A DNA stretch of 64,000 nucleotides from Acidiphilium acidophilum (GTDB taxonomy: Bacteria; Pseudomonadota; Alphaproteobacteria; Acetobacterales; Acetobacteraceae), in contig NZ_JAWXYB010000018.1 in assembly GCF_033842475.1 (NCBI RefSeq), forward strand, positions 2,463,501 to 2,527,500, given 5' to 3'. Made by a program: the position numbers and the translations under genes. Of this stretch, positions 1 to 64,000 are shown one piece after another. Every line of letters begins with the position of its first letter. Positions within the stretch are counted from its first letter, which is position 1. The notes beneath the pieces are model-generated. The model was not told the DNA's origin and made no database searches. It saw only the letters and a program-made list of their open reading frames with translations.

Positions 1-547
1 ATGCCCGGATCAGCGGTTTGGTCGCCTCGCGGAACCGCACGCCGAGCGCCAGCTGCGCCTCGATCGCGGCGCGCTCGCGCATCACGCCGGACAACAGCGC
101 ATCGAGGGAGAGCGACGCGGCGTTGAGTGCGTTGCCCAGCATGATGCCGGCCAGCGGGATCGCATAGCGCGCGGCGTACCAGGGGTGGGGCCGCAGGGCG
201 GTCGCGAGGGCAAAGGTCGCGGTCACGAAGGTCGCCAGCGCGACCGCCGAAAGCCCGGCGATCTGATTGCCGTAGCGCGCCAGTTTCCGTTCCGGTCGCG
301 CCGCGACCTCGCGCCCGGCAATTGCCACCATCGCCAGGATCAATCCCAATGTGAGCAGCGGCGTGTCGATCGCGAAGACGAAGCGCAGGATGTAGCCGAC
401 CAGGGTGAGTTGCACCGCGCAGCGCACCGCCGCGACCAGTACCTGCTTGTGCAGCCGCAACCCGAGCCAGACCGATACCACGGCATCGAGCACCACCAGC
501 GAGGAGGCGATGATCAGGTCGGTCGGGGTCAGCAGGATCGGGGTCAT
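1..547 (-). CDS. fetB: FetB-type iron export ABC transporter permease (partial)
   Basis: The frame runs from an ATG at 545-547 off the left edge, so only about 182 N-terminal residues are present. It reads as a multi-helix membrane protein: hydrophobic segments near residues 10-30, 38-60, 62-78, 95-115 and 125-145. The basic stretch RLHKQVLVAAVRCAVQLTLV is typical of the FetB/YbbM (UPF0014) permease family, which exports iron together with a FetA ATPase. Its start overlaps the stop of the ATPase gene by four bases (ATGA, 544-547), so the two are translationally coupled. The C-terminus cannot be judged. Confidence 0.85.
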   Translation of the reverse strand, partial: MTPILLTPTDLIIASSLVVLDAVVSVWLGLRLHKQVLVAAVRCAVQLTLVGYILRFVFAIDTPLLTLGLILAMVAIAGREVAARPERKLARYGNQIAGLSAVALATFVTATFALATALRPHPWYAARYAIPLAGIMLGNALNAASLSLDALLSGVMRERAAIEAQLALGVRFREATKPLIRA

Positions 548-1137
548 TGCGGGGTCAGGGTTCCGGCTTGCAGATGATAGTGCCGCGCCCCCAGACGGGC
601 AGCCTGATCCATATCGTGCGTCACGATCACCAGCGCGGCACCCGCACGCAGCCGCGCCGACAGGATGGCCTCGACCAGCCTTGTCGCCTGCGGGTCGAGC
701 GCGCCGGTCGGCTCATCGAGCAGCAGAACCGGTGGATCGTTCAGCAGGGTCCGGATCAGGGCGAGGCGCATCCGCTCGCCGGTGGACAGCCGATGCACCG
801 GCTGGGCCAGCAAGGCGGCATCCAGCGCCAAATCCGGCATCAACGCCACGGCGCGCGCCCGATCCGGAAAATGCGCCGCTGTGTCGTCATGCCACCAGCC
901 CGGCTCGGCGGCCAGATAAGCGACACGCCGCCGCCAGTCCGGCGCGGTGAACGCCGCACGCTCCACACCATCCAGCGCGACCGTTCCTTCATGTGGGTCG
1001 AGATCGGCGATCATGCGGAGCAATACCGACTTTCCGGCCCCCGACGGGCCGGTGATCGCCATGGCGTCCCCGGCGCCGAGCGCAAAATCGAACGGGCCAC
1101 CGGCGGCACCTTTCAGGGCCTGGGTGCGGAGTCTCAT
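544..1137 (-). CDS. fetA: FetA-type iron export ABC transporter ATPase
   Basis: A compact ABC ATPase of 197 residues from the chosen ATG at 1137. It has Walker A GPSGAGKS (residues 30-37), the signature LSTGERMRLAL, Walker B VLLLDEPTGALD and the switch His in VTHDMDQ. The small size and coupling to a FetB-like permease match the FetAB/YbbLM iron exporter rather than an importer. The frame stays open upstream to 1185, but that stretch translates an AT-rich hairpin repeat into a lysine/phenylalanine string, so the downstream start is preferred. No clear Shine-Dalgarno precedes either start. Confidence 0.85.
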   Translation of the reverse strand: MRLRTQALKGAAGGPFDFALGAGDAMAITGPSGAGKSVLLRMIADLDPHEGTVALDGVERAAFTAPDWRRRVAYLAAEPGWWHDDTAAHFPDRARAVALMPDLALDAALLAQPVHRLSTGERMRLALIRTLLNDPPVLLLDEPTGALDPQATRLVEAILSARLRAGAALVIVTHDMDQAARLGARHYHLQAGTLTPQ

Positions 1138-1158
1138 GAAGGCAGGGGAAGGAAAGGA

Positions 1159-1192
1159 TTTCTTTTTTTGTAAAAAAAGAAACAAAAAAACT
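1159..1192 (-). repeat. AT-rich hairpin repeat, copy 1
   Basis: A perfect 11-bp inverted repeat (1159-1169 with 1172-1182, two-base loop) of T/C against A/G is followed by the tail CAAAAAAACTT. Read on the minus strand it is an AAGTTTTTTTG head plus the hairpin. It lies between the M20 peptidase and fetA and could act as a terminator for the former. Copy 2 is in the opposite orientation about 52 bases away, and a related structure is at 38726-38794. Confidence 0.7.
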
Positions 1193-1243
1193 TCTGGACT
1201 CTGGGACTACGCTGTTGAAACCGACACGGACCCAGGTAAACGA

Positions 1244-1275
1244 AAGTTTTTTGCTTCTTTTTTACAAAAAAGAAG
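1244..1275 (+). repeat. AT-rich hairpin repeat, copy 2
   Basis: The head AAAGTTTTTTG (1243-1253) is followed by a perfect 10-bp inverted repeat, 1254-1263 with 1266-1275, two-base loop. It is the same design as copy 1 but inverted, so the pair faces head to head across a 52-base GC-rich spacer. Both lie just downstream of the M20 peptidase stop and may terminate transcription in either direction. Confidence 0.7.
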
Positions 1276-1291
1276 TCTTCTCCTGCTTCCC

Positions 1292-2689
1292 TCACCCCTC
1301 CATCCCGAACGCCGCCAGCATCCGCGCCTCCGCCCGCATGCCGCGATGGAAGCAGCGCATTTCGAATTTCTCATTGGGCGAATGGATGCAATCGTCATCC
1401 AGCCCGAAGCCGACCAGCAGGGTTTGCAGGCCGAGTTGACGCTCGAACGCCTCGACCACCGGGATCGAGGCACCGCACCCGGCCAGTACCGGCGCCTTGC
1501 CGAATTCCGCCGCCAACGCTCCCCGCGCCGCGCGGACGAACGGCGCATCGATCGGCACCATCAGCCCGGGTGACGCGCCGTATACCTCGAAATGGGCCTG
1601 GGCACCCGGCAGCAGCCGTTGCTGTACGAAGCGTTTGAACCCGGCGATCACCGCGTCGGGGTTCTGGCCGGGCACCAGGCGAAACGTGAGCTTGGCTCCG
1701 GCTTCCGCCGGAATGACGGTTTTGCTGCCAGCGCCCTGATAGCCGCCGAAGATGCCGTTGATTTCAGCGGTCGGGCGCGACCAGTTCTGTTCGAGCACCG
1801 AACGGCCCTGCTCACCGCTGGCTCGATCCAGCCCGATCGCGGCAAGCCAGCCCGCCTCGTCGAACCCGGTCGCCTTCCACGAGGCGAGCACATCCGCCGG
1901 GATTTCGGCAATGCCGTCGTAGAAGCCGGGGATCGCGATGGTGCCGGTTTCGTCGAACAGATCGCCCAATATCCGGGTGAGCGCGCGGATCGGATTGAGC
2001 GCGGGGCCGCCGAACAGGCCGGAATGCAGATCGCGGTTGGGCCCGGTAATCCGCAATTCCAGCGCGGCGAGACCGCGCAGCGAGGTGGTGATCGCCGGTG
2101 TGTCGCGGTTCCACATATTGGTGTCCGCCACCAGCACGAAATCCGCCGCCAGCGCTGCCCGCTCGGCGTCCAGCATCGCCTCCAGCGAGGGGGAGCCGCA
2201 TTCCTCCTCGCCTTCGAGCAGCACGGTCAGATTGACCGGGAGGGCGCGGTTGACCGCGAGATGCGCGCGGATCGCTTCGAGCACCATCATCACCTGGCCC
2301 TTGTCGTCCACCGCGCCCCGCGCCACCACGCGCGCGCCATCGGGTCCTTCGACGAGCTGGGGGTCGAACGGATCGGAATGCCACAATGCGATCGGGTCGG
2401 CGGGCTGAACATCGTAGTGCCCATAGAACAACACACGCGGTGCGTTGCCGCCGGCGTGATGGTGTGTGGCGATCACACCGGGCAACCCTTTGGTTTCCGA
2501 CAGCCGCGCCTCGAACCCCATGCCGGTCAGCAGGTCGCGCATGTGCGCCGCGGCGCGGATGCAATCGGGTTTGTGCGCCGGTTGCGCGCTGATCGAAGGA
2601 ATTCGCAGCAGGTCGAACCAGCGGGCGCGCGAGGAGTCGATATTGGCGTCGATATGAGCCAGAACCGCGTCGAGCGACGAATTGTCCAT
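1292..2689 (-). CDS. M20 family metallopeptidase (dipeptidase)
   Basis: 465 residues, the usual length for M20 dipeptidases of the CNDP/ArgE-DapE superfamily. The first metal-binding motif is YGHYDVQPAD and the catalytic/metal segment is RGAVDDKGQ. The catalytic glutamate is in LLEGEEECGS, later metal ligands are in VADTNMW and DLHSGLFGG, and a C-terminal histidine is in IHSPNEKF. It most likely hydrolyses dipeptides or acylated amino acids in the cytoplasm with two zinc ions; no signal peptide is seen. It is followed by the inverted hairpin repeats and then fetAB. Exact substrate is unknown. Confidence 0.88.
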   Translation of the reverse strand: MDNSSLDAVLAHIDANIDSSRARWFDLLRIPSISAQPAHKPDCIRAAAHMRDLLTGMGFEARLSETKGLPGVIATHHHAGGNAPRVLFYGHYDVQPADPIALWHSDPFDPQLVEGPDGARVVARGAVDDKGQVMMVLEAIRAHLAVNRALPVNLTVLLEGEEECGSPSLEAMLDAERAALAADFVLVADTNMWNRDTPAITTSLRGLAALELRITGPNRDLHSGLFGGPALNPIRALTRILGDLFDETGTIAIPGFYDGIAEIPADVLASWKATGFDEAGWLAAIGLDRASGEQGRSVLEQNWSRPTAEINGIFGGYQGAGSKTVIPAEAGAKLTFRLVPGQNPDAVIAGFKRFVQQRLLPGAQAHFEVYGASPGLMVPIDAPFVRAARGALAAEFGKAPVLAGCGASIPVVEAFERQLGLQTLLVGFGLDDDCIHSPNEKFEMRCFHRGMRAEARMLAAFGMEG

Positions 2690-2872
2690 TGCCTGTCCCC
2701 TTGGTTATGATGGCCCAGAGATAGACGCGGTGCATCGAACAGGAAAGGGCATGGCATGAGCGGATTTTCCCTGCGCGCACATGAAAAGACCGATGCACCG
2801 GCAACCGCTGCCCTGCTGATGCGCGGTGGTGTAACCTGACGTCTGGAAATTCATTTTGGGTTGGGAGTTGGT

Positions 2873-2902
2873 GCCCTTGCCGGGGCATGCCCCGGCAAGG
2901 GC
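2873..2902. repeat. 30-bp perfect palindrome upstream of the transposase (IS256 copy 1)
   Basis: GCCCTTGCCGGGGCA is followed directly by its reverse complement, giving a perfect 30-bp palindrome between the left inverted repeat and the transposase start. A stem here would block read-through transcription or translation entering the element from outside. The same palindrome is at 22270-22299 in copy 2. Confidence 0.85.
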
Positions 2903-2954
2903 TGTTCATTCTGGTATTCCATGCAGTTGTTCACACCAACATGGAGACCGATGA

Positions 2955-4136
2955 ATGGACGCCAAAAAGGATACGATTATCGAGGCACTTTTGGAACATC
3001 TGATCGAAAACGGCGCAGGCGATATCGCCACGGTATTTGCCAGGACCTTCGAACTCGCCATGCAGATCGAGCGCGAACGCTTCCTCCACGCCAGTCACTA
3101 CGAGCGCAACCCCGATCGTCAGGGTTACGCCAATGGCTACAAGCCCAAGCGGATCGATACCCCGGCCGGGTCGATCACCGTCGATGTCCCCAAAACCGCC
3201 GGTCACGTGGGCGAACCCTTCTACCCACAGTCCCTCGAACGCGGCCGACGCTCGGTCCGCGCCGTCATGGTCGCCGTCGCCGAAATGTACATCAAAGGCG
3301 TCTCCACCCGCGACGTCGAGGCCGTCATGCGCGAATTCGGCATCGAAAGCCTCTCCTCCGCTCAGGTCAGCCGCGCCAGCAAGCTGCTCGATGACGAACT
3401 CGCCGCCTGGCGCACCCGACCCCTCGCCGAGATCCGCTACCTCATCCTCGACGCCAGATATGAAAAAATGCGCGATAATGGCGTCGTCCGCGATGCCGCC
3501 GTGCTCTCGGCCATCGGCATCGGACCCGATGAACGCCGCCGTGTCCTCGGCGTCTCGGTCGCCCTTTCCGAGGCCGAAGTCCATTGGCGTGCCTTCCTCG
3601 AAAGCCTCCATCAGCGTGGCCTGCGAGGCGTCGAATTCATCGTCTCCGATGACCATGCCGGATTGCACGCCGCACGCCGCGCCGTCTTCGGCGCCGCACA
3701 CTGGCAACGATGCCAGTTCCACCTCGCCCAAAACGCCATCCACCACGCCCCCAACCACGCCATCCGCAAACGCATCGGCGCAGAACTCCGGACCGTCTGG
3801 AACGCAAATTCCCTCGCCGCTGCCCAGATCGCTCTCACAACCCTCGTCAATGCCTATCGCGACACCGCACCAAAGCTCGCCGATTGGCTCGAACGAAATA
3901 TCCCCGAAGGCCTCACCGTCTTCACACTGCCAGAACCCCACCAGCGCCGGCTTCGCACTTCCAACCCCATGGAACGCGGCATCCAGCAGGAACTCAAACG
4001 CCGCACCACCAAAATCAGGGTCTTCCCCAACGAAGCCTCCCTCGAACGCCTCGTCAGCGCCGTCCTCGTCGAAATCGATGAAAAATGGGCCGCCGACACC
4101 AAGGGCTACATCAAGTGGGACTACCAGGATGCCTGA
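2955..4136 (+). CDS. IS256-family (mutator) transposase, copy 1
   Basis: 393 residues, full length for IS256 transposases. The likely DDE residues are Asp in LILDARYEK, Asp in IVSDDHAGL and Glu in SNPMERGIQQELKRRT. The conserved EMYIKGVSTRDVE block and a QCQFHLAQN-like C/H motif (RCQFHLAQN) are present. The start at 2955 is chosen over 2951 because it is in frame with the full domain. It has no stops and is probably active. It sits inside the GNAT gene in the same orientation. Confidence 0.93.
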   Translation: MDAKKDTIIEALLEHLIENGAGDIATVFARTFELAMQIERERFLHASHYERNPDRQGYANGYKPKRIDTPAGSITVDVPKTAGHVGEPFYPQSLERGRRSVRAVMVAVAEMYIKGVSTRDVEAVMREFGIESLSSAQVSRASKLLDDELAAWRTRPLAEIRYLILDARYEKMRDNGVVRDAAVLSAIGIGPDERRRVLGVSVALSEAEVHWRAFLESLHQRGLRGVEFIVSDDHAGLHAARRAVFGAAHWQRCQFHLAQNAIHHAPNHAIRKRIGAELRTVWNANSLAAAQIALTTLVNAYRDTAPKLADWLERNIPEGLTVFTLPEPHQRRLRTSNPMERGIQQELKRRTTKIRVFPNEASLERLVSAVLVEIDEKWAADTKGYIKWDYQDA

Positions 4137-4634
4137 CCCCCGCTCGCCCTATTTTCCAGACATCAGGTTGCTCAATCTGATGCGCCCTGCGGTGCGCCAC
4201 GGCACGATGGTGTTCGCGCCGTATACCAGCGAATCCGCTGCGACGGCGCACATGGACGCCGCCGCCACAACCTTCAATATCGTCGCGGTCAGCGACACCG
4301 ATGGCGCGGTGATCGGCCATATCGTGCTGTTTCGCGGCAAGGGGTTTGAGAGCCATAGCGGCTGGTTCGGCCTCGCCGTGCATGAAGACTGGTGGCGGCG
4401 CGGGGTTGGCTCCGCGCTGATGGCCGCGATGATCGACACCGCTCATAACTGGCTCGGCCTGACGCGGATCAGCCTTGAAGTGTTCACCGACAACGACCCC
4501 GCGATTGCGTTGTACCGGAAATTCGGATTCGAGATCGAGGGCACAATGCGCCGCCGGGTGTTCCGGATGGGACGATACGCCGATGGCTACATGATGGCCC
4601 GGCTGTTCGACCCGCCCAAATTCAGCGGGACACC

Positions 4635-5120
4635 ATGAGCACGGTATCCATTCGCGCGCGCGAAGAGTCCGACGCCGCTGCGATCGCCGCGCTGATGAAC
4701 CTGCCCGGCGTGCGGCACGGCACGTTGCGGGTGCCGTTCGTGTCGGTCGATTTCGCCCGAACCTGGGTCGGCCACCCCTGGGCCGCCGCGCTGGTCGCCG
4801 AACGTGACGCTCACGTGATCGGCACCACCGCGCTGACCCGCAGCAGCGGCCGGCAGGCCCATACCGGCTCGATCCTGCTGTTCGTCCACGACGATCATAC
4901 CAATGCCGGCGTCGGCCATGCCCTGATGACGGCAGTGCTCGACCTCGCGGATAACTGGCTCGGCCTCCACCGCGTCAGCCTCACGGTCAATGCCGATAAC
5001 GACCGCGCCATCCATCTTTACCGCAAGTTCGGCTTCGAGACCGAAGGCGTGCTGCGCGATGATGTGCTGCGCGACGGGGTTTTCATCGACAGCCTCACCA
5101 TGGCCCGCCTGCGCCTATAA
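4635..5120 (+). CDS. GNAT family N-acetyltransferase
   Basis: 161 residues, typical of small GNAT enzymes that transfer acetyl from acetyl-CoA to an amine. The CoA-binding loop is HDDHTNAGVGHALM (about residues 81-94), and the C-terminal YRKFGFETEGV motif is near residue 130. Its start overlaps the stop of the interrupted paralogue by four bases (4635-4638). Substrate is unknown. After the IS insertion it depends on transcription from or through the element. It ends tail to tail with the GH15 gene, overlapping it by six bases (5115-5120). Confidence 0.85.
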   Translation: MSTVSIRAREESDAAAIAALMNLPGVRHGTLRVPFVSVDFARTWVGHPWAAALVAERDAHVIGTTALTRSSGRQAHTGSILLFVHDDHTNAGVGHALMTAVLDLADNWLGLHRVSLTVNADNDRAIHLYRKFGFETEGVLRDDVLRDGVFIDSLTMARLRL

Positions 5121-6908
5121 CGGCGCGGGCTTGCCGTGTTCGGCGGCGTGCATCCGCAAGGCCGCATTCACCAGGGCGACATGGGTGAACGCCTGCGGAA
5201 AATTGCCGATCTGGCGCTTGTTTTTCGTGTCGTATTCCTCGGAGAACAGGCCGAGATCGTTGCGCAGCGCGATCAGCCGCCCGAACAATTCTTCCGCGTC
5301 GTCCTTGCGGCCCATCAATGTGTAGTTGTCGACCAGCCAGAAGCTGCAGGCGAGGAACACGCCCTCGGTGCCGCTGAGCCCGTCATTGCCGCCGGAGGTG
5401 TTGTAGCGGCGGACGAAGCCGTCCTGCAGCAGATCGCGTTCGATTGCCGCAACCGTGCCGATCATGCGCGGATCGTCCGGCGGCAGGAAGCCGACCATGG
5501 TGAGGAGCAGCAGGCTGGCATCGAGCAGGGTCGAGCCGTAGGCCTGCACGAAACTGTTCATCGAGGTATCGAACCCGTGGGCGCAGACCTGATCGTGGAT
5601 TTGCTGGCGAATCCCGCGCCAGCATTCGACCGGGCCTTCATAGCCGAATTCCTCGATCGAGCGGATTGCCCGGTCGAACGCGACCCAGGCCATGACCTTG
5701 GAGTGGACGAATTGCTGCCGCCCGCCGCGCACCTCCCAGATGCCTTCATCCGGTTCGGCCCAGATTGTTTCGAGATTGCCGAGCAGATTGCACCTGACCT
5801 GCCAGCTGTTCTCGTCGTGCTTCAGCCCGCCTTTATGGCCCTGATAGAGGGTGTCGAGCAGTTCGCCATAGACGTCGAGCTGGCGCTGTTCCGCCGCTGC
5901 GTTGCCGACGCGGACCGGGCGGGAGTTTTCGTAACCGGCGAGCCAGTCGACGGTCCATTCCGCGAGGCGGCGCTCGCCCGCGATACCATACATGATCTGG
6001 ATATCGTCGGGGTTGCCGGCCACGGCACGGTCGAGCCAGAGGCGCCATGCCTTGGCCTCCTCGCGATATCCGGCGGCGAGAAACGCCTGAAGGGTGAAGC
6101 TCGCATCGCGCAGCCAGCAATAGCGGTAATCCCAATTGCGTTCGCCGCCGAGTTCCTCCGGCAGCGAGGTGGTGGCCGCCGCGACGATGCCGCCGGTCTC
6201 CCAGTGGGTGAGCGCCTTCAGGGTGATCAGCGAGCGCTTGACGATCTCGACCCAGCGGCCCTCGACCGGGACGCGCCGCGCCCAGCTCTGCCATTTCTCG
6301 GTGGCGGTGGCGATGCTTGCCTTCACGTCGAATTCATGGGGAACCCGGCGGTGCGATTGCAGCCATTCGAGGCCGAAGGTGACGGTTTCGCCGGCAGCGA
6401 CCGAAAATTCGCCGGCGGTGTGGTGATCGCGCCCTTCGAGTTCCACCTCCGACCAGATCACGACCATGTCCGGTCCCGCGACTGCGGTGATGCCCTTGCC
6501 GTCCGGCAGGCGCTGCACCCAGGGGACGATTTTGCCGAAGCCGAACCGGAACACCAGCTCGGTTTTCATATCGACATTGCCGTCCAGCCCGGTGACCTGA
6601 CGGACCAGGCGGGTCGTGTCGTGCGGGTGCGGCACCATGCAGTCGGTCAGCCGGATCGTGCCGGTCGCGGTGGTCATTTCGGTTTCGAGAACCAGGGTAT
6701 CCTCGCGATAATACCGGTGGGTCTTGATGATTTCGCCTTCGGGGGCGATCAGCCAGCGGCCATTGTCGCTGGTGCCGAGCAGGGCGGCGAAACAGGGATC
6801 GGAATCGAAACGGGGCAGGCACAGGAAGTCGATCGAACCATCCTTGCCGACGAGTGCGGTGGTCTGGCGGTCGCCGATCAGGCCGTAATCTTCGATGCGT
6901 AGAGCCAT
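5115..6908 (-). CDS. Glycoside hydrolase family 15 protein (glucoamylase/trehalase-like)
   Basis: 597 residues, matching bacterial GH15 enzymes. It has an N-terminal beta-sandwich starting IEDYGLIGDRQTTALV and an (alpha/alpha)6 catalytic domain with NWDYRYCWLRDASFTL (about residues 258-273). The probable general-acid Glu is in DEGIWEVRGG and the general-base Glu in LFSEEYD. GH15 proteins release glucose from alpha-glucans, and some members act on trehalose; the sequence alone does not decide which. No signal peptide is seen, so the substrate is probably intracellular. A strong AAGGAGG precedes the start. It is the last gene of the pentose-phosphate operon, 37 bases after rpiA-gntK, and would feed glucose to the glucokinase encoded by the first gene. 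Confidence 0.88.
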   Translation of the reverse strand: MALRIEDYGLIGDRQTTALVGKDGSIDFLCLPRFDSDPCFAALLGTSDNGRWLIAPEGEIIKTHRYYREDTLVLETEMTTATGTIRLTDCMVPHPHDTTRLVRQVTGLDGNVDMKTELVFRFGFGKIVPWVQRLPDGKGITAVAGPDMVVIWSEVELEGRDHHTAGEFSVAAGETVTFGLEWLQSHRRVPHEFDVKASIATATEKWQSWARRVPVEGRWVEIVKRSLITLKALTHWETGGIVAAATTSLPEELGGERNWDYRYCWLRDASFTLQAFLAAGYREEAKAWRLWLDRAVAGNPDDIQIMYGIAGERRLAEWTVDWLAGYENSRPVRVGNAAAEQRQLDVYGELLDTLYQGHKGGLKHDENSWQVRCNLLGNLETIWAEPDEGIWEVRGGRQQFVHSKVMAWVAFDRAIRSIEEFGYEGPVECWRGIRQQIHDQVCAHGFDTSMNSFVQAYGSTLLDASLLLLTMVGFLPPDDPRMIGTVAAIERDLLQDGFVRRYNTSGGNDGLSGTEGVFLACSFWLVDNYTLMGRKDDAEELFGRLIALRNDLGLFSEEYDTKNKRQIGNFPQAFTHVALVNAALRMHAAEHGKPAPL

Positions 6909-6945
6909 GAGGGCCCTCCTTCATTGGAGTTTGTCCGGGGGATGG

Positions 6946-8208
6946 TCAGGTGTGCGCGGCGAGCCGGTCGATGACCGCTTCGACGATCGCGGTGGGTGTC
7001 ATCCCGGTATCGACGGTAATAACCGCTTCGTCACTGCCTGGGGGTTCAAGTAATGCGATCTGGCTATCAAGTAATCGCGAGGGCATGAAATGGCCGCGCC
7101 GTGCCGCGATCCGGGCTTCGAGCACTGCGCGGCTGCCCTGGAGATTGACCAGGACCAGTTCGGTGCAATCGCCGCGCACCAGATCGCGGTACTGGCGGGT
7201 GAGCAGGGAACTGACGATCACCCCGCCCGAGGAGGCCTGCCGCCAGGCGCGGATCTGGCTGGCGATCCGGTGCAGCCAGGGCATCCGGTCGTTATCGTCG
7301 AGCGGGTGGCCCGCGTGCATCTTGGCGCGGTTCGCCTCGCTGTGCAGATCGTCGCCATCGACGAACGGAATGTCGAGGCAGCCTGCCAGCATCGCCCCGA
7401 TCGTCGATTTGCCCGAGGCGGTCACGCCCATCACGGCGAGGAGCGGCTTGGGGAAAACCGGCGCGACACCCAGTGCCCGCAAGGTCGCGATCTCGCCCGC
7501 AACCCCGGCGCGGGCGAAGCAATCGCCCTCGAATGTGCGCACCGTACCATCCGCGAAGCCGACAAAGGCGGCCGCGCATCCTTCGAGGAACAGGCCGGTC
7601 TCGACGACCCCCGCCATGGTTTTCAGCGCCGCGCCGACCGCAGCGGCGTCACGCCCGGCGGGCAGACGGCAATCGGCAATGACATTGCCGTTATCGGTGA
7701 CAAATCGGGTACCATCCGCCGCCATTCGGAAGGCGGGTTCCAGACCGAGCGCGGTCAACCGCCCGAAGGTTCGTTCGGCCCCGAAATTCGCCAGTTCCAC
7801 AGGCAGTTTCACATGCGCGCCGAGGCGGCCGACCAGCTTGCCCTGATCGGCGATGACCACGAACCGATGGGCGGACTGGGCGACGACTTTTTCCCGCAGC
7901 AGCGCCCCGCCGAGCCCCTTGATCAGACGGAGGGAGCCGAATTCGATTTCATCGGCACCATCGACCGCGAGATCGAGCGGTTGCGCGAGGTCGATTACCG
8001 GGATGCCGAGTTCGCGCGCCCGTTGCCCGGTTGCGTGCGAGGTGGCAGCACAGCTGATCGACAAGCCTTCGGCGGCGATCCGCGCGGCGAGAGCCGTCAG
8101 GAAATGCGCGACGGTGGAGCCGGTGCCGAGCCCGACATGCATGCCGGAGTAGACCAGCTTCGCTGCCTCGGTGGCCGCATTGCGCTTCTGGGTGTCGGTG
8201 TCTGTCAC
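6946..8208 (-). CDS. rpiA-gntK: Fused ribose-5-phosphate isomerase A / gluconokinase
   Basis: One uninterrupted 420-residue frame. Residues 1 to about 230 are RpiA: phosphate loop GLGTGSTVAHFL, catalytic VDGADEIE and LIKGLGGALLREK. Residues about 256-420 are a GntK-type gluconokinase: P-loop GVTASGKST (261-269), then DGDDLHSEANRAKM and PLDDNDRMPWL. A 25-residue stretch (about 231-255) links them. GntK makes 6-phosphogluconate from gluconate and ATP, Gnd (same operon) turns that into ribulose-5-P, and RpiA makes ribose-5-P, so the fused activities sit one step apart. Both halves keep their catalytic motifs and no frameshift is needed. It starts 13 bases after pgl. The fusion is unusual; both genes normally stand alone. 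Confidence 0.9.
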   Translation of the reverse strand: MTDTDTQKRNAATEAAKLVYSGMHVGLGTGSTVAHFLTALAARIAAEGLSISCAATSHATGQRARELGIPVIDLAQPLDLAVDGADEIEFGSLRLIKGLGGALLREKVVAQSAHRFVVIADQGKLVGRLGAHVKLPVELANFGAERTFGRLTALGLEPAFRMAADGTRFVTDNGNVIADCRLPAGRDAAAVGAALKTMAGVVETGLFLEGCAAAFVGFADGTVRTFEGDCFARAGVAGEIATLRALGVAPVFPKPLLAVMGVTASGKSTIGAMLAGCLDIPFVDGDDLHSEANRAKMHAGHPLDDNDRMPWLHRIASQIRAWRQASSGGVIVSSLLTRQYRDLVRGDCTELVLVNLQGSRAVLEARIAARRGHFMPSRLLDSQIALLEPPGSDEAVITVDTGMTPTAIVEAVIDRLAAHT

Positions 8209-8221
8209 GGGATTACGCTAT

Positions 8222-8962
8222 CTACGATGCCCAGCGGCCTGCGGCGGCGCGGTCGGCGAGCCAGATCAGCCGCCCCTGCGGCTGAAGCCGTGCCGCGGGA
8301 ACCGTGGTGTCCCGCCCCGACAGGATCGCATCCAGCATCGCGCGCTTGCCTTCGCCGGAGACCACAAACACCACGACACGGGAACTTTCGAGCACCGGGT
8401 AGGTCAGGGTCACGCGTGACTCGGGCCGGCCTTTGGTGACCGGGAGAACCCAGCGCTGCCGTTCATCGAGCAGATCGGACTGGCCCGGCAGGAGCGATGC
8501 GGTGTGCCCGTCATCGCCCATGCCGAGGAAGCAGATATCGAAAAACGGCTGCTCCGGTCTGAGGGTTTGATGACCGTAAAGAGCTTTGAGCGTCTGCTCG
8601 TAGGCGGCGGCGGCGCGATCGACGGTTAGTCCCTCGAACGGCACGGCGTGCAGCCCGCCGACCGGATGGTCCAGACGATCGATCAGCGCGCCCCTGATCA
8701 TATGAAGGTTGCTGTCGGGGCTGTCATGGGCGACGAAGCGCTCATCGCCGAGCACGAGGTCCATGGCGTCCCAGCGGAGCGACGTGCGGTAAGGGGGCTC
8801 GGCAAGCCGCCGGTAGATCGATTTCGGGGTCGAGCCCCCGGCAAGTCCGGCGACGAACCGGCCCTGTGCCGCAGCGGCGGCATCGGCGAACAGCCGCGCT
8901 CCCGCTTCCGCGAATGCTTCGGCGGTCTCGACCACCATGAGTTCGCCACGAGCGGGTGTCAT
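8222..8962 (-). CDS. pgl: 6-phosphogluconolactonase
   Basis: 246 residues, the length of DevB/SOL-type lactonases, which hydrolyse 6-phosphogluconolactone to 6-phosphogluconate after the Zwf step. It shows VAGLAGGSTPKSIYRRL near the N-terminus, VLGDERFV (about residues 78-85), SNLHMIRGAL and the diagnostic FLGMGDDGHTASLLPG. Its start overlaps the upstream HAD gene stop by four bases (8959-8962), which makes coupled translation likely. Confidence 0.93.
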   Translation of the reverse strand: MTPARGELMVVETAEAFAEAGARLFADAAAAAQGRFVAGLAGGSTPKSIYRRLAEPPYRTSLRWDAMDLVLGDERFVAHDSPDSNLHMIRGALIDRLDHPVGGLHAVPFEGLTVDRAAAAYEQTLKALYGHQTLRPEQPFFDICFLGMGDDGHTASLLPGQSDLLDERQRWVLPVTKGRPESRVTLTYPVLESSRVVVFVVSGEGKRAMLDAILSGRDTTVPAARLQPQGRLIWLADRAAAGRWAS

Positions 8963-9780
8963 GATGTCGCTCCATCGAGGATGAATTTGCGAATCGCCTT
9001 GGCGAAGCCTTCGTCTTCGTTGCTGTCGGTGGTGAATTTGGCGCTCGATTTCACCTCGTCATCCGCGTTGCCCATCGCGATGGACATGCCGCTGCGCTTG
9101 AACATGGTCACGTCATTCGGCATGTCGCCGATGGTCGCGATACGGTCGCGCGGAATATCGAGCCGCTGCGAAAGTTCATCAACCACAGCACCCTTGTTGG
9201 CTTTGGCGTTGGTGATGTCGAGATAATAGGGTTGCGAACAGGCCGCCGTAACCCGATTGCCGAATTCCTTCGTCGCGGCCTGCAACGCTGCCTGCATCCT
9301 GGATTTATCGTCGGTGACGCCGACGATCTTGACCACCGAGTTCAGATCGTCGGCGGAGAATCGCGCCACCACCTCCGCCTCGAACTGCACGGTCTTTGCC
9401 TCGCGCGCGACGTGCGGGGCCGAAACGTCGTGGATCAGCCAGCGCTTTTTGGTATACACCCAGGCATCGAGCCCATGCTCGCCGAGCAGATCGAGCGCGG
9501 TCTGGATGACGTCCCCGGGCAGGTCGTAGGAATTGAGAACGGTTTCCATGTCGGGCGCCATCAGCACGCCGCCGTTGAACCCGGCGATCGGCGTGTCAAT
9601 GGCGAGAGGCCGGCTGACCATCGCCATGCCGCGCGGTGGGCGACCGCTGGTGATCGCGAATTTGATCCCCGCCGCATGGAGGTCATGAACCGCGCGCTTC
9701 GCTGCCTCGGTGAGCACCTTCTCGCCTGTCACGAGCGTCCCATCGACATCGGCGAGAACCAGATCGATCGCACGGCTCAT
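8959..9780 (-). CDS. Cof-type HAD hydrolase (sugar phosphatase candidate)
   Basis: 273 residues of a Cof/type IIB HAD phosphatase. Motif I is DVDGTLVTGEK (nucleophile Asp), motif II is AITSGRPPRGM, a lysine is in the C2 cap region, and motif IV is GDMPNDVTMFKRSG with SIAMGNADDEVK. These enzymes dephosphorylate sugar phosphates or FMN-type substrates in the cytoplasm. Its four-base overlaps with both zwf (9777-9780) and pgl (8959-8962) put it firmly in the operon. It may therefore clear or balance a pentose-phosphate intermediate; that role is inference. Confidence 0.85.
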   Translation of the reverse strand: MSRAIDLVLADVDGTLVTGEKVLTEAAKRAVHDLHAAGIKFAITSGRPPRGMAMVSRPLAIDTPIAGFNGGVLMAPDMETVLNSYDLPGDVIQTALDLLGEHGLDAWVYTKKRWLIHDVSAPHVAREAKTVQFEAEVVARFSADDLNSVVKIVGVTDDKSRMQAALQAATKEFGNRVTAACSQPYYLDITNAKANKGAVVDELSQRLDIPRDRIATIGDMPNDVTMFKRSGMSIAMGNADDEVKSSAKFTTDSNEDEGFAKAIRKFILDGATS

Positions 9781-11387
9781 GCGCGCGGGTCCTTGGCCGG
9801 CAGGGCGACCGGACGCCAGTGCCGGGTGGGGTCGTCGTCGGAGAGCAGGGCATCGGACGCGTCCGGCCCCGGGCCGCCGCTTTCGTAATTGGGGAAATCA
9901 GCAGGCGTGGTGCTGCCCCAATGGTCGAGCACGCCTTGCACCACGCGCCAGGTTTCCTCGACCATGTCGGCGCGCTGAAACAGGGTCTGATCGCCGATCA
10001 TGCAGTCGTAGAGCAGGGTTTCGTATCCGACGTTCGGTTCCGGGGTGAACCAGTCGCGGTAGCGGAACTCCATATTGGCCGGCGCGAGCCGCATGGTCTG
10101 GCCGGGGTGCTTGACTTCGAATTGCAGGGCGATGCCTTCATCCGGCTGAATCCGCAGCACCAGCCAGTTGGGCGGCAGGGTATCGAGCGAGGTATCCTGG
10201 AAGGCGGCGAGCGGCGCTTTCTTGAACTGGATGGCGATCTCGGTCATCCGGCAGGACATGTGCTTGCCGGTGCGGATGTAGAACGGCACGCCGGCCCAGC
10301 GCCAGTTATTGATCTTAAGCCGCATGCCGACATAGGTTTCGGTCGCTGAGTCTTTCGCGACGTCGGGCTCCTCGCGATAGGCGATCACCGGCTTGCCGGC
10401 GACCGTGCCTTTGCCATACTGGCCACGAACAGCATCGTTGTCGGCGAGGGTTTCGATCGCGGCGAACAACTCGTATTTCTTGTCGCGGATCGCCTCGGGC
10501 TTGAAGCCGACCGGCGGCTCCATCGTGACCATGGCGAGAAGCTGGAACACGTGGTTGGGCACCATGTCGCGCAGCGCGCCGGTCTGTTCATAGAATTTGC
10601 CGCGGCCTTCGACGCCCACAGTCTCCGCCACCGTGATCTGGACGTGATCGATCCGGTCGCGGTTCCAGATCGGTTCGAACATGCCGTTGCCGAAGCGCAG
10701 CGCCATGATGTTCTGGACGGTCTCCTTGCCGAGAAAATGATCGATCCGGTAGACCTGTTTCTCGTTGAGCACGCTCAGCACCTGGGCATTGAGCGCCTTG
10801 GCCGAATCGAGGCTGTGGCCGAAGGGTTTCTCGATCACCACCCGCCGCCAGGGCGCGTTTTCGTCATCCTTGTGCTCGACCAGACCGGCCGCCCCGAGAT
10901 GCTCGACGATGGTGCCGAAAAACCGGTCCGCCACGGCAAGGTAGAACAATCGGTTGCCGCCGGTGCCGTGCTGGGATTCCAGACTTTCAAGCTCGGTCTT
11001 CAGCGCGGTGTAGAAGCCCGCATCGGTGAAGTCGCCCTGAACGTAGGACATGTGCGCTGCGAGCTTCGACCAGTTCGCTTCGTCGATGGCCTTGATCTGG
11101 TCTTCCGCGTTCGGATCGCCGATGAAGCTTTCGAGGGTCTTGTGCAGCGAGGACTTCCAGTCATCCGTGCTGCGCTTGGCGATATCGGCGCCGATTAGCA
11201 CGAATTTTTCCGGTGTCAGGCCGGTATTGGCAAGATTGTACAGCGCCGGCATCAGCAACCGCTTGGTCAGGTCACCCCCTGCCCCGAAAATGACGATGGC
11301 GCACGGGCCGGGAGGCTTGGCCGATGCCGGTTTCGCCGCAGTCGCGGGTTCGCCATGCGGATGAGGGATGAGATCTGCCATGATCAA
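9777..11387 (-). CDS. zwf: Glucose-6-phosphate dehydrogenase
   Basis: 536 residues, slightly longer than the usual 480-510 because of a proline/alanine-rich N-terminal tail of about 25 residues. It shows the nucleotide-binding [15 protein letters not shown], the catalytic signature [14 protein letters not shown] and a C-terminal sugar-phosphate domain. It oxidises glucose-6-P to 6-phosphogluconolactone, the first step of the oxidative pentose phosphate pathway. The start overlaps the gnd stop by four bases (11384-11387). A second ATG two codons later is an alternative start. Confidence 0.94.
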
Positions 11388-12382
11388 TCGCCTTTCTTGA
11401 CCGGAGTATGACCCTGTTCGAGATGGCCGCCGAAACCCTGGCGCATCGCGGAGAGCATCTTTTCGCCGAATGTATGGTCCTGGCGCGAGCGGAAGCGGGC
11501 GAACAGCGAGGCGGTGAGCACTTCCGCCGGCACTGCTTCCTCGATCGCCGCCTCGATGGTCCAGCGGCCCTCGCCGGAATCCTCGACGAAGCCGGTGAAA
11601 TCGGCGAGTTTCTCATCCTTGGCCAGAGCGGATGCCGTCAGATCGAGCAGCCAGGACGAAATCACGCTGCCGCGCCGCCAGACTTCGGAAATATCGGCAA
11701 GGTTGAGATCATAGCGCTGCGATTCCGGCAGATCGGCCGACGCCTTGTTGCGCAGGATGTCGAAGCCTTCCGCATAGGCCTGCATCAAACCGTATTCGAT
11801 CCCGTTGTGGACCATCTTGACGAAATGCCCGGCACCGACCGGCCCGGCGTGGATATAGCCGTGTTCGGCGCGCTGATCGTGACCGTCACGATGGGGTGTG
11901 CGGTCGATCGCGCCAATACCGGGGGCCAGAGTCTTGAAGATGGGATCGAGATGTTTGACGATATCGGCCTCGCCGCCGATCATCATGCAATAGCCCCGGT
12001 CGATGCCCCAGATTCCGCCCGAGGTTCCGACATCGACATAGTGCAGCCCCCGCCCCTTCAGGGTTTCGGCGCGGCGGATATCGTCCTTGTAGAAGCTGTT
12101 GCCACCGTCGATGATGATGTCGCCGCTCTCCATTATCGCGGCCAGCGCCTCGATGGTGTCCTCGGTGATCTTGCCGGATGGCAGCATGACCCACACCACG
12201 CGCGGCGTCGGCAATGCCTTGATCATGCCCGGCACGTCGGCAGCGCCGGTTGCGCCATCCTTTTCAAGTCCCTTGACGGCATCGGCCGATTTGTCGAACA
12301 CCACGCACTCATGATGATCGCGCATCAAGCGGCGCGCGATATTCGCACCCATCCGGCCAAGGCCGATAATTCCGATTTTCAT
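11384..12382 (-). CDS. gnd: 6-phosphogluconate dehydrogenase, decarboxylating (short form)
   Basis: 332 residues with an N-terminal Rossmann motif [15 protein letters not shown], substrate motif [10 protein letters not shown] and catalytic [20 protein letters not shown]. This is the short GndA-like class rather than the 470-residue form; several short enzymes use NAD+, but the cofactor cannot be settled from sequence. It converts 6-phosphogluconate to ribulose-5-P and CO2. It lies 21 bases after tal-pgi and overlaps zwf by four bases. Confidence 0.93.
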
Positions 12383-12403
12383 CTGCTGTTCCGTTCGCTG
12401 TTG

Positions 12404-15235
12404 TCAGTGATACGCGTGGATGATCGCTTTGTGCAGCGCTTCGAGGCCGTGCTGGACATTCTGGAAATGCACCCGGATGACGCGCCGGTCCCGCTCGACC
12501 AGCACGCTCAGATCGCCCTCGGCCTGCGCTGCCTTGACCTGGCTGAAACTGTAGGCGTGGCCTGGGACCGGAATGTCCTTCGCATCATCGGTCGTGATCT
12601 GGAGAAACACGCCGCTGTTGGGTCCGCCCTTGTAGGCCTGACCGGTCGAGTGCAGGAACCGGGGCCCGAAGCCGAGGCAGGTCGCCACCTTGCGGGTATT
12701 GCGCAGATGGGTGCGGATCTGCTCCAGCGCCGCCATATGCGATCCGTTGCGCTCGATATAGGCGAGGATCGCAATATAATCGCCTGCGTCCGCCCGGTTG
12801 AAATGCTGCTTGAGGTATGCGGCCAGCGTGGTGTGGGTTCCGAGCGCCGCTGCGTTTTTCGGATCGGCGAATATCGCCACGCCGTGCTCGTGGAACAAAG
12901 GTTCGTCATGGGGTGCCGAGCCGCCCTTTTCGTAGGCGTCGGTCAGCGCGCGGGTCTTGATTTTGCTGGCTTCGACATCGGGCTGGTCGAACGGATTGAT
13001 CCCGATGATCGCACCGGCAATCGCGGTCGCCATCTCCCAGCGGAAGAATTCCTGACCGATCTGCGCGACATCGTTCACCGTGATCCGCACCACCGGATGC
13101 CCCGCCTTTGCAAGCGCCGCCACATGTGCTGCCTGCTTCGCCTGCTCGTCGCCTTTCAGACAGAGATAGGCGAACACCCGGTCATGGCCATAAACGGCGG
13201 CATCGCCCAGCGGCTCGGCATCGATCGGCACCAGCCCGTGACCCTGCTTGCCGGTGGATTCCGCGATCAACTGTTCCAGCCATGCGCCGAGATCCGCGAT
13301 TTTGGGCGAGGCGATGATCGTCACCTTGTCGCGCTTGAACTCTTTCGCCGCGACGCCGAGCAACAGGCCGAGCTGCGCGCCCGGGTTCTGATCGACCGGC
13401 ACGCTCGCCGAGCAGGATTTGACCATGTGCGAGGTCAGAGCGAGGAAGTTTGCAACATCGATCCCCATCGCCGCCGCCGGCACCAGGCCGAATTTCGAGA
13501 GCACCGAGTAGCGGCCGCCGATCGATTTCACCCCGTGGAACAGATGCGCGAAATGATCGTGCTTCGCCACATGCTCCATCGCCGATCCCGGGTCGGTCAC
13601 GGCGGTGAAGTGCCTGGCCCAATCGCCCTGCCCCACCGTCTCGATCATCCGCGCCTTGAAATAGGCGAGGAAAATATTGGGCTCCAGCGTCGAGCCCGAT
13701 TTCGATGAGACGATGAACATCGTCGTCTTCAGATCGAGCTTCGATTCCAGCGTGGCGATCTGGGCCGGGTCGGTCGAATCGAGCATATGAAATTCGGGCC
13801 AGCCGTCACGATGGCCGAAGCTCCGGGCCAGCACTTCCGGCCCGAGGCTGGAGCCGCCCATGCCGAGCAGAGCGACATGCTTGAATCCGCCCTCGCGGAT
13901 CGCCTTGGCGAACCGCTCCAGCGTCGCGACATGGGTGTGCTCCTCGCCGACGATGGTGAGCCAGCCGAGCCATTTATCCTCGTCCGTGCCGGTCCAGACC
14001 GATTTGTCTCCGGCCCAGAGCTTGCGGATGGTGCCCTCCGCGAGCCAGCGTTTGGCAGTTTTTTCGATAGCGGCGTGCAGCGCCGCATCAGCCTCGATTT
14101 CGGCCCCGTTGAGATCGATCAGCGCCGTCCGCTTTTTCGCCACAGCGCCCAGCAACTGGTCGAACGCGTTGGCGAACTGGCGCACCCCGTCGGCAACCAG
14201 ATCGATTGTGACTTTTTCAAGAGAAATGCCGTGTGTTTCAAGTGATTTCAAAATATCGATGCCACCGGCCAGATCCTGCTCCACCGCATCCGGCGTCGCC
14301 TTGCCATGATCGCGGAACGCATCCATCGTCGCCGGCGGCATGGTGTTGACGGTATCGCGCCCGATCAGCGTTTCGACATACAGAGTGTCCGGATACGCCG
14401 GGTTCTTCACGCTGGTGGAGGCCCAGAGCAGCCGCTGGGTATGCGCTCCCTTGGCTTCCAGCGCCTGCCACTTCGCACCGGAAAACCATTTTTTGTAAGC
14501 GGCATAAGCCACTTTCGCATTGGCGATCGCGGCTTTGCCGAGCAAGGGCTTCAGCGCCGCCGCATCGCCGCCGGCGTCGATCTTGTCCTGCAACTGCTTG
14601 TCGATGACATTGTCGATCCGGCTGACGAAAAAGCTCGCGACGCTGCCGATTTTCGAAATATCCCCGCCTTTGGAGGCGAAATGTTCGAGCCCCTCGATAT
14701 AGGCGCGGGCAACCTGCTCATAGACCGGAACGGCGAACAGCAAGGTCACGTTGATCGAGATCCCCTCGCCGATCAGCGTGCGGATCGCGGGAATCCCGGC
14801 ATTTGTCGCCGGTACCTTGACCATCAGGTTCGGCTTGCCCACGGCCTTGTGCAGGCGGCGTGCCTCGTTCACCGTGGCCTCGGTATCGAGCGCGAGATAG
14901 GGCGATACTTCGAGACTGATGTAACCGTCACGCCCTTTGGTTTCATGATAGACTGGCAGCAGGACATCCGCCGCCGCCTTGATGTCGCCGATCGCGAGAT
15001 GCTCGTAGATCGCCATCGGTTCATGATCGCCGCTATGGACGTAGCGCTCGAACTCCTTGGTATATTCCGGCGCGTGGGCGATCGCCTTCTCGAAGATCGA
15101 CGGGTTGGACGTGACCCCCTTCAGCCCATCCCGCTTGATCATCATCGCGAGATCGCCCCCCTCGATGAGTTCGCGCTGGACGAAATCGAGCCAGGGGGCC
15201 TGGCCGGTTTCGGCAAGTTGCTTGAGAGGGTTCAT
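12404..15235 (-). CDS. tal-pgi: Bifunctional transaldolase / glucose-6-phosphate isomerase
   Basis: 943 residues in one frame. The N-terminal part (about 1-370) is transaldolase, opening NPLKQLAETGQAPWLDFV and carrying the Schiff-base lysine in PNLMVKVPATNAG. The C-terminal part (about 400-943) is phosphoglucose isomerase with LLGMGGSSLGPEVLARSFG and the sugar-phosphate loop SSKSGSTLEPN. Tal-Pgi fusions are known in acetic acid bacteria and relatives, so this is a lineage marker rather than a novelty. The enzyme returns non-oxidative pentose-phosphate carbon to fructose-6-P and glucose-6-P. An AGGAG lies at good spacing before the ATG. Confidence 0.95.
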   Translation of the reverse strand: MNPLKQLAETGQAPWLDFVQRELIEGGDLAMMIKRDGLKGVTSNPSIFEKAIAHAPEYTKEFERYVHSGDHEPMAIYEHLAIGDIKAAADVLLPVYHETKGRDGYISLEVSPYLALDTEATVNEARRLHKAVGKPNLMVKVPATNAGIPAIRTLIGEGISINVTLLFAVPVYEQVARAYIEGLEHFASKGGDISKIGSVASFFVSRIDNVIDKQLQDKIDAGGDAAALKPLLGKAAIANAKVAYAAYKKWFSGAKWQALEAKGAHTQRLLWASTSVKNPAYPDTLYVETLIGRDTVNTMPPATMDAFRDHGKATPDAVEQDLAGGIDILKSLETHGISLEKVTIDLVADGVRQFANAFDQLLGAVAKKRTALIDLNGAEIEADAALHAAIEKTAKRWLAEGTIRKLWAGDKSVWTGTDEDKWLGWLTIVGEEHTHVATLERFAKAIREGGFKHVALLGMGGSSLGPEVLARSFGHRDGWPEFHMLDSTDPAQIATLESKLDLKTTMFIVSSKSGSTLEPNIFLAYFKARMIETVGQGDWARHFTAVTDPGSAMEHVAKHDHFAHLFHGVKSIGGRYSVLSKFGLVPAAAMGIDVANFLALTSHMVKSCSASVPVDQNPGAQLGLLLGVAAKEFKRDKVTIIASPKIADLGAWLEQLIAESTGKQGHGLVPIDAEPLGDAAVYGHDRVFAYLCLKGDEQAKQAAHVAALAKAGHPVVRITVNDVAQIGQEFFRWEMATAIAGAIIGINPFDQPDVEASKIKTRALTDAYEKGGSAPHDEPLFHEHGVAIFADPKNAAALGTHTTLAAYLKQHFNRADAGDYIAILAYIERNGSHMAALEQIRTHLRNTRKVATCLGFGPRFLHSTGQAYKGGPNSGVFLQITTDDAKDIPVPGHAYSFSQVKAAQAEGDLSVLVERDRRVIRVHFQNVQHGLEALHKAIIHAYH

Positions 15236-15373
15236 CGGAAGATCTCCTGAAGTCAGTCGTGGATGAATGTTATTGCCGTCTCGTTAAGGGCCGGACCCTG
15301 TCATCCGGATCGGCAGATGGGGCCTGCGCGGGGCGAAATCATTGCCGGAACGCTCATGGTGACCGGATCGTGA

Positions 15374-16132
15374 TCATGCGCGCCGGGGGGATACCCCGTC
15401 CCACAGCCGCACCCCGCCGGTGATGCCGGTTTCGTTCGAAACCAGATGCACATCCGCCGGCAACGCGAAGGTGATGGCGGTGACGTTGCCGCCGCCGATA
15501 TAGAGCAGGTCGAAATTCACCAGCACCCGCAACGCATCGATCGTGCGCAGCACGTGCTTGTTCCATTTTCTGGCCCCGTCGCGGTTCAGGGCCTCGTGAC
15601 CGACATACTGATCGTAGGTGTGTTTCCTGTGCGCGTTGTGCTGGCCGAGTTCGAGATGGGGTGCCGGCCTGCCATCGGTGAACAGGGCGAATCCCATCCC
15701 GGTACCCAGCGTGATCGTGCACTCCAGACCCCGTCCGGCGATCGCCCCCAGCCCCTGCACCGTCGCGTCGTTCGCGAGCCGGACCGGCCGCGCGAGGCGG
15801 GCCGCGAGCCGGTCGGCCAGCTTGTAGCCATGCCATTGATCGTTGCCGAGATTGGGCGCGGTCAGCACCGTCACACCACGCGTCGCTCCGGGAAACCCGA
15901 CCGAGACCCGGTCGAAACCGCCCAAGGGCGCAATCAGGGCGCTGATCGTATCGACGATGAGGTCCGGCGGTTTGCCGAGCGGGGTTACCACCCGCTCGTA
16001 ATTGGTCAGAAGCGCACCATCCGGCGCCACCAGCGCCGCCTTGATATGGCTGCCGCCGATATCGATGCCCAACGTGACCGGGTCCGGCGTCACTTCGCCG
16101 ACCGGCCCTGAAGTCTGGAGCGGATGGTCCAT
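15374..16132 (-). CDS. ROK-family sugar kinase, polyphosphate-glucokinase-like
   Basis: 252 residues, the size of PPGK-type glucokinases. The phosphate-1 motif is GIDIGGSHIKAALV (about residues 21-34). NDATVQGLGAIAGRG carries the catalytic Asp, followed by TLGTGMGFALF. The LELGQHN segment replaces the zinc-binding ROK cysteine cluster, as in polyphosphate/ATP glucokinases. It would phosphorylate glucose at the head of this operon, with polyphosphate or ATP as donor. A 138-base gap separates it from tal-pgi, so an extra promoter there is possible. It is divergent from lepA across 162 bases. Confidence 0.8.
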   Translation of the reverse strand: MDHPLQTSGPVGEVTPDPVTLGIDIGGSHIKAALVAPDGALLTNYERVVTPLGKPPDLIVDTISALIAPLGGFDRVSVGFPGATRGVTVLTAPNLGNDQWHGYKLADRLAARLARPVRLANDATVQGLGAIAGRGLECTITLGTGMGFALFTDGRPAPHLELGQHNAHRKHTYDQYVGHEALNRDGARKWNKHVLRTIDALRVLVNFDLLYIGGGNVTAITFALPADVHLVSNETGITGGVRLWDGVSPRRA

Positions 16133-16294
16133 GGTCTGATCTCCGGGTTGTGTCCCGTCCCGCCGATGTGGCGCGCACGATCCTCGTTTTCAATCGCAAC
16201 GCGAAACTGTCGCACGGATCGGCCCCCGGCTGAACCCCCGGCGCCGTGGAGCCGATGCGCTGACACGGGGGTGATTTTCGATTAAGAGACACAC

Positions 16295-18100
16295 ATGACC
16301 ACGACCCCCACCGAACTGATCCGCAATTTCTCGATCATCGCCCATATCGACCACGGCAAATCGACCCTGGCGGACCGGCTGATCCAGGCCACCGGCGCGC
16401 TGACCGCACGCGAAATGACCGAGCAGGTGCTCGACAACATGGATATCGAAAAAGAGCGCGGCATCACCATCAAGGCGCAGACGGTGCGGCTCAGCTATCC
16501 AGCCAAAGACGGCAGGACCTACATCCTCAACCTGATGGACACGCCCGGCCATGTCGATTTCGCCTATGAGGTGAGCCGTTCGCTCGCCGCCTGCGAAGGC
16601 TCGCTGCTGGTGGTCGATGCCTCGCAGGGCGTCGAGGCGCAGACGCTGGCGAATGTCTATCAGGCGATCGACGCCAACCACGAGATCGTGCCGGTGCTCA
16701 ACAAGGTCGATCTGCCGGCGGCGGAACCCGAGCGGGTCAAGCAGCAGATCGAGGACGTGATCGGGCTCGATGCGTCCGATGCGCTGGAAATCTCGGCAAA
16801 GACCGGCCTCGGGATCGACACCGTTCTCGAAGCGCTGGTCACGCGCCTGCCGCCCCCGGTCGGGGATGAAAACGCGCCCTTGACCGCGCTGCTGGTCGAT
16901 AGCTGGTATGATCAATACCTTGGCGTGATCATTCTGGTCCGGATCAAGAACGGCCGGCTGCGCAAGGGGATGAAAATCCGGATGATGTCGTCCGGGGCGG
17001 TGCACACCGTCGAACAGGTCGGGGTGTTCGCGCCGAAACTGCGCCCCGAACCCGATCTGGGGCCCGGCGAAATCGGCTTCATCACCGCCGCCATCAAGAC
17101 CGTCGCGGATTGCAACGTCGGCGACACGATCACCGATGACCGTCACCCGGCGACCGAAGCCCTGCCCGGCTTCAAACCCTCGATCCCGGTAGTCTGGTGC
17201 GGGTTGTATCCGGTCGATGCCGATGATTTTGAAAAACTGCGCGAAAGCCTCGGCCGCCTGCGGCTGAACGATGCGAGTTTCCATTACGAGGCGGAGACCT
17301 CGGCGGCGCTGGGCTTCGGCTTCCGCTGCGGCTTTCTCGGCCTGCTGCACCTCGAAATCGTTCAGGAACGCCTCTCGCGCGAGTTCGACCTCGACCTGAT
17401 CGCGACCGCGCCCTCCGTGGTCTATCGCCTGACCAAGACCAATGGCGAAACCATGGACCTGCACAACCCGGCGGACATGCCGGACGGCTCGGTGATCGAC
17501 CATATCGAGGAGCCGTGGATCAAGGCGACCATCATGGTGCCGGACGATTACCTCGGCGCGGTGCTCACGCTGTGCAACGAGCGGCGCGGCCATCAGGTCG
17601 ATCTCACCTATGTCGGCAACCGTGCGATGGCGGTGTATCGGCTGCCGCTGAACGAGGTGGTATTCGATTTTTACGACCGTCTGAAATCGATCTCGCGCGG
17701 CTATGCCAGTTTCGATTACCAGATGGATAATTACGTCGAGAGCGATCTTGCGAAAATTTCGATCCTGGTGAACCTTGAGCCGGTCGATGCCCTGTCGTTC
17801 ATCGCTCACAAATCGGTCGCGGAAACACGTGGCCGGGCGATCTGCGCCAAACTCAAGGACCTAATTCCCAAACAGTTGTTCAAAATCGCGATCCAGGCGG
17901 CGATCGGCGGCCGGGTGATCGCGCGCGAGACCATCAGCGCGCTGTCGAAGGATGTGACGGCGAAGTGCTATGGCGGCGATATCTCCCGCAAGCGCAAGCT
18001 GCTCGACAAGCAGAAAGAGGGCAAAAAGCGGATGCGCCAGTTCGGCAAGGTGGAAATCCCGCAATCCGCGTTCCTCGCCGCCCTGAAAATGGACGCCTGA
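16295..18100 (+). CDS. lepA: Elongation factor 4 (LepA)
   Basis: 601 residues, full length. G1 [15 protein letters not shown]3 DTPGHVDF, G4 NKVDLPAAE, and the LepA-specific C-terminal domain ([21 protein letters not shown]). This ribosome-associated GTPase back-translocates or rescues stalled elongation complexes. The start is supported by an AAGAG a few bases upstream and by the conserved [20 protein letters not shown] beginning. Its stop TGA shares a base with the rmuC ATG (18098-18102). Confidence 0.96.
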
Positions 18101-19479
18101 TGCTGCCGATCGAGGTGGGGCTGGCCGTCATCGGCCTGCTGCTGCTGGTCATCCTCGCCCTGCTGCTCCGGCAGGTGCGACGTCTTTCGGTCCTCGAAAC
18201 CCTGCCCGCAGCGATGGCCGAACCGGCGCGGGCGGCGTTGGCGGGCGGCATCGAGCGGTTGCAGGACGGGGCACGGAGCCAGGCTGAGCATCTGGCACGC
18301 AGCTTCGGCACGATCAACGGCACGATCGGCGACCTGTCGCTTCTGGTGACCCAGAGGCTGGGCGAGGCCGAAGCCGCCGCCCAGTCCGGACGGGCCCAGG
18401 CGTTGAGCGAAACCCTCGCTGTGATCGCGCGCCTGACGGAAAGCCAGACCGGGCTCGCCGACCGGGTCAGCCGCGATCTCGCCGGTGTCTCGGTGGCATT
18501 GCGCGACGAGCAGGAAAAGCTGCGCGCTCAGGTCGAGAGCAAGCTGGAGACAATCCGCGTCGGGAACGAGGCGAAGCTGGAAGCGATGCGCGCGGCGGTC
18601 GATGAGCAATTGCAATCCGCCCTCGAAAAGCGGATCGGCGAAAGCTTCCAGCGCGTTTCCGAGCAATTCGCCCTAGTGCAGCAGGCGATCGGCCAGGTGC
18701 AGAACGTCGCCGTGCAGGTCGGCGACCTGAAACGCCTGTTCGCCAATGTGAAGTCCCGCGGCGGCTGGGGCGAGGCGCAGATCCGGCAGACCATGGAAGA
18801 CACTCTGCCTCCCGGCACGTTCGAAGCGAATTTCAAATCCGATCCGAACAGCGCCGAGACGGTCGAATTCGCGCTCCGCATGCCGGTGCGGGAAGGCGAG
18901 CAACCGGTCTATCTGCCGATCGATGCGAAATTCCCGACCGAGGATTACGATCGCCTGCTGCTCGCCGCCGAGGCCGGCGATCGCGCTGCCGAGGATAGCG
19001 CGATCGCGGCGCTCGCTACCCGCATCCGCAATGAAGCCCGGAAAATCGCCCAGAAATACATCCGTCCCCCCCGCACCACCGACATCGCTATTCTTTACCT
19101 GCCAAGCGAGGGCCTGTTCGCCGAGGTGGCGCGGGTGCCCGGGCTGATCGAGACCATCCAGCGCGAAACCCGCGTGCTGATTCAGAGCCCCAGCCTGCTC
19201 CCGGCCCTGCTGCACACGATTCGTGTCGGCCATTTTACGGTGCAACTCGAACGCAAAGCAGGCGAAATCGGCAAAATCCTAGGCGCGGTCAAAGCGGAAT
19301 GGGGCAAATTGGGCGAGGCGATGGACAAGCTCGCCAAACGGGCCACCGATATCGGCACCGAAATCGACAAAACCCAAATCCGCATCCGCGCCGTGGGCCG
19401 CACCCTGCGCGAAGTCGAAGCCATCGACGACGCCGAGGCCTCGCCTCTGCTAGGCTTGCCCTCCCAGGCCGAACCGTAA
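18100..19479 (+). CDS. rmuC: DNA recombination protein RmuC
   Basis: 459 residues from the ATG at 18100; the frame is open further upstream inside lepA, but TGATG coupling supports this start. One N-terminal membrane helix (about residues 6-24, very leucine-rich) is followed by a long heptad-rich coiled coil (about 60-200). Then comes the RmuC nuclease-fold domain with KSRGGWGEAQIRQTMED and LPIDAKFPTEDYDRLL. RmuC proteins limit recombination-driven rearrangement at inverted repeats. That is noteworthy beside the nested IS cluster, although the adjacency is likely coincidental. Confidence 0.92.
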   Translation: MLPIEVGLAVIGLLLLVILALLLRQVRRLSVLETLPAAMAEPARAALAGGIERLQDGARSQAEHLARSFGTINGTIGDLSLLVTQRLGEAEAAAQSGRAQALSETLAVIARLTESQTGLADRVSRDLAGVSVALRDEQEKLRAQVESKLETIRVGNEAKLEAMRAAVDEQLQSALEKRIGESFQRVSEQFALVQQAIGQVQNVAVQVGDLKRLFANVKSRGGWGEAQIRQTMEDTLPPGTFEANFKSDPNSAETVEFALRMPVREGEQPVYLPIDAKFPTEDYDRLLLAAEAGDRAAEDSAIAALATRIRNEARKIAQKYIRPPRTTDIAILYLPSEGLFAEVARVPGLIETIQRETRVLIQSPSLLPALLHTIRVGHFTVQLERKAGEIGKILGAVKAEWGKLGEAMDKLAKRATDIGTEIDKTQIRIRAVGRTLREVEAIDDAEASPLLGLPSQAEP

Positions 19480-19547
19480 TACCTGCCCCCTCGCCCGCGC
19501 CCGCCACTTGTTGCCCTCGAACTTGTTGGCTATGAACCGCGCACGCA

Positions 19548-19637
19548 GGAGGGATGGCCGAGCGGTTTAAGGCGCACGCTTGGAAAGCGTGTGTGCGTGA
19601 AAGCGTACCGTGGGTTCGAATCCCACTCCCTCCGCCA
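19548..19637 (+). tRNA. tRNA-Ser (anticodon GGA)
   Basis: Class II tRNA of 90 nt including encoded CCA (19635-19637). The acceptor stem GGAGGGA (19548-19554) pairs with TCCCTCC (19627-19633), and the discriminator G is at 19634. The anticodon loop TTGGAAA gives GGA, reading UCC/UCU. A long variable arm and the GGTTCGAATCC T-loop are present. It is the last ordinary gene before the IS cluster. Confidence 0.96.
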
Positions 19638-19816
19638 CCCCTATATCCAGCACTGTCCCATACAGTCTTTGACTTTAATGGGTTGATTGGCGTTTTCGTC
19701 CACTCACATCGACCCGGATTTGCCCTAATACCAACCTGAGGTTCCGTTGACTCGAATGTGAGTTGTCGCGGCTCGGGCGGGTATGATTCGCTGAACTTCC
19801 CTGGAGGAGGTTTGCG

Positions 19817-19903
19817 ATGACGGTAGCGATAACGCGTTTGGACTTGTCGGCTATGGCGCTGCGCGAGCGGGCGGCTCGCGCGACGGATTCGAAGATTTCG
19901 AGG
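19817..19903 (+). pseudogene. IS630-type transposase, 5' fragment
   Basis: A strong GGAGGAGG (19803-19810) precedes an ATG whose first 29 codons (MTVAITRLDLSAMALRERAA and on to DSKISR) resemble the N-terminus of IS630-family transposases. The similarity ends near 19903 and the frame then reads 13 unrelated codons to a TAG at 19943. It is best read as an element cut by insertion of the IS256-type element that follows. Recognition is from memory of the family N-terminus only. Confidence 0.5.
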
Positions 19904-19930
19904 GGTTGCGTCCCCTTGGGTGGTGTAGGA

Positions 19931-20000
19931 GCTGTGGGTAAGTAGCCCGCCGGAGCGACCGGGCAACGAGTCTGGCGCAGGCGGGCTACTTATCCACAGC
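19931..20000. repeat. 21-bp stem-loop ahead of the second-type IS256 transposase
   Basis: 19931-19951 pairs with 19980-20000 with one mismatch over 21 bp and a 28-base loop. It lies between the IS end and the transposase start, as does the palindrome in the other IS256 elements. The likely role is blocking outside transcription or translation from driving transposase. Confidence 0.75.
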
Positions 20001-20072
20001 GGTGGTCATCGTCGGTCTTCGGTTATGGTTGGAATTGCAACCGACCAACAAAGATCCGAGGAGATCCGAACG

Positions 20073-21245
20073 ATGACCGACCCCACAATGGCCCTTCGCG
20101 CGCTGCTGGAGAAGAGCTCCGACACCGATTTGTTACGCGAGATGGTGGGCTTTACGGCCCAACGGCTGATGGAGCTGGAAGCCGAAAGCCTGACCGGCGC
20201 GCCCTATGGCAAACGCAGCGACGAGCGGGTCAACCAGCGCAACGGGTATCGCGACCGGACCTGGGAAACCCGGGCCGGAACGATCGAGTTGCGCCTGCCC
20301 AAGTTGCGCCACGGCAGTTATTTCCCGGCTTTTCTTGAGCCCCGTCGGATCGCCGAGAAGGCGCTGGCCGCCGTAATCCAGGAGGCCTATATCCAGGGCG
20401 TCTCGACCCGCTCGGTCGATGAACTCGTGCAATCCTTCGGCATGAGCGGGATCAGCAAAAGCTAGGTCTCACGCCTGTGCGGCGAGATCGACGACAAGAT
20501 CAACGATTTTCTGAACCGTCCCCTTGAGGGCGACTGGCCGTATGTGTGGCGGAGGGGCGCAAGGTTCCAGTCGTGCGAAGCGCGGCTGGAAACGCCCCGG
20601 AGGTTGGATGCCACCTATCTGAAGGTGCGCGAGGCCGGCCGGATCGTCTCGGTCGCCGTCACCATCGCAACCGGCGTCAATGGTGATGGCCGTCGCGAGG
20701 TCCTCGGCATGGCGATCGGTGCGTCGGAGGCGGAAACGTTCTGGACCGAATTCCTCCGCAGCCTCGCCCGGCGCGGTCTGCGCGGCGTCAAGCTGGTGAT
20801 CTCGGATGCCCATGAGGGTCTGAAGGCCGCCATCGCCAAAGTGCTGCACGCCACCTGGCAGCGATGCCGTGTCCATATGATGCGCAACCTGCTGGCCCAT
20901 GCCGGCCGCCAGGGGCGTAGCGTTGTCGCCGCCTTCGTCGGCACCGCCTTTGCCCAGGACGATGCCGCCAGTGCTCGCAACCAATGGTGCCAGGTCGCCG
21001 ACCAGTTACGCCCCAAAGCCGCCAAACTCGCCGCCATGATGGATGAAATGGAGGATGATGTGTTGGCCTATATGGGGTTCCCCAGGGAACACCGCACCAA
21101 AATCCACTCGACCAATCCCATCGAGCGTCTCAATGGCGAAATCAAACGCCGTACCGATGTCGTCGGCATCTTCCCCAATGAACCCGCCATTCGTCGCCTC
21201 GTCGGCGCCATCCTGCTCGAACAAAACGACGAATGGACCGTCCAG
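20073..21245 (+). pseudogene. IS256-family transposase with amber stop, palindromic insert and lost C-terminus
   Basis: Starting at [16 protein letters not shown] (20073), the frame matches IS256 transposases ([33 protein letters not shown]). It meets TAG at 20463-20465 where the family has Gln before VSRLCGEID. It then continues in the same frame through VISDAHEGLKAA and STNPIERLNGEIKRRT. A 54-base in-frame insert (20550-20603) splits the conserved Trp-Leu-Asp-Ala-Thr motif, and the C-terminus after NDEWTVQ is cut by an IS21 end. Three independent lesions make it non-functional. Confidence 0.9.
20550..20603. repeat. 54-bp palindromic in-frame insert
   Basis: An extra 54 bases (18 codons) sit between the Trp codon at 20547-20549 and the Leu-Asp-Ala-Thr codons from 20604. 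The arms GGGGCG (20554-20559) with CGCCCC (20593-20598), and TTCCAG (20565-20570) with CTGGAA (20586-20591), give a hairpin. CGGAGG occurs at both outer edges. It has the look of a small mobile palindrome. Confidence 0.6.
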
Positions 21246-21314
21246 TGCGTATTCCGTTGATCGCGATCATCCATTCCGGTCGATCGCGATCACTGATTCC
21301 GGTGATCGCGATCA
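21246..21314. repeat. Triplicated IS21 terminal repeats
   Basis: Three roughly 20-bp copies at 21251-21270, 21273-21292 and 21296-21314 share ATTCCG and GATCGCGATCA. Such repeated motifs are transposase-binding sites at IS21-family ends. The first copy abuts the truncated IS256 transposase reading frame, fixing the insertion point. Confidence 0.75.
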
Positions 21315-21608
21315 TGATGTTCACCATGCCTGAGGCTGGCGTGGGGAACGGCATGACGCGGTGTTGTGGGCTACCACTGACGGTTGAACAGGTGTCATTT
21401 CTTTCCGGTGTTCGTCAAGTCGGGTGAAGGGGTGAGGGTTTGGCGTTTTCGCAGGCTTTCTCCTTTCAGTTCGATGCTGTTGGCGGCGGTGAGAATCCGC
21501 GCATAAACGGCGCGGGAAGATATATCGGCTGATTTCGAAGGCGGCTTGATCCTGATGGAGCGGTGGTGATGTGCTGCCCTTCTGCTTTGATGGTTCCGCC
21601 GTGCTCGC

Positions 21609-21670
21609 GGCCGTCAAGGACGCTGCGCGCCGCGCAAGAGCGCGGTGGCCTCCGGCCATCCTTGACCGCC
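21609..21670 (-). ncRNA. Candidate three-way-junction RNA fold in the inner IS21-like element
   Basis: GTCAAGGA (21613-21620) pairs with TCCTTGAC (21659-21666), extended by 21609-21611 with 21668-21670 after one mismatch. Inside are two perfect hairpins, CCGCGC-AAGA-GCGCGG (21630-21645) and TGGCC-TCC-GGCCA (21646-21658), stacked side by side. This nested set in 62 bases is hard to explain by chance. It sits about 150 bases downstream of the last gene, so it could be a 3' UTR structure, a terminator or a separate RNA. Expression is unknown. Confidence 0.5.
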
Positions 21671-21816
21671 ACTGCGCGCGACGGTGTTTTGGTATGCAGG
21701 TCGGGACGACAGGATGGCCGCTTTAGTCGAACCACAGGATGGTTGCTGAAGAGAAGCGCGGAGGCGGTGTACAATCGGCCTGGGGGGTCGTCACACCAAG
21801 GCGCGGAGGCGGTTGA
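21671..21816. other. Gene-free 3' region of the inner IS21-like element
   Basis: With 21517-21608 this makes up the non-coding tail of the inner element around the candidate RNA. A 13-bp direct repeat, GCGCGGAGGCGGT, occurs twice about 39 bases apart near 21758 and 21797. An overlapping frame at 21466-21774 on the minus strand has no recognisable features and reads through the terminal repeat, so it is not annotated as a gene. Confidence 0.4.
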
Positions 21817-22056
21817 TCAGAAGACCTGAGGTGGTCCGCCGATTGGGGCGATATCCTCGAAATGATCAGCTTGGTGTTGCTCGCGCATCATGCGCTGAAT
21901 CTGGCAATTATAACGGACCCAGATTTTTTCTCTCAGATCGTCGAGTAGCTCGAAGATCGCAAGGGCCTGATCTGGCGTCCAGTGGATCGGGATTTCGAGG
22001 ATAATTGGTTGCAAGTGCGCCGGATTCTTTGCACGGCCCTTTCGGGATTTTGTCAT
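21817..22056 (-). CDS. Small protein encoded 3' of istB in the IS21-like element (unknown function)
   Basis: 79 residues, basic at the N-terminus (MTKSRKGRAKN) and then a predicted helical core: IPIHWTPDQALAIFELLDDL and REKIWVRYNCQIQRMMREQ. The ATG overlaps the istB stop by four bases (22053-22056), so it belongs to the transposon's operon. Similar short proteins seem to accompany this type of IS21 element, recalled from family context. No catalytic motif is visible. It may be a DNA-binding or IstB-partner accessory; that is inference. Confidence 0.7.
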   Translation of the reverse strand: MTKSRKGRAKNPAHLQPIILEIPIHWTPDQALAIFELLDDLREKIWVRYNCQIQRMMREQHQADHFEDIAPIGGPPQVF

Positions 22057-22269
22057 GATTTTGCATTGCGGGCGCGGCGCTGGCCGGCGCGCTGATCCGC
22101 CCGTTCGCGCGCTTCCTTGAGGCGGTAGGACTCGCCGTCGAGCGCGATGATTTCGGCGTTATGGATCAGGCGATCAACCAGGGACACGACGCAGGCCGCG
22201 TTGGGGAAGACCTCGCGCCACGGTGGTGTAACCTGACGTCTGGAAATTCATTTTGGGTTGGGAGTTGGT

Positions 22270-22299
22270 GCCCTTGCCGGGGCATGCCCCGGCAAGGGC
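22270..22299. repeat. 30-bp perfect palindrome upstream of the transposase (IS256 copy 2)
   Basis: Identical to the palindrome at 2873-2902, in the same place between left inverted repeat and transposase start. Confidence 0.85.
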
Positions 22300-22351
22300 T
22301 GTTCATTCTGGTATTCCATGCAGTTGTTCACACCAACATGGAGACCGATGA

Positions 22352-23533
22352 ATGGACGCCAAAAAGGATACGATTATCGAGGCACTTTTGGAACATCTGA
22401 TCGAAAACGGCGCAGGCGATATCGCCACGGTATTTGCCAGGACCTTCGAACTCGCCATGCAGATCGAGCGCGAACGCTTCCTCCACGCCAGTCACTACGA
22501 GCGCAACCCCGATCGTCAGGGTTACGCCAATGGCTACAAGCCCAAGCGGATCGATACCCCGGCCGGGTCGATCACCGTCGATGTCCCCAAAACCGCCGGT
22601 CACGTGGGCGAACCCTTCTACCCACAGTCCCTCGAACGCGGCCGACGCTCGGTCCGCGCCGTCATGGTCGCCGTCGCCGAAATGTACATCAAAGGCGTCT
22701 CCACCCGCGACGTCGAGGCCGTCATGCGCGAATTCGGCATCGAAAGCCTCTCCTCCGCTCAGGTCAGCCGCGCCAGCAAGCTGCTCGATGACGAACTCGC
22801 CGCCTGGCGCACCCGACCCCTCGCCGAGATCCGCTACCTCATCCTCGACGCCAGATATGAAAAAATGCGCGATAATGGCGTCGTCCGCGATGCCGCCGTG
22901 CTCTCGGCCATCGGCATCGGACCCGATGAACGCCGCCGTGTCCTCGGCGTCTCGGTCGCCCTTTCCGAGGCCGAAGTCCATTGGCGTGCCTTCCTCGAAA
23001 GCCTCCATCAGCGTGGCCTGCGAGGCGTCGAATTCATCGTCTCCGATGACCATGCCGGATTGCACGCCGCACGCCGCGCCGTCTTCGGCGCCGCACACTG
23101 GCAACGATGCCAGTTCCACCTCGCCCAAAACGCCATCCACCACGCCCCCAACCACGCCATCCGCAAACGCATCGGCGCAGAACTCCGGACCGTCTGGAAC
23201 GCAAATTCCCTCGCCGCTGCCCAGATCGCTCTCACAACCCTCGTCAATGCCTATCGCGACACCGCACCAAAGCTCGCCGATTGGCTCGAACGAAATATCC
23301 CCGAAGGCCTCACCGTCTTCACACTGCCAGAACCCCACCAGCGCCGGCTTCGCACTTCCAACCCCATGGAACGCGGCATCCAGCAGGAACTCAAACGCCG
23401 CACCACCAAAATCAGGGTCTTCCCCAACGAAGCCTCCCTCGAACGCCTCGTCAGCGCCGTCCTCGTCGAAATCGATGAAAAATGGGCCGCCGACACCAAG
23501 GGCTACATCAAGTGGGACTACCAGGATGCCTGA
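22352..23533 (+). CDS. IS256-family (mutator) transposase, copy 2
   Basis: 393 residues, identical to the transposase at 2955-4136 with all candidate DDE residues. No lesion is visible. The identity of two copies at unrelated sites, each with clean target duplications, argues for an active transposase in this lineage. Confidence 0.93.
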   Translation: MDAKKDTIIEALLEHLIENGAGDIATVFARTFELAMQIERERFLHASHYERNPDRQGYANGYKPKRIDTPAGSITVDVPKTAGHVGEPFYPQSLERGRRSVRAVMVAVAEMYIKGVSTRDVEAVMREFGIESLSSAQVSRASKLLDDELAAWRTRPLAEIRYLILDARYEKMRDNGVVRDAAVLSAIGIGPDERRRVLGVSVALSEAEVHWRAFLESLHQRGLRGVEFIVSDDHAGLHAARRAVFGAAHWQRCQFHLAQNAIHHAPNHAIRKRIGAELRTVWNANSLAAAQIALTTLVNAYRDTAPKLADWLERNIPEGLTVFTLPEPHQRRLRTSNPMERGIQQELKRRTTKIRVFPNEASLERLVSAVLVEIDEKWAADTKGYIKWDYQDA

Positions 23534-24165
23534 CCCCCGCTCGCCCTATTTTCCAGACATCAGGTTGCTCAATCTCGCGCCACTCAGCGAACGGTCGATT
23601 GGTGGTGACGATGGTACTCTTGTTCTGATACCGCCGTGAGATCAGCTCGAACATGAGATCGGCATGACGGTTGGAGTAGGCCAGGTAGCCGACCTCATCG
23701 ATGACCAAGAGTTGAGGGCGGGCGTAGTGGCGGAGCCGACGGCGCAGAGCGGAATCACTATCGAGTGCGGCGAGGTCGCCGAGCATCTGGCCGGCGCTGG
23801 TGAACAGCACGGTATGCCCCGCGATCAACGTTTGGTGTGCAATATTCTGGGCCAACGTCGACTTGCCGATGCCATTTGGGCCGACGAAGACGATGTTGGA
23901 GGCGTCGGTGAGGAAGTCGAGCGCCATGAGGGCATCGATGGCGGCGCGATCGCATCGCTTTGGCCAGGACCAGTCGAAGTCGCAAAGCGGCTTGAAGCGG
24001 CCGATGTGGGCGGTCTTCAGCCGGCGCTCTAGGCTGCGGCAGGATCGCTCTTGTTCCTCCCAGGCAAGCAGCGGGGGTAACCAGGTTTGGGTTGCAACCT
24101 CGGGCCAATGTGCGATCAGGCCATGCAGGTGCAGTGCCTCGGCGCGGGCCCGCAGGGCTTCAGGT

Positions 24166-25665
24166 TCAGTTGTTGTCATCGGAACAATCCTTGATCTGGT
24201 CGTATGTTTCGAGGGCATGCGGTTTGACCGGTCGATCGCGGGCCTGAACATGGGCGGGCAGTCCGGCAGCGACCGGCGGCGCAGCGCCCCGTTCCTCGCG
24301 CCGCCGATCGAGAGCGAGGCGGACGGCATTGGGATGAGGAACGTTGCGAGTCAGCGCTTCGCAAATACTGGCTTGCAGTTCACCCGCCCCATAGCGATCG
24401 AGCAACCGCAGCAAGGTGGCGGTGATGGCGCCGAGATTTTCGCCGCGCTCGGCGGCGCGCATCAACAAGGTCTGACTGGCAGGTGCCGCCCGCACCAGAC
24501 GATCGGTCGCGCGATGCTTGCGGGCCGAGCGTTTCTGATCGACCAGAGCCTGAACATGGGCCGGCTCCTCGATCTGCGCACCCTTGTCGTAACAGCGCGG
24601 ATGGAGGGCAATCACTGCGCTACCATCGACGATTCGTACCTCTTGCGGATCGGCGAGGATGGTCAACCCGCGCCGGACATGATCGTGGGGAACCGAGTAA
24701 TCGTTCAGGTCGAAGCGGACATAGGGCGTCTTGCCGACCCTGACCGCCACCTGCTCGAGCAGAGGTGCCGGGTTGTCGGGTAACGCGAGCAACCGCTTGG
24801 CTTCCTCGGCGAAGACCTCGCGGACGCTGCGCAGTGATTCCTCGGGGCAGCGGCGGTCGGCAGCCGGGCCGTTGCACCAAGCATCGGCCTGGGTATTGAG
24901 ATCGGCAAGATCGGTGAAGCGGCGCGCGGCGAAAAAACTATCGCGGACGTAGCGGATCGCCCGCTCGACCCGCCCCTTCTCGTTGCCGCGGGCGATCGCC
25001 ACGGGGCGCGGCTCATAGCGGTAATGCCCGGCAAAACCCAGCAAGGTGGGATGGAAGCGGATGGCATCACCGCGCCGTTCCAGAACCGCACTTTTAAGGT
25101 TGTCGTAGAGCAAAACACGAGGAACCCCGCCCCAGGCAGAAAAGGCCCCAACGTGGCCGCGCAGAAAGTTCTCCATCCGCGCGTCCGGATAGAAACGCAG
25201 GAATATCTGGCGCGAATAACTCAGCACCATGACGAAGGCCATCAGCGGTCGCCGCGCGCGCCCGATCTCGAGGTGGCCAAAATGGCCCCAATCCACCTGC
25301 GCTTGTTCGCCGGGCAGCGTCCGCAGGCGCAAATAGGCCTCGACTTTTGCCCGGGGTCGGTGGCAGGCGATGATGTGGCGGAAATGGTCAGGACTGCCGC
25401 GATAACCGCGCTCGCAGACCATCGCATAAAGCCTGCTCGCGGTCAGGCTGGGAAACGTCTCCAGGGTCTGGTGAATGAACGGCAGATAGGGATCGATCCG
25501 CGACGCGCGGGCCGGTGAACCAATCCTGGGAAGACCAGCTTGCCCCAGAACTCGGCGCACCACGCTATGATGAATATGCAATTGTTGGGCGATCGTGCCG
25601 ATGGTCCATCTCTCGGCATGATAGTAGCGGAGGATCTGTGCCTCGATGTCAGCCGGTATCACCAT
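24166..25665 (-). CDS. istA: IstA transposase of the inner IS21-like element
   Basis: 499 residues, intact. The N-terminal helix-turn-helix region is [20 protein letters not shown] (about residues 19-38). The rve/DDE core has Asp in [12 protein letters not shown], Asp in [11 protein letters not shown] and Glu in [14 protein letters not shown]. The C-terminal part (about 280-499) is the usual IstB-interacting and DNA-binding region. It overlaps the upstream zinc-ribbon gene by 17 bases and istB by 14. With istB broken it may lack its own helper. Confidence 0.9.
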
Positions 25666-26086
25666 GTCCAGATCTCCCGCGGGATGGCATCACATCTCGC
25701 ACGGGACCGCGGCGGCGCAGGAAACCTTGGCGGACCAGCCCAGAGCATCGCTGCCCGCACCAGTGGCAGTGCGCAACGGATCGCTGGACGCAGACTGCCT
25801 GAGGCGTTGCGCCGCTCGCACTCGCTGGCGAGTTCGACGCCAGCAGATCACCAGATCGAGCTGGCAGTGAACCCTGATGCGTCACGTTTTTGCATCGAGC
25901 CCGATATCGGCGTGCCCGGGCTGCATGAGTAAATCGCCCACGTCGGCTGGTTTGGTAACGTTGAGCGGCGGCGCGTTGCGCCAAACAACGCGCCAGGAGG
26001 GCGCATTCTCCCGCACAATAAATCTGGCCGCGATCACAAGACCGACACACCACCACCTGCACGCGGCAGGCTGCACATAAAAACAT
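25649..26086 (-). CDS. Zinc-ribbon protein upstream of istA in the IS21-like element (unknown function)
   Basis: About 145 residues from the ATG at 26086; an upstream ATG at 26170 is also in frame. The N-terminus has cysteine pairs CAAC, CRSC and CAGEC, then an arginine-rich stretch ([20 protein letters not shown]). A C-terminal CHWCGQRC is followed by VRQGFLRRR. This suggests two zinc-binding modules around a basic nucleic-acid-binding segment. Its 3' end overlaps istA by 17 bases, so it is probably co-expressed with it. I recall similar proteins beside other IS21-type elements, but no function. A role in target choice or transposase control is inference. Confidence 0.65.
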
Positions 26087-26403
26087 CCGGGCCGATATCG
26101 GGGCCGCACCGTCACAGTCACAATTCCCCTGTAGACGCTGATTATGATTGCGGAAATACTGGCCTTGCATGCGTGCTCCGGCACCGTGCGGGGCACGGCG
26201 TCGAGCAGAACCGCCAAGTCGAGATCGGCGCCGTGCTTGCCCCTCAATAGCGGCAAACCTACCCCAGCACCTGACAGCGCGTCACCTCACCCACCGCGCC
26301 GTCCACACAACCACGAAATCCCTCGGGAGCCATCGAAACCAGTGCAGGAAGCGCAACCCGACTACAGGGTGCCGCACAAGGCAATTATTGCCGCTCCAAG
26401 CGC
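26087..26403. other. Leader region of the inner IS21-like element
   Basis: About 320 bases between the terminal inverted repeat (26404-26442) and the zinc-ribbon start. Several frames are open but none has a convincing start or motif. It probably carries the promoter for the four genes, though I could not assign a clear -35/-10 pair. Confidence 0.35.
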
Positions 26404-27164
26404 CCCGCGCCGTTTATGCGCGGATTCTCACCGCCGCCAACAGATGCGGTGGGCACGGTGAACGATGCGGTCGAGGATGGCATCGCCCAGGGTTGGATCG
26501 CCGATGATTTCGTGCCAGCGGCCGATGGGAACCTGGCTTGTGATCAGCAGGGCGCCCTTGCCGTCGCGATCATCGACGATCTCGAGCAGGTCGCGGCGCT
26601 GTTCGGCGGTCAGCGGCTCGGGTCCCCAATCATCGATGATCAGCAGGCGGGTGCGTTCGAGCGTGGTCATCAGCCTCGCGAGCCTGCCTTCGCCGCGGGC
26701 CGTGGCGATATCGGCAAACAGGCGCGGGGCGCGCCGGTACAGAACGGAGACGCCCTCACGGCATGCCTTGTTGCCCAAAGCGCAGGCAATCCATGATTTC
26801 CCCACACCGGTCGGACCGCTGATCAGCACGTGCTGGCCCTCTCGGATCCACCGACAGGTGGTCAGCGACTGGAACAGACCGCGGTCGAGGCCACGGGGTG
26901 TGCGCAGGTCGACATCCTCGACCGCTGCAGCCTGCCGCAATTTCGCGAGGCGCAGCCGGCGGGAGGTGCGGGCATTGTCGCGTGCGGTAACCTCGCGGTC
27001 GATCATCAGGCCGAGCCAGTCCTCGCGCGGCAGATCGTCGGCCGCGGACTGGTGCTGCATCTCGGTGAAGGCATCGGCCATCGCAGCCAAGCCCAGGCCG
27101 CGCAGGCGTTCCACCATGGGATGGATCAGCATCGTGTTGGTTCCTTTCAATGATAAGAGCCGGG

Positions 27165-28532
27165 TCAATGATAATAGCCGGGGCCACGGATATTCTCGTG
27201 GAACAGGCTGGGTTGTTCGGGTTGAGACGGGCTCGCGACCTTCCTTTCCCGAGCATTCTTCAGAATCGCCGCCACCGAGCTGTAGGAGCGTGTGCCGAGG
27301 CCCAGCGCCCGCGCGCAGGCGGCATCGAGGCGTTCGGCATCGTATTGCTTGGCAAGCCGAAGAATACCGATGCACGAGCGGAAGCCTTGTTCCGGATGCG
27401 GCCGTGAGCGCAGGATCAGCTCGACCAGAGCAGCCGTGTCATCGCCGATCGCCGCAGCTTCGCGCTGGATGCGTTCATGGGTCCAATCGCGGTAGCGCCG
27501 ATGCGAACTCGGCATGTGCTCGGCCAGCGTCGTTGGCCGATGCGGGCGGTTGCTGCGTTGATGGGCGGCGACCAGTTTGCCGCGATGGAACACTTCCACC
27601 GTCCTGGCGGTGATCCGCGCCTCGACCTCCTGGCGCAGCAGGCGATACGGCACGGAATAGAAATGCTTGTCGACCTCGATGTGGTAGTCGAGGTTCACCC
27701 TGCATCGCTTCCAATCGGCATATTCGTAGGGCGTCGCCGGTAGCGGTTGCAGCGCCGGGCGGTCGAGCTGGTCAAACAGAGCCCGCCGGGTTGTGCCCCA
27801 TCCCCGCATCGGCCGATCGTTCAACTGCGCGGTCAGCTCACGGATCGCCTGGTTCAGTTCTGCCAGCGAGAAGAACCGTCGATTGCGTAGCCGGGCCAAA
27901 ATCCAGCGCTGAACCACATGGACACCCACTTCGACCTTGGCCTTGTCGCGCGGCTTGTAGGGGCGCGCGGGGATGATCGCGGTGCCGTAATGCGCTGCCA
28001 TGTCGGCGTAGGTGCGGTTCACCACCGGCTCGTAAAAGCAGGCCTTGGTGATCCCGGATTTGAGGTTGTCGCTGACGATCTGCCGCGGAACCCCGCCCAG
28101 CGCGGCCAAAGTGTTCACATGCGCGCCAATCCAATCCGCCAGCCCCTGGCTCGCGGTCGCCTCCGCGTAGATGAAGCTCGATGCACCGAGGACCGCAACG
28201 AAGATCTCGGCCCGGGTCACTTCTCCGGTCGCCCCATCGATGACTTCCATCGTCTGACCGGCGAAGTCGACGAATAGCCGTTCCCCGTCCGTGTGCACCT
28301 GGCGCAGCGTCGGCTTCAGCCGACCCGCCCACTCCCGATAAAGATCACAGAACCACGAGTACCCGAACCCGTTCACCGAGGTCGCTCGATATTCCTCCCA
28401 CACCAGCGCAAGCGTCATGTTCGGCCGGCGCAGATCACGATGAACAGCCGACCAATCCGGCACCGGGCGTTGGTCATGCGGCACGTCCGGCACCGGCGGA
28501 AACAACAGCGCCTCCAGACGCTCGTCATCCAG
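27165..28532 (-). pseudogene. istA: istA of the outer IS21 element, 5'-truncated
   Basis: Family similarity runs from [20 protein letters not shown] to the stop at 27165 (about 455 codons). The core shows Asp in RLFVDFAGQT, Asp in IVSDNLKSG and Glu in KAKVEVGVH, so the catalytic triad is present. The N-terminal helix-turn-helix portion, normally some 80 residues, is gone and the frame joins an IS5 remnant at about 28529-28532. The next gene, istB, starts 32 bases further on. Confidence 0.85.
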
Positions 28533-28693
28533 CCGAACGTTCGCTCGACGACCCAGCGTTTCGGCAGCACGATAAACCCTTTCACGTCTTTATCAGTTCG
28601 CTTGACGACGGTGAGGGAAATACGGCTCACCTCGAAGGCTGCGCACTGGGCTTCATCCCCCTGATAACCTCCGTCGACGAAGGACATTTTCAC
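28529..28693 (-). pseudogene. IS5-family transposase fragment
   Basis: Fifty-five codons ([16 protein letters not shown] ... [14 protein letters not shown]) match the C-terminal catalytic region of IS5-type DDE transposases, where the final Glu lies in VVERTFGW. Both ends are cut. On one side it fuses to istA at a shared GGATGA, on the other it stops just before a guanine run. It is a scrap left by deletion between elements. Confidence 0.75.
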
Positions 28694-28728
28694 CCACGGG
28701 CTCTTGCGACCAAAGGGGCCAAAGGGCC

Positions 28729-28740
28729 GGGGGGGGGGGG
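28729..28740. repeat. Run of twelve guanines at an IS junction
   Basis: Twelve consecutive G occur between the IS5 remnant and the third IS256-type remnant. Such a tract is prone to slippage, in the cell or in sequencing, so its length and the exact junction should be treated as uncertain. Confidence 0.7.
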
Positions 28741-28741
28741 C

Positions 28742-29541
28742 AAGGACGTGGTTAGTCGTACTTGGCGAAAGGTGAAGGCGGACTGGGAAGGCTGGAACCG
28801 GCGCAGTCTGGCCGATGATGACATCGTCCGGCTGATCCTGGACGGTGCCGTGGTGACGGTCCGGCTCGACCGGAAAGCGACCAACATCTCACTGCTGGTC
28901 GTGCTTGGTGTCCGCCGCGATGGGCAGAAGCTGCTGCTGGCGGTGAAGAACATGGGAGGCGAAAGCGAAGCCGCCTGGCGCGCCGTGCTCGATTATCTCA
29001 TCGCGCGGGGCCTGCGCACCCCGGAACTGCTGCTGATCGATGGCGGCGCCGGCCTCGAACGTGCGCTGGCCGGGCTTTGGCCAAACGCGCCGACGCAGCG
29101 CTGCACCGTGCACAAGCATCGAAATCTGCTGGCCCATGCGCCAGACGCCCTGCACGAGGAGGTCACCGCCGACTACAACGACATGATCTACGCCGAAACC
29201 AGTGCCGAGGTGATGCGCGGGCGCCGGCTGTTCCTCGCCAAATGGCGTCTGAAATGCTGCGGCTTGGCCGACAGCCTCGAAGAAGCCGGCGATCGGCTCT
29301 TCACCTTCACTCGCTTGCCCCAAGCCAGTGGAGATCAGCAAGAACGACGAATGCGATCGAACGTCTGCATGAGGAATTCAAGCGCCGGATCAAGACCCAG
29401 ACCGTCCTGCCCTCGACCGAAACCGCAGCGATGTTGTTCTGGTCGTTGCTTGCATCCGGGCAGATCGCCATGCGCAAAGTCGACGGGTGGCAGACGCTCG
29501 CCGAACCACCCGCCTCAATACATCTTGATCTCGTCGCCTGA
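28742..29541 (+). pseudogene. IS256-type (mutator) transposase remnant, third type
   Basis: It enters in mid-protein ([19 protein letters not shown]). The mutator core has [32 protein letters not shown] and the C/H segment QRCTVHKHRNLLAH. At the cytosine run 29318-29321 one base appears missing, moving the reading to the next frame, which continues RTTNAIERLHEEFKRRIKTQ to a stop at 29541. The N-terminal third is absent. It belongs to a different IS256 subgroup from the other two types here. Confidence 0.85.
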
Positions 29542-29627
29542 CCCCGTCATGTTCCTCCAGCCGGAGACGCCGCCCAAGGCCATTTCCACACAACCCGAGA
29601 CGCCACCCTTACATCATCAATCGTTTG

Positions 29628-31307
29628 TTACACCGCGAGGGCAGCCTCGGCAGTTTTCACCACCGCCTGCAATGCCCCCGGTTCGAACGGCGATTTCAGC
29701 TTTGCGGCCGCGACAAGTTTACCGAACGGTGCAGAACCACCAAGGCCGCAGAGATCAACATAAGTATCGAAGCTGCCCTTATAATCCTGCTGCGATTTTA
29801 CCCAGAATTGTAACGCGCAGCATTGTGCCAGGGTATAATCGATATAGTAGAAAGGCGCGCGATAGATGTGCAGTTGGGCCTGCCAGCGCCCGCCCATCGC
29901 CGGGTAGTCGAGGTCACCCCAGTTGCGCCACGGCAGATACATCGATTCGAGCTTCCGCCACATCGCATGGCGGTCGGCGGGGCTCGCCTCGGGGTTGGCG
30001 TAGACTTCATGCTGGAAATGATCGACGCACACACCGTATGGCAGAAACTCCAGCGCCCCGATCAGGTGCATCCGCTGATAACGCGCCGTCTGCTCCCCGA
30101 ACATCGGGGCGATGTGCGGATACGCGAGGAATTCCAGGCTCATCGAGTGGATTTCGGCGGATTCCGAGGTCGGCCAGAGATAGTCGAGCGACGGCTGGTT
30201 CCGGCTCTGGTAGTTCTGGAAGGCGTGGCCCATTTCATGGGTGAACACATCAACATCATGATGCGTGCCGTTGAAATTAGCGAAAATATACGGCATCCCT
30301 ACCGCCGGAAACGAGGAGCAGAACCCGCCGCCCGCCTTGGCAGGCCGGTTCTTCAAATCCATGAACCCACCCTCGTTCATCTGGCGATAAAAAGCGGCAA
30401 GGCGCGGGTCCATTGCATCGAACATTTCGTTCGCACGGGCCACCAGTTGGTCGTGATCGCCCTGCGGTTTGGGGTTGCCCTGGGGATCAACCAGCGCTTC
30501 GTCCCATGCGTAGAGCGTATCCAGCCCGTTGGCGACCCGCCGCTGCTCGATCAGTTTCGCGACCAGCGGCGTGACATGTTTGAGCACTTCGGCGCGGTAG
30601 GTCGCCACCTGTGCCGGCCCGTAATCCAACCGGCCCATCCGCCGATAACCGAGCGCGGTGAAATTCTCATCGCCCAGCGCCCGTGCCATCTTGTGGCGCA
30701 GCTTGACCAGCTTGTCGTAGATATTGTCCAACTCCGCGCCATGCTCGGAGAAAAATCCCCAGCGCGCGGCAGCCGACTGATGCCGGATCTTGCGATCCAG
30801 ACTCTCGCCGTACGGCGTCAGCCCAGCCAGATTGACGGTTTCGCCATTGAACACGAAAGTCGCTGAAGCCAGCAGGGCAGTATAGTCGGCTTCGAGCTTC
30901 GATTCCTCCTCCAGATCCGCAGCGATCGCCGGCGAGAACGTCGTCACGTCGTTGCGCCAGATATCCACCGCGTGCCTGCCATATTGCCCCTCGATCAACG
31001 CAGGATCGAGCGCGAGCAGCCGGTTCTTCCAACTGGTCTCATGATCCGAGATCACCGGACCCAGGGCATCGGCATATTCGCGTTCGGCCTTGTACTCTGC
31101 ATTCGAAGTATCCTGCGAAAACCGCAGATGGGTCAGCGAGGACCAGGTACTGGTGGCGCGGCGCAGCCCTTCCCATTCCGCCAGCGCCTCGGTCACCGCG
31201 CCACGATCCAGCAAGCCGTTCAACACTGCATAGGCTTCGGCCAGACTTTCGCGGGTCGGCTTGACCGCTTCGATCTCATCGAACTTCATCAACTGATCCC
31301 TCTTCAT
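29628..31307 (-). CDS. Oligoendopeptidase F-like M3 family metallopeptidase
   Basis: 559 residues with the zinc motif FTHEMGHAFQ (HExxH near residue 356) and the third ligand Glu in TSESAEIHSMSLEF, as in PepF/M3B peptidases. It cleaves short peptides in the cytoplasm; no signal peptide is present. The start overlaps the stop of an ABC exporter gene by four bases (31304-31307), so the two are translated together. Its 3' end lies about 90 bases from IS debris, yet the C-terminus (YTLAQCCALQFW and onward) looks complete. Confidence 0.9.
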   Translation of the reverse strand: MKRDQLMKFDEIEAVKPTRESLAEAYAVLNGLLDRGAVTEALAEWEGLRRATSTWSSLTHLRFSQDTSNAEYKAEREYADALGPVISDHETSWKNRLLALDPALIEGQYGRHAVDIWRNDVTTFSPAIAADLEEESKLEADYTALLASATFVFNGETVNLAGLTPYGESLDRKIRHQSAAARWGFFSEHGAELDNIYDKLVKLRHKMARALGDENFTALGYRRMGRLDYGPAQVATYRAEVLKHVTPLVAKLIEQRRVANGLDTLYAWDEALVDPQGNPKPQGDHDQLVARANEMFDAMDPRLAAFYRQMNEGGFMDLKNRPAKAGGGFCSSFPAVGMPYIFANFNGTHHDVDVFTHEMGHAFQNYQSRNQPSLDYLWPTSESAEIHSMSLEFLAYPHIAPMFGEQTARYQRMHLIGALEFLPYGVCVDHFQHEVYANPEASPADRHAMWRKLESMYLPWRNWGDLDYPAMGGRWQAQLHIYRAPFYYIDYTLAQCCALQFWVKSQQDYKGSFDTYVDLCGLGGSAPFGKLVAAAKLKSPFEPGALQAVVKTAEAALAV

Positions 31308-33124
31308 TGTTGCGTCATCAATCCCAGCGCCTGGCGCTCGAACAACCGTCGATAGATCCCGCCATGGGCCTCGGTGAGCGTCTCATGGGTTCCTTGTTCC
31401 ACGATGCGACCCTGATCGAAAACCAGAATGCGGTCCAGCGCCCGGACGGTCGAGAGTCGGTGAGCGACCACGATCACTGTGCGGCCGGTCATCAATCGCT
31501 CAACCGCTTGCTGGATCAGCGCCTCGGATTCCGAATCGAGGCTTGCGGTCGCCTCATCGAGAATCAGGATCGGCGCATCTGCCAAAAACGCACGTGCGAT
31601 CGCAACCCGCTGGCGCTCACCTCCCGAGAGTTTCACACCGCGCTCGCCCACGAGTGTCCGGTAGCCGCTCGGCAGCCGCATGATGAACTCGTGGGCATTG
31701 GCCATCATCGCCGCGTTTTCGATCTCCGCCATGCTCGCATCGGGCCGCCCATAGGCAATGTTCTCCGCGAGCGAGCGATGAAACAAAATCGGCTCCTGCG
31801 CGACGATCGCGATCGAGGCACGCAGCGATTCCTGCGTCACCCGCGCGATATTCTGCCCGTCGATCCGGATTTCCCCACCCGTCACATCGTGCAGCCGCTG
31901 AATCAGTTTAACGAAGCTCGTCTTGCCCGATCCCGAATGCCCGACGAGCCCGACCCGTTCACCGGAGGCGATCCTTACCGAAAGATCATCGAACAACGGC
32001 GCTACATGCTTGCCATACGTGAAATCGACCTGATCGAACACGATCTCGCCCTGCAGGATCTGCGCCGGCATCGCACCGGGCCGATCCGCGATTGCGAAGG
32101 GCTGGCTCTCCATCCGCACCATGTCCTCCATCTCGTTCACGGTGCGCTGGAGATTGGCGATATGATAGCCGACGTCGCGCAGATAGCCGAGCACGATGAG
32201 ATAGGCGGTGATCACGGTCGCGACCTCGCCGGGCGTCGCCCGCCTGATCCACCACAGATACAGCGCCAACCCGATGATCGCGACTCGCAGCACCATCAGC
32301 GCGGCTCCCTGCCCGGTGCCGACCCGATTGCCGCGATACCAATACCGCCGGGTACGGTGCTGCCACTTGCCGACCACCCGCGCCAGAATCGCATCCTCGC
32401 GGGTCTCTGCGGCAAACCCCTTGACCACGGCGTTGCACGAAACCGCATCGGCCAACGCGGCTCCCATCGCGGTATCGCAGCGATTCGATAGTTGCGAGGC
32501 AGGCGAAACGTAGCGCATCTGCAGCCATACCGTGGCACCGACATAAATCAGTGCGCCCACGGCGATCAGGCTGCCCATCGCGATTGACTTCACCCCGAGC
32601 ATCACGGAGGTCCCGGCCAGCACCGCGAGCGCCGGCAGCAACGCGATCAGGATGGTGTCGTTGAGCAGATCGACTGCCCAGATCCCGCGGGTGATCTTTC
32701 GCACGATTGCGCCGGCGAAATTATTGGCATGCCAGTCCGAGGCGAAGCGCTGGACCCGGTAGAACGAATCGCGCGCCATTTCGCTCATCATCGCAAGCGT
32801 GAGCCCGACCACCGAGCGATATCCCACGAAGCGCAGCGCGGTCTGCGCCACGCCAAGGGCCGCAATGATCCCGAGGGCAATTACCGCCGCATGCAGCGAG
32901 GCCGTGCTCCGCACCGTCACCGCATTGATGAGATCGCCGGCATAGAGCGGCATAAACACGTCGGTTATGGTTGCAGCCACCATGGCCAGAGCACAAAGCC
33001 CGAACACGACACGATGATGGAGCCAACGTCGGCCGACAAAGCCGAACACCGAACGGAACGGTGATTTCAGATTTTTTTCAGACGAAAACATGGAATGAAC
33101 AGGATCGCGCTTGCGCGCAATCAT
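31304..33124 (-). CDS. ABC exporter, fused permease-ATPase
   Basis: 606 residues. A transmembrane domain of about six helices (residues 30-330) precedes an ATPase domain. The ATPase has Walker A GHSGSGKTSF (about 393-402), signature KLSGGERQRVAIARAFL (about 497-513), Walker B PILILDEATASLDSE and the H-loop in VAHRLSTV. This half-transporter would work as a homodimer or with an unlinked partner. An ATG at 33091 is an alternative start. Translational coupling to a peptidase hints at peptide handling, but the cargo is unknown. Confidence 0.88.
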   Translation of the reverse strand: MIARKRDPVHSMFSSEKNLKSPFRSVFGFVGRRWLHHRVVFGLCALAMVAATITDVFMPLYAGDLINAVTVRSTASLHAAVIALGIIAALGVAQTALRFVGYRSVVGLTLAMMSEMARDSFYRVQRFASDWHANNFAGAIVRKITRGIWAVDLLNDTILIALLPALAVLAGTSVMLGVKSIAMGSLIAVGALIYVGATVWLQMRYVSPASQLSNRCDTAMGAALADAVSCNAVVKGFAAETREDAILARVVGKWQHRTRRYWYRGNRVGTGQGAALMVLRVAIIGLALYLWWIRRATPGEVATVITAYLIVLGYLRDVGYHIANLQRTVNEMEDMVRMESQPFAIADRPGAMPAQILQGEIVFDQVDFTYGKHVAPLFDDLSVRIASGERVGLVGHSGSGKTSFVKLIQRLHDVTGGEIRIDGQNIARVTQESLRASIAIVAQEPILFHRSLAENIAYGRPDASMAEIENAAMMANAHEFIMRLPSGYRTLVGERGVKLSGGERQRVAIARAFLADAPILILDEATASLDSESEALIQQAVERLMTGRTVIVVAHRLSTVRALDRILVFDQGRIVEQGTHETLTEAHGGIYRRLFERQALGLMTQQ

Positions 33125-33453
33125 CCCTCAAAAGTCGACATGAACTGAAATAGTGGAATCTGCGCCCCGGATAAGGGTGCTGCAGGCAGACCTATCGAAC
33201 GCGCGCTGGTCGCGTAAATCGATCGCTGCAAAAGGAGGTAATCACAACGATGTTCATCATGCCTCCTTGGTCAATGTTGCCTAGAGTAGGAGCAGTACGG
33301 ACAAGCGAATGCCCTGTCCAGCAAAAAAAGTACTTCAGCGATTAGGGCGACTCGATCCGCAGAGCAAAAACGCGCTAGAATAAATTGAAAGTGTCGGACG
33401 TCACAGATTTATGGTAACGATACGGCGGAAATCGCCGCAACTTCGCCCGAAAA
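33125..33453. other. Gene-poor, AT-richer intergenic region
   Basis: It separates the ABC exporter start from the convergent lipoprotein stop. Base composition is lower in GC than the neighbours. The only gene-like content is the micro-ORF at 33250-33345 with its strong ribosome binding site; I see no RNA gene or clear terminator. Confidence 0.4.
33250..33345 (+). CDS. Possible 31-residue micro-protein with near-perfect Shine-Dalgarno
   Basis: AAAAGGAGGTAATCAC (33232-33247) is complementary to nearly the whole anti-Shine-Dalgarno tail of 16S rRNA and ends a few bases before ATG at 33250. The frame reads MFIMPPWSMLPRVGAVRTSE and eleven more residues to TAG at 33343-33345. CCTCCTT within codons 4-6 could pair with AAGGAGG and fold the ribosome site into a hairpin, suggesting translational control. 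No similarity is recognised. It could be chance, so confidence is low. Confidence 0.35.
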   Translation: MFIMPPWSMLPRVGAVRTSECPVQQKKYFSD

Positions 33454-33834
33454 TTACTCACCGTGCGATGGCCGCACGACCAAGTTTTCGGAGTGAAGCT
33501 GGCATTCCTGCGCTGCCGAGGTCACGGCGCCGTTATCGACCCGATCATACACTACTGACAGATGCTGCCGCATCGCATTGGTAGATGCATTGGCCGTGAT
33601 GTCGCTGCCCTGCAAAGACGGTGCCGCCACAAGATAAACCGTACCGCCAAGTTTGTTCTGCATCTGGACCTGGCAGAACATGGCGGTCTGGCGCGACGCG
33701 GGCGACAAGCCGGACAGAAACGCGGCGTTATCGGCCTTAGCCGCGCTCGCCGTCAGTGGTCCGGACGACATGCCACCGGAACATGAGGCAAGGAGAAGAA
33801 TGACAGGAACAGGCAGGAGCGGACTAATTTTCAT
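33454..33834 (-). CDS. Small putative lipoprotein, unknown function
   Basis: 126 residues from the ATG at 33834 (another in-frame ATG lies at 33849). MKISPLLPVPVILLLASCSG is a lipoprotein signal with lipobox LASC, so the mature protein would be acylated at that Cys. The rest is a single small domain with two further cysteines (AMFCQVQ and AQECQLH), perhaps disulfide-bonded in the periplasm. No family is recognised. It follows rplQ on the same strand after about 90 bases. Confidence 0.6.
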   Translation of the reverse strand: MKISPLLPVPVILLLASCSGGMSSGPLTASAAKADNAAFLSGLSPASRQTAMFCQVQMQNKLGGTVYLVAAPSLQGSDITANASTNAMRQHLSVVYDRVDNGAVTSAAQECQLHSENLVVRPSHGE

Positions 33835-33922
33835 GCCATAACGATACAAGATCGGAGCCGATTCGCAATAGAAAACTCGCGACGATGGACCACGAACAGG
33901 TGCCGCTCAACAAAGATTGAGT

Positions 33923-34357
33923 TCAAGCTGCCTGCGCGACGTCGTCCTCGTCATCCTTGACTTCTGGCTTTGGCCCGCTGTCGATCCCTTTGGCCGCCGG
34001 ATCGCGATCAACCAATTCGATCACCGCCATATCAGCCGCATCGCCGTAGCGCATACCGGCTTTCAGCACGCGGGTATAACCACCCTGTCGTCCCTGATAA
34101 CGTTCGGCCAGTGCATCAAAAAGCTTCGAGACGATTACCTCGTCACGCAGAACCGCATGGGCCTGCCGGCGCGCATGAAGCCCGCCGCGCTTACCGAGCG
34201 TGACGAGCCGGTCCGCGACCGGTGCCAGTTCCTTGGCCTTCGGCAGGGTCGTTGTGATCTGCTCATGCTTGAGCAGAGCAACCGCCATGTTGCGAAACAT
34301 CGCCGCACGGTGGGACGTGGTGACGCCGAGTTTACGTCCAGCAAGTCCGTGACGCAT
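33923..34357 (-). CDS. rplQ: 50S ribosomal protein L17
   Basis: 144 residues, starting [20 protein letters not shown] as in all L17 proteins, with an acidic C-terminal tail ([10 protein letters not shown]). It is the last gene of the alpha operon, 31 bases after rpoA. L17 is a primary-binding large-subunit protein near the exit tunnel. Confidence 0.97.
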
Positions 34358-34388
34358 AGGGGTGACTCCAGATCAGAAAAAGAAACGA

Positions 34389-35429
34389 TTAGAACGGCTG
34401 GTCTGAACGCTTGACCAGATCTTCGATATTTTCGGGGGGCCAATCGGGCACCAGCATACCGAGGCCGAGGCCCATGGCAGTCAGTACTTCCTTGATTTCG
34501 TTAAGCGACTTGCGACCGAAATTCGGCGTGCGCAGCATTTCCTGTTCGGATTTCTGCACCAGATCGCCGATATAGACGATATTATCATTCTTCAGGCAGT
34601 TGGCCGAACGTACCGAGAGCTCCAGTTCGTCGACCTTGCGAAGCAGGTTCGGATTGAACGGCAGTTCCGGACGCGGCTCCTCCGAGCGCAACCGCTGCGG
34701 CTCCTCGAAATTGACGAACATGCCGAGTTGGTCCTGCAGGATCCGCGCGGCCAGAGCCACAGCATCCTCCGGCGTCACCGCGCCGTTGGTCTCGATTGAG
34801 AGAATCAGCCGGTCATAGTCGGTGACCTGCCCCACGCGAGTCGGCTCAACGCGATACGAAACCTTGCGCACCGGCGAATAGATGGAGTCGACCGGAATCA
34901 ACCCGATCGGAGCGTCCTCCGGCCGATTGGCCGACGCAGCCACATAGCCGCGCCCGGAATCGACTGTGAACTCCATCCCCAAAGTCGCGCCATCATCGAG
35001 CGTGCAGAGCACCAGATCAGGGTTCATCACCTCGATATCATGACCCGCCTGGATCATCGCGGCGGTCACTTCGCACGGTCCCTTGGCCGCCAGCGTCATC
35101 CGCTTCGGCCCATCGCCATGCATCCGCACTGCGATCTGTTTGATGTTGAGCACGATGTCGGTCACGTCTTCACGGACACCGGCAATCGAAGAGAACTCAT
35201 GCAGCACGCCGTCGATCCGCACGGCGGTCACAGCAGCGCCATGCAGCGACGAGAGCAGGATCCGACGCAGCGCGTTGCCAAGCGTAATACCGAAACCACG
35301 CTCCAGGGGCTCGGCAATGATTGTCGCCATACGCTGATCATCCGAGCCCGGCTCGACGTCGAGTTTCTCAGGCTTGCGTAGCGACTGCCAGTTACGCTGC
35401 ATCGCCAAATGTGTGTCTTTCAACATCAA
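34389..35429 (-). CDS. rpoA: RNA polymerase alpha subunit
   Basis: 346 residues. The N-terminal assembly domain (about 20-240) contains [20 protein letters not shown]. The C-terminal domain (about 260-330) holds the DNA/activator-contacting [11 protein letters not shown] and [15 protein letters not shown] segments. It dimerises to nucleate RNA polymerase assembly. ATGs at codons 1, 2 and 10 are all possible starts. It lies 86 bases after rpsK. Confidence 0.97.
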
Positions 35430-35515
35430 TTCCTCCGGTTGGGCAGCGTACCGCCCTCACCATCCAAAAAACGCAACTTCCGCCAGGCACGCCATCGGCA
35501 AACGTCGCCGACACC

Positions 35516-35908
<393 letters not shown>

Positions 35909-35990
35909 GAAAATTCCTGTCTTTCTTTCGGCTCAGGGCCGGCAATCCTGCCGGTAACGGGCCATTGCATCGATGCGAAGATCCGAAAGG

Positions 35991-36368
35991 TTACTTCGTG
36001 ACCTTCTTTTTGCCGGCGATGGCAACGGCCTTGCCTTTGCGGGTGCGGGCATTGGTGTGGGTCCGCTGACCGCGAACGGGCAACCCCTTGCGATGGCGCA
36101 GCCCACGATAGCATCCCAGATCGACCAATCGCTTTATGTTCATCGCGACCTCGCGGCGGAGATCACCTTCAACGCGGTAATCCTTGTCGATCAGTTCGCG
36201 GATCTTCGCGATCTCGTCGTCCGACAGCTGGTTGACCCGCTTGTCCTCGCCGATGCTCAACGTCGTGCAGATGTCACGCGCCTTGGTCGGCCCGATGCCG
36301 TAAATATAGCGCAGGCTGACCAGCACGCGCTTGTTCGAAGGTATGTTTACGCCGGCAATACGCGCCAC
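35991..36368 (-). CDS. rpsM: 30S ribosomal protein S13
   Basis: 125 residues with [20 protein letters not shown] at the start and the basic tail [20 protein letters not shown] that contacts the P-site tRNA. It follows adk after a 238-base gap with a hairpin, so it may have its own promoter as the first gene of the alpha operon proper. Confidence 0.97.
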
Positions 36369-36497
36369 GCTGCTGCTCCTTGGTCCCCGTCAGCTCGACG
36401 CTGCGGATTGCTGTCATCAAACGATAGACAATGAGCCAGAAACCGAACCCGTATAACAACGGTACCGATCCCGGAGATCATCATCGGAATAAAGTAC

Positions 36498-36518
36498 GGC
36501 GCCCCGCCAGGGAGCGCC
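36498..36518 (-). terminator. Possible terminator or attenuator between adk and rpsM
   Basis: GGCGC with inner CCC pairs to GGG and GCGCC (36498-36518), giving an eight-pair stem with one bulged A and a four-base loop. On the minus strand it is followed by GTACTTTATT, a weak T-rich tail. It lies inside the 238-base adk-rpsM gap and may partly end the spc transcript. Confidence 0.4.
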
Positions 36519-36606
36519 GCTGATGGCGTTGTCTATCGCCGACACTTAGTTGAGTCAATCGAACAACATCACTTTTTCGTGATCACGTCACAAATAGCCG
36601 CACAGC

Positions 36607-37290
36607 TCAATCCGCCGACATGGCTTCCGGCATCGAAATACCGGCCTGCCGCAGCGCCCTCTCGATCGCGATCGTCACATCGTCCATATCGGCCATGCCA
36701 TCGACTTCGTAATAAATATGTTTGGCTTGGTAATACGGAAGAATCGGAGCGGTCTGCCGGTTATACGCCGCGAACCGTTGCTTCACCGTCACCGGATTAT
36801 CGTCGGGCCGACGAATGAACTCCGTGCCGCCGCATTTGTCACAAATCCCCGCTTTGGCGGTCGGATGCATCGTGTCGTGATAGCCGGCACCACACGCTGC
36901 GCAGGAAAATCGTCCTGCGATCCGCTCTACCAGTACGTCTTCATCAACTTTGAGCAGAATCACCGCTCGCAGATCCTGCTTTTCCACCGCCAGCATGGCA
37001 TCGAGTGCCTCGGCCTGGGGCACCGTGCGGGGAAAGCCGTCGAGAATGAACCCGTGCCGGCAATCCTCCTGCGCCAGGCGGTTGCGCAGCATGTCGATGA
37101 TCAGATCATCCGACACCAGTTCCCCTGCCTCCATCACCGACTTGGCGATCCTGCCCAGCGTTGTGCCAGCCTTGACCTCAGCGCGCAGCATGTCGCCGGT
37201 CGCGATCTGCCCGACATGATAGCGATCCTGCAGAATTTTGGCCTGCGTTCCCTTTCCGGCACCCGGGGGTCCGAGGAGAATGATGTTCAT
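36607..37290 (-). CDS. adk: Adenylate kinase
   Basis: 227 residues, the long form with a lid domain. P-loop is GPPGAGKGTQ, then DGFPRTVPQAEAL and a zinc-type lid with CAACGAGYH and CDKCGG (four cysteines). It interconverts ATP, ADP and AMP. The start overlaps the secY stop by four bases (37287-37290). The C-terminal tail is slightly extended. Confidence 0.96.
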   Translation of the reverse strand: MNIILLGPPGAGKGTQAKILQDRYHVGQIATGDMLRAEVKAGTTLGRIAKSVMEAGELVSDDLIIDMLRNRLAQEDCRHGFILDGFPRTVPQAEALDAMLAVEKQDLRAVILLKVDEDVLVERIAGRFSCAACGAGYHDTMHPTAKAGICDKCGGTEFIRRPDDNPVTVKQRFAAYNRQTAPILPYYQAKHIYYEVDGMADMDDVTIAIERALRQAGISMPEAMSAD

Positions 37291-38636
37291 CTGGTTCGCG
37301 TCCTTCCGCGGCCTTTTCTGATCAGGCCTTCATATTGATGGGCAAGCAAATGTGACTGTATCTGCGCCACAGTATCCATCGTCACTGAAACCACAATCAG
37401 CAGCGATGTGCCACCAAAATAATACCCCGCCGCAAGATCGAACTGGCCGATCAGGAATTGCGGAATCAAGCACACGATCACCAGATATCCTGCGCCGATC
37501 GTGGTCAGCCGCGTCAGAACGGTATCGAAATACTTCGCGGTGTTTGCCCCCGGCCGGATGCCGGGAACGAACCCGCCATATTTCTTGAGATTATCAGCGG
37601 TCTCCTCTGGGTTGAACACCACAGCCGTATAAAAATAAGAGAAAAAGATGATCAGCCCGGCATAGAGAATCATATAGCCCGGCTGCCCGTTCGAAAGCTG
37701 GCGCGCCATGAACTGCAGCCATGCCGGCCCGGTACCGTGGCTGAACCCCACGATGGTCGCCGGGATCAGCAACAGCGAACTGGCAAAAATTGGTGGGATC
37801 ACCCCCGACGTATTCACTTTCATTGGCAGATGCGACGAGTCGCCGCCGAACATCCGGTTGCCGACCTGACGCTTCGGGTATTGGATCAGTACCCGCCGCT
37901 GCGCCCGCTCCATGAACACCACGAACGCCACAACCACCAGCGCCATAACGAAAAAACCGATCACGAATCCGGTCGAAAGTCCGCCTGTCGCGCCAAGTTG
38001 CAGCACACTTGCGATCGCGCCGGGAAATGCCGAAACGATGCCAGAAAAGATGATCAGGCTCGACCCATTACCGATTCCGCGCGAGGTGATCTGCTCGCCG
38101 ATCCACATTAAAAACACCGTGCCACCCGTGAGCGTGATCACAGTGGTGACCAGAAAGAACCCGCCTGGCTCAATCACCGCCGGCCCGACCGAGGAAGTGA
38201 TATGCTCCAGCCCGATCGCAATCCCGTAGGACTGCGCCAGCGCGATGAAGACGGTCAGATACCGGGTATATTGCGTCAGCTTCTGCTGCCCCGACGCCCC
38301 CTCCTTCTTGAGGGTCTCAAGGGTCGGCACCGCCGCCTGAAGCAGCTGCATGATGATCGAGGCCGAAATATACGGCATGATGTTCAGCGCGAACACCGTC
38401 ATCCGCCCCAGCGCCCCGCCGGTGAACATGTTGAACATGCCGAGCACGCCGCCGCCGTTCTGCGACAGCATATGCTCCATCACGGTCGGATCGACGCCGG
38501 GGATCGGAATATACGTTCCCAACCGGAACACGATCAGAGCCCCCAGCGTGAACCAGATCCGTTTCTTGAGATCGGTCGCCTTCGAGAGGGTTTCGAGATT
38601 GAAACTCGACGCAAGCTGTTCAGCAGCGGAAGCCAT
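37287..38636 (-). CDS. secY: Protein translocase subunit SecY
   Basis: 449 residues with ten predicted membrane helices. The N-terminal IPIPGVDPTVMEHML and the cytosolic-loop MERAQRRVLIQYPKRQVGNR are characteristic of SecY. It forms the SecYEG channel in the inner membrane. Unlike its close-packed neighbours it starts 163 bases after rplO, and that gap holds a large AT-rich inverted repeat. Confidence 0.97.
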   Translation of the reverse strand: MASAAEQLASSFNLETLSKATDLKKRIWFTLGALIVFRLGTYIPIPGVDPTVMEHMLSQNGGGVLGMFNMFTGGALGRMTVFALNIMPYISASIIMQLLQAAVPTLETLKKEGASGQQKLTQYTRYLTVFIALAQSYGIAIGLEHITSSVGPAVIEPGGFFLVTTVITLTGGTVFLMWIGEQITSRGIGNGSSLIIFSGIVSAFPGAIASVLQLGATGGLSTGFVIGFFVMALVVVAFVVFMERAQRRVLIQYPKRQVGNRMFGGDSSHLPMKVNTSGVIPPIFASSLLLIPATIVGFSHGTGPAWLQFMARQLSNGQPGYMILYAGLIIFFSYFYTAVVFNPEETADNLKKYGGFVPGIRPGANTAKYFDTVLTRLTTIGAGYLVIVCLIPQFLIGQFDLAAGYYFGGTSLLIVVSVTMDTVAQIQSHLLAHQYEGLIRKGRGRTRTR

Positions 38637-38725
38637 GAATGATCCCCAAATAGCAACGGCGCCTCATGCGGATGAGACGCCGTTGGTTATATGCGTTGCG
38701 CCAGCGCGGGCAAAGACCAAAACAC

Positions 38726-38794
38726 CCAAAGTTTTTTGCTACTTCTTATAAGAAAAAGTATCTCTTCGTGTCTAAGAGAATCAAAAAACTTTGG
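38726..38794 (-). terminator. AT-rich compound hairpin between rplO and secY (attenuator candidate)
   Basis: CCAAAGTTTTTTG (38726-38738) is the exact reverse complement of CAAAAAACTTTGG (38782-38794). Between them are two smaller hairpins, TACTTCTT with AAGAAAAAGTA (about 38740-38760) and TCTCTT with AAGAGA (about 38761-38779). The outer arms match the head of the repeats at 1159-1275. Lying inside an essential operon, it cannot be a complete terminator; partial termination, processing or mobile-repeat origin are the options. Confidence 0.5.
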
Positions 38795-38799
38795 CCAGT

Positions 38800-39285
38800 T
38801 CAGGCCGCTGCCGCTTCGGCTTTCGCGACCAGCGTTTTCACCGTGCCGCCGGCACCTTCGATCGCGGCGATCGCGGTGGCCGATGCGCCGGATACTTCGA
38901 TGTCCACCTTGGTCGAAATCTCGCCGCGCCCGAGCAGCCGCACACCTGCCAGCTTGGAACCGGCGTAAACCCCTGCCGCCCGCAGATTAGACTCGGTGAT
39001 TGGCGCGGACGCATCGAGCTTGCCCGACTCGATCAACATTGCCAGCGTCCCCACATTCAACGGCGCGTAATCCTTGCGGTTCACATTGGTGAAGCCGCGC
39101 TTCGGCATCCGCCGATAGATCGGAAGCTGACCGCCCTCGAACCCGTTCAGCGATACGCCTTCACGCGCCTTCTGACCCTTGACACCCTTGCCGGATGTCT
39201 TGCCCTTGCCGGACCCAATACCTCGGCCGAGCCGCTTCGATTTCAGACGCGACCCCTTGTTGTCACGCAATTCATTGAGATTCAT
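38800..39285 (-). CDS. rplO: 50S ribosomal protein L15
   Basis: 161 residues, starting [20 protein letters not shown] with the glycine-rich [19 protein letters not shown] that threads into 23S rRNA. The start overlaps rpmD by four bases (39282-39285). Confidence 0.97.
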
Positions 39286-39491
39286 GACTTACTCCCTGAG
39301 GTCAATTCCTCGACCTTCAAAAGATGCGCAACCTTCTTGATTCGCCCCATATTCTCGGGCGTGGTCGGAAGCTCACGCGTGGAATGCATGTGCCGCAGCC
39401 CCAGCCCGACCAGTGTTTCCCGCTGCCCCGGCTTGCGCCCGATCGCCGACCCAGTCTGGGTGATGCGAACGCGTTTGATCGGATCAGACAT
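39282..39491 (-). CDS. rpmD: 50S ribosomal protein L30
   Basis: 69 residues from ATG 39491. The frame is open further upstream within rpsE, but [18 protein letters not shown] is the natural L30 start. It shows [14 protein letters not shown], typical of bacterial L30. The first eight bases overlap rpsE. Confidence 0.95.
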
Positions 39492-40056
39492 CGGCCGCCA
39501 CCTCTTTCTCACGCTTGGTGCCGAACAGATCCGCCACCTTCTTGCCGCGCCGCGCCGCAACCGTGCGCGGGCTCGCGCAGTTCGCCAGCGCCGCGACCGT
39601 GGCCTTCACCATGTTGTGCGGGTTCCGGCTGCCGAGCGACTTGGCAACCACGTCGCCGATCCCCAGCGTCTCGAATACCGCGCGCATCGGCCCGCCGGCA
39701 ATAATCCCGGTTCCAGCCGGCGCCGATCGCAACACCACATGACCCGCGCCGTAATGGCCCTCGATGTCATGATGGAGCGTACGGCCTTCCTTCATCGGCA
39801 CCCGGATCATGCCGCGCTTGGCACGTTCCGTCGCCTTGCGGATCGCTTCGGGCACTTCCTTCGCCTTGCCGGCGCCGAAACCAACGCGACCCTTCTGGTC
39901 ACCAACCACCACCAGGGCGGCGAACGCAAACCGGCGTCCGCCCTTCACCACCTTGGCGACACGGTTGATGGTGACGAGCTTGTCGATCAGCTCATCGCCG
40001 TCCCGGTCCCGCTCGCGCTCGCGGCCACGACCGCCGTCTCGTGCTTCACGTGCCAT
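39484..40056 (-). CDS. rpsE: 30S ribosomal protein S5
   Basis: 190 residues. Signature segments are [20 protein letters not shown] and [20 protein letters not shown]. An N-terminal arginine-rich extension ([18 protein letters not shown]) makes it about 20 residues longer than the E. coli protein. S5 works at mRNA entry and in decoding fidelity. 12 bases after rplR. Confidence 0.96.
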
Positions 40057-40068
40057 GCGCTATGCTCC

Positions 40069-40431
40069 TCAGAAGTCCAAACCGCTCTCGCGAGCGGCAT
40101 CGGCCAAGGCTTTCACCCGGCCATGATATTTATACGCACCACGATCGAACGCGACCTTGGTGATCCCGGCCTCTTTGGCGCGCTCGGCAACCAGCTTACC
40201 CACCGCCGCCGCAGCAGCCCGGTCAGCACCAGTCTTCAGATCGGCCTTCAACCCGGCATCGAGCGACGATGCCGCGGCGAGCGTACGCCCGGCCGCATCA
40301 TCGATCACTTGGGCATAAATATGCTTGCCCGACCGGAACACCGAAAGCCGCAGCCTTCCGCCCGATTTCTGCTTCAGCTGGTAGCGCAGGCGCTGCCGGC
40401 GCCGCACTTCATTGTCATATGTCGCGGTCAT
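40069..40431 (-). CDS. rplR: 50S ribosomal protein L18
   Basis: 120 residues with [20 protein letters not shown] and the C-terminal [20 protein letters not shown], the 5S-rRNA-binding L18 fold. The start and the rplF stop share one base (TAATG at 40431). Confidence 0.97.
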
Positions 40432-40964
40432 TACTTCTTCTTGCCTTCCTTACGCCGGATCGCCTCGCCCTCGAACTTCACGCCCTTGCCCTTATAGGGC
40501 TCCGGCGGACGGAAGGCGCGGATCTCGGCACAAACCTGACCCACCAGCCGCTTGTCGATCCCCTCGACCTTGATCAAGGTCGGCTTTTCGCAGGATATCT
40601 TGATGCCGGGGGGCACCGCAAACACCACATCATGCGAAAACCCCAGGTTCATCACCAGATTCGAGCCCTGCACCGAAGCGCGGAAACCCGTCCCGGTGAT
40701 TTCCAGAACCTTCGCATAACCCTTCGAGACACCCTCGACCATGTTGGCCACATTCGCGCGCGTGGTCCCCCACATCATGCGTGATGCGGCTTCCTTGTTG
40801 CGCGGAGTCACCGCCAGCTTGCCGTCCTCGATCTTCGCCTCGACCCGCTCGGAAACCGGCATGGTCAACTCGCCCAGCTTGCCCTTGGCGGTCAGAATGC
40901 CATCGACCACGGTGATCGAAACGCCCTGCGGCAGCGGAACCGGATATTTACCTACACGTGACAT
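40431..40964 (-). CDS. rplF: 50S ribosomal protein L6
   Basis: 177 residues, two L6 repeats; start [15 protein letters not shown] and C-terminal [21 protein letters not shown]6 lies near the factor-binding site. 12 bases after rpsH. Confidence 0.97.
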
Positions 40965-40976
40965 GATGCTGCCTCC

Positions 40977-41375
40977 TCAGAATACGCGGCACAGCACTTC
41001 ACCACCAACATTGGCAGTGCGCGCTTCGACATCGCTCATCACACCGCGCGGCGTCGACAGGATGGATATCCCCAACCCGGCGTAAACCCGCGGCAGTTCC
41101 TTGATCTTCGAATACACCCGGCGGCCCGGGCGGGAGATACGCGTAATCTCCTTAATAACCGGCTCACCTTCGTTATACTTCAGCTCGATGCGCAGCTGCG
41201 CCACACCAGGGCGCAGATCCTCTTTCGAGAACCCGCGAATGAACCCCTCGCGCTTCAACACTTCGAGCACATTGGCCCGCAGATGCGAGGCCGGAGCGAC
41301 ACACATCGTGTGGCGCGCGCGCTGCGCATTACGGATACGGGTGAGCATGTCACCCAACGGATCAGACATCGACAT
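40977..41375 (-). CDS. rpsH: 30S ribosomal protein S8
   Basis: 132 residues, starting [20 protein letters not shown] and ending [20 protein letters not shown] with a typical C-terminus. S8 binds the central domain of 16S rRNA; in related operons it represses the spc genes, though no target site was identified here. 12 bases after rpsN. Confidence 0.97.
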
Positions 41376-41387
41376 GGCTTGCCCTCC

Positions 41388-41693
41388 TTACCAGCTCGCC
41401 TTGACCATGCCGGGGATCTGCCCGGCACTGGCCAAGTCGCGCAACGCGATGCGGCAAAGCTTGAATTTACGATAGTTGCCGCGCGAACGGCCGGTCAGCT
41501 CGCAACGCAGACGAACCCGCACCGCCGCACCATTGCGCGGCAGCTGCGCCAGTTTCATCGTCGCATCGAAACGGTCCTCAACCGGCAGGGTGCGATCCAT
41601 CACGATCGCCTTCAGCACCGCGCGCTTGCCCTTGTCGCGCGCCGCCATCTTTTCCCGCCGCTTATTCCGATTGACCTGAGAGGTCTTCGCCAT
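41388..41693 (-). CDS. rpsN: 30S ribosomal protein S14 (long, zinc-free form)
   Basis: 101 residues, with no CxxC pairs, hence the zinc-independent type. Contains [20 protein letters not shown] and the conserved C-terminal [18 protein letters not shown]. It is separated from rplE by 118 bases, the widest gap inside the spc genes. A CCCGGG-six-base-loop-CCCGGG hairpin (41786-41803) lies in that gap. Confidence 0.96.
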
Positions 41694-41811
41694 CGTCTTC
41701 TATCCTCCGGAACCTGTCAGCACCTGCCGACGGTTTTCCCTAAAAACTGTGTACGCGTCCAACCCACCCTCGCCGAAACATCTCCCCCGGGCACCAACCC
41801 GGGCGATCCGC

Positions 41812-42366
41812 TCAAACGAAGGGAATGCTGAACCCCTTGAGCAGTGCCTTCGCCTCGGCGTCGTTCTTCGCCGTGGTGACAAACACAATGTCCATACCGC
41901 GCACGGTATCGACCTTGTCGTATTCGATTTCCGGAAACACGATCTGTTCCTTCATGCCCATGGCGAAATTGCCACGGCCATCGAAACCCTTACCCGAAAT
42001 CCCGCGGAAATCGCGCACGCGCGGCAGAGCAATCGTGACCAGACGGTCCAGAAACTCATACATCCGCGCCCGGCGCAGCGTCACCTTGCACCCGATCGGC
42101 AGACCCTTGCGGATCTTGAACCCGGCGATCGCCTTCTTGGCGACGGTCTTGACCGGCTTCTGCCCGGCAATCAGCGTCAACTCGGCCACCGCCTGGTCGA
42201 GCTTCTTCTGATCGGCAGCCGCCTCGCCAACACCCATGTTGATGACGATCTTTTCCAATTTCGGAACCTGCATCACATTCGTGTAGCCGAATTCCTTCTG
42301 CAACGCCTCGCGCACCACATCGTGGTAATGCTGGTGCAGCCTCGTCTTGGCACTGGCCTCGCTCAT
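41812..42366 (-). CDS. rplE: 50S ribosomal protein L5
   Basis: 184 residues with [20 protein letters not shown], a [20 protein letters not shown] block and the terminal [16 protein letters not shown]5 links 5S rRNA and the P-site tRNA. 10 bases after rplX. Confidence 0.97.
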
Positions 42367-42376
42367 GATACTACCC

Positions 42377-42697
42377 TCAACCGTCGATCACGGAATCGCT
42401 CTTGCGCGCGACCCGGACCTTGCGACCGTCCTCAAGCGTGCGAAAGCCGATACGCGTGGCCTTCTTCGTCTCGGGATCGATCAATGCGATATTCGACAAA
42501 TGGATCGGCATTTCCTTGCTGATAATGCCGCCCGGCTCGCCCATACCGCGCGCCTTGGTATGCTTCTTCGCAACCGCCACACCCTGAACGACAGCCTTGT
42601 TCACGGTCGGCAACACGCGCAGCACTTCACCCTGGCGGCCCTTGCTGGCGCCGGAAATCACGACCACCTGGTCGCCCTTGCGGATACGTGCGGCCAT
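42377..42697 (-). CDS. rplX: 50S ribosomal protein L24
   Basis: 106 residues with the KOW motif [20 protein letters not shown] near the N-terminus. An early-assembly protein at the exit tunnel. One base separates it from rplN. Confidence 0.96.
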
Positions 42698-42698
42698 A

Positions 42699-43067
42699 TT
42701 ACAGCACCTCCGGTGCCAGAGAAATGATCTTCATGAACTTGCGCGCGCGCAGCTCACGGGTCACCGGCCCAAAAATACGCGTGCCGATCGGCTCCATCTG
42801 CTTGTTGATCAGCACGGCCGCATTGCGGTCGAACCGGATCACGCTGCCATCGGCCCGGCGCACCGGATAGGCGGTTCGCACCACCACGGCCTGATGCACG
42901 TCGCCCTTCTTGACCTTGCCACGCGGGATCGCATCCTTGATCGACACGACAATGACATCGCCGACCGAGGCGATCCGCCGCTTGGAACCGCCCAGCACCT
43001 TAATGCACTGCACCCGGCGCGCGCCGGAATTGTCAGCAACATCCAGATTGGATTCAACAATAATCAT
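42699..43067 (-). CDS. rplN: 50S ribosomal protein L14
   Basis: 122 residues: [20 protein letters not shown] and the C-terminal [20 protein letters not shown] are diagnostic. L14 contributes to an intersubunit bridge. One base after rpsQ. Confidence 0.97.
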
Positions 43068-43068
43068 A

Positions 43069-43344
43069 TCAGGCCACCTGTGCTTCGGCTGAGGCCGGGG
43101 TCAGGGACTCGCCATTTCGTGCGGTCACCAGCCACGCCTTGCGCTTGCTGATCGGCGGGCATTCCTCGATACGCACCAGATCACCGGTGGCGCAGATGTT
43201 TGCCTCGTCATGCGCCGCATATTTCTTCGAGCGGCGGATGAATTTCTTGTACAGCGGATGCATGATGCGACGCTCGACCAAGACCGTCACGGTCTTGTCC
43301 ATCTTGTCACTCACGACCCGCCCGGTCAGGACGCGCTTCGGCAT
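43069..43344 (-). CDS. rpsQ: 30S ribosomal protein S17
   Basis: 91 residues; begins [20 protein letters not shown] and includes [16 protein letters not shown], the OB-fold signature. It binds the 5' domain of 16S rRNA. 13 bases after rpmC. Confidence 0.97.
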
Positions 43345-43357
43345 AACTCGTAACCCC

Positions 43358-43564
43358 TCAAACCTTGGCCGAAGCGCGAAGGCGCTCAGCCATAATCGTC
43401 TTCACCCGTGCCACGTCACGGCGCGTCTTGCGCATCTGGCTGGTATTCTCCTGCTGGCCGGTGGCCCGCTGGAACCGCAGATTGAGCTGTTCACGCTTCA
43501 GATCGAGCAGGAAATCATTCGTCTCATCCGGCGTCTTGACCCGTATATCGGCTGCCTTGGTCAT
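43358..43564 (-). CDS. rpmC: 50S ribosomal protein L29
   Basis: 68 residues from ATG 43564; the frame extends upstream into rplP but the natural start is [20 protein letters not shown]. It contains [20 protein letters not shown], the L29 two-helix signature. It sits at the tunnel exit. Confidence 0.95.
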
Positions 43565-43565
43565 C

Positions 43566-43982
43566 TCACGCCTCCCCGATGCGGGTAACAATCTTCGTCT
43601 TGATCGGCAGTTTCGCCGCACCCAGCGTCAACGCCTCGCGCGCGATACCCTCGGCCACGCCGTCGATCTCGAACATGATGCGACCCGGATGCACCCGCGC
43701 CACCCAGAACTCCGGGCTACCCTTGCCCGAGCCCATACGCACTTCGGCCGGCTTAGTCGAAACCGGCAGATCCGGAAAAATCCGGATCCACACGCGGCCA
43801 GCACGCTTCATCTGGCGGGTGATCGCACGACGCGCCGACTCGATCTGCCGCGCGGTAATCCGTTCCGGCTCCATCGCCTTCAGCCCGAACGTGCCGAAGT
43901 TCAACTGAGTATTCCCCTTGGCCAGGCCGTGGATACGGCCCTTGTGCGCCTTGCGGAACTTGGTTCGCTTTGGTGACAGCAT
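43566..43982 (-). CDS. rplP: 50S ribosomal protein L16
   Basis: 138 residues, starting [19 protein letters not shown]. Contains [20 protein letters not shown] and [21 protein letters not shown]16 helps position A-site tRNA. 15 bases after rpsC. Confidence 0.97.
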
Positions 43983-43997
43983 AGTCTCAATCCTCGC

Positions 43998-44675
43998 TTA
44001 ACGCTGCGGCGCTTGTTCGGCGGCCCGGCGGTCCTGCGCAAGCGGATCATGACCCATGATCTCGCCCTTGAAGATCCACACCTTCACGCCGCAGGTGCCA
44101 TAAGTCGTCTTGGCCGTCGCGGTGCCGAAATCGATATCGGCGCGCAACGTGTGCAACGGCACCCGGCCCTCACGATACCATTCCATCCGCGCAATCTCAG
44201 CACCACCGAGGCGGCCACCACAATTGATCCGAATGCCCTGTGCACCCAGCCGCATCGCGGACTGCACCGCCCGCTTCATCGCCCGGCGGAACGCCACGCG
44301 GCGCTCGAGCTGCTGAGCAATGTTCTGTGCGACCAGCACAGCATCAATTTCCGGCTTGCGGATTTCGACGATGTTCAGCGACACCTCGGCCTTCGCCATC
44401 ACCGACAATTCCTTCTTCAGAACGTCGATATCCTGGCCCTTCTTGCCGATCACCACGCCAGGGCGCGCCGCGTAAATCGTCACGCGCGGCTTCTTCGCCG
44501 GGCGTTCGATCAGCACCTTGGAAATGCCCGCGCCCGACAGCCGCGTCATCAGATGCTCGCGCAGCCTCAAATCGTCATGCAGCAGCTTGGCATAATCGGT
44601 ACCCGCAAACCACCGGCTGTCCCAGGTGCGGTTGATGCCGAGCCGCAGCCCGATCGGATTGACCTTGTGACCCAT
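43998..44675 (-). CDS. rpsC: 30S ribosomal protein S3
   Basis: 225 residues, starting [20 protein letters not shown], with KH-domain [20 protein letters not shown] and the C-terminal [21 protein letters not shown]3 has helicase activity at mRNA entry. Start and rplV stop share one base (TAATG). Confidence 0.97.
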
Positions 44676-45130
44676 TACGCCTGCGCCCCTTCAATGACCG
44701 GACCTTCTGCGCCGACCGGCCGGTTACGACCCGCCGCACGCTTTTCCGCCTTCGTGATAATATCGCGTTCAGCGACCACGATGCGCAAATGGCTGAACCA
44801 TTTCTCGACGCGCGCCGCCTTGCCGCGACCACGCGCCTGAAACCGGCGCATCACGATGCCGCGACCGACTTCCGCCGTGGTAACGACCAGACGATCGACA
44901 TCGAGCTGATGATTATTCTCGGCGTTGGCCACCGCCGACTGCAACAGCTTCTTCACGTCCTGGGCGATCCGCTTCTTGCTGAACGTGAGTTCGGCAATCG
45001 CGCGGCCGGCCGGCAGGTTGCGAATCGAGGTCGCAACGATGTTGAGCTTGCGCGGGCTGACGCGAATGTTGCGCAATACCGCCTCGGCTTCGGTTTCCGC
45101 CAGCATGCGGGGATGATTGGGCTTGCTCAT
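44675..45130 (-). CDS. rplV: 50S ribosomal protein L22
   Basis: 151 residues, longer than the usual 110-130 through a 15-residue N-terminal and a 20-residue C-terminal extension. Core segments [20 protein letters not shown] and the tunnel-lining loop before [20 protein letters not shown] are standard. One base after rpsS. Confidence 0.95.
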
Positions 45131-45131
45131 A

Positions 45132-45410
45132 TCAGCCTCGTTTCGCCTTCTTGTCGGCCGAATGGCCGGTGAAACTGCGGGTCGGCGAGAATTCGCCGAA
45201 CTTGTGGCCGACCATGTTCTCGTTGACCTGAACCGGCAGAAACTTCCGGCCGTTGTAAACGCCGAATGTCAATCCCACGAACTGCGGCAGAATGGTCGAG
45301 CGGCGCGACCAGATCTTGATGATCTCGTTTCGGCCCGAAGCGCGCGAGGTCTCGGCCTTGGCCAGCATATACCCGTCAACGAACGGGCCTTTCCATACGG
45401 AGCGTGTCAT
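45132..45410 (-). CDS. rpsS: 30S ribosomal protein S19
   Basis: 92 residues: [20 protein letters not shown], then [20 protein letters not shown] and [20 protein letters not shown]19 sits in the 30S head beside S13. Three bases after rplB. Confidence 0.97.
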
Positions 45411-45413
45411 CGA

Positions 45414-46247
45414 TCAGCCCTTCCCGACCTTACGGCGCCGGATGATCAGATCATCCGTCCGCTTGTTCGAACGTGTCTTGTAACCCTTGGTCGGCTTGCC
45501 CCACGGCGTCACCGGATGACGGCCGCCCGAGGTTCGGCCTTCACCACCACCCAACGGGTGATCGACCGGGTTCATCGACACGCCACGGTTATGCGGCCGC
45601 CGGCCCAGCCAGCGATTACGCCCGGCCTTGCCAAGTTCCTGGTTCGAATGGTCCGGGTTCGACACCGCACCGATCGTCGCCATGCACTCGCCACGGATCA
45701 ACCGCAGCTCGCCCGACATCAGCTTGACCTGGGCATAGCCCTGATCCTTGCCGACCAGCTGCGCAAACGTCCCCGCCGACCGCGCCATCTTGCCGCCGGC
45801 GCCCGCCTTCAGCTCGATGTTGCAAATGATCGTGCCGACCGGAATGGCAGACAGCGGCATCGCATTGCCCGGCTTGATATCGACCTTCAAGCCAGACACC
45901 ACCTGATCGCCAACCTTGAGCCGCTGCGGTGCCAGAATGTACGAAAGCTCGCCATCGGCATATTTCACCAGCGCCAGGAACGCCGAACGATTCGGATCAT
46001 ATTCCAACCGCTCGACAATCGCCGCCACATCGAATTTGCGGCGCTTGAAATCGACCAACCGGTAAGTCCGCTTGTGTCCGCCGCCCCGGAAATAGCTAGT
46101 GGTACGGCCATGATTGTTGCGCCCGCCGGTGGAGTGCTTGCCCTCGGTCAAACCCTTGACCGGCTTGCCCTTCCACAATTCCGAGCGATCGATCAGAACG
46201 GTGCCGCGCAGGCTCGCCGTGACCGGTTTAAAATGTTTCAATGCCAT
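45414..46247 (-). CDS. rplB: 50S ribosomal protein L2
   Basis: 277 residues with [20 protein letters not shown] and the C-terminal [20 protein letters not shown], which carries the conserved histidine near the peptidyl-transferase centre. Essential for subunit joining. 10 bases after rplW. Confidence 0.98.
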
Positions 46248-46257
46248 CGGATTCGCC

Positions 46258-46599
46258 TTACGCCAGACGCGTCGTGAAATCGATCGACTGGCCTTCGGCC
46301 AGCGTCACGAACGCTTTTTTCATGTCAGACCGCTTGCCCGGCCGACCCTTGAAGCGCTTCGCCTTGCCCTTCTGGATCAGCGTGTTCACGCCAGTCACCT
46401 TCACGCCGAACAACCCCTCGACCGAGGCCTTGATCATCGGCTTGGTCGCATCGATCGCAACCTTGAACCCGACCTGGTTCCGCTCCGAAAGGGCGGTCGC
46501 CTTCTCGGTGATCAGCGGTCCGCGGATCACATCGAACATCGCCTCGCGCGACAACACGGGCTTCTTTGCCGCCGGTGCCTTGCTCACACTGGTGCTCAT
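46258..46599 (-). CDS. rplW: 50S ribosomal protein L23
   Basis: 113 residues with [20 protein letters not shown] and [20 protein letters not shown]. An N-terminal extension of about 20 residues ([15 protein letters not shown]) precedes the core. L23 is the docking site for trigger factor and SRP at the tunnel exit. Overlaps rplD by four bases. Confidence 0.96.
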
Positions 46600-47255
46600 G
46601 CCGCGATCTCCTCATGCGAGGCTTCGCCAGCCGGAACTTTCCCCGCCAGGCGCAGCTTCAAACCCTCAAGACCGGCCGTCGTGATCGCCAGAATATCGTG
46701 GTGCAGAATGTCATACACGTTCGCCCCCACCACCGGCAGCACATCGATCCCGATCAGATTGCGGCTCGCCCGGGCAAACCCGTCATCGACCACCGCATCG
46801 ACCACCAAAGTCCGGCCCCAGCCGAGCTTCTTGATCTTGCTGCTCAGCTCGGACGTCTTGGCGACACCCGCAACCGTATCCAGCACGACCAGCTTGCCCT
46901 CGAGCGCCTTCTGCGACAGCGCAAAAATCAACCCAAGCCGGCGCACCTTCTTGTTCAGCGAATACCCATGATCCCGCACGACCGGACCATGCACCACACC
47001 ACCGGTACGGAACTGCGGCGCGCGCAACGAACCCTGGCGCGCATTACCGGTACCCTTCTGACGGAACGGCTTCTTCGTGGTGCCCTGCACCTCGCCCATG
47101 CCCTTGGTCTTGTGCGTGCCGACGCGGCGCTTCGCCAGCTGCCAATGCACGACACGCGCCATGATATCCGGCCGCGGCGCCATCCCGAAATACTCTTCCG
47201 GCAGTTCGATCTTGCCGGCGGTCTCGGCTTGCAGATTATAAATATCGTATTCCAT
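46596..47255 (-). CDS. rplD: 50S ribosomal protein L4
   Basis: 219 residues with the tunnel loop [20 protein letters not shown] and [11 protein letters not shown] near the end. L4 autoregulates S10 operons in enterobacteria; no equivalent leader was identified here. Four bases after rplC. Confidence 0.96.
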
Positions 47256-47259
47256 CGTC

Positions 47260-47937
47260 TCAGCCTTTCAACGCGGCAGGATAGGCCGCATCGGCCGGAC
47301 GGGCTTTCTTCACCGCGTCACGCACAAACACATAGCCGTTCTTCGCACCGGGAATGCCGCCCTTGATCATGATCAGGCCGCGCGCCTCATCGACCGCTGC
47401 AATCTCCAGATTCATCGTGGTGATCCGCTTGTCACCCAGATGACCCGCCATCTTCTTGTTCTTGAAGGTCTTGCCCGGATCCTGACGATTACCGGTCGAG
47501 CCCAGCGAACGATGGCTGATCGAAACGCCATGCGAGGCTTCAAGACCAGCAAAGTTCCAGCGCTTCATGCCGCCGGCAAACCCCTTGCCCTTGCTGATGC
47601 CCGCGACGTCGACCTTCTGGCCCGCCGCGAAATGCGTGGGCGACAGCACCGCACCGGTCTCCAGCACGGCATCATCCGCCACGCGGAACTCAACCAGCTT
47701 CATCGCCGGTTCGACCTTCGCGTTCGCATAATGACCCTTCATCGGCTTGGACACATTCTTGGTCTTGGCATGGCCAAACCCCAGCTGAACCGCCGCATAG
47801 CCGTCGGATTCCACAGTCTTCGCCATCACCACCCGCACGTCGTCCATGTGCAGAACTGTGACCGGCACATGGGTGCCGTCATCCCTGAACAACCGGGTCA
47901 TCCCCAGCTTCTTTGCAATAATACCGGTGCGCATCAC
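47260..47937 (-). CDS. rplC: 50S ribosomal protein L3
   Basis: 225 residues, starting [20 protein letters not shown], with the central [20 protein letters not shown] and [20 protein letters not shown]. The Gln near the [12 protein letters not shown] segment is the position methylated by PrmB in relatives. 14 bases after rpsJ. Confidence 0.97.
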
Positions 47938-47951
47938 ACTACTTCCAGATA

Positions 47952-48260
47952 TCAGATCTTGATTTCGACATCGACGCCGGCCGCAAGGTCGAGCTTCATC
48001 AGCGCGTCAACCGTCTGCGGGGTCGGATCGACAATGTCGAGCAGCCGCAGATGAGTGCGGATTTCGAATTGCTCACGGCTCTTCTTGTCGACATGTGGCG
48101 AACGGTTGACGGTGAAACGCTCGATATGCGTCGGCAGGGGAATCGGTCCCCGAACCTGCGCGCCCGTCCGCCGTGCGGTGTTCACGATCTCCTTGGTGCT
48201 GTTGTCGAGCACCCGGTGATCATACGCCTTGAGGCGAATACGGATATTCTGATTGTCCAT
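47952..48260 (-). CDS. rpsJ: 30S ribosomal protein S10
   Basis: 102 residues: [20 protein letters not shown], then [20 protein letters not shown] and the C-terminal [20 protein letters not shown]. First gene after the tuf terminator and thus the likely start of the S10 transcription unit. S10 (NusE) also joins antitermination complexes. Confidence 0.97.
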
Positions 48261-48302
48261 CGTACAAACCTATAGTCGTTACAAAGAGCGGGGGTAGAAA
48301 GC

Positions 48303-48344
48303 CAAAAAACCACCCCGCCCACCGGCTTGAACCGGAAGGCGGGG
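48303..48344 (-). terminator. Rho-independent terminator after tuf
   Basis: On the minus strand CCCCGCC (48338-48344) pairs with GGCGGGG (48313-48319), with inner CCGG pairs, followed by TGG and six T (48304-48309). It lies 18 bases beyond the tuf stop and ahead of rpsJ, separating the str genes from the S10 unit. Confidence 0.85.
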
Positions 48345-48361
48345 CTGTATCAAACCGAAGT

Positions 48362-49549
48362 CTACTTCGTGACCTTGGCAACGACGCCCGAACCAACGGT
48401 CCGGCCGCCTTCACGAATGGCGAAACGCAAGCCCTCATCCATCGCGATCGGCGCGATCAGCTCGACGTCCACGGTCACGTTGTCGCCCGGCATCACCATC
48501 TCGACGCCATCCGGCAAGGTCACCACACCGGTCACATCGGTGGTGCGGAAGTAAAACTGCGGGCGGTAGTTGGTAAAGAACGGCGTATGACGGCCACCCT
48601 CTTCCTTGTTCAGAATATACACCGAACCCGAGAAATTGGTGTGCGGCGTGATCGAACCCGGCGCCGCCAGAACCTGGCCACGCTCGACATCTTCACGCTT
48701 CGTGCCGCGCAGCAGCGCACCAATGTTATCGCCTGCCTGGCCCTGATCGAGCAGCTTGCGGAACATTTCAACGCCGGTGACGATCGTCTTCACGGTGGCC
48801 TTCAGACCCACGATCTCGACTTCGTCGCCAACCTTGACAATGCCGCGCTCGACGCGGCCGGTCACCACGGTGCCACGACCCGAGATCGAGAACACGTCTT
48901 CAACCGGCATCAGGAACGGCTTGTCGATCGGGCGTTCCGGCTGCGGAATATACGCATCGACCGCCGCCATCAGCTCGATCACGGCCTGCTCGCCGATTTC
49001 CTGCTGCTTGTCTTCCAGCGCGCACAGCGCCGAACCCTTGATGATGGGAATATCATCGCCGGGATATTCATACTTGTTCAGCAGATCGCGCACTTCCATC
49101 TCGACCAGCTCAACAAGGTCGGGATCGGCCATGTCCATCTTGTTCAGGAACACGACGAGCGCCGGCACGCCAACCTGACGGGCGAGCAGGATATGCTCCC
49201 GGGTCTGCGGCATCGGGCCATCGGCGGCCGAAACCACCAGAATGGCACCGTCCATCTGCGCCGCACCGGTAATCATGTTCTTCACATAGTCAGCATGGCC
49301 GGGGCAATCGACATGGGCATAATGCCGGTTCGCCGTCTCGTACTCGACATGCGCGGTCGCGATCGTGATGCCACGAGCGCGTTCTTCCGGCGCCGCATCG
49401 ATGCTATCATAGGCGCGGAACGTCGCCCCGCCCGACTTTGCCAGCACCTTGGTAATGGCCGCGGTGAGCGACGTCTTGCCATGATCGACGTGGCCGATCG
49501 TACCGATGTTGCAGTGCGGCTTGTTCCGCTCGAATTTAGCCTTGGCCAT
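48362..49549 (-). CDS. tuf: Elongation factor Tu
   Basis: 395 residues with G1 [10 protein letters not shown], switch region [17 protein letters not shown]3 [13 protein letters not shown]4 NKMDMADPD and the tRNA-binding C-terminal domains. It delivers aminoacyl-tRNA to the ribosome. It is 62 bases after rpsG, directly where fusA would be expected. A terminator follows. Confidence 0.98.
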
Positions 49550-49611
49550 GGGTATCTCCGTCTCGTATTAGGGTCAGCGCCGCATCAGACCGGCGACAGA
49601 TCAGTTTCCGT

Positions 49612-50088
49612 TTACCAGCGATAATGGCTGAACGCCTTGTTGGCTTCGGCCATGCGATGCGTGTCTTCACGCTTCTTGACTGCCGCACCACGGTTGTTCA
49701 CCGCATCCAGCAATTCGTTCGACAACCGGTCTTCCATCGTATGCTCGCCACGCTTGCGTGCACTCTCGATGATCCAGCGGATCGCCAAAGCCTGGCGCCG
49801 CTCGGTCCGCACTTCGACCGGAACCTGATACGTCGCACCACCAACCCGGCGCGACCGCACCTCGATCGCTGGCTTCACATTATCCAACGCCTCGTGAAAC
49901 ATCCGAACCGGATCGGCGTTGTTGCCGCCCCGCTTCTTCAAACTATCGAGCGCGCCGTAAACAATGCTCTCAGCGGCCGATTTCTTGCCATCGTACATCA
50001 GTACGTTCATGAAGCGATTGATCACCACGTCTCCGAATTTCGGATCGGGCAAAACCTCGCGCTTGGTCGCGGAATGACGTCTGCTCAC
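49612..50088 (-). CDS. rpsG: 30S ribosomal protein S7
   Basis: 158 residues with [40 protein letters not shown] and the C-terminal [15 protein letters not shown]. It nucleates assembly of the 30S head. 11 bases after rpsL. The next gene on the strand is tuf, not fusA. Confidence 0.97.
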
Positions 50089-50099
50089 GAACTCTCTCC

Positions 50100-50471
50100 T
50101 TACTTCGGCCGCTTCGCGCCATACAGCGAACGACGCTGACGACGCTTGGCAATGCCCTGGGTATCGAGCACGCCACGCAGAATATGATAACGCACGCCCG
50201 GCAAATCCTTCACGCGACCACCACGGATCAGCACCACCGAGTGCTCCTGCAGATTATGCCCCTCACCCGGAATGTAACTCACTACCTCGTAACCGTTGGT
50301 CAGACGCACCTTGGCAACCTTACGCAACGCCGAGTTCGGCTTCTTCGGGGTCGTGGTATAAACGCGGGTGCAAACACCGCGCTTCTGCGGGCAGTTCTGC
50401 AGCGCCGGCACCTTGTTGCGCTTGGCCCGAACTTCACGCCCCTTGGCGATCAACTGATTGATAGTCGGCAT
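50100..50471 (-). CDS. rpsL: 30S ribosomal protein S12
   Basis: 123 residues from ATG 50471; the frame is open for 37 more codons upstream but [20 protein letters not shown] is the conserved start. It has [20 protein letters not shown] and [20 protein letters not shown]. The lysines of TPKKPNSA and the GRVKDLPG loop, sites of streptomycin-resistance changes, look wild type. First gene of the str operon. Confidence 0.97.
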
Positions 50472-50975
50472 GCACTCGTCGTCCTTCTGGCCTAAATCCG
50501 TCTCGCCGGCGCCACCCGTCGCGCGCTCATACAAACACCGCAGGGCGGAGAATACTCCACCTGCGGCAACCCAGACCCGCAACCTAAGTCACCCCTGTGA
50601 GCGACGGCGCCGCAAGCATGAGAATAATGAACGGCGCGACCGGAACGCCCCGCGTCTCGCTGAGACGCAACCCTTAAGAGGCGACTGCGGCAGAGTCAAG
50701 TCGATTCCCGCCCCAGGAAGGCCGGGATTTTGGCCTGATCGGACTGGGGCTCTTGGCCTTGCCCTCTCTAATGGTTTTCCAGCGCGCGCTGACGATGATG
50801 GATCACACGACGACCGAGGTAGGCGGCCAGATGATGGGTATGACAGGCTCAAAGCCGCACCCGGAGTCCCGAACGCCGTCTCAGGCTGACTCCGGATAAT
50901 TGGCCGCACACTCGCGCAGTGCGGATCGACAAAGCCGATTGATACATTATGCCCCTTATTGTGCGGAGATTGGCT
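50472..50975. other. Intergenic region between rpsL and arsH
   Basis: About 500 bases upstream of rpsL and downstream of arsH. It must hold the str operon promoter, though no convincing -35/-10 pair could be fixed by eye. CCGCAC with GTGCGG (50905-50923) may form a short hairpin after arsH, without a T-run. A plus-strand frame ending at about 50899 has a hydrophobic stretch and a methionine/histidine-rich end but no credible start. I do not call a gene here. Confidence 0.4.
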
Positions 50976-51671
50976 TCACAAGCGAAGAAGATCGTGGCGC
51001 TGGGAGGCTTTCCGTTCGCTGTAACGGTCGACGAGATAGGCAGTGCGATCGCGCAGCAACCAGGTGAATCGGAGCAGTTCCTCCATGACGTCGACCACAC
51101 GGTCGTAATACGGAGAGGGCAGCATCCGGCCGGACTCGTCGAATTGTTCGTAGGCCTTCGCGACACTCGACTGATTGGGGATGGTGACCATCCGCATCCA
51201 GCGTCCGAGCAGGCGGAGTGTGTTGACGGCGTTAAAGCTCTGCGATCCTCCCGAGACCTGCATCACGGCGAGGACGCGACCCTGGGTCGGGCGGACAGCG
51301 CCGAGTTCCAGCGGGATCCAGTCGATCTGGTTTTTCATCACCCCGGTAATCGCGCCGTGCATTTCCGGGCTGCACCAGACCTGGGCCTCGGACCAGACCG
51401 ACAGGTTGCGCAGTTCCTGCACCTTGGGATGGTCGGGTGGAACAGTGTTGGTCACGGGCAGGTCACGCGGGTCGAAAATGCGGGTTTCTGCCCCCATGAA
51501 ATCGAGCAGGCGGGCGGCTTCCTCAATCAGCAGGCGGGAATAGGATCGGGTGCGCAGCGAGCCGTAAAGCAGCAGGACTCGGGGCTTATGAATGGCGCGC
51601 ACCGCAGGTTCGAGGTGCGCGAAATCGGGCGGATTGAGGAGATCGGGCAGCAAGGCGGGCAGATCATCCAT
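50976..51671 (-). CDS. arsH: ArsH, NADPH-dependent FMN oxidoreductase
   Basis: 231 residues, standard for ArsH. Contains [20 protein letters not shown] (FMN phosphate site), [19 protein letters not shown] and the [18 protein letters not shown] block. ArsH enzymes oxidise trivalent organoarsenicals and can act on quinones or azo dyes with NADPH. Last gene of the ars operon; its start overlaps arsB by eight bases. Confidence 0.93.
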
Positions 51672-52983
51672 GGGTACTTGATCCCACGATCGGCAACCAC
51701 AGGGCGAGCGCTGTGAGAGTGGCGATCAGGACAGGCGGGGTGATGAGCAGGCCGATCTTCATGTATTTTCCCCATGTGATGGTGGTCCCCTTTTGCGCGA
51801 GCACATGAAGCCATAGCAGGGTGGCAAGGCTGCCGATCGGGGTGAATTTCGGGCCAAGGTCGCAGCCGATGATATTCGCGTAAATCATGGCCTCGCGAAT
51901 AGGCGGGGCGACGTGTGGCAGATGGTTGATGGCCAATGCGCCGACCAGCACGCTCGGCATGTTGTTCATGATCGATGACAACAGGGCAGCCAGAATGCCG
52001 GTACCGAACGAGGCTGTCCATATGCCATGCGCTGCGAACAACCGGAGCGCCCGGGCGATGTCGTTGGTGAGCCCGGCATTGCGCAGGCCATACACCACCA
52101 GATACATTCCGAGGCTGAAGATCACGACCTGCCAGGGCGCACCGCGCAGGACCCGGTGGATATCGATGACTGGAGCACTACGAGTGCCCAGGCGCCCGGC
52201 GATAGCCAACAGTGCGACGGCGCCGATGATCGTGACAAAGGAAACCGGCACACCGAACGGTGCCGTAATAAAATATGCAGCCAACAACAGTAGTAGAACC
52301 GGCCAGGCGGCCCGGAACACCAGCGGATCGCGGATGGCGGATGCAGGGACATCGAGTGCTGCAACGACATAGGTTCGGTCCGCAGTACGGTGGTACATCG
52401 TGCCTAGAACCGCGAGGGTCACGATCACCGACACAACATCAATCGGGACCATCACCGTCGCGTAGCGGGTGAAGCCGATTTTGAAAAAATTGGCGCTGAC
52501 GATGTTGACCAGATTAGAGATCACCAGAGGCAGGCTGGTGGTATCGGCGACGAAGCCGGTTGCGATGATGAAGGCGAGCGCGGCGGCGGGTGGGAATTCG
52601 AGACTGACCAGGATCGCCATCACGATCGGGGTGAGCAGCAGGGCGGCGCCGTCATTGGCAAACACGGCGGCAATGGCCGCACCGAGCAGGACGATCAGCG
52701 GCAGCAGAATGCGACCGCGTCCGCGACCCCAGCGGGCGACATGAAGTGCTGCCCACCGGAACAACCCGGCTTCATCAAGCAGGAGCGAAATGATGATCAG
52801 GGCGACAAAAGTGAAGGACGCGTTCCAGACGATGTGCCATACGGTGGGAATATTACGCCAGTGGACGACGCCGAGTGCAAGATCGACGAACGCGCCAGCC
52901 ATGGCGCTCCAGCCGATGCCGAGGCCGCGTGGTTGCCAGATGACGAATATCAGGGTGGCGATGAAGAGCGCGAGAGCGAGCAT
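51664..52983 (-). CDS. arsB: ArsB arsenite efflux membrane protein
   Basis: 439 residues with about twelve membrane helices, as in ArsB/NhaD-type ion transporters. Family markers are [38 protein letters not shown] and [33 protein letters not shown] follows in the second half. It exports arsenite or antimonite using the proton gradient; no arsA is linked. 56 bases after arsC. Confidence 0.93.
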
Positions 52984-53039
52984 GGGACCTTGGCGATAAT
53001 CGTTTCCCTGGAAGAAAGACCCGAAGAATGTCCGGTCGT

Positions 53040-53390
53040 TCAGGACAGGAGGGATTTAACCGTCTCCGAGGGGCGGCAGAGTTTAACCACGGTCGGCGTG
53101 ACCACGATGGGTCGGTTGATCAGAATGGGGTGGGCCATCATGGCGTCGAGCAACGCGTCGTCGGTCAGGGACAGGTCATTAAGCCTTAGTTCGGCATAGG
53201 GCGTATCCTTCTCACGCAGCAGGGCGCGGACCGGGATACCCATACGGGCGATCAGTTCGATCAGTTCGGCGCGGGTGGGCGGGGTTTTCAAATATTCGAT
53301 GATCGTGGGCTCGATGCCCGCTTCCCGGATAAAGCCAAGCACGTTGCGCGAGGTGCCGCAGGCAGGATTGTGGTAAATGGCGACATTCAT
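53040..53390 (-). CDS. arsC: Glutaredoxin-type arsenate reductase
   Basis: 116 residues from ATG 53390, which overlaps the arsR stop (ATGA, 53387-53390). The catalytic Cys is in [16 protein letters not shown], and later arginines lie in the [15 protein letters not shown] and ILINRPIVV segments. It reduces arsenate to arsenite with glutathione and glutaredoxin, supplying substrate for ArsB. Confidence 0.94.
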
Positions 53391-53782
53391 GCGGATCGAG
53401 GGATCACAGTGATCGTTGATGCGGGACGCGCGGGATTGCAGACTGGCGTACAGGACGCCTCGTCCTGACCGCAGCAATTCCGGACCAGAAAGCCAATCAA
53501 CGCGTTCATGGCGGCGAAATCAGCGGCGTAGATGATCTGACGGCTTGCGCGGCGCTGGGTGACGATGCCAGCTCGCAACAGGGATTGGACATGAAACGTC
53601 AACGAAGAGGGGGCGACACCTATCCGCGCGGCGATGTCTCCCGCCGCCATCCCAGGCGGGCCGGCCTCGACCAGCAAGCGGTACGCGGCCAGACGATGCT
53701 GGTGGGCAAGGGCGGCCAGCGCGGTGACCATCCAAGTCGCGTCGGCGGATGAATGATCTGCCAATGAATTCGATAATTCCAT
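53387..53782 (-). CDS. arsR: ArsR-family arsenic-responsive repressor
   Basis: About 131 residues from ATG 53782; ATG 53731 (114 residues) is equally possible and neither has a clear Shine-Dalgarno. The winged helix-turn-helix is MAAGDIAARIGVAPSSLTFH. Cysteines near the C-terminus (VRNCCGQDEASCTPVC) probably bind As(III), as in the class of ArsR with C-terminal ligands. A perfect palindrome covers the first start, implying autoregulation of the whole arsRCBH operon. Confidence 0.9.
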   Translation of the reverse strand: MELSNSLADHSSADATWMVTALAALAHQHRLAAYRLLVEAGPPGMAAGDIAARIGVAPSSLTFHVQSLLRAGIVTQRRASRQIIYAADFAAMNALIGFLVRNCCGQDEASCTPVCNPARPASTITVIPRSA

Positions 53783-53803
53783 AAACAATGAATTATCGAA
53801 TTC
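53766..53803 (-). promoter_or_regulatory. Palindromic operator candidate for ArsR
   Basis: GAATTCGATAATTC (53766-53779) and its exact reverse complement GAATTATCGAATTC (53790-53803) are separated by ten bases that include the ATG at 53780-53782. On the minus strand TTGACC (53813-53818) and GATAAT (53792-53797) could form a promoter with a short 15-base spacer, so a repressor here would block polymerase directly. If the true start is 53731, the palindrome lies wholly in the leader. Confidence 0.6.
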
Positions 53804-53822
53804 TGCCAGATTGGTCAATTGG

Positions 53823-54803
53823 TCAGGAAAAACCAACCACTTGATGAGGCACGTAGGGTGCCTCAAGGCGAACGATCTCGTCCTCGCTCAGCTTGATTTT
53901 CACCGCAGCGACGGCGTCATTCAGATGCTCGATTTTGGTGGCTCCGATGATCGGCGATGTGATGCCCGGTTTGCCCAGGACCCAGGCCAGGGCAATCTGA
54001 GCGCGCGACAAGCCGCGCCCACCCGCCACGGCTGCGACCGCTTCGACGACCTTGCGATCGGCGTCCTGGGTGCCGGCGTAGAGGGTTTTGCCGAATTCGT
54101 CGGTTTCGGAGCGCGCGCTACTGGTATCCCAGTCGCGGGTAAGGCGACCGCGAGCCAACGGACTCCACGGGATCACGCCGATGCCTTCGGCGCGGCAGAG
54201 TGGCAACATCTCCCGTTCTTCCTCGCGATAGAGCAAATTGACGTAATTCTGCATGCTGACGAAACGAGTCCAGCCGTGGCGTTCGGCGATTGCCAATGCC
54301 TGGGCAAATTGCCAAGCGTACATCGAGGATGCACCGATATAGCGGGCCTTGCCGGCTTTCACGACATCATGCAGCGCTTCGAGAGTTTCCTCGATCGGGG
54401 TGCGATAATCCCAGCGGTGGATCTGGTAGAGATCGACATGATCGGTGCCGAGGCGGCGCAGGCTGTTATCGATTTCGGCCATGATCGCGCGGCGCGACAG
54501 CCCGGCACCATTGGGCCCCTTGTGCATCCGGCCATTCACCTTGGTCGCGATCACCACATCGTGACGGCTTGTGAAATCCTTCAGAGCACGCCCGACGATT
54601 TCCTCGCTGGTGCCATCGGAATAAACGTTGGCAGTGTCGAAGAAGTTAATACCGGCTTCGAGCGCCGCCTTGATGAAGGGGCGACTGGTGGCTTCGTCGA
54701 GCGTCCAGGCGTGCGGGCCGCGATCGGGAACACCATAACTCATGCAACCCAGGCAGATCCGTGAGACATCAAGGCCGGTGTGGCCCAGTTTGACGTATTC
54801 CAT
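53823..54803 (-). CDS. Aldo/keto reductase
   Basis: 326 residues, a TIM-barrel NAD(P)H oxidoreductase. The tetrad is Asp and Tyr in FFDTANVYSDG, Lys in VIATKVNG and His in DLYQIHRWD. The C-terminal nucleotide-binding part has PWSPLARGRLTRDW and ITSPIIGATK. It resembles the YajO/AKR11-type group. Substrate is unknown. It ends 40 bases before arsR on the same strand, so some read-through into the ars genes is possible. Confidence 0.88.
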   Translation of the reverse strand: MEYVKLGHTGLDVSRICLGCMSYGVPDRGPHAWTLDEATSRPFIKAALEAGINFFDTANVYSDGTSEEIVGRALKDFTSRHDVVIATKVNGRMHKGPNGAGLSRRAIMAEIDNSLRRLGTDHVDLYQIHRWDYRTPIEETLEALHDVVKAGKARYIGASSMYAWQFAQALAIAERHGWTRFVSMQNYVNLLYREEEREMLPLCRAEGIGVIPWSPLARGRLTRDWDTSSARSETDEFGKTLYAGTQDADRKVVEAVAAVAGGRGLSRAQIALAWVLGKPGITSPIIGATKIEHLNDAVAAVKIKLSEDEIVRLEAPYVPHQVVGFS

Positions 54804-54929
54804 ACGTGATTGATCCTTTGCACGATGCTTTCACCCATATGAGCATGGGTGGTCCGCGATCCACCCCTTGTCGGAGCGTCGGGCTTCACGGACATGAGGG
54901 ACTTGAACCAGCAATATGAGGACAGCACG

Positions 54930-55934
54930 ATGCAATACCGCAACCTCGGCCGCTCAGGACTGAAGGTGTCACCGCTTTGCCTCGGTACGATGATGTTCGG
55001 CGGCGCGACCGATGAGGCGACAGCGCGGCGGATCATTGATCGGGCCGCTGACCAGGGCATCAATTTTATTGACACCGCAAACGTCTATAATAGCGGCCGC
55101 TCCGAAGAAATCACCGGTCGCGCAATCGCGTCAAACCGGAGCCAGTGGGTACTGGCGACGAAATTCGCCAATGCGGTCGGCCCGGGACCCAACGATCGCG
55201 GCCTGTCCCGGGTACACGCATTCCGGGCTGTGCACGACAGCCTTAGGCGTCTCAAGACCGAGACGATCGATATCCTCTATATTCATCGTGAAGATCCGGC
55301 GACACCTCTCGCTGAGACTATCGGCGCCATTGCAGATCTGATCAGGACCGGTGCGATCCGTCATTTCGGAGTGTCCAATGTCAGAGCGTGGCGGATCGCC
55401 GAGATCTGCCGCCTATGCGACGATATCGGTATTGCGCGCCCGGTGGTCAGCCAACCCTATTACAACGCATTGAACCGGATGCCCGAAGTCGAGATCCTGC
55501 CTGCTTGCGCCCATTTCGGCATCGGGGTGGCCCCGTATAGTCCACTGGCGCGCGGCGTGTTGACCGGCAAATATGCCCCCAACGCGGCGCCTGCTGCAGA
55601 CAGCCGCGCGGGGAGGGGCGACAAGCGCATCATGGAAACCGAATTTCGCAGGGAAAGTCTCGACATCGCGCAAACCATCGTAACGCATGCCGCTGAACGC
55701 GGCATCACGCCCGGACAGTTTGCGATCGCCTGGGTGCTCAACAACCGCCTGATTACCGCACCCATCGCTGGTCCCCGCACGGAAGCGCAGTGGGACGACT
55801 ACCAGGGCGGATTGACCTATCGTTTCACCGCCGAAGACGAAGCGCTGGTCGACCGTCTGGTTCCGCCGGGTCACCCTTCAACTCCAGGCTACACCGACCC
55901 GGCTTATCCACTCGAAGGACGCGTCGTCACCTGA
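54930..55934 (+). CDS. Aldo/keto reductase
   Basis: 334 residues from ATG 54930, preceded by GAGGA at proper spacing; the frame is open to 54849 without a better start. The tetrad is in FIDTANVYNSG (Asp, Tyr), VLATKFAN (Lys) and ILYIHRED (His). PYSPLARGVLTGKY and LITAPIAGPRTEAQWDD form the cofactor site. It is divergent from the other reductase and about 30% alike by eye. It meets the diguanylate cyclase gene tail to tail without a gap. Confidence 0.88.
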   Translation: MQYRNLGRSGLKVSPLCLGTMMFGGATDEATARRIIDRAADQGINFIDTANVYNSGRSEEITGRAIASNRSQWVLATKFANAVGPGPNDRGLSRVHAFRAVHDSLRRLKTETIDILYIHREDPATPLAETIGAIADLIRTGAIRHFGVSNVRAWRIAEICRLCDDIGIARPVVSQPYYNALNRMPEVEILPACAHFGIGVAPYSPLARGVLTGKYAPNAAPAADSRAGRGDKRIMETEFRRESLDIAQTIVTHAAERGITPGQFAIAWVLNNRLITAPIAGPRTEAQWDDYQGGLTYRFTAEDEALVDRLVPPGHPSTPGYTDPAYPLEGRVVT

Positions 55935-57215
55935 TCATACGACAGCGAGATCGGGCGGATACGCGTGCCGAGCAACGACAACCTTGTTTCTGCCGCTGCG
56001 TTTGGCGGCGTAAAGCGCCTTGTCCGCCGCGTTGACCAGTTGATCGATGCCTTCGAACGACCGGTCGCTCGCGACCACCCCGATGCTGACGGTCACGATG
56101 TCGATCGCATCGTCCCGATGCCGATGCGCTATTGCTGCGGCAGCGATAGCGCCGCACAATCTCGCGGCAACGGATTCAGCCTCCGTCTCGGTCGCATTCT
56201 GCAATGACACCGCGAATTCCTCGCCCCCGTAGCGCGAGACCAGATCGCCCTCGTGGCGGAGATTATCACGCAGCACGCGGGCGACTTGCTGAAGGCAGCG
56301 ATCTCCTGCCTGGTGCCCGTAATTGTCGTTGAACGCTTTGAAAAAATCGACGTCGATCATCATCACGGAAAGTGGCTGGCGTAGATCGCGGCATGTCGCC
56401 AGCGCAGCCGCCGACTGGCTTGCGAACTGACGCCGGTTGGGTATCTCGGTAAGGTGATCGATATTCGACATCCTCGACAGCTTGAGTTCGGATCGAAATG
56501 ATTGAACGAGTTGCTGGTTGATCTCAGCGATCAGTTCAAAGAGCCCATAGAGCAAAGCCGGTATCAGCAGCAGCAGAAAACTATAGGCATCGTCATTGGC
56601 AAACAGTGCACCGGCCATGATCGGTACCAGGCTCGTGAGCAACTGAAGCTTGGCAATTCGCGGTGCTCCGGCATTGCGGGCTGCCACGCCACCCGCCGAA
56701 GCGACCGTGGTTACAAGCACCATGGTATACAGTACCGGGTCCCCGGAGAGAGCGAGACAGTCGAAGCACAGGATGCCCCAGCATAGTGACGAGGCGATGG
56801 CGAGAATTCCGAAACCGACCGTCAATCGGTCGAGCCCGCGTCCATCAGGTTTGACCAGTTGCCGCTGAAACTGCCTGATCAGAGTTGCCCGGGCGACAAC
56901 GAAGCCGAACCCGAGACCACCGCACCAAAGCGGCAGAATTGCACCGCTTCGCTCGAAGCTGAACACGCCACACCCGAACCCGGCAACGCCGACCAGCAGG
57001 ACGTTGGCGATCCGCCCAAAGAGGGCGTTGATGAGTGACTCCCGCACCTCGATCGGATGATTGCGCTCATCCATGCTTGTCAGCACGTTCATCATCAACC
57101 TGATCAGATTGCCAGCTACCCATTGTCGTAGGATCATCGACCGTTTCATTGCTTCGGCAACCTGCAGCCCCCCACGCACCGCGCTCTTGCGATCGTACAG
57201 ATCATTCCGGTTCAT
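55935..57215 (-). CDS. Membrane-bound diguanylate cyclase (GGDEF)
   Basis: 426 residues. An N-terminal region of about five or six membrane helices (about 65-235) is followed by a GGDEF domain (about 255-420): DHLTEIPNRRQFASQ, DVDFFKAFNDNYGHQAGD and RYGGEEFAV. It should make cyclic di-GMP from GTP. The inhibitory RxxD site expected just before the active loop reads HEGD, so feedback inhibition may be weak. The membrane part has no recognised sensor fold. It is divergent from dnaB. Confidence 0.9.
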   Translation of the reverse strand: MNRNDLYDRKSAVRGGLQVAEAMKRSMILRQWVAGNLIRLMMNVLTSMDERNHPIEVRESLINALFGRIANVLLVGVAGFGCGVFSFERSGAILPLWCGGLGFGFVVARATLIRQFQRQLVKPDGRGLDRLTVGFGILAIASSLCWGILCFDCLALSGDPVLYTMVLVTTVASAGGVAARNAGAPRIAKLQLLTSLVPIMAGALFANDDAYSFLLLLIPALLYGLFELIAEINQQLVQSFRSELKLSRMSNIDHLTEIPNRRQFASQSAAALATCRDLRQPLSVMMIDVDFFKAFNDNYGHQAGDRCLQQVARVLRDNLRHEGDLVSRYGGEEFAVSLQNATETEAESVAARLCGAIAAAAIAHRHRDDAIDIVTVSIGVVASDRSFEGIDQLVNAADKALYAAKRSGRNKVVVARHAYPPDLAVV

Positions 57216-57368
57216 GATTCGATGCCATTCCGGTATTATGCCTCCAACAAATTATGGAAGAGTTAATTCTCATCCGCAGTCGCGCCCGGTCTCGGCCGCG
57301 CCTGCCGCGAGTTATCCACCCTTTTCTCCCGACTCAGAGGATCACGGGTCTGTCTTGATCGCCCGGGG

Positions 57369-58868
57369 ATGGGTAATATGGGCATGATGAATGCCATTGA
57401 TCCCCCGCTGTTCGGCCTGTCCCAACGCCAGCCCCCGGCCAATCTCGAGGCCGAGCAGGCCTTGCTTGGAGCCCTACTTGCCAACAACAAGGCTTATGAG
57501 CGGGTCTCGGAGTTCCTCGCTCCCGAGCATTTCGCCGACGCCGTGCATGGGCGGATTTTCGAGGCGATCGCCCGGCGCATCGAAGCCGGGCAACTGGCCG
57601 ATCCGGTGACGCTGCGCTCGACCTTCGAACATTCCGGCCTGCTGGATGAAGTCGGCGGTCCCGCCTATCTCGCGCAGCTACTATCGGCCATGGTCGGCAT
57701 CATCAATGCCGGGGATTACGGTCGGACGATCTATGATGCCTGGATCAGGCGCCAGCTGATCGATCTCGGCGAAGTGACCGTCAACCGCGCCTTCGGGGCC
57801 GAACCCGAACTCGACGGTTCATCGCAGATCGAGGCGGCGGAGCAGGCGCTGTTCGATCTGGCAACTCGCGGCGGCGCCGAAGGCAGCGCGATGAGCTTCG
57901 AGACCGCACTCACCATGGCAATCGATACGGCAGCCAAGGCGTTCGAGCGCGACGGCAAGGTGTCGGGACTGACCACCGGACTGACCGACCTCGACAACAA
58001 AACCGGCGGCCTCCACCCCTCCGATTTGCTGATTCTCGCCGGACGCCCCGGCATGGGCAAGACCGCTCTGGCGACCAAGATTGCCTACGGTGCGGCCCAG
58101 GCTCTCCTGAATGAGGCACGGGTGGATAATGCCAACGCCGAGGCCAAGCAGGCAGTGGTGATTTTTTCGCTCGAAATGAGCGCCGAGCAACTCGCGACCC
58201 GCTTGCTCGCCGAAGAAGCGCGGGTTTCCTCGGATCGTATCCGGCGGGGCGAGATCGGCCAGAAGGATTTCGACAATTTTGTCGCCGTGTCACGGCGGAT
58301 TTCGCGCCTGCCGCTGGTGATCGACGATACCCCGGCAATCACCCTTTCCGCCATGAGGACGCGCTGCCGTCGACTCAAGCGCACACGCGGGCTTGCGCTC
58401 ATCGTGGTCGATTACCTCCAGTTGATGCGACCCGCCGCCGGGACCAAACCGGACAACCGGGTGCTGGAAATCAGCCAGATCACCCAGGGTCTCAAGGCGA
58501 TCGCCAAGGAACTGGTCGTACCGGTGCTGGCCCTGTCGCAGCTGTCGCGCGCCGTCGAATCCCGCGAGGACAAGCGGCCTCAACTGTCCGACCTTCGGGA
58601 GTCGGGCACGATCGAGCAGGATGCTGATGCGGTGATGTTCGTTTATCGCGACGAATACTATCTGCAGATGCGCATGCCCAAGCCGACCGACATGAAGGAC
58701 GCCGATTTCCAGACGGCGTTGGATGACTGGCAACGCAAGATGGAACTGGTTCACAACAAGGCGGAATTGCTGCTTGCCAAGCAGCGACATGGGCCCACCG
58801 GGACGATCCAGTTATTTTTTGAAGCCGAATTTACTCGATTTGCCGATCTGGACACCCAACATGAATAA
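57369..58868 (+). CDS. dnaB: Replicative DNA helicase DnaB
   Basis: 499 residues. The N-terminal primase-interaction domain starts LEAEQALLGALLANNKAYER. The RecA-like motor has Walker A GRPGMGKTAL (about residue 225), Walker B IVVDYLQLM (about 345) and the arginine-finger segment near ELVVPVLALSQLSRAVESR. No intein is present. Clustered ATGs (57369, 57378, 57384, 57387) leave the exact start open. It heads an apparent plus-strand unit with the EcsC, alr and mla genes. Confidence 0.95.
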   Translation: MGNMGMMNAIDPPLFGLSQRQPPANLEAEQALLGALLANNKAYERVSEFLAPEHFADAVHGRIFEAIARRIEAGQLADPVTLRSTFEHSGLLDEVGGPAYLAQLLSAMVGIINAGDYGRTIYDAWIRRQLIDLGEVTVNRAFGAEPELDGSSQIEAAEQALFDLATRGGAEGSAMSFETALTMAIDTAAKAFERDGKVSGLTTGLTDLDNKTGGLHPSDLLILAGRPGMGKTALATKIAYGAAQALLNEARVDNANAEAKQAVVIFSLEMSAEQLATRLLAEEARVSSDRIRRGEIGQKDFDNFVAVSRRISRLPLVIDDTPAITLSAMRTRCRRLKRTRGLALIVVDYLQLMRPAAGTKPDNRVLEISQITQGLKAIAKELVVPVLALSQLSRAVESREDKRPQLSDLRESGTIEQDADAVMFVYRDEYYLQMRMPKPTDMKDADFQTALDDWQRKMELVHNKAELLLAKQRHGPTGTIQLFFEAEFTRFADLDTQHE

Positions 58869-58897
58869 TCTCGGATCGGGAAAAAGGACTCCACCCT

Positions 58898-59713
58898 ATG
58901 GCGACAATGATCGGCAACAACGCTTGCGCAGGTTTTTCAGAGGCTGACCGCCTTCTGGTCGATCAGGCGGCCGCCCGCTTCGTCGCCTCGCGCGGTCTGT
59001 TCACCCGCGCGCTCAACCGGGTGGGTCGTACCGCAGGCAGTGCGGTCGAGCGGGCGATCAACTGGATTGCGCCGAATGGTCGGCGCGCGGTCGAGGAATA
59101 TGCCTCTGAAGCCATGTGGTCGCTGCTCAGCGCGTCGCGTTTCGGGCTGGCGGGCAAGCATGTGGGTGTCGCGCCCGAACAGCGTTACCGAAATGCGGTT
59201 GCGGTGAGCGGGGCGCTGTCCGGGTTATCGGGGGGCGTGTTGGGACTTGCCGACATTCCCTTCACGATGACGATGATGTTCCGCTCGATTGCCGAAATCG
59301 CCCGCAGCCATGGCGAGGATCTCGATGATTTCGAAACCCGCCGCGCCTGCCTCGAAGTGTTCGGTTTCGGCACCATCCGTGATGAAAACGAGGATATCGA
59401 GGCGAGCTACTGGGCGGTGCGCGGCGCCATGACCCATGCACCGATCTCGATTTTTCTGCGAACCGTGGCCTCGCGGTTTTCGGTCGTGATGTCCGATCAG
59501 GTGCTGGCCTCGATGGTTCCGGTCGTCGGCGCGGTGGCCGGTGCGGGAGTGAACTACCTGTTCATGGGCTATTTTCAGACGATGGCGCAGGTTCATTTCA
59601 CGCTTCGGTCGCTCGAACGGAAATATGGCGATGCCGAGGCCGTGCGCGCCTGTTTCGATCGACATGTCGAGGAATACCGGCAGCGAAAACATCTGTTTCG
59701 TAATGCCGCCTGA
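58898..59713 (+). CDS. EcsC family protein
   Basis: 271 residues, preceded by AAAAAGGA. Contains the EcsC-type core: GALSGLSGGVLGLADIPFTM, MTMMFRSIAEIARSHGEDLD and a Gly-rich helix VVGAVAGAGVNYLFMGYFQT. These proteins are predicted membrane-associated with unknown biochemical role, named after a Bacillus ABC-transporter operon member. It starts 29 bases after dnaB and ends 14 bases before alr, so it is probably co-transcribed with both. Confidence 0.8.
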   Translation: MATMIGNNACAGFSEADRLLVDQAAARFVASRGLFTRALNRVGRTAGSAVERAINWIAPNGRRAVEEYASEAMWSLLSASRFGLAGKHVGVAPEQRYRNAVAVSGALSGLSGGVLGLADIPFTMTMMFRSIAEIARSHGEDLDDFETRRACLEVFGFGTIRDENEDIEASYWAVRGAMTHAPISIFLRTVASRFSVVMSDQVLASMVPVVGAVAGAGVNYLFMGYFQTMAQVHFTLRSLERKYGDAEAVRACFDRHVEEYRQRKHLFRNAA

Positions 59714-59727
59714 GCCTGCCTGACCGG

Positions 59728-60804
59728 ATGTTTGCGCCGACTCTTACGATCGATGTCGGTGCGGTGATCGCGAACTGGTCGCGTCTCGCCGCACGCCACG
59801 CCGGCGAGACCGCCGCCGTATTGAAGGCGGATGCCTACGGTCTTGGTGCGGCCCTGATTGGACCCGCTCTTGCACAAGCCGGATGCCGACGATTTTTCGT
59901 CGCGACCGCAGATGAAGGCGCTGCACTCCGTAGCGTGCTGCCAACCGCATGGATCGCGGTGCTGAACGGATGTCCGCCGGGTGCCGAACGCGATTTCGCC
60001 GGCCATAGCCTGATCCCCGCTTTGAACTCCCTGGCCGACGCAATCCGGTGGAGTGATGCCGCGCATAAATCGGACAGGCGGTTTCCGGCTCTGCTTCACG
60101 TGGACACCGGGATGAACCGCCTCGGAGTCGACAGCGCCGATCTCGCCCGGCTTGTTACCGAACCGGAGCGTATTGGAGGCGCTTCCCTGCAATACGTCAT
60201 GAGTCACCTCATTTCGGCGGAACGCCCCGAAGCTGCCGAAACAGAAATCCAGGCCAAACGCTTCGCAGCAGTGGCTGCTTCGTTTCCAGGACTCAGAACG
60301 AGTTTTGCGAACTCTGCGGGGCTGTTTCTCGGCCCGGATTTCGCCTCCGATCTCGCACGTCCGGGGATCGCGCTGTACGGTGGTAATCCGACACCGGGCT
60401 CGGCCAATCCGATGCGTCCCGTCGTCCATCTCGCAGCTCCGATCGTGCAGGTTCGGGCCATCGAGGCCGGAGAGACGGTCGGCTATGATGCGAGCTGGCA
60501 GGCAATGCGCCCCTCCCGGATCGCCACTATCGCAGTCGGTTACGCCGACGGCATGCCCCGGGCCTTGGCCGGCCGCCTTGTTGCACAGCATCAGGGCCGC
60601 GGCATTCGGTCCGTCGGCCGGATCTCGATGGATCTGATGACATTCGATGTCACCGATTATCCGGATATCTTGGTGGGCGACGCTATCGAGTTGATCGGCC
60701 CCAACCACGGAATCGACGACATCGCGACCGAAGCCGGCACGATCGGCTACGAGATTCTGACCAGCCTGGGGCGCCGCTATCGGCGCGTCGCAAAATCGGT
60801 ATAA
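59728..60804 (+). CDS. alr: Alanine racemase
   Basis: 358 residues. The PLP-binding lysine is K33 in VLKADAYGLG, and the second catalytic residue is Tyr in ETVGYDASW. HVDTGMNRLGVD, FANSAGLFLG and RIATIAVGYADGMPRAL are further family blocks. It provides D-alanine for peptidoglycan. The start lies 14 bases after the EcsC gene and the stop 7 bases before mlaE. Confidence 0.94.
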   Translation: MFAPTLTIDVGAVIANWSRLAARHAGETAAVLKADAYGLGAALIGPALAQAGCRRFFVATADEGAALRSVLPTAWIAVLNGCPPGAERDFAGHSLIPALNSLADAIRWSDAAHKSDRRFPALLHVDTGMNRLGVDSADLARLVTEPERIGGASLQYVMSHLISAERPEAAETEIQAKRFAAVAASFPGLRTSFANSAGLFLGPDFASDLARPGIALYGGNPTPGSANPMRPVVHLAAPIVQVRAIEAGETVGYDASWQAMRPSRIATIAVGYADGMPRALAGRLVAQHQGRGIRSVGRISMDLMTFDVTDYPDILVGDAIELIGPNHGIDDIATEAGTIGYEILTSLGRRYRRVAKSV

Positions 60805-60811
60805 TCAACAC

Positions 60812-61597
60812 ATGAACCTCGTGCTCGATCCGGTGGCCACGCTCGGCCGATTTGTCCTTTCCATCATCACTCTGCTTGGCGAACTGGCGATATTCACTGT
60901 CGCGGCGCTGGCAGGTTTATTTCGCCCGCCATTCTATTTGCGTAATTTCGGGCGGGCCTTGATGGAGATCGGTTTTTTCAGCCTGCCCGTGGTGGCCCTG
61001 ACCGCTGTGTTCACGGGTATGGTACTGGCACTGCAGAGCTATGTCGGGTTCTCCCGGTTCGACAGTTCGAGTGTAATCGCAAGCGTCGTCGTCTTGTCGC
61101 TTACGCGGGAACTCGGACCGGTTTTGGCCGGGTTGATGGTTGCCGGCCGCGCCGGTTCCGCCATGGCAGCCGAACTGGGGACCATGCGCGTCACCGACCA
61201 GATCGATGCGCTCTCGACGCTTTCGACCGATCCGATGCGCTACCTTGTGACACCACGACTCCTCGCCGGCGTGATCGCGCTGCCGTTGCTGGTTGTCGTC
61301 GCCGATATTCTGGGGGTGGCAGGCGGCTTTCTGGTATCAACGGTACGGCTCGGCTTCGACCCGACCGCGTATCTACAGGATACGTTGAGCTATCTTAAAG
61401 CGGCGGACGTGGTTTCGGGATTGATCAAATCAGCCGTGTTCGGCTTCATCATCGCGTTGATGGGATGTTTCCATGGCTATCGCTCACGCGGCGGTGCGCA
61501 AGGCGTCGGCGGCGCAACCACTGCCGCCGTGGTCTCCGCTTCCATCATGATCCTTGCTTTCGATTATGTCTTGACCCAGGCCTTCTTCACCCCCTGA
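60812..61597 (+). CDS. mlaE: MlaE-type ABC transporter permease
   Basis: 261 residues with about five membrane helices and the MlaE signature VLSLTRELGPVLAGLMVAGR plus AGSAMAAELGTMRVTDQIDA. These permeases move phospholipids or other lipids between the membranes with an MlaF ATPase and an MCE-domain MlaD. Only the ATPase is nearby. It is 7 bases after alr. Confidence 0.9.
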   Translation: MNLVLDPVATLGRFVLSIITLLGELAIFTVAALAGLFRPPFYLRNFGRALMEIGFFSLPVVALTAVFTGMVLALQSYVGFSRFDSSSVIASVVVLSLTRELGPVLAGLMVAGRAGSAMAAELGTMRVTDQIDALSTLSTDPMRYLVTPRLLAGVIALPLLVVVADILGVAGGFLVSTVRLGFDPTAYLQDTLSYLKAADVVSGLIKSAVFGFIIALMGCFHGYRSRGGAQGVGGATTAAVVSASIMILAFDYVLTQAFFTP

Positions 61598-61697
61598 GCA
61601 TAATCATCATCGACGGCGATCAACCCATCTTTATGGCGCTCATGCGACGATCGCGTCGGCGCGCACCGGACATCAAACTGGAGGCGTCAGTCGCGCC

Positions 61698-62483
61698 ATG
61701 AGCCAATCCCCCGCAAATCAACCAAAAATTCGCATCCGCGGCCTGAAAAAGGCATTCGGTGCCAAACGCGTGCTCGACGGCATCGACCTCGATGTAATGC
61801 CGGGGACCGGCATGGTTATCATCGGCGGGTCCGGCACGGGAAAATCCGTGCTTCTGAAATGCATTCTGGGCATGATCCGGCCGGATGCGGGTGAAATCCT
61901 GATCGACGGCGAAGACGTCTTGAAGGCAAAGCCGGCGCGTGCCCGGGTATTGCGTGATCAGATCGGCATGTTGTTTCAGAACGGCGCCTTGTTCGATAGT
62001 CGCACGGTATGGGAGAACGTTGCGTTCGGGCTTCTGGCCCGGGGCAAGGTGACCCGTTCGGAAGCGCGTACTGTCGCGGCACGAGTGCTCTCACAAGTCG
62101 GGCTCGATGCGAGTGTGGGCGATCTTTCCCCCGCCGAACTCTCGGGCGGCATGCAGAAGCGGGTTGCCCTCGCCCGTGCGATCGCAGCCGAACCCTCGAT
62201 CATGTTTTTCGACGAACCGACCACCGGTCTCGACCCGATCATGGGCGCGGTGATCGACGGCCTGATCGTCGATTGCGTCAAGCGCCTTGGATCCACCTCG
62301 ATTGCAATCACCCATGACATGGCGAGCGCGGCTCGGATTGGCGATCGGATCGCCATGCTGCTCGACGGTAAATTGATCTGGCAAGGCGATGCCGCGTCGG
62401 TGATGAACAGCGGCAACCCCATGGTCGACCAATTCGTTCACGGCCGTAGTGAGGGGCCGATAAAGATGGCGTTGCGAAAGTGA
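61698..62483 (+). CDS. mlaF: MlaF-type ABC transporter ATPase
   Basis: 261 residues with Walker A GGSGTGKS (43-50), Q-loop in GMLFQNGALFDSRTVWENVA (the Mla-type sequence), signature LSGGMQKRVALARAI and Walker B IMFFDEPTTGLDPI. H-loop is in ITHDMASA. It energises MlaE, lying 100 bases downstream of it. No MCE protein (mlaD) or mlaB/C follows before the terminator, so the partner must be elsewhere. Confidence 0.9.
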   Translation: MSQSPANQPKIRIRGLKKAFGAKRVLDGIDLDVMPGTGMVIIGGSGTGKSVLLKCILGMIRPDAGEILIDGEDVLKAKPARARVLRDQIGMLFQNGALFDSRTVWENVAFGLLARGKVTRSEARTVAARVLSQVGLDASVGDLSPAELSGGMQKRVALARAIAAEPSIMFFDEPTTGLDPIMGAVIDGLIVDCVKRLGSTSIAITHDMASAARIGDRIAMLLDGKLIWQGDAASVMNSGNPMVDQFVHGRSEGPIKMALRK

Positions 62484-62527
62484 TGATACGGGGCGAAACC
62501 TATCGACGCGTTGATCCGTGACCAAAA

Positions 62528-62554
62528 AAAACCCGGGACGATGTCCCGGGTTTT
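62528..62554. terminator. Bidirectional rho-independent terminator
   Basis: AAAACCCGGGAC (62528-62539) pairs perfectly with GTCCCGGGTTTT (62543-62554) around GAT, flanked by A-runs on the left and T on the right. It sits between the convergent mlaF and beta-roll genes and should stop transcripts from both sides. Confidence 0.92.
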
Positions 62555-62576
62555 GCCGTTATATCGATTGCAGATA

Positions 62577-63797
62577 TCAGGCGATCGAACTCGTACCGAT
62601 CGAGCCTTGGATGCTTGCCGCAGAAACACCGGTCAGGGTGATGTGCGTACCGTCGCTCAGAGTGACCAACGCTCCCGGCGAGCCACTTGTGGTAACCTGA
62701 GTGATCGCGGCAATGTTGGTGCCGTCGACCGCGAACAGTTGACTGGTCTTGCCGAAATTCGTGATCACGTCGTTGCCGCCGGAATTGCCGGAGGTTCCGA
62801 AGAAAAAGATGTTCGACGAACCCGTCATGGTCGAGCCGGTCATGGTTGCCGAACCAGTCGACCCGAAGAAATACTGGGTGTCCTTACCGGAACCCATCAT
62901 GACGTCCGTTCCGCTGCCCGCGGCGAAAAGGTTGGTGCCCGTAACCGACGTCGCCATAAGCGTCTCATTGCCCGAACCGGCGAAGAGATAATTGGCACCA
63001 CTCGAGCTTGTCGCGCCACCGCCGCCGGCCACCAATGTGTCATTGTTGCCGCCGCCGACAAGGAAGACGCTGCCGTTGCCGCCGACCAGCGAGTTACTGC
63101 CGGAGGTACCGCCGATGAACGTGCCGCCGCCGTTACCGCCAAATACCGTGGCCTTACCAGCACCGGCATTCATTGAGCCGGCAACCGACCCGTTGATGAA
63201 ATCGACACTGCCGGCATAGCCGGTCGGTGTTCCCGCGTAGACTGAGGCAGAACCTGTCGCGACGACCGTGTTCGAACCGGCATATGTTTTGACGGTATCC
63301 TCACCGGCGCTGACCGTAACGGCAGTGTTACCGAGCATATTGATTGTATCAGTCCCACCGGCCGCGACAACACTGTTCTTACCAGTGCCGGTGAAGAGAT
63401 CGACGTTACTCGATGCCCCGAGAAGATAATTGGCGTTAGTTGCGCCACTGCCATTGAGCGTCAATGCGCCGGGAGCCTGCACCACAACTGAACTGTAGAT
63501 ACTCGATACACCGACGACATTCGAAACCGAACCCGCCGTCGTTGCCCCCACCGAATCGGTGTTGGACAGGACGAGGAGATTGCCGGTGCCGGAAACCGTG
63601 GAGCCGTAGACCGAACCATTCGCGAGATCACTGTTGGTCAGACCTTCAGTTCCACCAACTACGCTGAGACTGAGAGCACTCAGCGACGATTGCAGGCTGG
63701 TCAATGCAGACGTCGAAAGGCCCGACACCGGGACACTGACAGTGCCTGAAATCGTCGTGTTGTTGACACCGCCTACAACCGTAACGGAACTACTCAT
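62577..63797 (-). CDS. Secreted glycine-rich beta-roll protein, type I secretion candidate
   Basis: 406 residues, very rich in Gly, Ser, Thr, Asn and Val, almost no Lys/Arg and no cysteine. The middle (about 110-330) is a run of degenerate RTX-like units such as VGGGNNDTLVAGGGG, FAGSGNETLMA and AAGSGTDVMMGSGKD. The end (NDVITNFGKTSQLFAVDG, ALVTLSDGTHITLTGVSAAS, short hydrophobic tail) resembles the C-terminal secretion region of type I exported proteins. No Sec signal is seen. GGAGG lies well placed before ATG 63797. Function unknown; surface or biofilm matrix protein is a guess. Confidence 0.7.
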   Translation of the reverse strand: MSSSVTVVGGVNNTTISGTVSVPVSGLSTSALTSLQSSLSALSLSVVGGTEGLTNSDLANGSVYGSTVSGTGNLLVLSNTDSVGATTAGSVSNVVGVSSIYSSVVVQAPGALTLNGSGATNANYLLGASSNVDLFTGTGKNSVVAAGGTDTINMLGNTAVTVSAGEDTVKTYAGSNTVVATGSASVYAGTPTGYAGSVDFINGSVAGSMNAGAGKATVFGGNGGGTFIGGTSGSNSLVGGNGSVFLVGGGNNDTLVAGGGGATSSSGANYLFAGSGNETLMATSVTGTNLFAAGSGTDVMMGSGKDTQYFFGSTGSATMTGSTMTGSSNIFFFGTSGNSGGNDVITNFGKTSQLFAVDGTNIAAITQVTTSGSPGALVTLSDGTHITLTGVSAASIQGSIGTSSIA

Positions 63798-64000
63798 CGG
63801 GAAGCCTCCAAAAACTTAATTTATGGTTTCCAGATAACTGACCCGATGCTGCAAAGCAAGGAAAACTTCACGGTCATTTATTAACTTCTGATGGCACCCA
63901 GACTAACCAGCACCAGAAAACCGCAATATATGCCTCATTTTCGGGCAACCCCTTGCCGGTAACGGAAAGCCTCCCTTCCAGATCATTACGTTTCCTGCAG
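63798..64000. other. Upstream region of the beta-roll gene
   Basis: About 200 bases, noticeably AT-richer than the coding DNA, reaching the window edge. It holds the GGAGG ribosome site of the beta-roll gene and presumably its promoter; no gene is visible on either strand. Confidence 0.4.

Follow-up and report, generated by a model that had tools for sequence, protein, structure and literature searches.

The window analyzed here is a 64,000-nucleotide stretch of the Acidiphilium acidophilum genome (contig NZ_JAWXYB010000018.1, positions 2,463,501 to 2,527,500). A run of genes on its minus strand encodes enzymes of the pentose phosphate pathway, and within it a single frame joins ribose-5-phosphate isomerase (RpiA) to gluconokinase (GntK). 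In order of transcription, the features are as follows:

15374-16132, minus strand: ROK-family sugar kinase candidate at the cluster head (PF00480 over cut-off)
12404-15235, minus strand: tal-pgi, bifunctional transaldolase/phosphoglucose isomerase (NF007080, 1466 bits, cut-off 712)
11384-12382, minus strand: gnd, 6-phosphogluconate dehydrogenase, 332 aa (NF007161 and TIGR00872 over cut-off)
9777-11387, minus strand: zwf, glucose-6-phosphate dehydrogenase (TIGR00871 over cut-off)
8959-9780, minus strand: Cof-type HAD hydrolase (TIGR00099 over cut-off)
8222-8962, minus strand: pgl, 6-phosphogluconolactonase (TIGR01198 over cut-off)
6946-8208, minus strand: rpiA-gntK fusion gene, 420 aa, GTG start
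7534-8208, minus strand: RpiA domain, residues 1-225 (TIGR00021 and PF06026 over cut-off)
7447-7533, minus strand: linker, residues 226-254 (29 residues, predicted helices at 230-234 and 237-245)
6949-7446, minus strand: GntK domain, residues 255-420 (TIGR01313 over cut-off; Foldseek matches to the gluconate kinases 1knq, 3t61, and 4eun)
5115-6908, minus strand: glycoside hydrolase family 15 (GH15)/trehalase-like protein (PF00723 over cut-off)

The 420-codon frame runs on the minus strand from a GTG at 8208 to a stop at 6946-6948; frame 1 of the plus strand over 6946-8208 contains stops. The original prediction had joined RpiA and GntK in this frame, leaving the strand unstated, and the joining is confirmed by scores above both curated cut-offs: TIGR00021 at residues 7-222 (1.6e-67, 227 bits, cut-off 126; model positions 1-217 of 218) and TIGR01313 at residues 258-414 (1.2e-46, 158 bits, cut-off 114; model positions 2-160 of 164). 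VDGADEIE lies at residues 82-89 and GVTASGKST at 261-269; the P-loop pattern GxxxxGK[ST] is present as GVTASGKS (261-268), and the lid pattern RxGHFMP as RRGHFMP. In Foldseek comparisons over whole domains, the RpiA structures 1uj4, 3l7o, and 4gmk are 39-43% identical, with the fusion adding a C-terminal kinase, and the GntK/IdnK structures 1knq, 3t61, and 4eun are 36-40% identical, the window GntK differing in being fused and in reading SSLLTR for CSALK(R). The fusion holds the only PF06026 match and the only TIGR01313 match over cut-off in the window genome—that is, its sole RpiA and sole GntK of those families. One RpiB match (PF02502) is also present, so the fusion is not the only possible ribose-5-phosphate isomerase of this genome. 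Among the Pfam and NCBIfam matches of the protein (8 NCBIfam families), none is a family model of the fusion.

The spacing of the genes suggests a single operon and, with it, co-transcription: gnd/zwf, zwf/HAD, and HAD/pgl each overlap by 4 bases, 13 bases separate pgl from the fusion, and the GH15 gene follows 37 bp downstream. The middle enzyme, Gnd, had been placed in the same operon; its gene does lie in the cluster on the same strand (11384-12382), with zwf, the HAD hydrolase gene, and pgl between it and the fusion. The two models that gnd matches, NF007161 and TIGR00872, name different cofactors. Among the 42 loci mapped, the cluster order of the window recurs in other Acidiphilium loci of sufficient length, and in other genera the cluster is kept with variations: zwf absent from it, pgi missing, or the cluster split or divergent. 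Around the rpiA/gntK pair, a tal/pgi-gnd-zwf-pgl-rpiA-gntK cluster is often found in the mapped loci. A ROK gene occupies the corresponding place in five other loci (L140, L148, L149, L055, and L056). The best, though weak, match of the window's short ROK protein is to polyphosphate-glucose phosphotransferase (82 bits against a cut-off of 250), and the protein may be a glucokinase feeding zwf. Farther along lie an IS256-family transposase gene (2955-4136, NF033543 over cut-off) and then two open reading frames (ending at 4638; 4635-5120) that, by eye, resemble tandem GNAT acetyltransferases.

How widespread is the fusion? In the genus search, both domains lie in one stop-free frame in 8 of 13 Acidiphilium genomes (the window genome, G249, G256, G153, G096, G254, G196, and G253), which rules out a fusion confined to the window genome, and in each of the eight the fusion carries the only TIGR01313 match over cut-off. 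Three genomes have rpiA alone (G250, G252, and G255) and two have no match (G232 and G251); no GntK over cut-off occurs in any of these five, meaning that some lineages do without the kinase. In the RpiA tree, the rpiA-only genomes group together next to the fused clade. No GntK or linker remnant was seen by eye behind their rpiA (3/3), so primary absence of gntK looks the same as later loss. Three loci (L141, L142, and L143) from Acidiphilium genomes of 2.1-2.8 Mb have pgl-rpiA-GH15 placed alike, with gntK absent there and no GntK over cut-off elsewhere in the genome. Twelve named loci match the protein, and fusions at 60-98% identity account for 4 of them—A. iwatense, two Acidiphilium metagenome-assembled genomes (MAGs), and one MAG labelled only Proteobacteria—and the other 8 match one domain.

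Across 397 genomes of the family, a search with the fusion profile recovered joined single-frame matches in at least 12, comprising the 8 Acidiphilium genomes and 4 of one other genus, g31 (G030, G1075, G1090, and G1059). Other searches gave two further single-frame cases: a 406-aa fused frame in G064 and, in G088, a 408-aa reading in the reversed order, GntK then RpiA, from a genus with no second genome for comparison. The breadth of the architecture in the family, which the original prediction had left as a question, is thus at least 14 of 397 genomes. Among the matches listed, g31 has 13 genomes, 4 of them fused; in two of the unfused (G1017 and G1125), the pair shares a frame that a stop interrupts between the domains. 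The 4 fused g31 genomes and G088 have no GntK over cut-off other than the fusion, and G064 has two. In addition to its fusion, G064 holds a separate, adjacent rpiA/gntK pair on a different contig (L034, L138). The gene cluster is not universal in the family: 51 of 249 genomes gave no match to the fusion protein. A class sample (385 genomes) and a phylum sample (398 genomes) contained, at E values up to 1e-55, no single-frame fusion other than that of the window; the two sets overlap and include a few family members, and a diverged or reversed fusion could have escaped the search. Among 485 matching plasmid records, none covers 80% of the fusion protein in one place.

How did the fusion arise? 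We compared 69 loci, one per genome except for two from G064: 14 are fused, 34 hold separate pairs, and 16 and 5 hold a lone rpiA and a lone gntK, respectively, the single-gene counts applying within the stretch fetched, which in some cases reaches only 1.5 kb past the match. Separate genes are the arrangement in 34 of the 48 loci holding both domains. In 32 of these 34, rpiA stands directly before gntK on one strand, with domain gaps of -13 to 165 bases, and 13 of the 32 pairs share a frame; the loci were picked from best matches, and joint matches favour same-frame pairs, so these counts are not a census. The other two pairs, both from outside the family, have the genes on opposite strands (L153 and L073, from G530 and G607, which share the class and differ in family; the genes are close in both). 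The adjacency of rpiA and gntK explains the fusion, and loss of the rpiA stop is the likely route.

The RpiA tree (64 rows), several of whose branches are long and some of whose placings are unsure, requires five changes of a "fused" label that was set before the tree was built, and all five are forced by starred branches. A single clade of all 14 fused rows is rejected (p-AU = 7.5e-123), as is a clade uniting the Acidiphilium and g31 fusions (p-AU = 1.6e-51); a clade of the four g31 fusions is not rejected (P = 0.12). The weaker GntK tree (53 rows) also counts five changes, of which two are forced. G1017, with its stop between the domains, is nested among the fused g31 genomes in the RpiA tree, and the g31 fusions may reflect one gain followed by a split (in G1017), or two gains. 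We read the RpiA tree as recording at least four origins in the family: Acidiphilium, g31, G064, and G088, the last two represented by single genomes.

Both domains are under purifying selection. Across five Acidiphilium pairs, dN/dS was 0.09, 0.17, 0.20, 0.11, and 0.33 for RpiA and 0.14, 0.10, 0.20, 0.17, and 0.39 for GntK, rough values in the last three pairs, where dS is about 0.8 or more and near saturation. In four g31 pairs, it was 0.08-0.12 for RpiA and 0.16-0.26 for GntK. The linker gave 0.32, 0.18, and 0.44 in the three computable Acidiphilium pairs and 0.46-0.61 in the three computable g31 pairs; being above the domain values, these indicate a linker that is less constrained and faster evolving than the domains. 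Its length is 29 residues with zero indels in all eight Acidiphilium fusions and is variable in g31. A single AlphaFold model built on 70 aligned rows had a mean pLDDT of 95.1 and a pTM of 0.89, the latter hinting at a fixed domain arrangement, and Foldseek matched the model to RpiA structures with a TM to target of up to 0.95 and to gluconate kinases of up to 0.89.

D83, D86, K97, and E106, the putative active-site Asp, Asp, Lys, and Glu of RpiA, are invariant in 6 fusions and kept in all eight Acidiphilium sequences; among conserved RpiA positions, 49 are kept in all eight, these putative catalytic residues among them, and 15 are changed in some or all. The Acidiphilium GntK modules all keep the P-loop, DGDDLH, DR.PWL, and R..HFMP. 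Among 45 other sequences, 50 GntK positions are conserved at 85% or more; all eight modules keep 40 of these, while 5 differ in some modules and 5 in all: Gly to Ala at 264, Trp to Ile/Val at 280, Glu to Asp at 284, Cys to Ser at 333, and Ala to Leu at 335. Among the other sequences, position 333 is Cys in 43/44 sequences, 335 Ala in 39/44, and 264 Gly in 43/44. The basic residue of the SALK/R motif, presumably near the acceptor site, is replaced by T337 in all eight; all 44 other sequences with a residue there have Lys (37) or Arg (7), the 45th having a gap, and the three solved GntK relatives have ALK there. The domains had been credited with intact motifs, and this holds for RpiA and the P-loop (VDGADEIE, GVTASGKST) but not for the kinase CSALK(R), which reads SSLLTR in 8/8 Acidiphilium fusions.

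What might the joined enzymes do? On the way from gluconate to ribose-5-phosphate, GntK catalyzes step 1 and RpiA step 3, without a directly shared intermediate, so a direct hand-over needs Gnd, a separate protein. The view of the fusion as two steps of one route is therefore right in that both enzymes lie on that route, but the steps are the first and the third. Either Gnd or Edd can use 6-phosphogluconate, and the window genome has an edd over cut-off (1002 bits vs. 708). It has no membrane-bound glucose dehydrogenase over cut-off (best 133 bits vs. 833), so that family lends no support to periplasmic gluconate formation of the kind described for Gluconobacter (PMC4588806). In Acidiphilium sp. 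C61, glycolysis is reported to be incomplete and the pentose phosphate pathway to be complete (PMC7142476).

The fusion, its conservation and selection, the adjacency in relatives, and the repeated origin, all computed above, make it probable that the gene encodes a bifunctional RpiA-GntK, formed by the in-frame joining of two neighboring genes of the pentose-phosphate cluster into two predicted independent modules made 1:1. The N-terminal module would interconvert ribulose-5-phosphate and ribose-5-phosphate, and the C-terminal module would phosphorylate gluconate (or a closely similar compound), yielding 6-phosphogluconate. From this the Gnd of the cluster would make ribulose-5-phosphate, with the Entner-Doudoroff route as the alternative fate of 6-phosphogluconate. 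The two sites would act independently, and the gain would be fixed 1:1 production and shared assembly, with no hand-over of a common intermediate. We infer both activities, the independence of the sites, and the oligomeric state; a functional interface between the domains would also fit the confident whole-chain model and the fixed-length linker. Most likely, a single chain here carries two enzymes of the ordinary kind, and no new pathway is involved.

The shared departures of the Acidiphilium kinase (A264, I/V280, D284, S333, L335, and T337) mean that its substrate may not be gluconate, and we consider it unlikely that this module has changed to another sugar acid or a polyol or has become mainly structural or regulatory. 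T337 in place of Lys/Arg, together with S333, L335, and A264 in all eight, speaks for such a change, as do the long stem of the Acidiphilium clade in the GntK tree (0.58) and a genome without a membrane glucose dehydrogenase over cut-off; the retained P-loop lysine, DGDDLH, DR.PWL, and lid arginines, a score above the GntK cut-off, and purifying selection speak against it. A broader account also seems to us unlikely: joining of RpiA and GntK would be repeatedly favored in this family because the two modules help to build an assembly of the oxidative pentose phosphate route with Gnd, and the Acidiphilium kinase, its conserved Lys/Arg lost, would have been retuned after the fusion, either toward another sugar acid or so that pentose phosphates control it through the linker.

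It is improbable that the fusion serves a metabolon in which GntK and RpiA flank Gnd and gluconate is channelled to ribose-5-phosphate. The presence of gnd in the cluster in many mapped loci and the fixed Acidiphilium linker length fit this idea, and at least four fusion origins on the RpiA tree, one of them reversed, would be expected if closeness were useful, but adjacency alone would also yield repeated fusion. The enzymes are moreover nonconsecutive, Gnd is unfused here, edd offers a competing fate and rpiB is present, the linker is faster evolving than the domains and of variable length in g31, and G1017 has its stop while nested among fused genomes. The original prediction that the fusion ties gluconate entry to ribose-5-phosphate formation finds nothing in its favor beyond adjacency and repeated fusion, against which stand edd, rpiB, and the lack of a membrane glucose dehydrogenase over cut-off. 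That the domains are also made separately through internal initiation, leaving the fusion only partial, is very improbable: in-frame ATG/GTG/TTG codons do occur near the P-loop in fusions, but none of the in-frame starts within the 32-codon stretch leading to the P-loop ATG carries a searched Shine-Dalgarno-like word in any of 12 fused sequences, and the linker length is fixed in Acidiphilium. An assembly or sequencing artefact, for which we found no point in favor, has a negligible chance of being the explanation and as a sequencing error is ruled out, since a single frame without the suspected stop between the domains occurs in 8 of 13 genus genomes with a constant linker length.

Is the architecture known? 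In line with the original prediction, whose author knew of no such enzyme, no RpiA-GntK fusion is named in titles or abstract openings among the matches listed from open-licence literature, and "gluconokinase," "rpiA," and "fusion" are absent from the main text of an Acidiphilium genus-wide genome paper (PMC7677001); the architecture may already be present, unremarked, in genome annotations. The nearest case is Gluconobacter oxydans 621H, for which a gene list in PMC6191907 gives rpi and gnk as two genes whose locus numbers follow one another (GOX1708 and GOX1709), with gnd (GOX1705), pgl (GOX1707), and tal/pgi (GOX1704) nearby, and zwf elsewhere (GOX0145). These are the same two enzymes as in the fusion, made as two proteins and, by that account, with zwf outside the cluster. 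Within the window, tal-pgi (NF007080, PRK09533; 12404-15235) is likewise a two-enzyme fusion of the same cluster but, unlike RpiA-GntK, has its own NCBIfam model. The RpiA-GntK architecture is real, conserved, apparently undescribed, and repeatedly arisen in one family, and it extends the range of domain combinations among fused central-carbon enzymes. The occurrence of the fusion in four parts of a single family, in either domain order and alongside unfused relatives, also amounts to a natural replicate experiment, in which comparison of fused and unfused forms could show coupling or a by-product of gene adjacency.

Other large stop-to-stop frames, fusion-like in appearance, were seen in four loci (L034, L035, L036, and L044). 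A 1558-aa frame in L147 was rejected as a further fusion, its stretch upstream of tal-pgi resembling, by eye, the reverse strand of a window gene that we take to be lepA-like. In the G088 locus (L139, G088:C1:194000-213000), gnd and zwf share one 888-aa stop-to-stop frame, Gnd then Zwf, at 4388-7051, and the reversed GntK-RpiA lies at 9276-10499, so that in this single genome three fused genes of the cluster (Gnd-Zwf, tal-pgi, and GntK-RpiA) together encode six sugar-phosphate enzymes.
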